Origin: Tissierellia bacterium
GTDB taxonomy: Bacteria > Bacillota > Clostridia > Peptostreptococcales > Acidaminobacteraceae
NCBI GenBank assembly: GCA_012727635.1
Contig: JAAYGQ010000022.1
Span: 1-42,013, forward strand
Direction of reading: 5' to 3'
DNA length: 42,013 nucleotides
The stretch's first letter is position 1. Each line of letters opens with the position of its first letter. This document shows, piece after piece, positions 1 to 42,013 of the stretch. The notes under the pieces were generated by a model. It was given only the letters and a program-made list of their open reading frames with translations. It was not told the DNA's origin and searched no databases. Both the position numbers and the translations under genes were made by a program.

Positions 1-337
1 ACTATATCTTTAGTGCATTGGCATCGGAGAAGATTTTCCCCTTTTCTACGAAATATACCAATATATTATGTTTTTAGTAAAGTTTTTTTGATTTTGTTTA
101 TCTATGTCTAGTTACGGCTCCTGTTTTTTATAGAGTATGATGATAGGTAAAATCTCTCGAGCATGCCCTTGGCGTATTTTGGCACATCAATAGGACAATG
201 AACATCTAGATTTTACCCAATAAACCACTATTTCTCCCGCATTTAAGACAAGATCTTTGATATTTTCATCGGTCATTAGAACTGTATTTGTATTTATCCA
301 AGGAGCTACTTCCATCTACCTATTTGATTTGACTCAG
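1..337. other. Gene-poor stretch at the left edge
   Basis: No convincing gene is visible on either strand. The plus strand has a 60-codon open frame beginning at 257, but it lacks a ribosome site and runs into the 3' end of the regulator gene on the other strand. The minus strand has a 29-codon frame starting with ATG at 276 that also lacks a clear ribosome site and resembles nothing I know. The stretch is AT-rich and lies beyond the terminator of the regulator operon. A weak minus-strand promoter-like arrangement near 40-75 could serve a gene outside the window; this is only a guess. Confidence 0.4.
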
Positions 338-397
338 AAAAAACCTCCTAGAGAGTTTCGCTTTATCTGTATATATAAAGCATACCCAATTAGGAGG
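338..397 (-). terminator. Intrinsic terminator of the formamidase-HD-FNR operon
   Basis: On the minus strand, 33 bases after the regulator stop, CCTCCTA (397-391) pairs with TAGGAGG (350-344) and is followed by six T (343-338). The loop carries a second 7-bp stem, GCTTTAT (360-366) with ATAAAGC (375-381). Imperfect outer arms at 324-337 and 407-420 extend the inverted symmetry. The T run directly after the GC-rich stem supports termination on the minus strand; the plus strand has no such run. Confidence 0.65.
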
Positions 398-430
398 AAG
401 TTAGCATTGACTCAAATCAATTTTCACAAT

Positions 431-1147
431 TTATATTAGCGAGCGAAGGCCTTGGGGGTCGAGAATAGCTATTTTTCTTTGCCCCTGACGCTTAATATGC
501 CCTTCATTTTGTAACTCAGTAATCTTTCTGCTTATTGTTTCTTTGCGCAAGCCAATGCTTGCTGCCATATCATCAATGGACAGAGTAATCTGCCCTATAC
601 CCGCCCTTTCGCTTCTTTCAAGAAGGAATTTAGCGATACGGCGACCCGCGTCATTTTCTTGCAGTATTTCCAGTAGGTTACTGGCTTGCCTTAATTTAAC
701 ACTCAAGTGCTCTATCATACTCCATGCGACTTCTGGTTCACTAGAGATAAGGCTGCTGATTAGCTCTCTGCTAATTTCGCAAAGTTTTACCTCAGTAAGA
801 CAAATGGCATTGTAGTTAGAGGGGGCCGACTCAAAGAAAAGATCCACCCCGATAATATCCCCTTGGGATAAAATATCGAGAATAAACTCCTTGCCCTCTT
901 TGTCATAACGATTTAACTTCACCCGGCCTTGCCGAATGATCTTTATAGAATAAGAAAGATTTCCCTCTTCTAGCAGAAATTCACCCTTCTGATTTGTTCC
1001 ACGAAGGGTGCCTTCTACGAGTTTTCTTTGTAGTGCTTGAGGAAGTCCTGCTAAGAGAGGAATTTTTGCCGTGCAAAAATCACTTTCACAGCTACAAGCA
1101 AGATGAATTTTATCTTCTTTCTTTGATATAGGTAAGTGTTTTGTCAT
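431..1147 (-). CDS. Crp/Fnr-family regulator with FNR-like cysteines
   Basis: A 238-residue transcription factor with an N-terminal cyclic-nucleotide-binding-type sensor domain (about 30-150) and a C-terminal winged helix (about 165-235). The recognition helix carries ETISR (203-207), giving the E-x-x-S-R set FNR proteins use to read TTGAT half-sites. Cysteines at 18, 20 and 25 plus Cys123, which falls in a KLCEIS context like the fourth ligand of E. coli FNR, could hold an oxygen-sensing iron-sulfur cluster. The spacing is C-x-C-x4-C rather than the classical C-x2-C-x5-C, so cluster binding is an inference. Its ATG overlaps the stop of the upstream HD gene (ATGA), so the two are translationally coupled. 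It is the last gene of the operon. Confidence 0.9.
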   Translation of the reverse strand: MTKHLPISKKEDKIHLACSCESDFCTAKIPLLAGLPQALQRKLVEGTLRGTNQKGEFLLEEGNLSYSIKIIRQGRVKLNRYDKEGKEFILDILSQGDIIGVDLFFESAPSNYNAICLTEVKLCEISRELISSLISSEPEVAWSMIEHLSVKLRQASNLLEILQENDAGRRIAKFLLERSERAGIGQITLSIDDMAASIGLRKETISRKITELQNEGHIKRQGQRKIAILDPQGLRSLI

Positions 1148-1644
1148 TGATCATTTACCGGATACAAACGGTCAAAAATAAACTTTCCACTGTCTGTGCG
1201 GAAAATATTATCCCGAACAGCTCTTATAGCATCGACTTTCATGTCACCTTCATAAATATTAACAAGGAAGTCGGCTTCTACTAATATCTGGTAATCTTCG
1301 CCATCAATTTCATCGTAGCTATGATGATGGCCAACCAAATAGCATACCCTTTCAATCACTTTTTCATCATAGCCTAGAATCTCTAACAATGACCTTGCCA
1401 GCGGCGGGCCTTCTAGCTGCTGATACTGGCCTGCAGAGGAACCATATCTTTTAAGAGAAGGCCTAATTCCAATATCATGGACCACAGCAGCACTTTTTAG
1501 AACCTCCTGGGTATTTCCATCGAGTCCTTCCATCTGAGCTATAAGTTCGCTAAAGGAAAGTACCTTAAGAAAATGCTGTATTCTCTGGGGACATCCCTTC
1601 TCATAATTCATCATAGATAGGATTAAACTTCTATGGCGCTCCAT
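1144..1644 (-). CDS. HD-domain protein (putative metal-dependent phosphohydrolase)
   Basis: A 166-residue soluble protein with the HD-superfamily metal site: His24, the His56-Asp57 doublet in VVHDIG, the His106-108 cluster in GHHHSY, and Asp125. The length and single domain match small stand-alone HD hydrolases that act on nucleotides or phosphorylated metabolites, but the substrate cannot be told from sequence. No nucleotidyltransferase or RelA/SpoT domain is attached. The gene lies 13 bases after the formamidase gene and overlaps the regulator gene by 4 bases, so all three are almost surely one transcript. Its product may act on a small molecule linked to amide or nitrogen metabolism or to the regulator; that link rests only on position. 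The start is preceded by an AAGGAG-type ribosome site. Confidence 0.85.
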   Translation of the reverse strand: MERHRSLILSMMNYEKGCPQRIQHFLKVLSFSELIAQMEGLDGNTQEVLKSAAVVHDIGIRPSLKRYGSSAGQYQQLEGPPLARSLLEILGYDEKVIERVCYLVGHHHSYDEIDGEDYQILVEADFLVNIYEGDMKVDAIRAVRDNIFRTDSGKFIFDRLYPVNDQ

Positions 1645-1657
1645 TTTTAACTCCTTC

Positions 1658-2548
1658 TTAGATTAATCTATTTTTATCGGCTAATTTGGGAATTCCAACC
1701 CTTAGGCTATGCATAGGATGGGAAGAAGGATAAACGCCTTGGTTTAATGCTGTTTCACCCTGAAGCGATAGATAGATGAAAAAATCTGTCATATCCCATC
1801 CATAGGCCCTGCAGGCAAGACGCCCAATCTCTTCAGCGGCAGGAACCAAGGCCTCTTCATAGGTGCTCCCCGTTGTATTAATGTACCAAAAGTTATCGGT
1901 TTCAATAAGTGGCCAATTCAGTTCTATATCTTTTATAAGGCTAACGCGAACAAGAATATCTCCAGAGATTTCAACACCGGTGCCACAGAGTTCTCCATCG
2001 CCCATGGAGGCGTGAAGATCTCCCATTTGAAGAAGCCCCCCCTCCACTCTAACGGGCAAGTATACCCTGGCACCTTTTTTTATATGCCTACTATCTAAAT
2101 TCCCACCGTGGTCGCCAGAATAACCGCAGGCAACGCAGTCCTCTTTTGGAGCTGTACCTATTACGCCTACCATTGGCTCAGCTAGCCATTTTATATCATT
2201 AAAACTGACAACCCCATCTTTTACCGGAAGCATGCGAGTTCTTACTTCACTTTTATGACTTAAGGGGCCAACTCCACTCATGGAACAGGCAAAACCTACC
2301 TCATCTACCACTATATCTAAAATATCCACAACCAGCACATCGCCGGGCTTTGCGCCTATAACTTCTATGGGTCCGGCGGCGGGATTGGCCTTGGTCAGAT
2401 CTAGATCCTGTACCAGTTGATCCTCGCTGTGAATTTGTCCATTAAAGCAATCACAACTTCTAAAGATAAGAATTTCTCCCGGGGCAATTCGATCAACCGG
2501 TGGGTTTTCCTTAGAAAAATTCCATACCGACCTATCTATAATTTTCAT
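1658..2548 (-). CDS. Acetamidase/formamidase family protein
   Basis: A 296-residue protein of the FmdA/AmdA family, enzymes that hydrolyse formamide or acetamide to ammonia and the carboxylic acid. Family features seen are an early GEILIFRSCDCFNGQI segment, a KPGDVLVVDILD turn, a CGYSGDHGGNLDSR segment in the middle, LQMGDLHASMGDGELCGTG, and a C-terminal stretch with YPSSHPMHSLRVG. Length agrees with family members of about 300 residues. The start has the ribosome site GAGGAGAAAG just upstream. It is the first gene of an operon with an HD protein and an FNR-like regulator. Substrate choice among short amides is not visible. Confidence 0.88.
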   Translation of the reverse strand: MKIIDRSVWNFSKENPPVDRIAPGEILIFRSCDCFNGQIHSEDQLVQDLDLTKANPAAGPIEVIGAKPGDVLVVDILDIVVDEVGFACSMSGVGPLSHKSEVRTRMLPVKDGVVSFNDIKWLAEPMVGVIGTAPKEDCVACGYSGDHGGNLDSRHIKKGARVYLPVRVEGGLLQMGDLHASMGDGELCGTGVEISGDILVRVSLIKDIELNWPLIETDNFWYINTTGSTYEEALVPAAEEIGRLACRAYGWDMTDFFIYLSLQGETALNQGVYPSSHPMHSLRVGIPKLADKNRLI

Positions 2549-2642
2549 AGCTTTCTCCTCTTCTTACATTTGAATTGTCTACTTATAATATCATAAATTA
2601 TTAGTTGCAGTCTTTTATGGGGTGATATATTTAGATTCTTCC

Positions 2643-3287
2643 TTAAAACTTTCTATTTATTTGCTTAGGATCTCTTCCTAGGGGCACTGCTCCGCCAGCC
2701 ACTGCCCAAAGATAAAGTCCTGCTACCGTAGCATAGGGTGAGTAAACCAAGGAGAGTTCATCAAACTTGCTTTTGTTAAGTTTCTCAAGACCATAGACAA
2801 TGCCCATGCCCTTTCGAATGGCCAAATCACCAAAGCTGATGACATTGGGTCTTTGCATGGAAAAAATCAGTACCATCTGGGCTGTCCAGGGGCCAATTCC
2901 GTTAATCTTGCACAGCTCCTTTATCACCTCTTCATCGCCAAGAGAACGGAGTTTAACAAGATCCAGCGAACCTTCTTTCACACGATTTGCAAAATCAGTA
3001 ATGTATCCTGCCTTTCTAAAGGTGATACCAAAACTTTGAAGTTCTTCCTGAGACTGAGATAGAATGCTATCCACGGTAATGTTACCCAATCTGTCCTCCA
3101 TACGATTCCAGATGGTGGTTTTCGACGCCGTGGAGATTTGCTGACTTACAATCTGATGTACCATGGATGAAAACAGATCTGGGTTTACTGGTCGTTGTAT
3201 ATGCCCAACAAGATCAATCACCTGGCCCAAGAGTGGATCTTGCTCCTTTAAATAGTTTTTTTCTTTTTCTCCATAGGAAAAATACAT
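2643..3287 (-). CDS. DNA-3-methyladenine glycosylase II (AlkA-type HhH-GPD)
   Basis: A 214-residue base-excision-repair glycosylase. The helix-hairpin-helix motif INGIGPWTAQMV is at about 129-140, and the catalytic aspartate is Asp154 in SFGDLAIRKG, as in the AlkA/MagIII branch of the HhH-GPD superfamily. There is no four-cysteine iron-sulfur loop at the C terminus, which argues against endonuclease III or MutY. It would remove 3-methyladenine and other alkylated purines. GGAGGATAT lies just before the ATG. It is transcribed alone and diverges from the next rightward gene. The short form lacks the N-terminal TBP-like domain of E. coli AlkA. Confidence 0.88.
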   Translation of the reverse strand: MYFSYGEKEKNYLKEQDPLLGQVIDLVGHIQRPVNPDLFSSMVHQIVSQQISTASKTTIWNRMEDRLGNITVDSILSQSQEELQSFGITFRKAGYITDFANRVKEGSLDLVKLRSLGDEEVIKELCKINGIGPWTAQMVLIFSMQRPNVISFGDLAIRKGMGIVYGLEKLNKSKFDELSLVYSPYATVAGLYLWAVAGGAVPLGRDPKQINRKF

Positions 3288-3795
3288 TTGGATATCCTCC
3301 GCCTTTTGCTAAATATATGTAAGTGACCACTTTATAGTGTTAGTCTTTTCTCTTTAACTTCCAAAGCCCTTTCATTCCATTTATAAGAATTATATAGTTA
3401 GAGATTAAGCTTCCTTAGGATATATCTTAATGATCACAGCTAGTGAATTCACTATAGACAGAATATAAACGGATCATGGTTTCTCTAAGTAAGATTTACA
3501 TTCTTATCATCTCATATTATGGCTAAAGAATAAAGAAAGCAAATAAAACAAAAGATTTGCCTTAATATTTTAGAGTTCACCTTAAAAATAATAGCAGGGC
3601 ATCTAAATATAACAGACTAAAAAAGTATCCATCCCTAGGGGCAATCCTTGGGTGGATTTTATAATTGCTCCCTTATCTATAATACTTAACACGAATATCA
3701 TAGGATTCATATCAATTGATGGGAATTATTTCCTATAATAGGGTATATTAAAAGAAACATTGGAGAGCTATGCGAAAACTAAGAAGGAGGATTAT
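3288..3795. other. Divergent intergenic spacer of about 500 bp with palindromes
   Basis: No protein gene is visible. The spacer separates a leftward glycosylase gene from a rightward baeRF gene and should hold both promoters. It contains CACT-TTAT-AGTG (3328-3339), a perfect 14-base palindrome TAGTGAATTCACTA (3441-3454), an orphan hairpin at 3627-3657 and two TATAAT sequences (3678-3683 and 3734-3739), neither with a good -35 at standard distance. The palindromes could be operators, but there is no direct proof. Confidence 0.45.
3627..3657. terminator. Orphan terminator-like hairpin in the divergent spacer
   Basis: ATCCATCC pairs with GGGTGGAT (one G-T pair) around an 15-base interior. T runs follow on both strands: TTTT on plus and six T on minus (3619-3624). 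No gene ends here in either direction, so it could be an attenuator in the leader of the baeRF gene, the end of a small RNA, or chance. Confidence 0.4.
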
Positions 3796-4833
3796 ATGGC
3801 GAATATCAATATCAAAGAATTAGCAAAAACAAACGGTGGTATCTATGTAAGCATGTATTTACCCACCCACAGAAATGCCCCAGAGAATAAGCAAGACCGA
3901 ATTCGGTTTAAAAATCTTATAAATCAGGCGGAAAAAGAGTTACAAGATAATTTTGCGCTGAAAAACCCTTTGACCTTCCTTAAAGAAGCGGAAAAGCTCT
4001 ACCAGGATGTTATGTTCTGGACCCATGCATCCGATGGATTGGCCCTTTTGATTAGTGAGGACAATACTCGAATCCTAAAGCTCGAAGGACATATTCCTGA
4101 ACGTTTAGTGGTTGGAAGTCGCTTTCATCTTCTACCCCTTTTAAACTATTATGAGTTTATGAATGAATCCTATATTCTGGATATTGCCAAGGACCGCTTT
4201 AAACTCTACTACGGAGGCCAAGAGGGTATTATAGAAGTAGAGACAGCAGAGATTGATCAAAGCTTTAACGAACTTTTTGATGACAGAGACATTCAAAGCG
4301 ACAATCACCACTCCATGAGATCTTCAAAATCAGAATTGAATGAACTGGAGACGGAAAAATATCTTCGTTATGTAGCCAAGGGCCTAGGTAAGTTTATGCG
4401 TGGAGAAAGTATGCCACTACTGGTTTTTGGTACCACCGAGGTTGTCTCGGATTTTAAAGAATACAGCAAGGGGGAACTGGACATTTATCGCTTCTTTGAT
4501 AAGCCCCTGGGTTCTTTAAATTTAAATGAGATTTATCAAAAATTAAAAGAAATACTCCTCCCTCGCTATGAAAGAGAAATAGAGAGTTATTTATCGGTTT
4601 TAAACGATGAAATAGCCCGAGACCGGGGAACTGACAATGAATCCCTGGTGCTGCGAGAAGCTCCCTCGGGCAGAATCGAGTCACTTTTTATTGCCTCGGA
4701 TATGGGAGGCCTTATTGAAGAAGAGGCGGATAAACTGATTCAAAACGTCATTACCACCGATGGAAAAGTTATTCTTATTGATGAGAGCATAACGCCCTTT
4801 CCTATGGGTGTCGGGGCCATATTTAGATACTAG
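3796..4833 (+). CDS. Archaeo-eukaryotic release-factor-like protein (baeRF group)
   Basis: A 345-residue protein resembling the bacterial homologues of archaeal/eukaryotic release factor aRF1/eRF1 (the baeRF families; family 3 is the best fit from memory). Family features seen are VSMYLPTHR near the N terminus, QDRIRFKNLINQAE, DGLALLIS, RFHLLPLL, a YILDIAKDRFKLYYG hairpin, a helical middle part, SGRIESLFIA, and the C-terminal GAIFRY. The family is proposed to act in ribosome rescue or RNA-related hydrolysis, but its function is not settled. A GGQ tripeptide occurs at 140-142, yet it lies in the beta-hairpin, not in the loop (about 162-180) that matches the catalytic GGQ loop of eRF1; that loop has no glycines. 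The ATG at 3796 is chosen because AAGGAGG lies seven bases upstream; an in-frame TTG at 3760 lacks a site. Confidence 0.78.
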   Translation: MANINIKELAKTNGGIYVSMYLPTHRNAPENKQDRIRFKNLINQAEKELQDNFALKNPLTFLKEAEKLYQDVMFWTHASDGLALLISEDNTRILKLEGHIPERLVVGSRFHLLPLLNYYEFMNESYILDIAKDRFKLYYGGQEGIIEVETAEIDQSFNELFDDRDIQSDNHHSMRSSKSELNELETEKYLRYVAKGLGKFMRGESMPLLVFGTTEVVSDFKEYSKGELDIYRFFDKPLGSLNLNEIYQKLKEILLPRYEREIESYLSVLNDEIARDRGTDNESLVLREAPSGRIESLFIASDMGGLIEEEADKLIQNVITTDGKVILIDESITPFPMGVGAIFRY

Positions 4834-4843
4834 AATTTACACT

Positions 4844-4873
4844 ACCGGGACCGGCTTAGCCATCCCGGTTTTT
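4844..4873 (+). terminator. Terminator of the baeRF gene
   Basis: ACCGGGA (4844-4850) pairs with TCCCGGT (4863-4869), with inner GGC/GCC pairing, followed by five T. It sits 11 bases after the stop codon. Confidence 0.85.
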
Positions 4874-4907
4874 CATTGCTATAATTACTATATTTATAAA
4901 AATAAAA

Positions 4908-4916
4908 TGTTATACT
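4908..4916 (+). promoter_or_regulatory. Extended -10 promoter of the MFS gene
   Basis: TGT immediately precedes TATACT, an extended -10 element. No good -35 is present 17 bases upstream. It lies 22 bases before the ATG, so the leader would be short. Confidence 0.45.
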
Positions 4917-4937
4917 ATCCCATAGAAAGGAGTTTTT

Positions 4938-6281
4938 ATGAAAAGAGAAATGAAACTTAACTACCAAAACACAAGCCTTATTGGTTTTGGGTTTTTTGCC
5001 TCCTCCCTGGTCTGGGCAATCTATAATTCCTTTGTGCCCCTACTTCTTGAAGAGCGTTTTTTGCTAACCAGCACCAGCATTGGACTTATCATGACCATCG
5101 ATAATTTTTTCGGTGTCATTTTCCAGCCTCTAATAGGCTCTGTAAGCGATAAAACAGTGACGGCCCGAGGAAGACGTATGCCCTGGATTATTGTGGGCTT
5201 ACCCCTATCGGCCATTATATTTACCTTCATTCCCCGGATGTATACTCTTTTTTCTATGATGCTCGTAATCATAACCTTTAATATTCTAATGAGCCTCTGG
5301 CGAGCACCTGTTATAGCTCTCATGCCCGATGTGACCCCTAAGCCTCTTCGTAGTAAGGCCAATGGCGTTATCAATCTTATGGGGGGTATCGGATCCATTA
5401 CAGCTTTTTTACTGGGTGGCCTCCTTGCTAAAAAAAGTCCAGACCTATCTCTTCCTTTCTTATTTGCTACTTTAGTTATGTTTGCTTCACTGGTTGCGCT
5501 TATTGCCTTTGTTAGGGAGCCCGTTGGCCTTATTTTCCGAAAGAATAAAGGAGAAAAACTCAATCCTAGGGAAGACAAGCTTCTTGCAGAGGCCCAGGGC
5601 TTTGGTCTGGGAACCATTAAAGTGTCCTCCGATGCCAGTATTCTTACCGAGGATAAAAAAGAATTTCTTGCCCCCCTTAAAAAACTAAAAGTCGAAGAAA
5701 GAAGGAGTTTGTATTTTCTTCTTGGCGCTATTTTCTTTTGGTTTTGCGGTTTTAACGCCATTGAAACCTTCTTCACTCTCTATGCTACCAAGACCCTGGG
5801 TATGAGTAGCGGAAGTGCTACTATGACACTGGCTAGTTATTCTCTGGCCTTTTTGGTATTTGCCCTACCCTCGGGGATTTTAGCTGAGAAGTTTGGAAGA
5901 AAACCCCTTATCCTTACCGGTCTGGTGGGAATTATATTCATGTTTATCCCACTTCTATTTATACAAAATACTACCCTCATCACTATACTTCTTATTGGTG
6001 GCGGAGTCTTTTGGGCTTGTATAAATATAAACTCCCTGCCCATGGTGGTGGAAATGACCTCCGAAGAGAGCTTGGGATCCTTTACGGGATACTACTATTT
6101 TTTCTCCTTTAGTGCCTCTATCGTCTCCCCGGTTCTATTTGGTTGGATTCGAGATTTAACCCAAGACTACACTACTCTTTTTGCCTATTCTGTTATTGCT
6201 TTCTGTGTGGCCTTCGTCCTTATGATCTTTGTAAAACATGGTGACAATTATAGCTTGGCCTATAAGAAAACAGATGACTAA
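4938..6281 (+). CDS. MFS transporter, SLC45/sugar-type
   Basis: A 447-residue inner-membrane protein with about twelve hydrophobic spans in two halves, separated by a charged central loop (about 196-255). The cytoplasmic loop after span 2 has SDKTVTARGRRMPW, a DxxxxRxGRR-type major-facilitator motif, and the matching loop of the second half has AEKFGRKPLI. The RGRRMPW form and the TPKPLRSKANG segment resemble SLC45-type and glycoside carriers, so a sugar or glycoside cotransport role is plausible, but the substrate is unknown. AGAAAGGAG precedes the ATG. It lies between strong terminators, so it is a single-gene unit; its neighbour downstream is a regulator with a glycosidase-like domain, which fits a sugar theme. 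Confidence 0.82.
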   Translation: MKREMKLNYQNTSLIGFGFFASSLVWAIYNSFVPLLLEERFLLTSTSIGLIMTIDNFFGVIFQPLIGSVSDKTVTARGRRMPWIIVGLPLSAIIFTFIPRMYTLFSMMLVIITFNILMSLWRAPVIALMPDVTPKPLRSKANGVINLMGGIGSITAFLLGGLLAKKSPDLSLPFLFATLVMFASLVALIAFVREPVGLIFRKNKGEKLNPREDKLLAEAQGFGLGTIKVSSDASILTEDKKEFLAPLKKLKVEERRSLYFLLGAIFFWFCGFNAIETFFTLYATKTLGMSSGSATMTLASYSLAFLVFALPSGILAEKFGRKPLILTGLVGIIFMFIPLLFIQNTTLITILLIGGGVFWACININSLPMVVEMTSEESLGSFTGYYYFFSFSASIVSPVLFGWIRDLTQDYTTLFAYSVIAFCVAFVLMIFVKHGDNYSLAYKKTDD

Positions 6282-6298
6282 TTGAAGTCATCTGTTTT
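6267..6298 (+). terminator. Terminator overlapping the MFS stop codon
   Basis: AAAACAGATGACT (6267-6279) pairs perfectly with AGTCATCTGTTTT (6286-6298); the stop codon lies at the junction of the left arm and loop. A T-rich tail follows. Confidence 0.88.
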
Positions 6299-6426
6299 TA
6301 CTTTAGTCACTAGATTCCAGTGTTTCGATGTGCTTTATATGGTTTAATTTTTTTTATTCATTAAATTTCTCAGTTAATCAGATAATATATAATAAGATGT
6401 ATATTCTAATACTTTTACTCTTTACA

Positions 6427-6455
6427 TTGACAATTTAATTTTTTAAGATTATGAT
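6427..6455 (+). promoter_or_regulatory. Sigma-70-type promoter of the AraC-GH39 gene
   Basis: TTGACA (6427-6432), a 17-base spacer, and TATGAT (6450-6455). This is a near-consensus housekeeping promoter and predicts a leader of about 145 bases before the ATG at 6610. Confidence 0.75.
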
Positions 6456-6495
6456 ATTTATAACTTAACCTACCATTTACCTGCTTAGCTTTGGG

Positions 6496-6526
6496 GCATA
6501 AATCCCTGCTTGGCAGATATTTATGT
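6496..6526 (+). promoter_or_regulatory. Leader hairpin of the AraC-GH39 gene
   Basis: In the predicted leader, ATAAAT (6498-6503) pairs with ATTTAT (6519-6524), flanked by C-G and G-U pairs, with an inner CTGC/GCAG stem (6106-type loop at 6506-6516). No T run follows, so it is not a terminator. It could affect transcript stability or bind a factor; no known riboswitch is recognised. Confidence 0.35.
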
Positions 6527-6609
6527 GCTTAAGTTTTATATTACTTACCCATCAAAGAATTTGGTTCATCCATCTCATGTCTTACCCGAGACTTACCCAA
6601 GGAGGCTCC

Positions 6610-8949
6610 ATGAAAAACCCAACACACCAAAATAAGGCTGAACAACCAATCTTAGGAAAACTTGCTAAGCTTAGGAATATTCATGTTAAAGTCGCTCAGT
6701 GCTTTGAATTCTACTATATTGTAGAAGGAAAGATTACTGCTAACTGTTATGAAGAAGTTCACCGTTTAAAAACCGGAGATATGTTTATGGCAACCCCGGG
6801 ACAGGCTTTTATGCTTATACCGGACCATGAACCTTCCCTTTACATTCATCTAAAAATCAACCCCTCTTTTATTCAAACGAGGGAAAACCAAATCCATAAA
6901 AGACTTCCCTGTGTACTGGAAGCCAGTAAAATCAGACAGGCACAACTCAATTTGTTTTACAGAATTTACGAGGAAATCTACCAAGATAACTTTGATCAAA
7001 TCCACGAACTGGTGGATGTTTTCTTGCAAAAACTTAATTGGATAAGACCGAAAAACGAAGAAGAAATTCAATCAGATAAAAAGATTGATCTTATTTTAAA
7101 GGCCACTGCCGTCTTTGAAACAGAGGAACCTGGCTTGGAGGAACTGGCAAAATATCTTGAAATCAGTCCATCTTACCTATCAAGAGTCTTTAAAGAAGTG
7201 ACCGGAATGCGTTTTTCTGATTTTTCCCAAAGAAAAAAGCTCGAAAGATCTTCACAACTGCTACTAAGTGGTCTGAGCATCGAAGAGATTGCCAAAGAAA
7301 TTGGCTTTACCTCTAGCAAGTCCCTTAATCGTATATACAGACAATTTGTAAAAACTACACCTTCTACTTATAGAAAATATCTTTTACGACTTACTGATAA
7401 GCTAAAAAGCGAAGAAGACTTACGCTTTAAATGTTCCTTTCAAAATTTCCTTACTCATTACGCCGAACCAAGCTATACAAACACCATGAAGGAGTATCTG
7501 GGAGCTGGTTACAATAGCCACAGTCTATCCATCACAGACCCAATAATCCAAGATCCAACCCTTGGCCAACGTGCTATTTCCTTGGATAATTTTAGTGAAG
7601 ACTATTTGGAAGAAATTAAACAACTTCCCTCTATAAATTCCAACAGCCTGTTAGCCCTTAATCTTGAAATATCCCTAGAAGAAAGTGAGGATATATTCTT
7701 TAAGGATTTAAACCGCTGGGCCAAGGAAGAAGAACTCTTTAAACTTCTTGATCTTGTAAACTCCATTGACATTCCCATCATACTTTCCGTTGGCCTAAAG
7801 GACCATTCCATTCAAGACTATTGCAACAAGCATCAAAGAGAAGAATTGGGAGAATATCTAAAAATCTTAGAGGTGTTTTATAAGAAATTAATCAAAAACA
7901 TTACTCGGCCCCTGGCGGAAAAGTATTTTTATGTATTTGATACATCGGCCATCATGGAACTAGACACTCAAAAGGCTATCCTTTATTTCTTTGAATTTAT
8001 GGAAAAGTACCATCTAATGATGGAACGTCTTCTCTATACGGTAAACTATCAAAGCGTTTATCAACTAGGAAAGCAACAGGCCTATGAACTGGAAAGCATT
8101 ATAGACTTTATATCTAAAAATCGCCATCGTATTCGCTTACCCCAACACAGCAATGCCCATATTATTTTGCCCCAAAGGCTCACCTTAAAAGAACCCCACC
8201 AACTGCTGGGGGCACTTAAACTTTACAATGAAGCCATTGATGAGCTCAACGCCTTTGATGATGATCTCAGACTTAAAAAAACAAAAATAAAACTTCAAGG
8301 AATTGATATGAACATGGATCTTGATTTTGTTGATCCACTTTATATTGAACTATTCTTTAGCATCCTGACCCTAGATTTTTGGATGCACCTTAAAGGTAAA
8401 TCCAGATTGGTTCCAAATTACAATTTCAACTTCCGCTGTAGGACTAAGGAAAGCACCTTTTCCAGTAAACTCATAGGCAAGAATGGTTTCCCAACGCCCT
8501 TGTACCATATCAGCAAATTTATTTCCCAAATGCCCCAGGATGTAATCTACCACAAAGAAGGCTGCCTGATAAGTAAAAATGAAGATGAGATTCATATGCT
8601 GGTCTATACGAATCCATTTCTAGATTATTCCTTTTCTCTTGAAAAAGGATTTGAACAACTGGAAGCCTACAAAAGAGAAGTCTCTATCGATATAAGCGGC
8701 CTCAATGGGCACTACAAAGAAGTAACACAAATAATAAACTACAAACATGGTTCACCCTTCTTCCAACTTCGTAATTTTAGTCGTCCGGAGCTTATGAGCT
8801 CTGCCGAAAGAGACTACGTACGGCAACAAAGTACTCCCCTACTTATGACTGACTATATAGAAGTGAAGGATGAAATAAACCTAAACCTTGTCCTTACCCC
8901 CTTCGAAGTCCTATACAAAACCTTCACAAAAATAAAAGACCCAAGCTAG
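6610..8949 (+). CDS. AraC-family regulator fused to a GH39-like domain
   Basis: A 779-residue protein. An N-terminal cupin-type sensor (about 25-85; FYYIVEGK, LKTGDMFMATPGQ) is followed by an AraC/XylS DNA-binding domain (about 159-258) with two helix-turn-helix units, LEELAKYLEISPSYLSRVF and SIEEIAKEIGFTSSKSLNR. The remaining 500 residues resemble GH39 (beta-xylosidase-type) barrels plus the C-terminal sandwich, seen in YLGAGY near 296, the barrel-like strands, and a final SRPELMSSAERDYVRQQ segment. The position where GH39 enzymes carry the acid/base WNEP reads VFDTSAIME (about 441-449), so catalysis is doubtful and the domain may only sense sugars. The ATG at 6610 is chosen for its AAGGAGG site; an upstream ATG at 6523 lies inside the leader hairpin. 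The DNA-binding assignment is firm; GH39 is moderate. Confidence 0.8.
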   Translation: MKNPTHQNKAEQPILGKLAKLRNIHVKVAQCFEFYYIVEGKITANCYEEVHRLKTGDMFMATPGQAFMLIPDHEPSLYIHLKINPSFIQTRENQIHKRLPCVLEASKIRQAQLNLFYRIYEEIYQDNFDQIHELVDVFLQKLNWIRPKNEEEIQSDKKIDLILKATAVFETEEPGLEELAKYLEISPSYLSRVFKEVTGMRFSDFSQRKKLERSSQLLLSGLSIEEIAKEIGFTSSKSLNRIYRQFVKTTPSTYRKYLLRLTDKLKSEEDLRFKCSFQNFLTHYAEPSYTNTMKEYLGAGYNSHSLSITDPIIQDPTLGQRAISLDNFSEDYLEEIKQLPSINSNSLLALNLEISLEESEDIFFKDLNRWAKEEELFKLLDLVNSIDIPIILSVGLKDHSIQDYCNKHQREELGEYLKILEVFYKKLIKNITRPLAEKYFYVFDTSAIMELDTQKAILYFFEFMEKYHLMMERLLYTVNYQSVYQLGKQQAYELESIIDFISKNRHRIRLPQHSNAHIILPQRLTLKEPHQLLGALKLYNEAIDELNAFDDDLRLKKTKIKLQGIDMNMDLDFVDPLYIELFFSILTLDFWMHLKGKSRLVPNYNFNFRCRTKESTFSSKLIGKNGFPTPLYHISKFISQMPQDVIYHKEGCLISKNEDEIHMLVYTNPFLDYSFSLEKGFEQLEAYKREVSIDISGLNGHYKEVTQIINYKHGSPFFQLRNFSRPELMSSAERDYVRQQSTPLLMTDYIEVKDEINLNLVLTPFEVLYKTFTKIKDPS

Positions 8950-8981
8950 GGTCTTAAGGATAAATAGAAAATATTTTTATA

Positions 8982-9021
8982 GAGCTGTGCTTTGATTCTT
9001 ATCAAGTCACAGCTCATTTTT
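8982..9021. terminator. Bidirectional terminator between converging genes
   Basis: GAGCTGTG (8982-8989) pairs with CACAGCTC (9008-9015) and the inner TTGAT/ATCAA continues the stem around TCTT. T6 follows on plus and an AT-rich run follows on minus. It separates the AraC-GH39 gene from the HAD gene. Confidence 0.8.
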
Positions 9022-9039
9022 TCAATAAACTCACTTCCA

Positions 9040-9843
9040 TTAATCGGTTTTATCCAGTAGATAATAAATGAATTCTGCTACTCCATCCTCTTCACTGCTG
9101 GAAACAATAAGATCGGCTTTTTTTGCCACGCCTTCCGGTGCGTCCTTCATGGCCGCAGAAATTTCAGCTTGCTCTAACATGGCCACATCATTTTCATTGT
9201 CCCCAATAGCATAAAAGTGTTCTGCCTTTAATAAATCCTTTAGCCAGAGTCCCGCTATGCCCTTATCTGCTTCTTTACTTATAATGTCATAGAGAAAGGG
9301 CAGGGAGCGAAAAACATTTACACTGGATAAATCTCCCAGCTGGGCAATAATTTCCCTGGCTCTTTGGGGATCGTGACATACAAAACTCAGTTTGTGAATG
9401 GCTCCGGGTAGAAGCCCACTATCAAAATCCTCCATAAGTATCAGGGGCAGTCTATATTTTTGTGCGTAATTTTCATGGAGTTTGTAGCCACCAAGTAGGC
9501 CCTCTTCTCGGTTGTAAACCAGGCTCCTATCGCAGTAGACTTGGCAATATTCTCCTGTGGGAGCTAGAATTTCCCAAAGTCTCTGAGCCAGATACAGGGG
9601 AATAGATTTTTGATAGACTAAGTTGCCCTCTCGATAAATGGTGGCACCACTGCAGGCCACCACTACATCGCCGGTGCCGCTATTATCGGCAAAAAACTGA
9701 GCAGAACTAATAAGCCTACCGGTGGCTATAACAAATAGGTTTCCGCGTCTTTGCCATAAATCTATGGCCTCTTGCACCTCGGGGACCAATTGCTTTTTTC
9801 TGGTTAAAAGAGTGCCGTCCAAATCACTTAATAATAGTTTCAT
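9040..9843 (-). CDS. Cof-type HAD-superfamily phosphatase
   Basis: A 267-residue HAD hydrolase of the Cof/YidA group (class IIB cap). Motif I is LLSDLDGTLL with the nucleophile Asp7 and Asp9; motif II lies in FVIATGR; the catalytic lysine is likely in the SKEADKG segment; motif IV is IGDNENDVAML. Such enzymes dephosphorylate sugar phosphates, flavin or pyridoxal phosphates with loose specificity, so the substrate is not assigned. Its ATG overlaps the RNase R stop codon in an ATGA junction, so it is co-translated with RNase R and is the last gene of that run. Confidence 0.88.
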   Translation of the reverse strand: MKLLLSDLDGTLLTRKKQLVPEVQEAIDLWQRRGNLFVIATGRLISSAQFFADNSGTGDVVVACSGATIYREGNLVYQKSIPLYLAQRLWEILAPTGEYCQVYCDRSLVYNREEGLLGGYKLHENYAQKYRLPLILMEDFDSGLLPGAIHKLSFVCHDPQRAREIIAQLGDLSSVNVFRSLPFLYDIISKEADKGIAGLWLKDLLKAEHFYAIGDNENDVAMLEQAEISAAMKDAPEGVAKKADLIVSSSEEDGVAEFIYYLLDKTD

Positions 9844-11903
9844 AGTTTTTCCTCGGGAATAAAGTTTATCTCCCCTTGGTAGACCTGAACACTTTTTAAT
9901 ATGAGCTCAATGGACTGACCAAGATGAATTTCTTTGCCATTTCTTGCCACAAGTTTTGTCTGGTCTTGATCCAGCTCGTAGTAGTCCTGTAAATCCTCCA
10001 GTCGGATCATGCCTTCTATGGTGTTTTCCAGTTCAACAAAAATACCAAAATTAGCTACACCGGAGACTTTACCTTGGAATCGTTGGCCAATTTTATCCAT
10101 CATATATTCTGCCTTTTTTATTTCATCCATTCTACGCTCGGCCTCATCGGCTTTTCTTTCTTTTATGGAACTCTGAAGGGCTACATCGGCTAAGATTGCC
10201 TGGTAGTGCTCTCTTTTTTTTCTATTCATTTCGGTAAGAGCCTCCTTCATAATCCGGTGAATCTGTAAATCAGGATAGCGTCTAATAGGAGCCGTAAAAT
10301 GGGAATAATGTTCAAGGGCCAGGCCAAAGTGACCAATCAGTACATCGGTATAGCGAGCCTGTTTTAGATAGCGCAGAATTTTTCTTACTAGCAAGTCCTC
10401 TTCGGGCTTGCCTTTTAAACTCTTTAGAAGTTCACTGAGTTGCTTTGGATGTATGTCCTGTACATCACCTTTGATCAGATAACCAAAGCTATGCAAAAGC
10501 CTATTGAGTTCGGCCATCCTCTCGCCTTCGGGCTTCTCATGGGAGCGATAAAGAAAAGGCATTTCCATCCAGCTAAAGTGCTCGGATACGGTAGTATTGG
10601 TTAGTATCATGGCCTCTTCAATCATTTGGTCAGCCAGTCCCTGATGTCTTCTAAGAACTTCAATGGGCCAACCCTCATCGTCTAGAATAAAAAAGGGTTC
10701 ACTGCTACCAAAATCCATGGCACCCCTTTGGTCTCTTTTTATTCTAAGAAGCTCTGTCAGTTCTTTAAAGGTCTCCAACTCTCTTCTTATGGGCTCGAGT
10801 TTTTGATCTTCTTTGCCCTCTAAAAAGGCTGTAACATCATCATAAACCAGACGATAGGAGGACTGCAACACCGATGGGAATATATCCGCCGAAAGTACCT
10901 TACCCTCTTTATCAATGTCCATTACTACGGAAAAACAAAGCTTATCTTCCTTTGGATTAAGAGAACAAAGCCCATTGGAAATTTCTTCGGGAAGCATTGG
11001 AATCACATGATTCACCAGATAAACACTGGTTCCTCGTTTTAGAGCCTCCTGATCAAGCAAAGATCCTTCCTTCACATAGTGGCTCACATCGGCGATATGT
11101 ACTCCCAGTCGAAAACCACCCGCTACCTTCACGATACTTATAGCGTCATCAAAGTCCTTTGCATCGGCCCCGTCTATGGTAAAAACAAGATCTTCAATTC
11201 TTCGGCGATTGGCTATTTCTTCCGGCGAAGGATTGCGGAATCTTTTCGCTTCCTTTATAACATCCTCAGGAAATTCCATTGGCAGGTCAAATTCTTCCAC
11301 CACTAGTTTAAGATCCAGGCCGGGGCTAAAGAGCTCACCCAAACTTTGAACAACTTTCCCCTCAAGTCCCTTATAATGGCTCTCATAATGGAGGATTTCC
11401 ACTTGGACAATTTCTCCACCCCGGGCTCCTCCATTGTTTTTCTTATCAACGAATATTGAGAAGGCTAACCGGCGACTTAGGGGGATAACATAGCCCTGAC
11501 TATAGTAGGTTCCCAGGACCAACCTATGTTTTCTTTTGGTTATCTTGTTAACTTTACCTTCTTCTCGCCCACCGCGGCTAGTGGGCAGTATATTTACAAG
11601 AACTTCATCGCCATCCATAGCTCCGCCAAAATTTGAGCGGTGGACAAAGACATCTTCTTTGGATCCATCGGCATAAACAAAAAAACCATAACTGCTGCCG
11701 GGTATGGACATTCTACCGGGAAATAAGCTTTCACCCTTTCGAGGTAGATAGTCTCCTTTTTTCGTCTTTCTAATAAGGCCCTTTTCTTCCAGCTTACTTA
11801 GCTCAATTAAAAGCGCCTGTAGATCTTCTACCTGCAGAGCTCTTTGAATGTCTTCTATACTTTGAGCCCTATTTCTCCTTTTTAACAGTTCTAGGATTTC
11901 CAT
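9840..11903 (-). CDS. rnr: Ribonuclease R
   Basis: A 687-residue 3'-5' exoribonuclease that degrades structured RNA and works in RNA quality control. Domains in order are an N-terminal winged helix (about 1-60), two cold-shock-type OB folds (FPGRMSIPGSSYGFFV onward), the RNB catalytic domain with the acidic cluster IDGADAKDFDDAI (about 241-253), and an S1 domain at the C terminus (about 602-685, GKVSGVANFGIFVEL). The usual lysine-rich tail of E. coli RNase R is absent, as in many Gram-positives. The ATG at 11903 is chosen because GGAGGTTTC precedes it; longer in-frame starts would run into the OsmC gene. The gene lies 20 bases after the OsmC gene and overlaps the HAD gene by 4 bases. No smpB gene is nearby. 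Confidence 0.93.
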   Translation of the reverse strand: MEILELLKRRNRAQSIEDIQRALQVEDLQALLIELSKLEEKGLIRKTKKGDYLPRKGESLFPGRMSIPGSSYGFFVYADGSKEDVFVHRSNFGGAMDGDEVLVNILPTSRGGREEGKVNKITKRKHRLVLGTYYSQGYVIPLSRRLAFSIFVDKKNNGGARGGEIVQVEILHYESHYKGLEGKVVQSLGELFSPGLDLKLVVEEFDLPMEFPEDVIKEAKRFRNPSPEEIANRRRIEDLVFTIDGADAKDFDDAISIVKVAGGFRLGVHIADVSHYVKEGSLLDQEALKRGTSVYLVNHVIPMLPEEISNGLCSLNPKEDKLCFSVVMDIDKEGKVLSADIFPSVLQSSYRLVYDDVTAFLEGKEDQKLEPIRRELETFKELTELLRIKRDQRGAMDFGSSEPFFILDDEGWPIEVLRRHQGLADQMIEEAMILTNTTVSEHFSWMEMPFLYRSHEKPEGERMAELNRLLHSFGYLIKGDVQDIHPKQLSELLKSLKGKPEEDLLVRKILRYLKQARYTDVLIGHFGLALEHYSHFTAPIRRYPDLQIHRIMKEALTEMNRKKREHYQAILADVALQSSIKERKADEAERRMDEIKKAEYMMDKIGQRFQGKVSGVANFGIFVELENTIEGMIRLEDLQDYYELDQDQTKLVARNGKEIHLGQSIELILKSVQVYQGEINFIPEEKL

Positions 11904-11923
11904 GAAACCTCCATGGTACATTT

Positions 11924-12301
11924 TTATAGAAAAATAATCTCGTGATTCATTTTGGCCACCATGGCTACGGTGGCATGAATGGAACAATATTTACCAGCCA
12001 GTTCACAGGCCTTGGTAAATTTTTTCTTATCGGTGACGCCCAGAGCTTCAATCTTAAAATCTACATACTCTAGAGTTGCAACCTTCTCATCGCGTTTTTT
12101 GCCATCAATTGTGATGGTTACTTCTTCATAGTCTATTTTCATTTTCTCACAAAGAGATTCCAGTGTGTAGTAATAGCAGGCACTCAAAGCGCCGTAAAGA
12201 AGATTATATGGCAAATATTCACCCTCTCCCGAACCAACGGGAATTCTTCCCCTGCCATTATCAATCCATTTTTCTTTTCCGTATTTCGATGTAACCGACA
12301 T
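11924..12301 (-). CDS. OsmC-family peroxiredoxin-like protein
   Basis: A 125-residue cytoplasmic protein of the OsmC/Ohr fold. The two conserved cysteines are Cys42 (GALSACYYYTL) and Cys106 (KYCSIHATV), the pair that reduces organic or hydrogen peroxides using lipoylated or thiol donors in characterised members. Length and the YLPYNLLYGALSAC segment fit the YhfA/OsmC-like branch better than Ohr. GGAGGTAAA precedes the ATG. It lies between a lipoprotein gene and RNase R, nine bases after the former, and may protect against oxidants in an anaerobe. Confidence 0.85.
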   Translation of the reverse strand: MSVTSKYGKEKWIDNGRGRIPVGSGEGEYLPYNLLYGALSACYYYTLESLCEKMKIDYEEVTITIDGKKRDEKVATLEYVDFKIEALGVTDKKKFTKACELAGKYCSIHATVAMVAKMNHEIIFL

Positions 12302-12309
12302 TTTACCTC

Positions 12310-12711
12310 CTAGTAAATTGCTTTGTTTAGTATTTCCTTTAATCGGTAGTCTTCCCCTTTAAAAAAGCTGAAATAACGTTGAATCCGGTTTTCTCCCGAA
12401 TGAAAAGAAACATTGTCCGTAAACTCCTCATCCAAGTTAAGAGTAAAATCGAGTTTTACCATGATTAAAAGCTCATCTTCATGCTCAATCTTTATTTCAT
12501 GGAGCTCTCCGCCTAGAACATGGGACAAAAAAACGTCCCGGTAGCTGTCTTTGTCCAGGCCAAAGGGCTCAAGTATATCCATTTGCGTTTCTAAGTCTTG
12601 AGTGATTAGGCTATCATAATAATTTTCCACTACTTCCATACACATGTTCTGGGGATTTTGTGTTGCACAGGAAGTAAAAATCACTAAAACCAAAAGCAAT
12701 ATAACCCGCAT
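12310..12711 (-). CDS. Small predicted lipoprotein
   Basis: A 133-residue protein with a lipoprotein signal: MRVILLLVLVIFTSC, where cysteine 15 would be lipidated and the mature part anchored outside the membrane. The mature part is acidic, with a helix rich in VVENYYDSL and a beta-rich second half, like NTF2-type lipoproteins that begin with a short helix before a curved sheet. The function is unknown. The ATG at 12711 is used because GGAGG lies just upstream; an in-frame GTG at 12723 would place charged residues before the signal. It follows the exonuclease III gene by 21 bases. Confidence 0.72.
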   Translation of the reverse strand: MRVILLLVLVIFTSCATQNPQNMCMEVVENYYDSLITQDLETQMDILEPFGLDKDSYRDVFLSHVLGGELHEIKIEHEDELLIMVKLDFTLNLDEEFTDNVSFHSGENRIQRYFSFFKGEDYRLKEILNKAIY

Positions 12712-12732
12712 AAGTTCCTCCACAGAAACTTT

Positions 12733-13485
12733 CTAGTGCAAATGAAGACTCACTGGACAGTGATCGCTGCCTAAAACTTCAGAAAGAATCCCAGCATCTT
12801 TAATTCTTGGTAGAAATTCTTCACTAACCACAAAATAATCGATCCTCCAACCGGCATTTCTACTTCTGGCCCTGGTTATATAACTCCACCAGGAATAGGC
12901 ATCCTGAGTATCAGGATAAAAATGACGAAAAGTATCGATAAAACCAGCTTCTAGTAGAAAGTCAAAGCGTTCTCTTTCCTCATTGGTAAAGCCTGCCGAG
13001 CGCCGATTGTTATCGGGGTTATTCAGATCTATTGGTCTGTGGGCCACATTTAGGTCCCCACAAAGGATAACAGGTTTTTCTTCTCTGAGTTTTGAAAGAT
13101 ACTCCCGCAATAAATCTTCAAATTCCATGCGTTCATCTAGGCGCTGCAGCTCTCTTTTTGAGTTTGGGGTATAGACATTTACAATAAAATAGTCTTCAAA
13201 CTCCGTTGTTAGAACCCTTCCCTCATGATCAAATCTCTCATCGCCCATTTCAGTCCTCACTGAAAGAGCCGGGATTTTACTGAGAGTCATCGTACCAGAA
13301 TAGCCTTTACGCTGAGCACTGTTCCAATAGACATGATAGCCCGGTAAATCCAAATCCAGCTGATCTTCTTGGGCCTTAATTTCTTGCAAACATAGGACGT
13401 CGGGGTTTTCTTCTTCAATAAATTCTAAGAAGTTTTTATTTAATACGGCCCTAAGTCCATTGACATTCCATGAAATTAACTTCAT
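12733..13485 (-). CDS. Exodeoxyribonuclease III
   Basis: A 250-residue AP endonuclease/3'-5' exonuclease of the ExoA/XthA family for base-excision repair. Motifs seen are ISWNVNGLRAV at the N terminus, CLQEIKAQ with the metal-binding glutamate, GDLNVAH with the catalytic aspartate and asparagine, WRIDYFVVS, and the final GSDHCPV with the catalytic histidine. Length is the usual 250. The ATG at 13485 is preceded by GGAGGTAGT; a longer reading from 13512 has no site. It starts a run of lipoprotein, OsmC, RNase R and HAD genes. It could cooperate with the glycosylase at 2.6 kb, whose product abasic sites it would cut. Confidence 0.93.
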   Translation of the reverse strand: MKLISWNVNGLRAVLNKNFLEFIEEENPDVLCLQEIKAQEDQLDLDLPGYHVYWNSAQRKGYSGTMTLSKIPALSVRTEMGDERFDHEGRVLTTEFEDYFIVNVYTPNSKRELQRLDERMEFEDLLREYLSKLREEKPVILCGDLNVAHRPIDLNNPDNNRRSAGFTNEERERFDFLLEAGFIDTFRHFYPDTQDAYSWWSYITRARSRNAGWRIDYFVVSEEFLPRIKDAGILSEVLGSDHCPVSLHLH

Positions 13486-13501
13486 TACTACCTCCACAGT
13501 C

Positions 13502-13529
13502 ACTATACCCATAAGGAATCTTTGTTCAA
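13502..13529 (-). promoter_or_regulatory. Promoter of the exonuclease III run
   Basis: On the minus strand TTGAAC (13529-13524), a 16-base spacer and TATAGT (13507-13502). It lies between the terminator of the upstream gene and the ATG at 13485. Confidence 0.5.
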
Positions 13530-13530
13530 C

Positions 13531-13549
13531 AAAAAAGGGGTTTCCCCCT
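13531..13549 (-). terminator. Terminator after the DsrE-like gene
   Basis: On the minus strand AGGGG-GAAA-CCCC followed by six T. The stop codon of the gene touches the hairpin. Confidence 0.75.
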
Positions 13550-13883
13550 ATATCGTAACCACCTTTTCAGCCTTTTGAATCAGCATCAGAATTTCCTCCA
13601 TACCGGAAATTCGCCCAAGGTTTATCTGTTCCTCCAGCTCAAAATAGCTAACGCAGGTGCCACAGGCGATAAGATCAACACCGGCTTTTTCTAAAAAGTG
13701 AAGAGCTTGGTGAGAGCCTCCACCGATGGTTAGCAGTTTTACTGCCCCATTATAAAATATAATTGCATCGGGTTTTATTGGACTTGCCCAAAGTTTTGTT
13801 AAAAAGGTCCCAATTAGTTTTTTTCCCAGTTCTTTAGAGCCTCTGCCCATGGCATCATCGTTAATAATAATCACTTCTTTCAT
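13548..13883 (-). CDS. DsrE-family protein resembling the C-terminal domain of YedF
   Basis: A 111-residue protein with a DsrE/TusD-like fold. It matches the C-terminal half of the selenium-metabolism protein YedF: INDDAMGRGSKELGKKL at the start, FYNGAVKLLT in the middle and IACGTCVSYFEL with Cys74 and Cys77, then SGMEEIL. The N-terminal TusA-like domain found in full-length YedF is missing, and no separate tusA is adjacent. A role in sulfur or selenium transfer is an inference from the family. GGAGGAGTCG precedes the ATG. It follows the ATP-grasp gene by 41 bases and is separated from the next gene by a terminator, so the two form a pair. Confidence 0.8.
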   Translation of the reverse strand: MKEVIIINDDAMGRGSKELGKKLIGTFLTKLWASPIKPDAIIFYNGAVKLLTIGGGSHQALHFLEKAGVDLIACGTCVSYFELEEQINLGRISGMEEILMLIQKAEKVVTI

Positions 13884-13924
13884 CGACTCCTCCTAGCTCT
13901 AGCATACCATTTTTTGATGATAAT

Positions 13925-15229
13925 TTAAACCTTCTTTATGCTCAGGGTAGCCAGACTCTTTCCACCATAGGAGCTGGCGATTATTGGTCCTTGACAGGCT
14001 CTAGAGAAAAACCCCTGAAGTTTTCCATTGTAGACAAAAATCCCTGTCATGTGATTAAAGCTTTTCACCCCTTCTTCGAAACTAAGCATTTCGATGGCCG
14101 GCAGTTTCGCAAAGGCCTGGATCAAATACTCCCTGCCAACAAGGCTTTCCAGTGTATCTCTCCACTGCTCGCTGTCCATATCACGTCCGAGGAAAATCCC
14201 CCGGGAGGCGTAGGAATCTGTTGGTTTAAGAAGATATTCATCTTTGTGCTCAATAAATTGCGGATTCTTTGCTAGCTTCTCATCCACTAGAGCAGTATAG
14301 GGAACATGCTTTTTCACGAATTCCCTTTGCTCCGGTGTAAAAAAGTGCTGAACATCAGGGTGATGTAAAACGAAAAAAAGGACTTTGTTATGAATGATTT
14401 GACTGGCAATGGGTCCAAAAAGTTGTGTCTTTCCACAGCGGATTCCTTCTACTAATTTAGGTAGCTCATCGTACAACTTATAAAAGTCCGAAGTGACTAG
14501 GCGCCGGTAAATATAATCTAGGGGCTTTCCTTTGAAAGCTAAATAGCCATCTCTGTCTACATCGAGCTCTTGGGGCATTACATAGTCCACTTCACAGCCT
14601 CTTTTTTCAAAATGGGCTCCAAAACGACGAAACTCATCGTTGTCTATATCGGTATCTAGAATGCCAATCCTAGGGGGCGTGTTTTTATTCCAATTAGACA
14701 GGACATACTCCACCCAGCTTTCAAAGAGTTCAAAGCCCTCAATTTCATATCCTCTGGCCTTTAGCGTTTTATAAAGCTCACTATCAAAAAACAGCTCCTT
14801 TAATACTCGGTCCTCATTCATGGCCGAGCTTCCGTCGGTATTAATCTCACAGAAGCTAAAATCATCAAGGCCGCGGTAAAAAACATCCATCCGAGCCATG
14901 GGATAGACTTTTTCCAGTGGATTTTCAAGAAGGATCAGTTCCTCTAAGTTTTTTGGAAAGCCAAAGAGTTGGCGAAATCCCTCTTCCTTTTTGTATAGCT
15001 CCACCACTCGGTCAAAAAGTTCAACGCTTTTGTCCACTATGGAATGAAGGTCCAGCATTTCCTCCTCATTAAAAAAACGCGGTGAATACAAAAAGGGTAC
15101 CGGCTGTCCATCATAATAGGCTTCGGAACTTTTTTCCATTTCCTTTAGCCTAAGATAATCATTTTTATACTTACTGAAATCCCCTTCTAGGATCTCCAAT
15201 ATTTCCTCATATAATTCTTTACTCTTCAT
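13925..15229 (-). CDS. Glutathionylspermidine-synthase-like permuted ATP-grasp protein
   Basis: A 434-residue protein of the circularly permuted ATP-grasp group related to glutathionylspermidine synthase and E. coli YgiC/YjfC. Signs are FCEINTDGSSAMNED (about 125-140), a substrate-loop segment common in this group, and DEYLLKPTDSYASRGIFLG (about 340-360), the nucleotide-binding strand and glycine loop. Such enzymes form amide bonds using ATP; the substrates here cannot be told, and glutathionylspermidine is unlikely in a clostridial host. No CHAP-type amidase domain is present. AACGGAGGCG precedes the ATG. It shares a transcript with a DsrE-type sulfur-transfer protein. Confidence 0.78.
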   Translation of the reverse strand: MKSKELYEEILEILEGDFSKYKNDYLRLKEMEKSSEAYYDGQPVPFLYSPRFFNEEEMLDLHSIVDKSVELFDRVVELYKKEEGFRQLFGFPKNLEELILLENPLEKVYPMARMDVFYRGLDDFSFCEINTDGSSAMNEDRVLKELFFDSELYKTLKARGYEIEGFELFESWVEYVLSNWNKNTPPRIGILDTDIDNDEFRRFGAHFEKRGCEVDYVMPQELDVDRDGYLAFKGKPLDYIYRRLVTSDFYKLYDELPKLVEGIRCGKTQLFGPIASQIIHNKVLFFVLHHPDVQHFFTPEQREFVKKHVPYTALVDEKLAKNPQFIEHKDEYLLKPTDSYASRGIFLGRDMDSEQWRDTLESLVGREYLIQAFAKLPAIEMLSFEEGVKSFNHMTGIFVYNGKLQGFFSRACQGPIIASSYGGKSLATLSIKKV

Positions 15230-15368
15230 TTACGCCTCCGTTTCTCGTGTTGTATTACTACCCCCTTTTTATGCCTTTAATAAAATAACGTCATTAAATG
15301 CTAAGATTCTTTCACTGGGAATTTTTTAAAGCTCCACACTTTTTCAATGAAAGGCTCTTAACAAAGGG

Positions 15369-15397
15369 TCGACAAGGTCATTCATCTTTGTTATACT
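15369..15397 (+). promoter_or_regulatory. Promoter of the L25/ctc gene
   Basis: TCGACA (15369-15374), exactly 17 bases, then TATACT (15392-15397). Both hexamers match the housekeeping consensus at five of six bases. It does not look like a general-stress sigma-B promoter. Confidence 0.72.
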
Positions 15398-15426
15398 AGC
15401 TAATAGTAATAAAATTAGGAGGAACT

Positions 15427-16068
15427 ATGGAAAGAGCACTATTGCATGCCAATTTACGTAAGGCGAACACCAGTGAGAATAAACAGCTTCGCAAAGACTT
15501 ACGTGTCCCTGCCGTACTTTACGGATCACACATTGATCCAAAACCCATTTCTCTTGGGCACACTGAATTAATCAAATTCATCCGTGATCATCACGTTGGA
15601 TCTAGCCTTAACTTAGAACTCGAAGGAGAAGAGTATTTTGTCATCCTTAAGGATGTTCAAACTCATCCCGTTAGAGGACATATACTCCACTTAGATTTTC
15701 AGGCCCTTCAAGCGGGAGAAAAGGTTCGCGTTACCATCCCTGTATTCCTACACGGCCTTGATAAAATCCACGATGATCTTATCGTCCAAGAGCTGAACAC
15801 GGAAATCGAACTTTCAGTTCTACCCCAGTTTCTTATCGACTCCATCATTGTTGATGTAAGTGAAGTCAAGGTTGGGGATTCCCTCAGTATCGCCGATCTT
15901 CCCATCAATAGCGATGAGAACTTCGAAGTATTCTCGAATCCTGACCAAATGATCTATACGGTCATGGAAGCTACCGTCTTCGAAGAAGCAGACGAAGAAG
16001 ACGAATCCAGTCTCTTTGATGTAGAAGATGCTACCAAGGAAGTGGATGAAGATGGTAAGGAAGATTAA
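15427..16068 (+). CDS. rplY: Ribosomal protein L25 / general stress protein Ctc
   Basis: A 213-residue protein of the long L25 (TL5/Ctc) type that binds 5S rRNA. The N-terminal RNA-binding domain (about 1-92) has LRKDLRVPAVLYG and the HILHLDFQAL segment; the C-terminal domain (about 95-185) has VTIPVFLHG, then SIIVDVSEVKVGDSLSIADLP. It ends in a strongly acidic tail. GGAGGAACT precedes the ATG. It is transcribed alone from a near-consensus promoter and ends at a strong terminator. The pth gene that often accompanies ctc is not here. Confidence 0.92.
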   Translation: MERALLHANLRKANTSENKQLRKDLRVPAVLYGSHIDPKPISLGHTELIKFIRDHHVGSSLNLELEGEEYFVILKDVQTHPVRGHILHLDFQALQAGEKVRVTIPVFLHGLDKIHDDLIVQELNTEIELSVLPQFLIDSIIVDVSEVKVGDSLSIADLPINSDENFEVFSNPDQMIYTVMEATVFEEADEEDESSLFDVEDATKEVDEDGKED

Positions 16069-16090
16069 AGAGTGGAATACCACTCTTTTT
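16067..16090 (+). terminator. Terminator of the L25 gene
   Basis: AAAGAGTGG (16067-16075) pairs with CCACTCTTT (16080-16088) around AATA, followed by TTT, C and TTTT. It begins at the stop codon. Confidence 0.88.
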
Positions 16091-16164
16091 TCTTTTAGAT
16101 AAGCCCTTCGATAAAATTTAAGCCTCAAAGGGCAACCATATCATTAAATTAAGCAGTCAATAAG

Positions 16165-16194
16165 ATAAAGGATCGGCCTAGGCCGATCCTTTAT
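16165..16194. terminator. Perfect 30-base palindromic terminator
   Basis: A perfectly self-complementary run, ATAAAGGATCGGCC then its mirror, centred on TA. It covers the stop codon of the PC4/YdbC gene and probably ends transcripts from the minus side; it can also back up the L25 terminator. Confidence 0.75.
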
Positions 16195-16406
16195 TCAATA
16201 GCTTCAACAAATAATTTGAGTTTTTCTAGTTCTTCTTTACTGAGGCGAATTCCTTTGCTCATCTTCGTTTTATCGGGACTCCACTCTCTTAGATCATATT
16301 TGGGTTCCAGATGGTTAAAACTTACAAGGTTAAGTTCCTTGGTCCATCCGCTATCAGAAACACTCATCACTCCATATTTCTTAATGATTTCATAATGTAA
16401 GCTCAT
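16191..16406 (-). CDS. PC4/YdbC-family ssDNA-binding protein
   Basis: A 71-residue protein of the bacterial YdbC family, which has the PC4 (p15) single-strand nucleic-acid-binding fold. The diagnostic part is YDLREWSPDKTKMSKGIRLSKEE in the second half (about 37-59), preceded by a short strand-rich part with KELNLVSFNH. Homologues bind single-stranded DNA or RNA as dimers and may act in transcription or repair; the exact role is unknown. AAAGGAGATAG precedes the ATG. It stands between mgtE upstream and a perfect terminator downstream, so it may get read-through transcription from the mgtE operon or its own promoter. Confidence 0.85.
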   Translation of the reverse strand: MSLHYEIIKKYGVMSVSDSGWTKELNLVSFNHLEPKYDLREWSPDKTKMSKGIRLSKEELEKLKLFVEAIE

Positions 16407-16423
16407 CTCTATCTCCTTTCCTC

Positions 16424-16449
16424 TATAGAATAAATAAATTCATTCTATA
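16424..16449. repeat. Inverted repeat upstream of the YdbC gene
   Basis: TATAGAAT (16424-16431) and ATTCTATA (16442-16449) form an eight-base inverted repeat with a ten-base centre, about 20-40 bases before the start codon. It could be an operator overlapping the -10 region, or a weak hairpin. Confidence 0.35.
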
Positions 16450-16481
16450 AGAAAAGGTCTTTTGCCCAAGTTTACATTAAG

Positions 16482-17819
16482 TTACAATTTCAGTAGTTTC
16501 GTAGCCAGATAGAAGTAACCCATTAGGGATGTAGCATCGACAATGGTGGTAATTAGAGGCCCTGCCATAATGGCGGGGTCCGTTTTAAGCTTTAAAGCTA
16601 CCATGGGCAAGAGAGCGCCAATGAGCTTGGCCGTAACCACCGTTAAGACAAGAGCCAAACTGACGGTAAGGGCCACCATGGGAGCCACCTGGGAAAAAAC
16701 CAGAAGACGAAAATAATTAACAAGGGCCAGAAGAAGAGCAACGATAATGGAGGTTCTAAACTCCATCCAGATAACCTTAAAAAAGTCATCAAAATCAAGT
16801 TCTCCCAGAGCAAGACCACGAATAACCAAAGTCGAGGACTGACTTCCCGTGTTACCCCCGGTATCCATCAGCATCGGTATAAAACTTGTTAGTATAGTCA
16901 TCTTCGCCAGAGCATCCTCGTAGTTTTGAATAATTCTTCCTGTAAGGGTGGCAGAAATCATTAGGATAAAAAGCCATGGAAGTCTCTTCAGCGCATGGCC
17001 AAAGGGCGAAAGATCTAAATACTCGTCATCGGAAGGGGAAATCGCCGCCATTCGCTCAAAGTCTTCGGTGGCTTCTTCTTGGATAATGTCCAAAATATCA
17101 TCGACGGTGATGATTCCCGTAAGGCGATGTTCACTGTCCACAACGGGCAAGGCAAGATAGCCATATTTATTAAAAATCGAAGCCACTTCCTCCTGGTCAT
17201 CGTCGGTGTGGACGTAGACAACCTCAATATCCATGATGTCCTCAAGGACCTCATCGGACTCGGAAATAACTAGTTTTCTTAGGGAAATAATCCCCTCTAA
17301 ATGATTGGATGAATCGGTAATATAATTGGTATATACGGTTTCTCTCTCTAAGCCCGTTTCTTTTATATGGGCCAAAGCCTCGCCAACCGTCATCTTTTTA
17401 CGGAGCTTGACAAACTCAATTGTCATTATGCTTCCTGCAGAATCCTCAGGATATCCCAGGAACTGATTGATCATCTTTCGTTTTTCAGGGGTCGCCTTGG
17501 CGATTAGTTTTTGCACTAAATTTGAGGGTAAATCCCCCAGGGCGTCGATCATGTCGTCAAAGGACAAATCTTCCATAACCGTCGCTAGTTCGCCTTCAGT
17601 AATTCCGGCAGCAATTTCATTTTGCGTTGCTTTACTAAATTCCGCAAATACCAGAGCTGCTTTCTCTTTACCTAGGAGCCTAAAGACCAGGAGGGTATCC
17701 TTGGTATTTAGTTCATCCATATATTCAGCGATATCGGCCTCATTAAGGAGACTAAGTTCCTCCTTAAGGGCCCAATATTCTTTTTTCTCAATCAGTTCAA
17801 CGAGTTCTTCAAAGCTCAT
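16482..17819 (-). CDS. mgtE: Magnesium transporter MgtE
   Basis: A 445-residue inner-membrane magnesium channel. The N-terminal superhelical domain (about 1-125) has repeated acidic helices such as LNEADIAEYMDEL; then come two CBS domains (about 130-250) with ITVDDILDIIQEE, and five membrane spans (about 280-445). The pore signature is MDTGGNTGSQSSTLVIRG. In the known channels the N and CBS domains sense cytoplasmic magnesium and close the pore. GGGAGGAAACT precedes the ATG. It follows deoD by 22 bases, so it is likely read as the last gene of the glycogen run, and I see no magnesium riboswitch before it. Confidence 0.95.
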   Translation of the reverse strand: MSFEELVELIEKKEYWALKEELSLLNEADIAEYMDELNTKDTLLVFRLLGKEKAALVFAEFSKATQNEIAAGITEGELATVMEDLSFDDMIDALGDLPSNLVQKLIAKATPEKRKMINQFLGYPEDSAGSIMTIEFVKLRKKMTVGEALAHIKETGLERETVYTNYITDSSNHLEGIISLRKLVISESDEVLEDIMDIEVVYVHTDDDQEEVASIFNKYGYLALPVVDSEHRLTGIITVDDILDIIQEEATEDFERMAAISPSDDEYLDLSPFGHALKRLPWLFILMISATLTGRIIQNYEDALAKMTILTSFIPMLMDTGGNTGSQSSTLVIRGLALGELDFDDFFKVIWMEFRTSIIVALLLALVNYFRLLVFSQVAPMVALTVSLALVLTVVTAKLIGALLPMVALKLKTDPAIMAGPLITTIVDATSLMGYFYLATKLLKL

Positions 17820-17841
17820 AGTTTCCTCCCGCTAGTGTAAA

Positions 17842-18540
17842 TTACAAATCAAGGGCAATCTCCATCATCTGAGTAAAGGTTTCCTGGCGATCCTGGCTGC
17901 TTGTCATTTCGCCAGTGGGGATCAAATCGGAAACAGTGCAAATCACGAGAGCCTGGATATTGTTTTTAGCCGCTTGTGTTAGAAGCTCAGCGGCTTCCAT
18001 CTCAACGCCCAAAACACCATACTCAGCCCAGCGCATAATATCTTCGTCGGTATCATCATAAAAGGTATCACTGGACAAAAGGCTGCCCACATGAACCGGT
18101 ACACCCATTTCCTTGGCCTTTAAATAGGCCTTTTGGACCAGCTCAAAACTGGCTGTTGGGGCGTAGGTATTACCATAAAAACGACGGGAAATCATTTTTG
18201 AGTTTGTACAGGCACTCATGGCGATGATGACATCTCTCAGTTTCACATTGGGGCCAATGCCTCCGCAGGAACCGATGCGCACAAGCTTCTTACAGCCATA
18301 AACATGAATAAGTTCGTGAATATAAATTCCCGCCGAAGGCATACCCATACCGGTTCCTTGAACCGAAACGGCTTTACCCTTGTAGGTTCCTGTATAGCCC
18401 CACATTCCCCGAACGGTATTGTACTGCACTGCATCTTCTATAAAAGTTTCAGCGATAAATTTTGCCCGTAGGGGATCTCCCGGTAGCAAGACAAATTCTG
18501 CAATGGCTCCCTTGGGTGCCTCAATATGATAATGACTCAT
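17842..18540 (-). CDS. deoD: Purine-nucleoside phosphorylase (DeoD type)
   Basis: A 232-residue enzyme that splits purine nucleosides with phosphate to a free base and ribose 1-phosphate; the DeoD type is hexameric. Motifs seen are [16 protein letters not shown] near the N terminus, RIGSCGGIG for phosphate binding, [13 protein letters not shown] for ribose, and the catalytic aspartate in [12 protein letters not shown] with the arginine of DRQETF further on. It overlaps the end of the pullulanase gene by 20 bases and has GAGGAGGAAAA before its ATG. Ribose 1-phosphate could be turned to pentose-phosphate intermediates by a phosphopentomutase, which is not in this window. Confidence 0.94.
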
Positions 18541-20314
18541 TTTTCCTCCTCTTTAGCACCACGGATTCCAGCGGTGCAATCCATTCTTTCTTTGTTTCAA
18601 CACCAAGTAAATCAACCTTAAAGTTTAATAGATAAAAAGTTCCTTCGCTTAGGGGAAGCTTTTGAATTTCTGAAGTTGGATTGTGGCCAATAAAAAGTTC
18701 CTCCTCACCTAGATCCAGGGTGTAATAAATCATTGGACTTTCAGGATAAAGGTAAAGGCTTTCTCGAATCTTCTGAGCATCGTAGTCCCCTAGATTGAAA
18801 AGTCTTCGAAGTCTTAAAAGCCCCCGAACCAGATCCACTAAATCTTTTTCTTTCACACTTTGTTTCCAACGAATATGATTGTTCCAGTCGCCGGATTTAT
18901 AACTATTGTGATCCATGGATTTCGAGCGCATAAATTCTGTGCCTGCATGGATAAAACAAATTCCAAAACTCAGCAGTTGAATAGAAAAGCCTAGGGCTGT
19001 TCTCATTTTGATCAGTTCATCGCTTTCAACGGTACTGAGAAAGAGTTTATCATAAAGAATTAAATTATCATGACAACTCATATAGTTGGTGGTTTCCCAG
19101 GGCTCCTGGGTATAACCGAAAATTCCTGGAGAAAAGTCAATATCTCCCACAATCCCCGTTAATACATGGTTTCTTGATAAAAGATTGTTCTGGATATAAC
19201 CCTTGGTCGTATCATCATTTCTGCCCCGAAGCCCATCTCTGAAGCGATCGTTAAAAAGGGCATATTCTTTGCCTCTTTGGGCGCCATAATGAATAAAGTG
19301 ATCGGGCTGATGTCCAAATCCCCAGGGTTCGCCATAAATTAGAATATCAGGATGGATCCTTCGCAGGCTAGTGACAATTTCCTCTGCAAAGTCTTTTATC
19401 ATGAGCCCCCAAAGATCAAAACGAAAACCATCGATTTTAAATTCTTGGACCCAGTAAAGTAGACTTTCAATAATCAATTTTTGCACATAGGGCTTGGAGG
19501 TGTCAAGTTCATTGCCACAGCCCGAGCCATTAACAAATTCTTCTCCCTCCATGCGGTAGTAATAACCCGGAGCCAGAAGTTCAAAGGAGCTATCCAAGGT
19601 TCTAAAGGTGTGATTGTACACTACATCCAGCACCACACCCAGTCCCATACCATGTAAATGCATTACCGCCTTTTTTATCTCCGAAAGAGCCCTATTGGGC
19701 TCATCCACAGCCACTAGGTAGCCTCTGTGGGCAGCAAAGTAAAACTCCGGGTCATAGCCCCAGTTGTAACCCTCTTCCCCTTCAAGGCTCATTATGGGCG
19801 TTACCGGTAGAAGATGGACATGGGTAACTCCCAAAGAGGCCATATAGTCGGTTCCAATGAGATTGCCTTTGTATTTTGGACTTTCACACAGAGCTAGAAA
19901 TTTACCCGGGTTCTTAAAATCCATACGGGGATCCATGGAAAAATCCCGAAGATGCTGCTCATAAATCACTGCCTTTTTAAAACTGAGGCGGGGAAATCTA
20001 TGTTGGCGAAAACCCGGGGGATCACTATTTTTGTCCACCACTAGAATTCCTTTTTTTGCTTTGTGGGATAGGTACTTTGCATAGGGATCAATAATAAGTT
20101 CCTCATCCTTTATAAATCCATAGCCCCAACCCTCATAATCGCCTTTTAGACGAAGTTCAAAGACCTCCCCCATCTTTTCCATGGCATATAGTATGTGTTC
20201 CTCTTTTTCGGCCTCAGGAAAAAGGGCAAGGCTAAGGGTTTCATGGGTTGAAAAAACTCGGAATACCCAGCTCTCATCCTCGGGATAAGCCCCCAATCTT
20301 CTAGAGTCCTTCAT
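18521..20314 (-). CDS. Type I pullulanase (GH13)
   Basis: A 597-residue debranching enzyme of family GH13 that cleaves alpha-1,6 links in glycogen, amylopectin or pullulan. YNWGYDP (about 181-187) is the type I pullulanase signature. The four GH13 regions are DVVYNH (about 229), GFRFDLWG with the nucleophile aspartate (about 294-301), YGEPW with the acid/base glutamate (about 325), and SCHDN (about 412). A CBM48-like N-terminal domain precedes the barrel. No signal peptide, so it is intracellular and suits glycogen breakdown. The ATG at 20314 has GAGGAACTCT before it; another ATG at 20326 lies in the glgA 3' end without a site. It overlaps glgA by 14 bases and deoD by 20. Confidence 0.9.
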
Positions 20315-21725
20315 AGAGTTCCTCATAAAGAGCGGCGGATTCTTTCCAGCTTAGATCTTTCTCCATGGCTTGTTTTACAATCTTCCACCAATTTTGGCTA
20401 TCTTTATAATGATACAAAGCGTCCTTAATAGCAAAAAGAAGTTCATGGGCATTGTAATTATCAAAGGCAAAACCCGTTCCTAGACCGGTATATCGGTTGT
20501 AAGGAATCACTGTATCGGCCAGACCACCGGTTTTTCTTACAACGGGTATGGAACCATAACGCATGGCAATAAGCTGACCCAGGCCACAGGGCTCAAAGCG
20601 CGAAGGCATTAAAAAGATATCGCAGGAACCATAAATCTTCCTTGCCAGACTCTCACCAAAGAGAATATGGGTACTGACTTTTTGGGGATATTTGTTTTGA
20701 AAATATACAAACTGGTCTTCAATGGCTCTGTCTCCACTACCAAGAAGAATAAACTGCACATTTTCTTCCATTAGTTCATCAAAAATAAAACTTAATAGAT
20801 CCAGTCCTTTATTATCAACAAGCCGAGTAACCATGGCCAGCATAGGGATGTTTTGGTCTACGGTAAGTCCCATGGCCTTTTGAAGAGCCATTTTATTTTC
20901 TAGGCGGCGCTCGGGAAAGCTGCTATTAAAATTCACCCAGAGCTCACCATCGGTGGAGGGATTGTATTCGTCATAGTCTATCCCATTGACAATGCCAACA
21001 AGTTTTTCTTTTCGGTGCTGCAAAAGCCCATGGAGCCCCTCGCCAAAATAGGGATAGGTAATCTCCTTGGCATAGCTTCTTGAAACCGTCGTTACCACAT
21101 CGGCAAATTGAATGCCGGCCTTCATAAAATTGAGAGAACCATAATGCTCCAGCTTTTCATAGGTGAAATAACTATCATCCAGTCCCAGGTAATCCTTCAT
21201 GATACGATAGGGAAATATACCTTGATACTTTAGATTGTGAATGGTAAAAACCACTCTGGTGTTTTTAAATTCATCGCGCCAGGCGTAGCTGTTCTTAAAA
21301 AGTGCTGCCGCTGCACCGGTATGCCAATCATTTAAGTGCAGTATGTCAGGATAGAAATCCACTTCTTCCATAAGCCTTAGAATGGCATGGGAAAAAAACG
21401 AGAAACGCTCACCATCGTCGTACTGTCCATAGAGGCTGTCTCTGAAAAAATAATGTTCATTGTCAATAAAGTAATAGGTTACCCCTTCAAGCTTATGAGA
21501 AAAGACCCCGGCGTACTCCGTGCGAAGGGGCATCTTAACATGAAAAGCTCCCAAATAATCAAAGTTTTCACGAAGCGCAGGATTGGTGCGCTTAAAAAGA
21601 GGGATGACAACTCTTACATCATGGCCTCTTTTGGAAAGCTCTTTAGGTAGAGAGTGGAGCACATCGGCAAGGCCTCCAGATTTTATATAGGGCGAAGATT
21701 CGCTGGCTGCAAAAAGAATTTTCAT
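20301..21725 (-). CDS. glgA: Glycogen synthase
   Basis: A 474-residue GT5 enzyme that transfers glucose from ADP-glucose to the growing glycogen chain. The N-terminal KSGGLADVLHSLPKEL (about 16-31) is the ADP-glucose-binding signature, FTIHNLKYQG and LHLNDWHTGAAA lie in the first half, and SRFEPCGLGQLIAMRYGSIPVVRKTGGLADTV carries the nucleotide-binding glutamate in the second. Bacterial GlgA is of this length. Its ATG overlaps the glgD end by 4 bases. It acts with GlgC/GlgD, which supply ADP-glucose, and GlgB, which branches the chain. Confidence 0.95.
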   Translation of the reverse strand: MKILFAASESSPYIKSGGLADVLHSLPKELSKRGHDVRVVIPLFKRTNPALRENFDYLGAFHVKMPLRTEYAGVFSHKLEGVTYYFIDNEHYFFRDSLYGQYDDGERFSFFSHAILRLMEEVDFYPDILHLNDWHTGAAAALFKNSYAWRDEFKNTRVVFTIHNLKYQGIFPYRIMKDYLGLDDSYFTYEKLEHYGSLNFMKAGIQFADVVTTVSRSYAKEITYPYFGEGLHGLLQHRKEKLVGIVNGIDYDEYNPSTDGELWVNFNSSFPERRLENKMALQKAMGLTVDQNIPMLAMVTRLVDNKGLDLLSFIFDELMEENVQFILLGSGDRAIEDQFVYFQNKYPQKVSTHILFGESLARKIYGSCDIFLMPSRFEPCGLGQLIAMRYGSIPVVRKTGGLADTVIPYNRYTGLGTGFAFDNYNAHELLFAIKDALYHYKDSQNWWKIVKQAMEKDLSWKESAALYEELYEGL

Positions 21726-22840
21726 AAAATTCTAGCTCCTTTCCCTACAAAGTATGGCAAACCACCATCTCCCATCAATACACGGCCATTGCCAATAAAA
21801 CTTCGCTTATCTAAAACGGCAAAATTAATCTGGGCATCATCGCATATGTTGGCTCCTTGGAAGACAACGGAATTTCTTATCACAGCATTTTTCCCCACAT
21901 GAACATTTCTAAAAATAATCGAGTTTTCTACCGTGCCCTGGATAACGCAACCATTGGCCACTAGGGAGTTTTTAACTTGACTGCCACTCATGTAGAGGCT
22001 ACTGGGCGCATCCTTAGTCTTTGTAAAAATATTCCCGTTTTTATAAAACAGTTCCTTGGCGTGCTCGGTCTCTAAAATCCTTAGAGACGCATTGTAATAC
22101 TGCTGCATAGAATAAATAGGAAGAACCTCTTCTTCTAGAGAGTGGGTAATGACTTTGTAGCTTTGAAGTCTTCGCTTAATGGCCCCACTAAGGGATGACT
22201 CCCTTCCCTCCTCCAGGGCTTCTCTGACGATTTCTAGGAAAATTCTCTTTTTTATAAAATACATCTCAATGCCTAGCTCAAACTCCTGTTGATTTCCTAG
22301 GTTTCTTCCAATATAAACCTTTTCTCCGTCCTTCATTAGAATATCCAGGCCCAAAAGGTCAACCCGGGTCTTTCCATTCTTTACATTTTTTGTAAGAACG
22401 GTAATGTCTGCATCATTTTGTGCATGGATAGCAAAGGCGGATTTAAAATCAATATTACCAACGTAGTTGCTCCTGGTCATCAGGATATGGTCCACTTTCA
22501 TTTTTTCAAAATAAAGCAGATTGCTTCTTAATCTTTGTAGATCCCCTTCAAAGGCAGTCTCTTCTTTAATATCAGGATAAAGTACTCTAAGACCACCGGT
22601 TTTACGATCCAGATCCCACCATTTTCCGAAACTCAAATGATCGTTTAGGGAATGGAATTTATCCTTAACTAAAATAGAAACATTCTCGATATCGCTATTG
22701 ACCATACTAGAAAGCATAAAGTCGATAAGACAATAGCGCCCGGCAAAGGGAACCGTTGCAAGAGGTCTGAACTGGGTGAGTTCTTTAATATAAGTTTCAC
22801 GCTCCCCAAGATTTATTAAACCTGCTACTTTCATTTTCAT
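21722..22840 (-). CDS. glgD: Glucose-1-phosphate adenylyltransferase-like subunit GlgD
   Basis: A 372-residue homologue of GlgC. The N-terminal nucleotide-binding loop reads VAGLINLGERETYIKEL and lacks the GGxGxRL phosphate loop of true pyrophosphorylases; GlgD of Gram-positives partners GlgC and modifies its activity, with little activity alone. The middle keeps FAGRYCLIDFMLSS and GGLRVLYP, and the C-terminal part has the left-handed beta-helix repeats (VIQGTVENSIIF, NAVIRNSVVFQG). It begins 9 bases after glgC, with GAGGGAACC before the ATG. Confidence 0.92.
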   Translation of the reverse strand: MKMKVAGLINLGERETYIKELTQFRPLATVPFAGRYCLIDFMLSSMVNSDIENVSILVKDKFHSLNDHLSFGKWWDLDRKTGGLRVLYPDIKEETAFEGDLQRLRSNLLYFEKMKVDHILMTRSNYVGNIDFKSAFAIHAQNDADITVLTKNVKNGKTRVDLLGLDILMKDGEKVYIGRNLGNQQEFELGIEMYFIKKRIFLEIVREALEEGRESSLSGAIKRRLQSYKVITHSLEEEVLPIYSMQQYYNASLRILETEHAKELFYKNGNIFTKTKDAPSSLYMSGSQVKNSLVANGCVIQGTVENSIIFRNVHVGKNAVIRNSVVFQGANICDDAQINFAVLDKRSFIGNGRVLMGDGGLPYFVGKGARIL

Positions 22841-22849
22841 GGTTCCCTC

Positions 22850-23980
22850 CTAAAGTATCAGTCCATGATCTACAGAACCAAAGATAGTAATTTCGCCATC
22901 ACCAAGCTTTGTACCTTCTTCTACATCTTCGTGGCTAAGGACAATAACCCGCTTAAGTACGGCGTTTTTGCCAATGTGGGCTCCCGGTAGGAGAATGCTG
23001 TCTTCTACATAGGCGCCCTCTTCCACCACAACAGAAGTGCTCAGTATACTGTTTTTTATATTCCCATGTACAATACAGCCCTCATTGATAAGGGCTCTTT
23101 CCACGTGACAGGTCTCGGAAAGGTACTGGGGAGGTACATCATAGTTTTTCGTATAGATTCGCCAGTCTTCATCAAATAGATTTAGTGTATTCTCCGGGTC
23201 CAATAGGTCCATATTTGACTGCCAATAACTTTCTACCGTACCCACATCTCTCCAATATCCCGCATAATTATAGGCGTAGAGACGTCGCCCTTCTTCCAGC
23301 ATTCCGGGAAGAATATTCTTACCAAAGTCATGGAAAGAATCGGGATTGTCGTGATCTTTTATCAGCCACTCCCTCAGAATTTTCCAATCGAAGATATAGA
23401 CTCCCATGGAGGCCAAATCATTTTTGGGCTCTTTTGGCTTTTCTTCAAACTCGTAAATGCTACCATCTTCTCTTGTATTAAGAATACCAAAGCGACTGGC
23501 TTCATAGAGGGGAACAGTGATGGCACTGATGGTGACGGCGGCCTCTTTTTCAATATGAAACTCCAGCATCTTTCTATAGTCCATCTTATAGATATGATCT
23601 CCTGAAAGAATGAGTACATATTCAGGGTCTTGAATGTCGATATAATTTAGGTTTTCATAGATTGCATTGGCGGTTCCATCGTACCACTGGCCCCCCTCGG
23701 TGGTCATATGGGGGGGAAGGATCTCTACACCACCCTTGTGACGATTGAGGTCCCAGGGGCCACCGATGCCAATATGCATACTAAGGGCCAGGGGTTGATA
23801 CTGGGTTAGTATCCCTACATTGGTTATCCTTGAATTTGCGCAGTTGCTTAGAGCAAAGTCAATGATGCGGTATTTCCCTCCAAAATGCACTGCGGGCTTT
23901 GCGTTTTTTTCCGTCAATTGTTTTAGTCTTGCGCCTTGACCTCCTGCTAGAAGCATGGCGATCATTTTATCTTTAATCAT
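22850..23980 (-). CDS. glgC: Glucose-1-phosphate adenylyltransferase (catalytic subunit)
   Basis: A 376-residue ADP-glucose pyrophosphorylase, the committed step of glycogen synthesis. It has [21 protein letters not shown] at about 11-31 with the arginine and lysines of the active site, [17 protein letters not shown] for glucose 1-phosphate, [11 protein letters not shown] with the metal-binding aspartate, and beta-helix repeats at the C terminus. The intact GGQGxRL loop contrasts with GlgD. It overlaps the end of glgB by 8 bases, so the genes are translationally coupled. Confidence 0.95.
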
Positions 23981-25751
23981 GTAACACCTCCAGAATCATT
24001 CCGCTATAGGGGGCTAATCCTACCATAATATGATCTTTAGCCTCCAATGGGCCAAAGGATCCCCTCCCTTTTCCGCCGTACTCTTCCCCATCGGAATTAA
24101 GAAGAACCCTATAGGTACCCGGTTCCAGGTTTACTCTGTGCTCAAAGAGATCCTTTGATGAAAAGTTTAAAAGTATAACAACGGATTTTCCCTCCAGATC
24201 TATTCTCTTAAAGGCAATAAAATTCTGTTGGGTATTATCCACATCAATCCAGGAAAACCCTTGCCAATTTTCATCGTTGTCATGAAGAGCAGGCTTTTTG
24301 TGATAGAGAAGATTCAAGTCCCTAACAAAGGTCTGTACACCCAAATGGGAATAAAAATCTAACAGATTCCAGTCCAGGGTCGTAAAGGCATTCCATTCAG
24401 CAAATTGCCCAAATTCTCCCCCCATAAAGAGCAGTTTTTTCCCCGGCATAGAATATTGATAGAGATGAAGAAGTCGCAGCTGAGAAAATTGCTCTTCATA
24501 GCTTCCCCTCATTTTGGAAAGAAGAGAGCCCTTCATATGAACGACCTCATCATGGCTTAGGGGCAAAAGAAATTTTTCACTAAAGGCATAGACCATGGGA
24601 AAGGTCAAGAGATTGTGATGTTGACTCTTACTAAAGCCATCCATTTTAAAATATCGCAGAGTATCATTCATCCATCCCATATTCCATTTGTAATCAAAAC
24701 CAAGGCCGCCCTGCATCAAGGGCTTTGTGACTCCTTCATGATCCGAGGAGTCCTCGGCAAAAAGTAGAATTTTCCCCTTTAGCTCAGCGGTGAGTTCCTT
24801 TAAAAACTCCAAGGAGTGGCGGTCGATTTCTTTACTGTCCTCTTTTCGAAAAAGCATATGGGCCACGGCATCGACCCGGATGCCATCTATACCATATTCT
24901 TTCCATAGAAAAATTAAATTTCCGATAAGAAAATTGCGCACATGGCGCCGACCAAAATCAAAATTCATGGTATCCCACTGAGGATTATAGGCATCTTCCC
25001 AAAAATCACTCTCATAAAGAGCCGAACCATCAAAATAAGAAAGTCCCGGAGCGTCGGTTATAAAGTGGCAGGGAACCCAGTCGAGAAAAACGGCGATGCC
25101 TCTTCTATGGGCTTCTTCCACAAAGTACTTAAAATCCCAAGGGTCTCCATGGCGGCTGGTTATGGCGTAGTAGCCACTTTGCTGATAGCCCCAGCTGCCG
25201 TCGTAGGGATGCTCGGTGATGGGAAGAAGTTCAATGGCGTTGTAACCCAAATCCTCTACATAGGGAAGAAGGCTGTGGGCCAATTCTTGATAACTTAAAT
25301 ATTCGCCCCCTTCTTTCTTTCTCCAGCTGCCAAGATGCACCTCATAAATCGAAAGGTTTTCACCCAAATCCACTTTGGCTTCCCAGGGAAAATCCTTAGT
25401 ACGATATAAAATACCTGGGCTTTCCTGACCCCATCGAATCTTTTTAGCATAGGGGTCGGTTTTCCAAACTTCCTGTCCATTCTCCCCCAGGATGTGGTAT
25501 TTATATAGTTGACCTTCCTCTGCCTCGGGGATAAAGGTGCAATAATATCCGTGCTCTATGGGGACCATGGGATGGGCTCCCGGTGTCCATTGGTTCCACT
25601 CGCCTACCACGGAGATTTCCTTGGCCCGAGGCGCATAGACAAGAAAGCGAAACTCATCATCAATATAGTGGGCGCCAAAAATTTCCGCTCCCCCATAGAA
25701 AACTCCCTCACGATAAGCTCGTAAATCTTCTAAAGCAGGTAATACTTTCAT
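23973..25751 (-). CDS. glgB: 1,4-alpha-glucan branching enzyme
   Basis: A 592-residue GH13 subfamily-9 enzyme that cuts alpha-1,4 chains and rejoins them as alpha-1,6 branches. A CBM48 domain fills the first 110 residues ([20 protein letters not shown]), then the barrel with [20 protein letters not shown] (nucleophile aspartate), LFAEDSS (acid/base glutamate) and [26 protein letters not shown]-type segment [17 protein letters not shown] is typical of GlgB. The ATG at 25751 is chosen for the AAGGAGGG site; an extension to 25781 has none. It is the first glycogen gene, 68 bases after dapF. Confidence 0.94.
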
Positions 25752-25819
25752 CTTATCCCTCCTTTGCCCTAATATACCCAATTCTTGCCGGGATCATGAT
25801 AGATTTTTTCTAAGAGGCC

Positions 25820-26608
25820 CTACTGCGGTCCTTCTTCTTCCAGCTCACATTGATACACTCGAAGAGCGGGACCTAGCAAATAAAGCTCATTATTCCGTTC
25901 TTTTCTAACCTCTAGTTCCCCACCGGGAACTCGAAATAGCCTCTGTGTAAGTTGAGGGGTTTTCCTTGCCAGATGATAAAATACACTGGTTACTCCCGAA
26001 CCACAGGCTAAGGTGAAATCTTCAACACCCCGCTCAAAGGTTAGAACGTCTACCTGTTCTTCGCCGGGAAGATAAAAATTAATATTGGCCCCTTTGACAA
26101 AGTCTTTATGGTGACGAAGGGTCTCAGCCAGTGAAATTAGATTGTCTTTACTGAGTTCATCGACTTGAAGACAAAAATGAGGAACGCCGGGACTTCCCAG
26201 TTCTATATAGGCTCCCCTATGACCCTCTACATTTATATCTTCATAGACACTGATTTTTTGCATGCGAACTTCATAGAGCGTCTTTTCTATACGCCGAGCT
26301 TTAATGGCCCCGGCGGCGGTATCAAACACCATCGCTTCCCCGGCCACCTTTTCATCGTAGGCAAAGCGGGCAAGACAACGGGCTCCGTTTCCACACATTT
26401 CACCCTTTGAACCATCGGCATTATAAAAATCCATGGAGAAATCAAGTGAACTTTTCTCAAGAAAAATCATACCATCGGCTCCAAAGCTGATGCGTCTTTG
26501 ACAAAGTCTTTTGGCCAAGGCCTGCTTGTCTTCTTCACTCAGTAGGCAATCTATGTTATTTATAAGGAGAAAATCATTTCCCGCCCCTTGCATTTTTGTA
26601 ATTTTCAT
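25820..26608 (-). CDS. dapF: Diaminopimelate epimerase
   Basis: A 262-residue cofactor-free racemase that turns LL- into meso-diaminopimelate for lysine and peptidoglycan. Family features are the start KITKMQGAGNDFLLINN, MCGNGARCLARF with catalytic Cys72, and FERGVEDFTLACGSG with the second catalytic Cys202. Both thiols are present, so it should be active. It lies 5 bases after the D-cysteine desulfhydrase-like gene and upstream of glgB. Grouping of a wall or lysine gene with the glycogen run is unusual and may reflect shared transcription only. Confidence 0.95.
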   Translation of the reverse strand: MKITKMQGAGNDFLLINNIDCLLSEEDKQALAKRLCQRRISFGADGMIFLEKSSLDFSMDFYNADGSKGEMCGNGARCLARFAYDEKVAGEAMVFDTAAGAIKARRIEKTLYEVRMQKISVYEDINVEGHRGAYIELGSPGVPHFCLQVDELSKDNLISLAETLRHHKDFVKGANINFYLPGEEQVDVLTFERGVEDFTLACGSGVTSVFYHLARKTPQLTQRLFRVPGGELEVRKERNNELYLLGPALRVYQCELEEEGPQ

Positions 26609-26613
26609 AGTCC

Positions 26614-27606
26614 CTACTTAGAAAAATCAAATTCGAATTTTTTAGAGAAAAGTCCAAAAAGCCCACCGGTATGAATAAAAAGAATATTCTTACTGCCCTT
26701 AAAGAATCCATGGTCATTTTCCATAGCATCTACAAGGCCACGAAAGGCCTTGCCCGTATATACACTGTCAAAAATAACCCCTTCACTGCGGCTTATCTCC
26801 AGTAGAAAATCCATTTCCTCAGGGGTGTTAAGAGCGTAACCCCTACCTACATAACCATCTAGAAGAAGCATATCTTCTGTCTTTAAAGCTTCTTCACTGC
26901 CAATGAGCTTGGAAAACTCTTCCCATATTTCAAGTGTTCTTTGGGCAAAATGCTCAGAATCTGCCGCTATGGGCACACCGATTACTTTTTTTCCATGCTT
27001 ACCTAAAACATTGGCAAAATGAAGACCTCCGTAGGTACCGGCACTGCCCACAGCACAAACAATGGTATCAAAATCTAGACCCATTTCTTTTTCCTGGGCA
27101 AGGATTTCCTGAAAGGCTTCATAGTAGCCTAGGGTCCCGATGCCATTGGAGGCGCCCTCGGGAATGAGATAGGCCTTTCGGCCCTCTTTTTCAAGCTTTC
27201 CGGCGGCTGCCTTCATAATCTCCTCGCGGTGATAGGCATAGTCTTCGGGGGTGATGAATCGCACCTGGGCTCCTAGCATTTCATCGAGAAAGTAATTTCC
27301 TTCAACGGCTTGGCGCTCAGCACTTCTTAGATATAATATTGTCTTAAGTCCCAGTTTAACCCCAGCGGCTACCGTAGCGCGGCAATGATTGGACTGAACG
27401 CCTCCACAGGTAATCAGTGTATCGGCACCCTGCTCCAGAGCCTGGTAAATAGCGTATTCCAGTTTTCTAATTTTATTGCCGTTAAGCTCAGAACCGGTCT
27501 GGTCATCTCTTTTAAGATAGATGCACCGACCAAGCCTGGCGCTGGTCCTGGGCATCTTTTCTATTTTTGTCGGTAAGTTCGCAAGATTTAACTTTTTTAT
27601 GTCCAT
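26614..27606 (-). CDS. D-cysteine desulfhydrase / ACC deaminase family PLP enzyme
   Basis: A 330-residue fold-type II PLP enzyme. The PLP lysine is Lys45 in SELNGNKIRKLEYA; CGGVQSNHCRATVAAG follows at about 72-87, and a glycine-rich phosphate loop VGSAGTYGG appears near 187. Related enzymes remove sulfide and ammonia from D-cysteine or open 1-aminocyclopropane-1-carboxylate; in clostridia the D-cysteine desulfhydrase or D-amino-acid lyase role is more likely, but the substrate is not fixed by sequence. The start is preceded by AAGGTAGGTAACT, a fair ribosome site. It opens the long minus-strand run through dapF to mgtE. Confidence 0.83.
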   Translation of the reverse strand: MDIKKLNLANLPTKIEKMPRTSARLGRCIYLKRDDQTGSELNGNKIRKLEYAIYQALEQGADTLITCGGVQSNHCRATVAAGVKLGLKTILYLRSAERQAVEGNYFLDEMLGAQVRFITPEDYAYHREEIMKAAAGKLEKEGRKAYLIPEGASNGIGTLGYYEAFQEILAQEKEMGLDFDTIVCAVGSAGTYGGLHFANVLGKHGKKVIGVPIAADSEHFAQRTLEIWEEFSKLIGSEEALKTEDMLLLDGYVGRGYALNTPEEMDFLLEISRSEGVIFDSVYTGKAFRGLVDAMENDHGFFKGSKNILFIHTGGLFGLFSKKFEFDFSK

Positions 27607-27696
27607 AGTTACCTACCTTTCTTAACAACACTATAACAAATAAACGGCTTTTATAATAGTATCTTACTATGCTAATTTGATATTTTGATGGTAGAC

Positions 27697-27702
27697 TATA
27701 AT
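27697..27702 (+). promoter_or_regulatory. -10-like TATAAT before the EFR1 ferredoxin gene
   Basis: TATAAT lies 17 bases before the ATG in the divergent spacer with dcyD. No good -35 lies at standard distance, so the call is weak. Confidence 0.3.
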
Positions 27703-27719
27703 AAAAAGGCGAGGTTAGT

Positions 27720-28451
27720 ATGACAAATCTAATTTATTTTTCTCCCAGGGGAGGAACCAAAAAATACATTCAGGCTTTTAAAAGTGCAAAGGAAGAGTTC
27801 TTGGAGTGGGATCTTACCTATAATGAGCCCGGTACAATTCAGCTTAAGCAAGAAGAACTTCTTATCATCGCTTTTCCTGTCTATTACGGTAGAGTGCCTC
27901 TTCTTTTTCTTCAGCGATTAGAAGCTCTTAGAGGAAACAATACGCCGGCCATCATTCTGGCGGTCTATGGCAACCGTGACTTCGACGATGCTCTTTTGGA
28001 GATGAAAGACTTTCTAATAAAAAGAGCTTTTATTCCCTATGGCGGCGCAGCTCTGGTGGCTAAGCATAGCTACGGGCATATTCAGACCCACCGCCCTAGT
28101 GCCGAAGACATAAAGGAGGTGGAAGTCTTTATAAAGAGAGCCCTTGATCCATGTAAAGAAGCCAAATTCTATGATTTTCCGGGAAATGTTCCCTACAAAG
28201 AAAGAGGAAAATCAAGCTTTTTTCCAAGTACTACCGATGAGTGTATTCTTTGTAAGGCCTGTGTGCGCAGCTGTCCTTCTTCCGCCATCGATGAAGAAAT
28301 CCATACCATTAAAGATAAATGCATTTCCTGCATGGCCTGCTTGGATGTCTGCCCCGTGGATGCCCGGGTTTTAAGCGAAGAATTCCATGACTTTGTAAAA
28401 GATTTTAGCGAAAAAATAAAGGAGCCGAGGGAAAATGTCTTTTTCCTCTAG
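27720..28451 (+). CDS. EFR1-type flavodoxin-ferredoxin protein
   Basis: A 243-residue protein with an N-terminal flavodoxin-like half (about 1-140; IIAFPVYYGRVP) and a C-terminal double [4Fe-4S] ferredoxin. The clusters are Cys175-178-181 with Cys185, and Cys201-204-207 with Cys211, each in C-x2-C-x2-C-x3-C-P spacing. These EFRODO-type proteins of anaerobes are predicted electron carriers or reductases; the partner is unknown. GAGG precedes the ATG. The gene is alone and faces the S66 peptidase gene with only nine bases between stops. Confidence 0.85.
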   Translation: MTNLIYFSPRGGTKKYIQAFKSAKEEFLEWDLTYNEPGTIQLKQEELLIIAFPVYYGRVPLLFLQRLEALRGNNTPAIILAVYGNRDFDDALLEMKDFLIKRAFIPYGGAALVAKHSYGHIQTHRPSAEDIKEVEVFIKRALDPCKEAKFYDFPGNVPYKERGKSSFFPSTTDECILCKACVRSCPSSAIDEEIHTIKDKCISCMACLDVCPVDARVLSEEFHDFVKDFSEKIKEPRENVFFL

Positions 28452-28455
28452 CTCC
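28421..28455 (-). terminator. Terminator of the DUF488-to-S66 run, inside a neighbouring gene
   Basis: GGAGC/GCTCC with inner GAGG/CCTC and GAAAA/TTTTC form a long imperfect hairpin; TTTATTTTTT follows on the minus strand. It overlaps the last codons of the plus-strand EFR1 gene. Confidence 0.65.
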
Positions 28456-28460
28456 TAGAT

Positions 28461-29363
28461 CTAGGCAAATACGATTAAATGATCATCCTTTAAATGGACT
28501 AGGCCCCCTAGGGGCAATGTAGCCATGGGCATACAGTGTCCGCTGCGAAGGTGCATAATAACGGGAAGAGTAAAATCTTGGAAGAACTCCCTAAAAACGG
28601 CATCCTGATCGTAGTGGGGATCGTGACGATTGTCACAATTCTTAAAATCTCCCAGGATGACCCCTTGCACATGGTCGAACTTTCCGGCGTATTTGAGTTG
28701 CCATAGCATGCGGTGCAAATGCTCCGCCGATTCATTTATATCCTCTAAAAAGAGGATTTTTTCCTTTGTATCGATCTCATAGGGGCCACCAAGACCTGCT
28801 GTGATCAGGCTTAAATTCCCCCCCACCAGTCTTCCCCGGCCCTCTCCTTGTTTAATTACCATTAGAGGGTCTCCCTTAGGATTTTTAAAAGTGTAGCTTT
28901 CGCCTTTTAGAGCCTGCTCCAGGGAGGCTTTAGAGTACTCGTCCATACTACCTATCATATCGGAATAGACCATGGGTCCATGAAAGGTAATTAGATCACA
29001 CTGCTGATTTAAAAATATATGCAGATTGGTTATATCGCTATAACCAAGAAATACCTTTGGGTTCTTTGCAATCAGCTCTTTATCTAAATGTTGAAGAAGT
29101 TCCAGGGAGCTATCCCCTCCCCTGGCGCAGAAAATAGCCTTCACTTCTTCGTCTTTAAAGAGGTCATGAATTTCCTTTACCCTGTCCTGGGCAGGACCTG
29201 CCATAAATCCACCCTTATTCCAGTTAAGAGACTCTCCTAGGAGCAAATCATAGCCCTGCTTTTCTAAGTAGTTCCTGCAATCTTCGGTTCTACCGGGTTC
29301 CACCGGAGAAGAGGGACAAATCACAGCGATTTTCTCCCCTTTGTTTACTGTGGTTAACTTCAA
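28461..29363 (-). CDS. S66-family LD-carboxypeptidase-like protein
   Basis: A 300-residue serine peptidase of family S66 (LdcA/MccF), whose members trim the terminal D-alanine of murein tetrapeptides or cleave microcin-type adducts. The nucleophile is Ser109 in FLGYSDITN; the expected glutamate lies in LFLEDINE (about 205-210) and the histidine in LRSGHCMPMATL (about 277-285). GEKIAVICPSSPV is the usual N terminus and CARGGDSSLELL the substrate loop. No signal peptide, so cytoplasmic. It follows the ThyX-like gene by 12 bases. Confidence 0.85.
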   Translation of the reverse strand: MKLTTVNKGEKIAVICPSSPVEPGRTEDCRNYLEKQGYDLLLGESLNWNKGGFMAGPAQDRVKEIHDLFKDEEVKAIFCARGGDSSLELLQHLDKELIAKNPKVFLGYSDITNLHIFLNQQCDLITFHGPMVYSDMIGSMDEYSKASLEQALKGESYTFKNPKGDPLMVIKQGEGRGRLVGGNLSLITAGLGGPYEIDTKEKILFLEDINESAEHLHRMLWQLKYAGKFDHVQGVILGDFKNCDNRHDPHYDQDAVFREFFQDFTLPVIMHLRSGHCMPMATLPLGGLVHLKDDHLIVFA

Positions 29364-29375
29364 ATTTCTCTTCCT

Positions 29376-29987
29376 CTATTCTTCCAGGGCAAGCTCTTTA
29401 AAATAAGGTAAGCTTTCAATCCACTCGCAAAAGCGGTGCCACTCCACTAGTTTGTGATTTTTACGGGCATGGTATATGCCCATCAAGGTTTCATAGTTTA
29501 AAGTAACGGTGCGTAGCTGATTAAAGCTACTGGGAAGTAGTTTAATCATCTCATTCCAGGTTTCTTTGTCCTTTGTTTCGTTATAGGTCAGTCTTAGCTT
29601 TTCTAGATAGGCCAGATAGTCCCTAAAGACTCTTACCCCTTCTTCGCTGATATCTTCTATACTAAACATTTCGGGGATAAAACCTTTTTTATGAATTGTG
29701 TGCATGGTACTAGTAGAATTGGCAACGGTTGCCACTTTGTAGGTATCGAACTCTTTCCACCAATACAGAGGCCCTTCAATGTCAACGCTCACCAGAATTT
29801 GGCGCAGATATTTGCGGTGATCACTGCCGGCCTTACGCAGCTGCTTTGCCAGTCGAAGATCCCGCTCACCCATTCGAATTTCTCCATCAAAGCTACTGTC
29901 GGCCATAGACCAACTATCTAGGGGATTTCTCATGCCTCTTAGGGCATTTTCAAAGTTATATACATTGTATTTAGTACACTTAAGCAT
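29376..29987 (-). CDS. ThyX-like protein lacking the RHR motif
   Basis: A 203-residue protein whose layout recalls flavin-dependent thymidylate synthase (ThyX). HRKYLRQILVSVDIEGP and YWWKEFDTYKVATVANSTSTMHTI (about 58-99) fit the ThyX core, and LPSSFNQLRTVTLNYETL with HARKNHKLVEW (about 151-183) fits the C-terminal half. The catalytic R-H-R followed by seven or eight residues and Ser is replaced by Thr82-Tyr83-Lys84 with Ser93, so ordinary ThyX chemistry is unlikely. It might bind a nucleotide or flavin. The ATG at 29987 has AAGGAG before it. It follows the SLC13 permease gene by 11 bases. The ThyX link is from pattern reading only. Confidence 0.6.
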   Translation of the reverse strand: MLKCTKYNVYNFENALRGMRNPLDSWSMADSSFDGEIRMGERDLRLAKQLRKAGSDHRKYLRQILVSVDIEGPLYWWKEFDTYKVATVANSTSTMHTIHKKGFIPEMFSIEDISEEGVRVFRDYLAYLEKLRLTYNETKDKETWNEMIKLLPSSFNQLRTVTLNYETLMGIYHARKNHKLVEWHRFCEWIESLPYFKELALEE

Positions 29988-29998
29988 ATATTTCTCCT

Positions 29999-31774
29999 TT
30001 ATACAGGCCAAAAACGCAATATTACCGGTATGCTAATTAGACATGTTAATACACTGACCAGTAGACCAAGTCGCCAATAGTCCCCAAAATGATATCCCCC
30101 GGGTCCCATAATGATCGTATTGGACTGGTGGCCGATGGGAGTCATAAAGGCACTGGTGGCCCCAACAAATACCACTAGCAAAAAAGGATCGGGATTTAGG
30201 GAGAGCAGCTGGGCGGTGCCCAGGGCAATAGGAGCCATAATCAAAGCTGCCGCAGCGTTATTTATAATATTTGTAAGAATCATCGTTAGAATAAGCAGCA
30301 TAAGAAGGGTCACCCAGGGTTCTACTCCTGGGGATATTTGTAATATCTGCCGGGAGATCATATTGGCGGCTCCTGTGGTTTCCAGGGCGTTGCTTACAGG
30401 GATAAGACTCCCTAAAAGCATAAGTATGGGGTAATCCAAGGCTTCATAGGCCCGCTGTATGCTGATTACTTTGGTGGCCACCATAATAAGGGCCGCCGTG
30501 GTAAAGGCAATTTCGGCGCTGACCACTTCTGAGGCTACCAAAACAAGGGCGCCTACGAAAATCGAAAGACTTAGCGCAATCCTACTGGTTGACTTTAGTT
30601 CAATACCCCGGTCAATCAGTGGAAGTGTCCCCAGCTCCCGAATCACTTCTTGAATGCTTCCCGTGGTTCCTTGAAGTAGAAGAACGTCTCCCCCGTGGAT
30701 TTCAATACGGTTGGGGCTCTCTGCCACCCTTTCACCGACCCTGGCAACGCCAAGAAGATTCACCCCGAAATTATTTCTAAGGTTCATATCCCTAGCGGTT
30801 CTACCAATAAAGTTTGAAGTGGGAGTAACCACTACCTCACTAACGACAATGCCATCGCCACCGATTTCATCGGCAGTGAGCTTTTTACTGCCCGATAGGG
30901 AGAGTTTTGTTTTCTTAAGAAATTCTTCAATGCTTGCGGCGGAAGCCTCAAGAAGAAGAAAATCGTTTTCTAAAAACATCATATAACCCGATACCCTGGA
31001 ACGTTTTCTTTCGTTTCGCACATAGCCAATCACGTTGACATCGGTAAAATACTTGCCCCCCACTTCAACAAGATTTTTCCCGATCAAAGCGCAGCCGTCT
31101 GTTAATTTAACCATGGTGGTGTAGTCTTTTATCTCAAATAGATCTTCCTGGCTGACACTTTCTCTTCGCACAGGGATAAGTTTTGGCGCTAGGAAAATAA
31201 TAAAGGGAATAATAATTACAGTAAGGGAAAGTCCTATGGGGGCAAACTCGAACATGCTAAATCCGCTACCGCTGATTTCTTCTCTAAAGGAAGAAATAAT
31301 AATATTTGGTGGACTCCCCACCAGCGTAATCATCCCTCCTAGCAGCGAAGCAAAGGCCATGGGCATGAGATAGCGCGAGGGAGAATCTCCATTTTTACGG
31401 GCAATCTTAATGGCTACGGGCATAAAAAGTGCCATGGCACCGACATTGTTCATAAAGGCAGAGAAAAACGCCACGCCAAAAACCAGAAAGAAAAACTGTT
31501 TTAGTGGTGTCTTTACCTTTTGTTCCAAGGTCTTTACCGTGGCATCGACAAAACCCGAGCGCACTAGTCCCTCACTTAACACCAGTATGGCCGCTACAGT
31601 AATCACCGCCGAATGGGAAAATCCTAGAAAAGCTTCCTTAGGCGGAACCAGCCCCAGAAGTGTCGCAATAATAAGACCGGCCAGGGCAACAAAGTCAAAT
31701 CGGAATTTGCCCCATATAAAGTTGATTAAGATGCTCAGCAATAGAATGAGTATTAACCCTTGATCTGTACTCAA
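29999..31774 (-). CDS. SLC13/DASS-type permease with two RCK-type domains
   Basis: A 591-residue inner-membrane protein. An N-terminal block of spans, then two soluble TrkA-C-like segments (about 200-390: AL-I-GKNLVEVGGKY and FIGRTARDMNLRNNFGVNLLGVAR), then further spans to the end. SPPNIIISS and the GHQSNTIIMGPG near the C terminus are the paired signature turns of the divalent-anion/sodium symporter family (dicarboxylate or sulfate type). The start is a TTG at 31774 with AAAGGAG just upstream; a longer reading from 31846 has no site. Substrate unknown. It lies in an operon with DUF488, the ThyX-like and S66 genes. Confidence 0.82.
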   Translation of the reverse strand: MSTDQGLILILLLSILINFIWGKFRFDFVALAGLIIATLLGLVPPKEAFLGFSHSAVITVAAILVLSEGLVRSGFVDATVKTLEQKVKTPLKQFFFLVFGVAFFSAFMNNVGAMALFMPVAIKIARKNGDSPSRYLMPMAFASLLGGMITLVGSPPNIIISSFREEISGSGFSMFEFAPIGLSLTVIIIPFIIFLAPKLIPVRRESVSQEDLFEIKDYTTMVKLTDGCALIGKNLVEVGGKYFTDVNVIGYVRNERKRSRVSGYMMFLENDFLLLEASAASIEEFLKKTKLSLSGSKKLTADEIGGDGIVVSEVVVTPTSNFIGRTARDMNLRNNFGVNLLGVARVGERVAESPNRIEIHGGDVLLLQGTTGSIQEVIRELGTLPLIDRGIELKSTSRIALSLSIFVGALVLVASEVVSAEIAFTTAALIMVATKVISIQRAYEALDYPILMLLGSLIPVSNALETTGAANMISRQILQISPGVEPWVTLLMLLILTMILTNIINNAAAALIMAPIALGTAQLLSLNPDPFLLVVFVGATSAFMTPIGHQSNTIIMGPGGYHFGDYWRLGLLVSVLTCLISIPVILRFWPV

Positions 31775-31861
31775 TGCACTCTCCTTTTGAGAAAGAAATT
31801 GTGGCTTCATTGTATCAATTAAAAGATATTCTGTCGACCACTTCAAGGAGAATACAAAGAT

Positions 31862-32209
31862 TTACTTTTCTAAAAATTCCTTGAGTATTTGCAGATGATT
31901 GCCTGGCAGTAACTTAATTGAGGTGATCAGGGTAACATTGCTCTTTTTTTCCTGCTCCAATATTTGTTTTTTCCAAATAGGAAATTCATCGTTATGAAGA
32001 AGTTCTTTAGTGTAGTCATTTCTGAACTCTTCTTCCGACATTCCCCGGTGGAAATCTTCCCTTAGCTGGGTGGAAGGCGCTATTTCCTTTTCCCAGGCGT
32101 CGAGTTGGGCCTTTTGCTTTGTCACTCCCCTGGGCCAAAGGCGATCTACAAGAACACGGTAGCCATCTTCTTTTTCTATAGCATCATAGACTCGTTTTAT
32201 CCTTATCAT
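31862..32209 (-). CDS. DUF488-family protein
   Basis: A 115-residue cytoplasmic protein of DUF488. Diagnostic parts are IRIKRVYDAIEKEDGYRVLVDRLWPRGV near the N terminus (conserved D-R-L-W-P-R-G) and WEKEIAPSTQLREDFH (about 39-54). The family is widespread but its function is unknown. Length is typical. The ATG has AGGAGGATAG upstream. It is the first gene of a run with an SLC13 permease, a ThyX-like protein and an S66 peptidase. Confidence 0.85.
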   Translation of the reverse strand: MIRIKRVYDAIEKEDGYRVLVDRLWPRGVTKQKAQLDAWEKEIAPSTQLREDFHRGMSEEEFRNDYTKELLHNDEFPIWKKQILEQEKKSNVTLITSIKLLPGNHLQILKEFLEK

Positions 32210-32252
32210 CCTATCCTCCTTAGAGCTTCTATACCCTAAATGGCCAATAAAA

Positions 32253-32283
32253 AAAGGGCTCTTTCCAGTGGAAAGAACCCTTT
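32253..32283 (-). terminator. Terminator of the AGCS symporter gene
   Basis: A 14-base stem, AAAGGGCTCTTTCC against GGAAAGAACCCTTT with one mismatch around AGT; T6 follows on the minus strand. It lies seven bases after the stop. Confidence 0.88.
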
Positions 32284-32289
32284 AAAGAC

Positions 32290-33687
32290 TTAATTGTCTT
32301 GATAATGGTAGGTCAGTTCGCCACCCTTGGCAAGCTGATTATTGTAGTCTTGCAATGTCCTTATAACAAGGGGTGAAAGTACCAGAAGACCAATGACGTT
32401 GGGGATAACCATAAGGCTATTAAAGAATCCTGAAAGAGCCCATACAACGCCTACTTCTTGCAAAGAACCAAAGACAATACCGGCAAGAACGAGAATACGG
32501 TAGGGCATTAAACCTTTTTTTCCAAAAAGATAACGAATGTTTGACTCCCCGAAGTAGTACCATCCCACAATGGTGGTAAAAGCAAAGAAGGTTAGACAAA
32601 CAGCCAAGAATCCACCGCCCGCAGGACCAAAGGCTTCAATAAAAGCATTTTGTGTAACGCGAACTCCTTGGAGTCCTTCGACTTCATAGGATTTTGTTAC
32701 TATAATGGCCAGAGCCGTGGCAGAACATACAATAATTGTGTCTATAAAAACTCCTACAAGAGCACTGAGGCCCTGTTGGGCAGGATGCTTAACGTTGGCA
32801 ACGGCGTGGGCATGGGGTGTTGAACCCATACCTGCTTCATTGGAGAAAAGACCCCTCTGAACGCCCATTTTAACGGCCTGCTTGACCATGGCTCCGGCAA
32901 ATCCACCGGCGGCTGCCATAGGAGTGAAGGCCGACGTGAAGATTAGTTTAAGGGCTCCACCTAATTCAGACCCATATTTGAATAAAAGAACGATTGATCC
33001 TAAGATATACAAAACGGCCATAGCCGGTACAACCAGTTCTGCAAAGCGGCCAATTCGTTGAACACCACCGATAAAGATAAGTCCGGCAACGGCAGCGATG
33101 AAAAGGCCCACGGCCAACTTGGGAATGCCAAAGGAGTTATTGACTGCATCGGCAATGGAGTTAGACTGAACCATGTTTCCAATAATTCCCAGGGCAATAA
33201 CAATTAAAACAGCAAAGGATCCCGCTAGGATTTTTGCTAACATTGGGCTTTTTTTACCCATACCCTTTGAGAGGTAGAAGGCGGGACCGCCGACCAATTC
33301 ACCGTTGCGTCGTTCTCTAAAAATCTGGGCTAAAACGGCCTCGGCAAAAATCGTTGACATACCTAAAAAAGCTGTGACCCACATCCAAAAGATAGCTCCG
33401 GGTCCCCCTAGGGTAATGGCAGTTGCCACCCCTCCGACATTGCCTGTTCCTACTTGAGCAGCAATGGCCGTTGCCAGAGCTTGAAAGGAGGATAAAGAAC
33501 CTTCTTCTTTGTCTTTTTTCTTGAACATACCACCAAATGTCAGTTTCATGGCTGGTATAAACTTGCTTACTTGAAGAAATCCCAAACGAATCGTATAATA
33601 AATTCCAGTTCCCAAAAGGAGTACGACGAGTATGTAACCACTGATAAAACCATCAATTTGTTCAATAAAACTTTGTAAAGCTTGCAT
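32290..33687 (-). CDS. Alanine/glycine:cation symporter (AGCS)
   Basis: A 465-residue inner-membrane sodium or proton symporter for alanine or glycine (AlsT/DagA type, LeuT-like fold). The family core AAQVGTGNVGGVATAITLGGPGA lies in the second span, and MWVTAFLGMSTIFAEAVLAQ follows. Further spans have GLFSNEAGMGSTPHAHA, a hallmark of the family. About 11 hydrophobic spans are seen. AAGGAGCAACT precedes the ATG. It is transcribed alone to a strong terminator. It could use released alanine or glycine from the peptide and amino-acid enzymes nearby, but that is inference. Confidence 0.92.
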   Translation of the reverse strand: MQALQSFIEQIDGFISGYILVVLLLGTGIYYTIRLGFLQVSKFIPAMKLTFGGMFKKKDKEEGSLSSFQALATAIAAQVGTGNVGGVATAITLGGPGAIFWMWVTAFLGMSTIFAEAVLAQIFRERRNGELVGGPAFYLSKGMGKKSPMLAKILAGSFAVLIVIALGIIGNMVQSNSIADAVNNSFGIPKLAVGLFIAAVAGLIFIGGVQRIGRFAELVVPAMAVLYILGSIVLLFKYGSELGGALKLIFTSAFTPMAAAGGFAGAMVKQAVKMGVQRGLFSNEAGMGSTPHAHAVANVKHPAQQGLSALVGVFIDTIIVCSATALAIIVTKSYEVEGLQGVRVTQNAFIEAFGPAGGGFLAVCLTFFAFTTIVGWYYFGESNIRYLFGKKGLMPYRILVLAGIVFGSLQEVGVVWALSGFFNSLMVIPNVIGLLVLSPLVIRTLQDYNNQLAKGGELTYHYQDN

Positions 33688-33729
33688 AGTTGCTCCTTAT
33701 TATTTATTAGCGCCTTGGCACTTGTGTTT

Positions 33730-33758
33730 ATTATATATCAAACTTTTAGAGGCAACAA
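33730..33758 (-). promoter_or_regulatory. Weak promoter of the AGCS gene
   Basis: On the minus strand TTGTTG (33758-33753), a 17-base spacer, TATAAT (33735-33730), about 45 bases before the ATG. The -35 matches poorly. Confidence 0.4.
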
Positions 33759-33836
33759 GTTAATTAATTGTCAATCCGTTCCTGGGCATTTCTCTATTTT
33801 AGGTCTATATCCATTCAATCTAGAAAAGTAAACAAT

Positions 33837-33871
33837 ATTTAACGCCCAATCCAAGGATTAGGGCGCTAAAT
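33837..33871 (-). terminator. Probable hairpin ending the AmmeMemoRadiSam pair
   Basis: ATTTAACGCCCAATCC pairs with GGATTAGGGCGCTAAAT (one bulge, one mismatch) 70 bases after the radical SAM stop. The T run is weak on the minus strand, so termination is likely but not certain. Confidence 0.5.
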
Positions 33872-33943
33872 AAAAATACTACTGTTAAGATTGTTATTAA
33901 AAGTTAATTCGTCTGCTTTTATCTTTGTTTCTTGTGTTTATCT

Positions 33944-34795
33944 CTAGTAATAAAGGGGCATGTTTCCCAATTCAACGGTTTTCATATATTCCTTTGCTAT
34001 CTTCTCACAAAGCAGCATGGTTTCCAGGGAGGTTTCTGGAATGCTACACTTGTAACAGGGAAAGTAGCGACTTAGGTGAAGGGGAATTTCATCATTAATC
34101 TCTGAAAGTTTTTTCATCATCCCTCTAAAAACATCTTCCCCTGTGTTCCTTCCGGGAATAAGTAATGTGCTCACCTCTACATGAGAGTGCAAAGAAGCTT
34201 CTTTTATTGTCTCCAGAACCACCTCTTCTTTTCCTCCGCAAATCCCCGGATAAAGCTCCCTGGGCATCTTATAATCGATATTCCAGGCATCAATCAGCCC
34301 AAGGAGTTCTCTGCGAGGGTCCCTTTCAATATAGCCATTGGTGATCATTACATTGACCTGATTTTGCCCATGGATTTTTTTTGAAAGGCGCTTCACCATC
34401 TCAAAATTCACCGTAGGTTCATTATAGGTATAGGCAATTCCCAGGGAGCCCTGAGCTGCGGCGGCCTCCAGCAGGTCCCGGTCCTGAACTTTTATTTGTG
34501 GAGCCTGGGGATCTAAAAGCCGGTAATTTTGACAAAAATCGCAGTGGAAATTACACCCAAAGCTTCCTATAGAAAATATTGAGCCCTTCATAAAATGCGT
34601 TAAGGGTTTTTTCTCCAGAGGGTCATAGCCCATGGAGGTGATCACTCCATCGCTGAGGCTATAAAGATCTACTCCTCTACAAATCCTAGCCTTACAAATA
34701 CCCAGCTGGCCACTCTTAAGCCGGCATCTATGGGGACACAAAAGACACTGAACCCCTCCTTCCATGCTTTTATAATACTCAGCTTTAATTGCCAT
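33944..34795 (-). CDS. amrS: AmmeMemoRadiSam system radical SAM enzyme
   Basis: A 283-residue radical S-adenosylmethionine enzyme. The cluster motif C-x3-C-x2-C is Cys81, Cys85, Cys88 (GCNFHCDFCQN). An N-terminal cysteine-rich region has Cys17, 20, 24, 34 and 39 and may hold another metal or cluster. It is the radical SAM partner in the AmmeMemoRadiSam set, whose physiological product is not settled to my knowledge. The ATG at 34795 lies inside the last codons of the upstream AMMECR1 part (11-base overlap), so it is translationally coupled. Relation to pyruvate formate-lyase activases is only general. Confidence 0.85.
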   Translation of the reverse strand: MAIKAEYYKSMEGGVQCLLCPHRCRLKSGQLGICKARICRGVDLYSLSDGVITSMGYDPLEKKPLTHFMKGSIFSIGSFGCNFHCDFCQNYRLLDPQAPQIKVQDRDLLEAAAAQGSLGIAYTYNEPTVNFEMVKRLSKKIHGQNQVNVMITNGYIERDPRRELLGLIDAWNIDYKMPRELYPGICGGKEEVVLETIKEASLHSHVEVSTLLIPGRNTGEDVFRGMMKKLSEINDEIPLHLSRYFPCYKCSIPETSLETMLLCEKIAKEYMKTVELGNMPLYY

Positions 34796-36110
34796 GGCGC
34801 GTAACCTTAAAGCGGTAATACTCCACTTCCTCTCCGGGTCGAATCATAGCCTTATTTCTAGCGATTTCCACTTGTTGCTGGGGCGTGTCTATTCCAGGCA
34901 GATCTGGAAGCAGTAGCCCTTGGCGCTGGCCTTTTTTTACGATGACTCCGTAGCATTTGGGATCCAGATCTTCAAAATGACAGGCTTCTATGGGACCGAG
35001 TTCATCCACGCTTACCACTAGATCATCCAGTTCATCTTCCTTTACCGGGGGAAATCTCAAATCTCCCAAGGCAGCACTCTGGGCGTTGGCAATAATCTCT
35101 AAAGCAAGGTTCTCCTGAGTTGGTCCAATAGTGCCAATGCAGCCCCTTAGTTCTCCAAACTTATGGAGGCTTACAAAGCAGCCTTTTTTTCGCTTTTTAA
35201 GTTCTTCGTATTCTTCCCCAGGAATCAGTTCTCTTCTATTGGCAATGCGACTTTTTATGGCTTCTCTAGCCAGCAGGATCTCTTTGTCTTTTTCCTCTTC
35301 TATTTCGATGTAGGCCGTCAGATAGCCTACGCCCCAGGGTCCTTCATAGCTTAGTACTTTTGTATTTAAAGGAAGTCCATCGAGGACGCCAGAAAGAATT
35401 TGTAGGCTTCTTAATCCGCATTCGCCAGCCTCCTCCACCATCCTTTGATCCATCTGCAAAAATTCATCTAGTTTGCCTTCTTTAAAAATGCGAGACACTT
35501 CGCTGTCAAATAGAGGCCCTTGAGGGTGGTAATCATAGGGGCCTTCATCCTTTAGACGGTGAGAAAGATCTCCCGACGCCAAAACCACAACTCTTTTTTT
35601 ACTAAGGCGAATCGCTCTTCTTAGAAGCCCACCAAAGTAGGCCAGTTCATGGGAAGAAAGAAGGCCATAGTTGATATGAACTAATTTTGGTTTTCTTTTC
35701 CAATATTTTTCAAGAAAGTACAAAGGCACCGTGGCCCCATGATCCAGCTCTAAACTACCAAGGCTTTTGGCTGCCTTTTCATCCAAAAAAAGCAGAGGAA
35801 AATCCTGGGTGTTTCTTCGCAGCTGCTCTAGAATTTCACCATCGTTTTCATAGTCAAATACCAGCTGCGGTGCTCCAAAGTCCGAAAGATCACCCCTGAG
35901 TTTGTCTGTATCTAAAACGCATAGAGCCTCACGAAAGAGATTGCCATGGGGACTAATAATGACCAAGGTATCGGGCTCCAGATCACTGATTCGCCCAGCA
36001 ATCTCCTCCATAGCCATTATTGTTTGGCGGGCCGCTAAATTCTCTTCTTTTCCAATGTCATCGATAAGGATCGGTGGATGGGGCAAAAATGCTGCTGCTA
36101 AGGGATACAT
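34785..36110 (-). CDS. AmmeMemoRadiSam protein B-A fusion (MEMO + AMMECR1)
   Basis: A 441-residue fusion. The N-terminal half (about 1-270) is a MEMO/LigB-like domain; likely metal ligands are His11, His55 (ISPHGN), His124 (ELDHGATVPL), His184 (GDLSHR) and Cys231 (ECGLR). The C-terminal half (about 275-441) is AMMECR1, with the signature LRGCIGTIGP (321-330) and LRFPPVKEDELDDL. In many bacteria these are separate proteins A and B; here they are one chain. The ATG at 36110 has AAGGAGAAGCT before it; a start at 36125 has no site. It overlaps amrS and forms a two-gene unit with it. Predicted cytoplasmic, function unsettled. Confidence 0.85.
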   Translation of the reverse strand: MYPLAAAFLPHPPILIDDIGKEENLAARQTIMAMEEIAGRISDLEPDTLVIISPHGNLFREALCVLDTDKLRGDLSDFGAPQLVFDYENDGEILEQLRRNTQDFPLLFLDEKAAKSLGSLELDHGATVPLYFLEKYWKRKPKLVHINYGLLSSHELAYFGGLLRRAIRLSKKRVVVLASGDLSHRLKDEGPYDYHPQGPLFDSEVSRIFKEGKLDEFLQMDQRMVEEAGECGLRSLQILSGVLDGLPLNTKVLSYEGPWGVGYLTAYIEIEEEKDKEILLAREAIKSRIANRRELIPGEEYEELKKRKKGCFVSLHKFGELRGCIGTIGPTQENLALEIIANAQSAALGDLRFPPVKEDELDDLVVSVDELGPIEACHFEDLDPKCYGVIVKKGQRQGLLLPDLPGIDTPQQQVEIARNKAMIRPGEEVEYYRFKVTRHGN

Positions 36111-36289
36111 AGCTTCTCCTTTCATGAATTGTGTTTGTTTGTAATGGATACAGGAATTCCTTTATGGGAGAGATCCTGGCCTGAGGAGTGAATTTTATTA
36201 TCTAGTGCCTATTTACCCTATAATATAAAGTAACCCCAAAATCATCCTTACTCAAAAATAGATTAAGTAGATAAAAATCTCAAATCATT

Positions 36290-36298
36290 TGATATAAT
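36290..36298 (+). promoter_or_regulatory. Extended -10 promoter of iadA
   Basis: TGA immediately followed by TATAAT, about 32 bases before the ATG at 36330. The -35 is weak, as is usual for extended -10 promoters. Confidence 0.55.
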
Positions 36299-36329
36299 AG
36301 AAGAATAAAGAAACTCTAGAGGAGGAATC

Positions 36330-37472
36330 ATGATCTTAATCAAAAATATACAGGTTTATAGCCCCCAAGACCTGGGAGTAAAGGATGTTTTCATCAGCGG
36401 CGAGAAAATCACCCTTATTGAAGATGAAATTAGTCCCCTTAGCGAAAAAGTTACCCTTATCGATGGTAGAGGCAAAAAACTTCTTCCGGGCCTTATTGAC
36501 AATCACGTGCACATTACCGGTGGGGGCGGCGAAGGGAGCTTTAAAACCAGAGTTCCTGAAATCACCCTCTCAAAACTAGTAGAAGGGGCAGTAACAACCG
36601 TAGTGGGCCTTCTTGGCACCGATGGTTCTACCCGCAGTGTTGAAAATCTTGTTGCCAAGGCCAAGGCCCTAAAGGAAGAAGGCCTTAGCGTCTACGTCCA
36701 TACGGGATCCTATGGCTACCCTTCGGTTACGCTGACGGATTCGGTAATCAAAGACATAGTGTTTATTGAGGAAATCATTGGAGTGAAGGTAGCCCTGTCG
36801 GACCACCGCTCTTCTAGTATGACAAATCAGGAACTGGGCCGCCTGGCCAGCCAAGCCAGAGTAGCAGGAATGCTCTCGGGCAAAGCAGGCATTGTCGTTG
36901 TTCATATGGGCGATGGCAAAAAGGGGCTGGAACCCATTCTACAAATCCTTAGGGATACGGAAATTCCTATAAAAACCATGAGACCCACCCATGTCAACCG
37001 CAATGCTATGCTTCTAGACCAGGCCCTAGATTTCGCAAAAAATGGGGGCACCATTGACCTTACCTGTGGTGAAACCGGAGAACTTTCTGTGGCCAGTGCC
37101 CTTCGCAGAGCTCAGGCCATGGAAATCTCTCCCGAGAACATCACCCTTAGTTCCGATGGCTACGGAAGCTTTTCCGATTACGATGAATTCGGAGCTCTTT
37201 TAAGAATTGGCGTGGCTTCGGTATCGGTTCTCTTTAAAGAACTGAGAAGCCTTGTGCTAGAAGAGGGCTTCGACCTGGAAGAAGTTCTGGGCTTTTTTAC
37301 TACTAGCGTAGCAAAGGCTCTGCTGCTTTATCCACAAAAAGGAACCATAGCAGAAAATTCCGATGCAGATCTTCTTATCGTCGATGAGAAGCTCAATCTT
37401 TGCTCGGTGATTGCCCGAGGCAAACTTTTGCTTGACCAAGGAGAAATGCAAGTCAGGGGCACCTACGAATAG
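36330..37472 (+). CDS. iadA: Isoaspartyl dipeptidase
   Basis: A 380-residue metal-dependent amidohydrolase that cleaves beta-aspartyl (isoaspartyl) dipeptides left after protein turnover. His59 and His61 in NHVHITGGGGE bind the first metal, Lys154 (GVKVALSDH) is the probable carbamylated bridge, His193 (VVHMGDG) and His222 (PTHVNRN) bind the second, and Asp277 (LSSDGYGS) is the catalytic acid. GGAGGAATC precedes the ATG. It is alone on the plus strand, between the AmmeMemoRadiSam pair and psuG. It should work in the cytoplasm. Confidence 0.94.
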   Translation: MILIKNIQVYSPQDLGVKDVFISGEKITLIEDEISPLSEKVTLIDGRGKKLLPGLIDNHVHITGGGGEGSFKTRVPEITLSKLVEGAVTTVVGLLGTDGSTRSVENLVAKAKALKEEGLSVYVHTGSYGYPSVTLTDSVIKDIVFIEEIIGVKVALSDHRSSSMTNQELGRLASQARVAGMLSGKAGIVVVHMGDGKKGLEPILQILRDTEIPIKTMRPTHVNRNAMLLDQALDFAKNGGTIDLTCGETGELSVASALRRAQAMEISPENITLSSDGYGSFSDYDEFGALLRIGVASVSVLFKELRSLVLEEGFDLEEVLGFFTTSVAKALLLYPQKGTIAENSDADLLIVDEKLNLCSVIARGKLLLDQGEMQVRGTYE

Positions 37473-37480
37473 GAAAAGGA

Positions 37481-37515
37481 AAAGGAGAAAGCGCTTAAGG
37501 CTTTCTCCTTTTTTT
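37481..37515. terminator. Bidirectional terminator between iadA and psuG
   Basis: AAAGGAGAAAGC (37481-37492) pairs with GCTTTCTCCTTT (37500-37511), followed by further T. The purine-rich flank gives a T-rich run on minus too. It lies between two converging genes. Confidence 0.85.
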
Positions 37516-37518
37516 ATT

Positions 37519-38424
37519 CTAGCCTAGTTTCGCCAGTTCCACGGCCAGTGAACTTCCCACCCGGGCGTTATTGTATACCAATTCAATATTCGCCTTTAGG
37601 GAGCTTCCTGCGGTGACTCTTTTTAGCTCATCAAGAAGATAGGGCGTAAGTTCTTTTCCATGTATACCTAGCTCCTTTGCATGAACCAAAGCGGTTTTAA
37701 TGGCTTCTTCAATGGTGGCGTCCTCCAGGGCTACCTCTTCTAATATAGGAACGGCCAAGACCACTCCCCCCTCCAAACCAAGGTCCCACTTGCTCTTTAA
37801 AATTTTAGCGACTTCCATGGTATCTTCCATAGAGTAATCCACAGGATAACCGCTATGGGGCGTATAAAAAGAAGGGAATTCATTGGTTTTATAACCCAGT
37901 ACTGGCACGCCGTGGGTTTCTAATACCTCCAAGGTCCTTCCGATATCCAGGATGCTCTTTGCTCCGGCACAGACCACCGCCACGGAAGTTCTTGCTAACT
38001 CCATAAGATCCGCTGAAACGTCAAGGCTATCTTCCCCGCCGCGATGTACTCCACCGATGCCACCGGTGACAAAGACCCGAATGCCGGCGAGCTTTGCAAT
38101 GATCATGGTAGCGGCCACGGTGGTGGCTCCATTTTTCTTATTGGCCAAGACGTAGGGAATATCCCTTCGACTGACCTTTAAAGCGTCTTTGGTAGTGGCC
38201 AGATAGTGTAGTTCTTCCTGGCTTAGACCTACCTTCATTACTCCGTCTAAAATAGCTATGGTAGCCGGAAGGGCCCCGGCTTCCCGAACAATTTTTTCTA
38301 CGGCTAGAGCCGTCTCTAGATTTTCAGGATAGGGCATGCCATGGGAAATAATGGTGGACTCCAGAGCCACAACGGCTCTACCCTCCTCTAAGGCCTTTCT
38401 CACTTCCTCTTTTATTTGAATCAT
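37519..38424 (-). CDS. psuG: Pseudouridine-5'-phosphate glycosidase
   Basis: A 301-residue enzyme that splits the C-C bond of pseudouridine 5'-phosphate to uracil and ribose 5-phosphate. Family motifs are VALESTIISHGMPYPEN near the N terminus, LATTKDALKVSRRDIPYV, and VFVTGGIGGVHRGGE (about 119-133). The ATG at 38424 lies one base after the psuK stop; its ribosome site GGAGG is inside the psuK end. Its partner kinase is upstream on the same transcript, so it completes pseudouridine breakdown. Confidence 0.93.
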   Translation of the reverse strand: MIQIKEEVRKALEEGRAVVALESTIISHGMPYPENLETALAVEKIVREAGALPATIAILDGVMKVGLSQEELHYLATTKDALKVSRRDIPYVLANKKNGATTVAATMIIAKLAGIRVFVTGGIGGVHRGGEDSLDVSADLMELARTSVAVVCAGAKSILDIGRTLEVLETHGVPVLGYKTNEFPSFYTPHSGYPVDYSMEDTMEVAKILKSKWDLGLEGGVVLAVPILEEVALEDATIEEAIKTALVHAKELGIHGKELTPYLLDELKRVTAGSSLKANIELVYNNARVGSSLAVELAKLG

Positions 38425-38425
38425 C

Positions 38426-39421
38426 CTATACCTCCGCAAGACTCTGTGTCTTCACAGCCTTTCTTCTTTTTACTATTTTTTCTTCTTTGGTAAAGCTGGT
38501 ATTGTTTTTACTCTCTAGGCTTATAAGGGCCATAGCCTGACTAAAACCTGCCAGACGCTCAATATCCCAACCCTTAAAAGTCGAGTAGACTGCCGCTGCC
38601 AAAAAGGCGTCGCCTGCTCCCGTTACACTTTGTAAATGTGAGACTTCACCCGTGGCATGAATGATTCGTTTGCTATCGGCCACCAGAACCCCTTCTTTTC
38701 CCAGAGTGAGATAGACCTGTTTCACTCCAAGTTCAAGCAGCTCGCCGATGGCTTTTTTATAATCCCTCATGTCCCTAAGTTTTCTACCCACCAAAGTTTC
38801 CATTTCCAGGAGATTGGGTTTTATTGCGTAGAAGTATTGGAGAAAATTCTTTAGTTTCCTACTTTTTATCGCAGAAACCGGATCGGCGAAAATCAACTTA
38901 TTACCATGGTTTTTACAAAGATACTCTATAGCTTCTTCTTCCAGATTGGCGTCAATGACGATTAGGGAAGACCCATCGATCCTATCTTTTTTTTCTTTAA
39001 GATAGTCGGTATTTAACTGGCTGAGGATGTCCATTTGATTGATAGCCACCACCAGTTCGCCCTTTTCATCTAAAACCGATAAATAGACTGAAGTGGGATA
39101 GTCCTTTGAGTAGAGAATATCTGTCATATCCACGCCGTCTTCCAGGGTGCTCAGTCGCAAATACTCTCCATCCTCGTCCCTTGCCAGGGCGGTAAGTAGA
39201 CAGGTAGAAAGCCCGAGGCGAGCGATATTACTGGCAATATTTCGCCCCACTCCTCCGGCGGAAGTGAGTAACTTTCCCGGATTTGAGTCCTGAAGTTTTA
39301 TCCCTTGGCTGCTTATTCCCTGAAGATCTATATTGCAACCTCCGATAACAATAACCCTGCAAGTGGTGCCAAAGCCCTTTGTGATTTCCAATTTTTCTTT
39401 TGTCACGGCAACCTCACACAT
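38426..39421 (-). CDS. psuK: Pseudouridine kinase (PfkB family)
   Basis: A 331-residue PfkB-type sugar kinase that phosphorylates pseudouridine to pseudouridine 5'-phosphate. The N-terminal sugar-binding part has VIVIGGCNIDLQG and SAGGVGRNIASNIARLG (family signature 1), and the C-terminal signature 2 has SVTGAGDAFLAAAVYS with the catalytic aspartate. Upstream of the core there are about 20 extra residues without a helix-turn-helix domain. Start choice is unsure: ATG at 39421 has a weak site, while a GTG at 39406 has TGAGGT just upstream. It is immediately followed by psuG. Confidence 0.9.
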   Translation of the reverse strand: MCEVAVTKEKLEITKGFGTTCRVIVIGGCNIDLQGISSQGIKLQDSNPGKLLTSAGGVGRNIASNIARLGLSTCLLTALARDEDGEYLRLSTLEDGVDMTDILYSKDYPTSVYLSVLDEKGELVVAINQMDILSQLNTDYLKEKKDRIDGSSLIVIDANLEEEAIEYLCKNHGNKLIFADPVSAIKSRKLKNFLQYFYAIKPNLLEMETLVGRKLRDMRDYKKAIGELLELGVKQVYLTLGKEGVLVADSKRIIHATGEVSHLQSVTGAGDAFLAAAVYSTFKGWDIERLAGFSQAMALISLESKNNTSFTKEEKIVKRRKAVKTQSLAEV

Positions 39422-39503
39422 CTCTATTTGTTTTATTTGTATCTACCATATAATGATATCATCAAAATGGCAAAAATATTCCTGTTTATTTTTTAAAGCC
39501 AAA

Positions 39504-39531
39504 GAAAAAGGCAGCTCCAAAGGGAAGCTGC
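39504..39531 (-). terminator. Terminator of the SRAP gene
   Basis: On the minus strand GCAGCTTCCCTTTGGAGCTGC forms a six-base stem, followed by CTTTTTCTTT. It lies 15 bases past the stop codon and before psuK. Confidence 0.75.
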
Positions 39532-39545
39532 ACTGGATTTATTTT

Positions 39546-40133
39546 CTAAAACTCCAAGGGTTGGGGGTATCTAGAAGTGACATTGAGGCTAACATTTTCT
39601 CTACTAAGAAAATACTCTCCTTCTCCCGAGAGCCACAGGGCAATCTCATCATGATTTAGAACCAGCGGCATCCTAGAATGTATCTCTTTAACGTAGCGAC
39701 TGGGTGGCGTCGTTAGAAGAGAGAAATATCCCCCTTCATAGATTCCCGCCATATAAAATAAAGCCCCCTGCCGATCGAATAGATACTGTTGTTTTATGGG
39801 CTTTCCTGTACGGGGACTGGGTACTTCCAAAGTTTCGTGGGGCTCATAAAAACCCAGAGTGGGCAAAAGACAGCGACGACTTTCAAAGGAATCCTTCCAC
39901 ATTCTATTGCCCTCCAGGGCGCTTTCAAGACGGGTATTAAAAACCGGTCCCTTTTTCCAGTTCACGGGATAACCCCAAATCAACTCTGTAGCCTGCAGCT
40001 TTCCCTCTTCTTTTATATAAATCGGTGCCTTTATACCGGGAAAAATATCCTTGTATGGTTTTTGGAAGGAAAATCTTCCCTTGTCTATTTCAAGAATCAT
40101 TTCCGGTGTCGGCGCAAAATAATGTACACACAT
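39546..40133 (-). CDS. SOS-response-associated peptidase (SRAP, YedK/HMCES-type)
   Basis: A 195-residue protein with the SRAP domain that crosslinks through its own N-terminal cysteine to abasic sites in single-stranded DNA. MCVHYF starts the chain so Cys2 becomes the N terminus after methionine removal; NTRLESA (Asn in the active site), RRCLLPTLGFYEP with the glutamate, and HSRMPLVL with the histidine are all present. The ATG at 40133 (GGAGGAAGCT upstream) is required to expose Cys2; an ORF start at 40160 would spoil the chemistry. Alone, between two terminators. It would protect replication at abasic sites made by glycosylases such as the AlkA-type protein at 2.6 kb. Confidence 0.93.
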   Translation of the reverse strand: MCVHYFAPTPEMILEIDKGRFSFQKPYKDIFPGIKAPIYIKEEGKLQATELIWGYPVNWKKGPVFNTRLESALEGNRMWKDSFESRRCLLPTLGFYEPHETLEVPSPRTGKPIKQQYLFDRQGALFYMAGIYEGGYFSLLTTPPSRYVKEIHSRMPLVLNHDEIALWLSGEGEYFLSRENVSLNVTSRYPQPLEF

Positions 40134-40158
40134 AGCTTCCTCCACCCTATAGATACCC

Positions 40159-40184
40159 AAAAAGGGAGCTTAAGCTCCCTTTTT
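40159..40184 (-). terminator. Perfect palindromic terminator of the flavodoxin gene
   Basis: A 26-base perfect palindrome, AAAAAGGGAGCTT and its mirror, with T5 on both strands. It is three bases past the flavodoxin stop and just before the SRAP ribosome site. Confidence 0.85.
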
Positions 40185-40187
40185 ATC

Positions 40188-40613
40188 CTACATCTCTAAA
40201 AATAATCCTGCCAAATTCCTACAACCTTCCAGTTCCATAGAATTCGGTGTATCGCGACAAATAAAACCCTCATCCAGTAGCACAGCTCCGGCTTCTACGC
40301 ACAGCTCCTCCCACTGGCGCATCCACTGGCCATCGCCCCATCCATAGGAGCCAAAAAGGACCAAGGGACTTCCTTTAAGCTTTGGAAGTATTTCCTCAAA
40401 CATGGGACCAAAATCCCTTTCTTCTAAAATCTCTACCCCCATGGAGGGACAACCAAAGGCAAATCCATCGTAGCTTGAAACCATATCGGCCTTAAAGTCA
40501 TGGGCAGTAAATAAATCTACCTCTAAATTGTTTTCTTGGGCGCCCTTTGCCAAGGCTTCGGCCATCCTTTGGGTATTGCCTGTCCCGCTCCAATATACCA
40601 CTGCAATTTTCAT
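40188..40613 (-). CDS. Flavodoxin
   Basis: A 141-residue short-chain flavodoxin, an FMN electron carrier. The phosphate loop is YWSGTGNTQRMAEAL at the N terminus, then GFAFGCPSMGVEILEERDFGPM and FGSYGWGDGQWMRQWEE (FMN-binding aromatic loop). The ATG at 40613 has AGGAGGATCT upstream; a longer reading from 40643 lacks a site. It likely carries electrons for ferredoxin-linked enzymes of an anaerobe. Single gene, between a terminator and a lipoprotein gene. Confidence 0.93.
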   Translation of the reverse strand: MKIAVVYWSGTGNTQRMAEALAKGAQENNLEVDLFTAHDFKADMVSSYDGFAFGCPSMGVEILEERDFGPMFEEILPKLKGSPLVLFGSYGWGDGQWMRQWEELCVEAGAVLLDEGFICRDTPNSMELEGCRNLAGLFLEM

Positions 40614-40682
40614 AGATCCTCCTAAAACTTCCCTGGGAAGCAACTTCTTCTATATATACCCTTAGAGATCGGCGAATCCTAT

Positions 40683-41324
40683 TTAATTGTCTTCTTCCAC
40701 TTCTTCTTCATCAAAACCACCAAAAAAATCCAACTTATTGGCAGCCGATACAAAGCCTGCACTTAGAACGTCCATCATTTCCTGGCTTATCTCATCGAAA
40801 TACCACTGTTTTTCATATTTCACTAGATCCACAGTAAAGGTTTTTGTGGCATTGGACTCTAGAGTTTGGGGGATTAAATCCTTGATGATTTCTTTAAACA
40901 TAAGTTCTTGGCTCTCTGGGGTAATTTCACCTCCGCCAAAGGAAATTTCAAAGGCTCGGCGAAATAATTCGTTAAACACATCGGAAAGAAGGGTTCCAGA
41001 ATCGACATAGGTGCCTTCTACCGTCACTTTAGCCTTGTCACCTTCAACCTTTGTCTCAACAACCCTATGGGTAATTTCTGCAGCGGCTTGGGTGAAATAC
41101 TCACGAAAACTATTTGTAAAAATGTCATCCTCTTCTTCCTTTAGAAAACCTTTAAGGTCTTCAATGGTTTGAGTATTGGATGGAAGGATCAAACTTGCCA
41201 TGGCCTGTGTATCTAGGGTTTTTGCTGCAGCAAAAAAAGCTTCCACCGTCTTTTCCGGCCCCGGTCCCCCGCAGGAAGTGAGCAGCAGCAGTGCTAGAAG
41301 TAATGTAGAAAGTAGTCTTTTCAT
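40683..41324 (-). CDS. Predicted lipoprotein with an NTF2-like mature domain
   Basis: A 213-residue protein with a lipoprotein signal, MKRLLSTLLLALLLLTSC, where Cys18 would be lipidated. The mature part begins PEKTVEAFFAAAKTLDTQAMASLI, the helix-first pattern of DUF4878/NTF2-like lipoproteins, then a beta-rich part with YVDSGTL and ends in an acidic tail (DEEEVEEDN). The function is unknown. The ATG at 41324 has GAGGGAAGT before it; the longer frame from 41405 adds a charged leader ahead of the signal. Confidence 0.82.
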   Translation of the reverse strand: MKRLLSTLLLALLLLTSCGGPGPEKTVEAFFAAAKTLDTQAMASLILPSNTQTIEDLKGFLKEEEDDIFTNSFREYFTQAAAEITHRVVETKVEGDKAKVTVEGTYVDSGTLLSDVFNELFRRAFEISFGGGEITPESQELMFKEIIKDLIPQTLESNATKTFTVDLVKYEKQWYFDEISQEMMDVLSAGFVSAANKLDFFGGFDEEEVEEDN

Positions 41325-41379
41325 ATACTTCCCTCTCTTTCTCTTTTGATAATTGAAATAATTATGACTGATTTCTGCA

Positions 41380-41388
41380 ATTATACCA
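41380..41388 (-). promoter_or_regulatory. Extended -10 promoter of the lipoprotein gene
   Basis: On the minus strand TGG directly precedes TATAAT (41385-41380), about 55 bases before the ATG at 41324. No good -35 is seen. Confidence 0.5.
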
Positions 41389-41618
41389 TGAAAGTTCCTC
41401 TTCATTCTAAAGGTTCTATCTTATTGTTTTCCATAGAATTTTTCCGGTATTCTTTCCTTTATACTACTTAGCTAAATTTGTGAAAGGCTAACAAATCCTC
41501 TGCTTCTTCGAATTTGGTAAAACCGGTAAAATCCAGATTTTTTTTCCTCAGACAATAACGTAAGAGAAAAGTAAGCTAGGGACTTCTGCCCTGGCTGTTT
41601 ATTATTTATCAATAACCC

Positions 41619-41647
41619 TTGTATCCCCAGCACCTCTGATTTACAAT
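41619..41647 (+). promoter_or_regulatory. Promoter of the AhpD-like gene
   Basis: TTGTAT (41619-41624), a 17-base spacer, and TACAAT (41642-41647), 26 bases before the ATG at 41674. Confidence 0.55.
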
Positions 41648-41673
41648 AGAATGAGTAAACAAAGGAGGTCTTT

Positions 41674-42013
41674 ATGACAAATCATCTTGATGCACTAAAA
41701 GAAGGACAGCAACTACTGGATAACTTTGTTAAAGCTTCACCTAAACTGGGCCAAGGTTTCTTTGCTCTGCATGGAGCTTCCCTATCGGGAGATGCACTGG
41801 ATCTTAAGACAAAAGAACTCATCGCTGTAGGAATTGGCGTAAGCATGCGCTGTGTCTTCTGCTTTCAATCCCACATTGCTTCGGCGCTAGAGGCCGGTGC
41901 CAATAGAGAAGAAGTTATTGAAGCCATCAATGTTGGGATTATGATGGCCGGGGGACCGGGACTGGCCTATGGCATACAAGCCCTTGAATGTTTAGATCAG
42001 CTCCTTGAAGCTA
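41674..42013 (+). CDS. Carboxymuconolactone decarboxylase/AhpD-like protein, 3' end missing
   Basis: The first 113 codons of a small CMD-family protein; the window ends before any stop codon. SMRCVFCFQSHIASALEAGA carries Cys60, Cys63 and His67 in the C-x2-C-x3-H pattern of AhpD-type thiol peroxidase proteins, followed by the family's helical hairpin. AAAGGAGGTC precedes the ATG. Members of this length have about 110-120 residues, so only a few are likely to be missing. A role in peroxide or thiol chemistry is inferred from the family. Confidence 0.85.
   Translation, partial: MTNHLDALKEGQQLLDNFVKASPKLGQGFFALHGASLSGDALDLKTKELIAVGIGVSMRCVFCFQSHIASALEAGANREEVIEAINVGIMMAGGPGLAYGIQALECLDQLLEA

Follow-up and report, generated by a model that had tools for sequence, protein, structure and literature searches.

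For bacterial proteins of the aeRF1 superfamily (baeRFs), a role in ribosome rescue or inhibition has been proposed by Burroughs and Aravind (2019, PMC6514570). In 2024, a bacterial protein of the aeRF1 type, Balon of Psychrobacter urativorans (AOC03_06830; PDB 8rd8, 8rdv, 8rdw), was reported to bind ribosomes along with EF-Tu(GDP), whose role there was called undefined (Helena-Bueno et al., PMC10901736). According to the same work, Balon is located in the A site without NIKS and GGQ, and its features include an HP motif at the decoding centre, a bL27 trap loop and a C-terminal beta-hairpin that recognises EF-Tu and is highly conserved among Balon homologues. Here, we analysed a gene in a stretch of 42,013 nucleotides of Tissierellia bacterium (contig JAAYGQ010000022.1; hereafter the window, the whole stretch of DNA under analysis). 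The product of this gene is probably a Balon-like member of the aeRF1 superfamily that is non-catalytic and acts in ribosome hibernation. The ribosome rescue role that an initial annotation had given to its family has since been overtaken, for the superfamily, by the hibernation described for Balon.

Gene structure and family assignment

The gene occupies positions 3796-4833 on the plus strand and encodes 345 residues followed by a stop, as indicated by ORF translation and by Pfam, NCBIfam, phmmer and profile searches. Four Pfam models exceed their cut-offs, i.e. baeRF_family3 with 68.6 bits (cut-off 31.5), family8 with 64.8 (27), family6 with 35.0 (27.5) and family7 with 32.1 (27.2), which together with the reading frame bears out the 345-residue baeRF-type protein initially annotated. 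These models for families 3, 6, 7 and 8 (Burroughs and Aravind 2019) overlap on the protein, and nothing excludes it from them. The sole match in NCBIfam is the Balon family model NF052287 (E 1e-35), whose equivalog cut-off is not reached (123.9 versus 330 bits); the same model matches 30/30 members of a profile made of relatives at E <= 0.01. Among solved structures, the one relative that phmmer recovers at E up to 10 is Balon (8rd8_B), aligned with residues 5-226 of the window protein at E 2.1e-13. The 30-relative profile aligns with Balon at positions 6-379 of 379 (E 1e-48), and homology to Balon covers, by family profile, the whole length and all three domains. The mycobacterial Balon homologues Msmeg1130 (PDB 8v9j, 8v9l) and Rv2629 belong to the same superfamily and are distant, the profile matching 8v9j at E 0.001; Rv2629 had no structure among the matches of the structure searches. 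Two Rho GTPase chains also matched by the profile (E 0.83-0.90) were dismissed as chance. All domain statements made here rest on sequence profiles; a structure prediction from the window protein and its nearest relative alone was unusable (mean pLDDT 31.8, pTM 0.24).

The start codon ATG at 3796 lies 5 nt downstream of a Shine-Dalgarno sequence, AAGGAGG, read at 3784-3790 (plus strand), whose position favours this start over an alternative TTG at 3760 that would add 12 residues. Upstream, 508 bases separate the gene from the end of a divergent gene at 3287. Downstream, a likely intrinsic terminator at 4844-4873 (plus strand; stem 4844-4850/4863-4869, then a U run) was missed by a pattern scan with a loop limit of 8 and found by folding energy against shuffles (-15.2 kcal/mol, z -3.8); the next gene begins past it, at 4938. 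This hairpin and U run after the stop suggest that the gene is probably transcribed alone, and the spacer and terminator agree with its earlier description as standing alone after about 500 bases. No promoter is claimed, as the promoter-like sites found by scanning 3200-5000 number 2, fewer than the 5.8 expected, and Rfam returned no match over gathering scores anywhere in the window. The gene is intact and constrained: over 345 codons compared with the nearest relative, pN is 0.151 and pS 0.802, i.e. amino-acid change is restrained at saturated synonymous sites. It is present in one copy in its genome (2.08 Mb, 250 contigs, 92% complete).

Matches were present in 35/198 genomes of the window's order, 13/41 of its family, 31/398 of its phylum and 22/391 of its class, these samples overlapping. 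After removing duplicates and two bad rows, 77 rows were aligned (75 relatives, Balon and the window protein), a sample in which the best-scoring matches and the order, class and phylum of the window are over-represented. Rows dropped comprise L044, a 188-aa fragment, and duplicates sharing identical C-terminal 250 residues; L103, whose segments look like those of an ordinary bacterial release factor matched by chance, was excluded from later counts. Outside the counts are also L073 (no usable ORF), G058, G018, G049, G009 (no full-length locus), and G518 and the second places of G546 and G459 (no locus). The nearest relative, L001, comes from Clostridiales bacterium DTU036, and its protein is a duplicate of that of G102, which is listed as the same genus. 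One scan of viral contigs confirmed no viral relative.

The GGQ tripeptide and the release-loop position

Like Balon, the window protein lacks the NIKS tetrapeptide and a catalytic GGQ. It does hold a GGQ at residues 140-142 (4213-4221, plus strand), within YYGGQEG as initially reported, at what the alignment suggests is the turn of a middle-domain beta-hairpin. The idea that this displaced motif might matter did not survive comparison, GGQ being found at this place in 0/76 other aligned rows, and the two other members of the genus reading GSR (YYGSREG) and GNH (YYGNHEG). Position by position, the 76 other rows match residue 140 (G) in 33 cases, residue 141 (G) in 1 and residue 142 (Q) in 8; L061 carries GNQ there, one step from GGQ, and GGQ occurs elsewhere, at scattered positions, in 6 of these rows. 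In a profile-profile alignment, the stretch around residue 140 corresponds to the aRF1 segment that precedes the catalytic loop, which is consistent with the earlier placement of GGQ away from that loop and points to a chance turn sequence. The tripeptide thus apparently plays no role. A peptide-release factor acting through GGQ 140-142 from an unusual position is barely conceivable: it has the presence of the tripeptide in its favour, and against it stand the disagreement of all other rows, genus mates included, and a distance of about 30 residues from the aRF1 GGQ position.

The equivalent of the aRF1 GGQ loop, or of the lasso loop of Balon, is placed by alignments at residues 162-180 (4279-4335, plus strand), where it is shortened. 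A profile built from four rows, two of them pieces of archaeal aRF1 and the other two zinc-ribbon baeRFs, aligns with the 30-relative profile at probability 98.3 (E 1.9e-14). In this comparison, the aRF1 GG column falls at about residues 172-173, where the alignment is loose, and the GGQ equivalent is predicted at about 172-174 (4309-4317, plus strand). The translation confirms that residues 162-180 hold no glycine. Over the stretch 162-184, the window protein is the only row of 77 without glycine, and at 23 residues, against a median of 35, its loop ranks second among the shortest. The loop of L001 is 7 residues longer and reads ANFQGHQ, and that of L004 reads ILHGQ.

Loss of the loop had been presented as surprising. 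Loss of the catalytic motif is, on the contrary, given as usual for most baeRF families (PMC6514570) and for Balon (PMC10901736), and a conserved loop glutamine seems to be missing from most baeRF-1 families (Burroughs and Aravind 2019, PMC6514570). Since the loop is lost as in this published norm, a non-catalytic plug of the A site is the best reading, and the initial expectation of ribosome binding without peptide release appears likely from the absence of GGQ at the loop.

Two side observations concern the loop in relatives. HG followed by Q or H recurs in 43/77 rows and is absent in Balon and in the excluded L103; the available text of PMC6514570 and PMC10901736 was found to hold no discussion of it. 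Besides, archaeal aRF1 (PDB 4af1, 3agk) and the zinc-ribbon proteins L071 and L072 (1501-2640 in each; L071 is of Pfam family 10), with which the profile alignment runs over the whole length, differ from the window protein in this region: aRF1 has GGQ at the loop (KHKMGGQ) and L071/L072 have GGW (KHKKGGW), a tryptophan replacing the catalytic glutamine in a loop otherwise aRF1-like.

Absence of the C-terminal insert

The more unusual difference from Balon, overlooked in the initial annotation, is located in the C-terminal domain, where an insert of about 20 residues carried by Balon and most relatives is absent at residues 300-309 (4693-4722, plus strand; alignments). The segment bounded by residues 296 and 318 of the window protein is 23 residues long, and its counterpart in Balon 43. 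Eleven of the 77 rows are insert-less in this way, with 21-23 residues (the window protein, L001, L004-L008, L063, L066, L068 and L069); the remaining rows have at least 40 residues at the site, which is occupied by a zinc ribbon in L071 and L072, and Msmeg1130 also has residues there. Where aeRF1 has its zinc ribbon, many baeRF families have an insert of two strands (PMC6514570), which implies that other families lack this insert and that its absence is not new in itself. From its position, the missing insert would correspond to the EF-Tu-binding beta-hairpin of Balon. No treatment of Balons without the hairpin was found in the titles and displayed abstracts of the papers listed for Balon and baeRFs.

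In the 77-row tree, one starred set (99) comprises the taxonomic family of the window, seven rows in all, and another (100) comprises the four rows of a different family. All seven members of the former, across three genera, are without insert. On this tree, two changes of the insert are required, forced by the starred branches. In a 39-row subset picked after the 77-row tree had been seen, keeping the 11 insert-less rows as one group comes at a cost of 0.80 log units (p-AU 0.472). One common loss is thus not rejected, and two independent losses are not claimed. As a side observation, every genome with an insert-less Balon has a small listed size, 1.4-2.1 Mb (the window clade, L063, L066, L068 and L069).

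The loss of both loop glycine and insert could mark relaxed selection in a gene that is degenerating after loss of function, as the loop is 7 residues shorter than that of L001 and members of the clade have no insert. This is quite improbable, given an intact frame flanked by a Shine-Dalgarno sequence and a terminator, the low pN against saturated pS, and the fact that the insert is missing throughout a set of seven proteins kept across three genera.

A more compact C-terminal domain without insert would also suit a Pelota/Dom34-like non-catalytic rescue factor, which would split or clear stalled ribosomes instead of storing them. The Pelota C-terminal domain is also compact. Further points in the same direction are weak matches of 2/30 profile members to the pelota model (best E 0.0017), the proposal of rescue or inhibition for baeRFs (PMC6514570), and the absence of a tmRNA over the Rfam cut-off in the 92%-complete genome, so that a need for rescue is possible. 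Against these, the closest solved relative is by far Balon, the family profile finds no pelota or aRF1 chain among solved structures at E up to 10, and a model search with the window protein itself yields no pelota match at E up to 1, so that we regard the Pelota-like role as unlikely. The genome does give 5 weak tmRNA matches below the Rfam cut-off, and the absence may reflect assembly loss.

Genomic context and proposed role in hibernation

A conserved neighbourhood was considered and rejected, as 11 stretches (one species represented twice), whose genes were identified in part, show no general conservation of neighbours. The DTU036 relative shares with the window only an HhH-GPD neighbour, and the third member of the genus shares no neighbour in the stretch seen. 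Neither raiA nor a stress gene was recognised adjoining the window gene, the lack of a recognised stress gene being a further difference from Balon. DNA glycosylases of three families (HhH-GPD, Fpg and methyladenine glycosylase) adjoin or lie near insert-less Balon genes, which may be chance; they are encoded at 2646-3287 in the window, 4714-5475 in L075 and 3796-4359 in L079, all on the minus strand. Similar glycosylase genes are present in L078, L080 and L081, and the same grouping recognised none in L074, L076 and L077. Elsewhere in the window are a bL25 gene with a TL5 C-terminal domain (15427-16068, plus strand) and a gene run resembling glycogen metabolism (18521-25781, minus strand), named by eye from translations and comprising branching enzyme, two glgC/glgD-like genes, glycogen synthase and a gene of debranching type.

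By homology to Balon, the window protein would act in hibernation through binding to the A site. Under stress, it would enter a vacant ribosomal A site, where the decoding centre would receive its N-terminal domain and the loop of its middle domain would lie next to the peptidyl-transferase centre. The ribosome would be blocked without release of the peptide. At the decoding centre, the His-Pro dipeptide of Balon aligns with Ala28-Pro29 of the window protein, so that Ala-Pro would stand in place of the HP motif if, as we assume, the motif is this dipeptide. The genome encodes an HPF-type protein (on another contig), bL27 and EF-Tu, so that the published hibernation machinery is present.

We also consider, tentatively, that a Clostridia-type group has discarded the EF-Tu hairpin, and the window species the glycine-bearing loop as well, and that it hibernates ribosomes without EF-Tu. 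Ribosome binding by the window protein without EF-Tu is offered here as a prediction. If true, EF-Tu would be dispensable for Balon-type hibernation, contrary to what has been inferred from hairpin conservation in the work on Balon. Moreover, natural insert-less Balons would uncouple ribosome binding from EF-Tu binding, and the question of the role of EF-Tu would become testable without engineered mutants.
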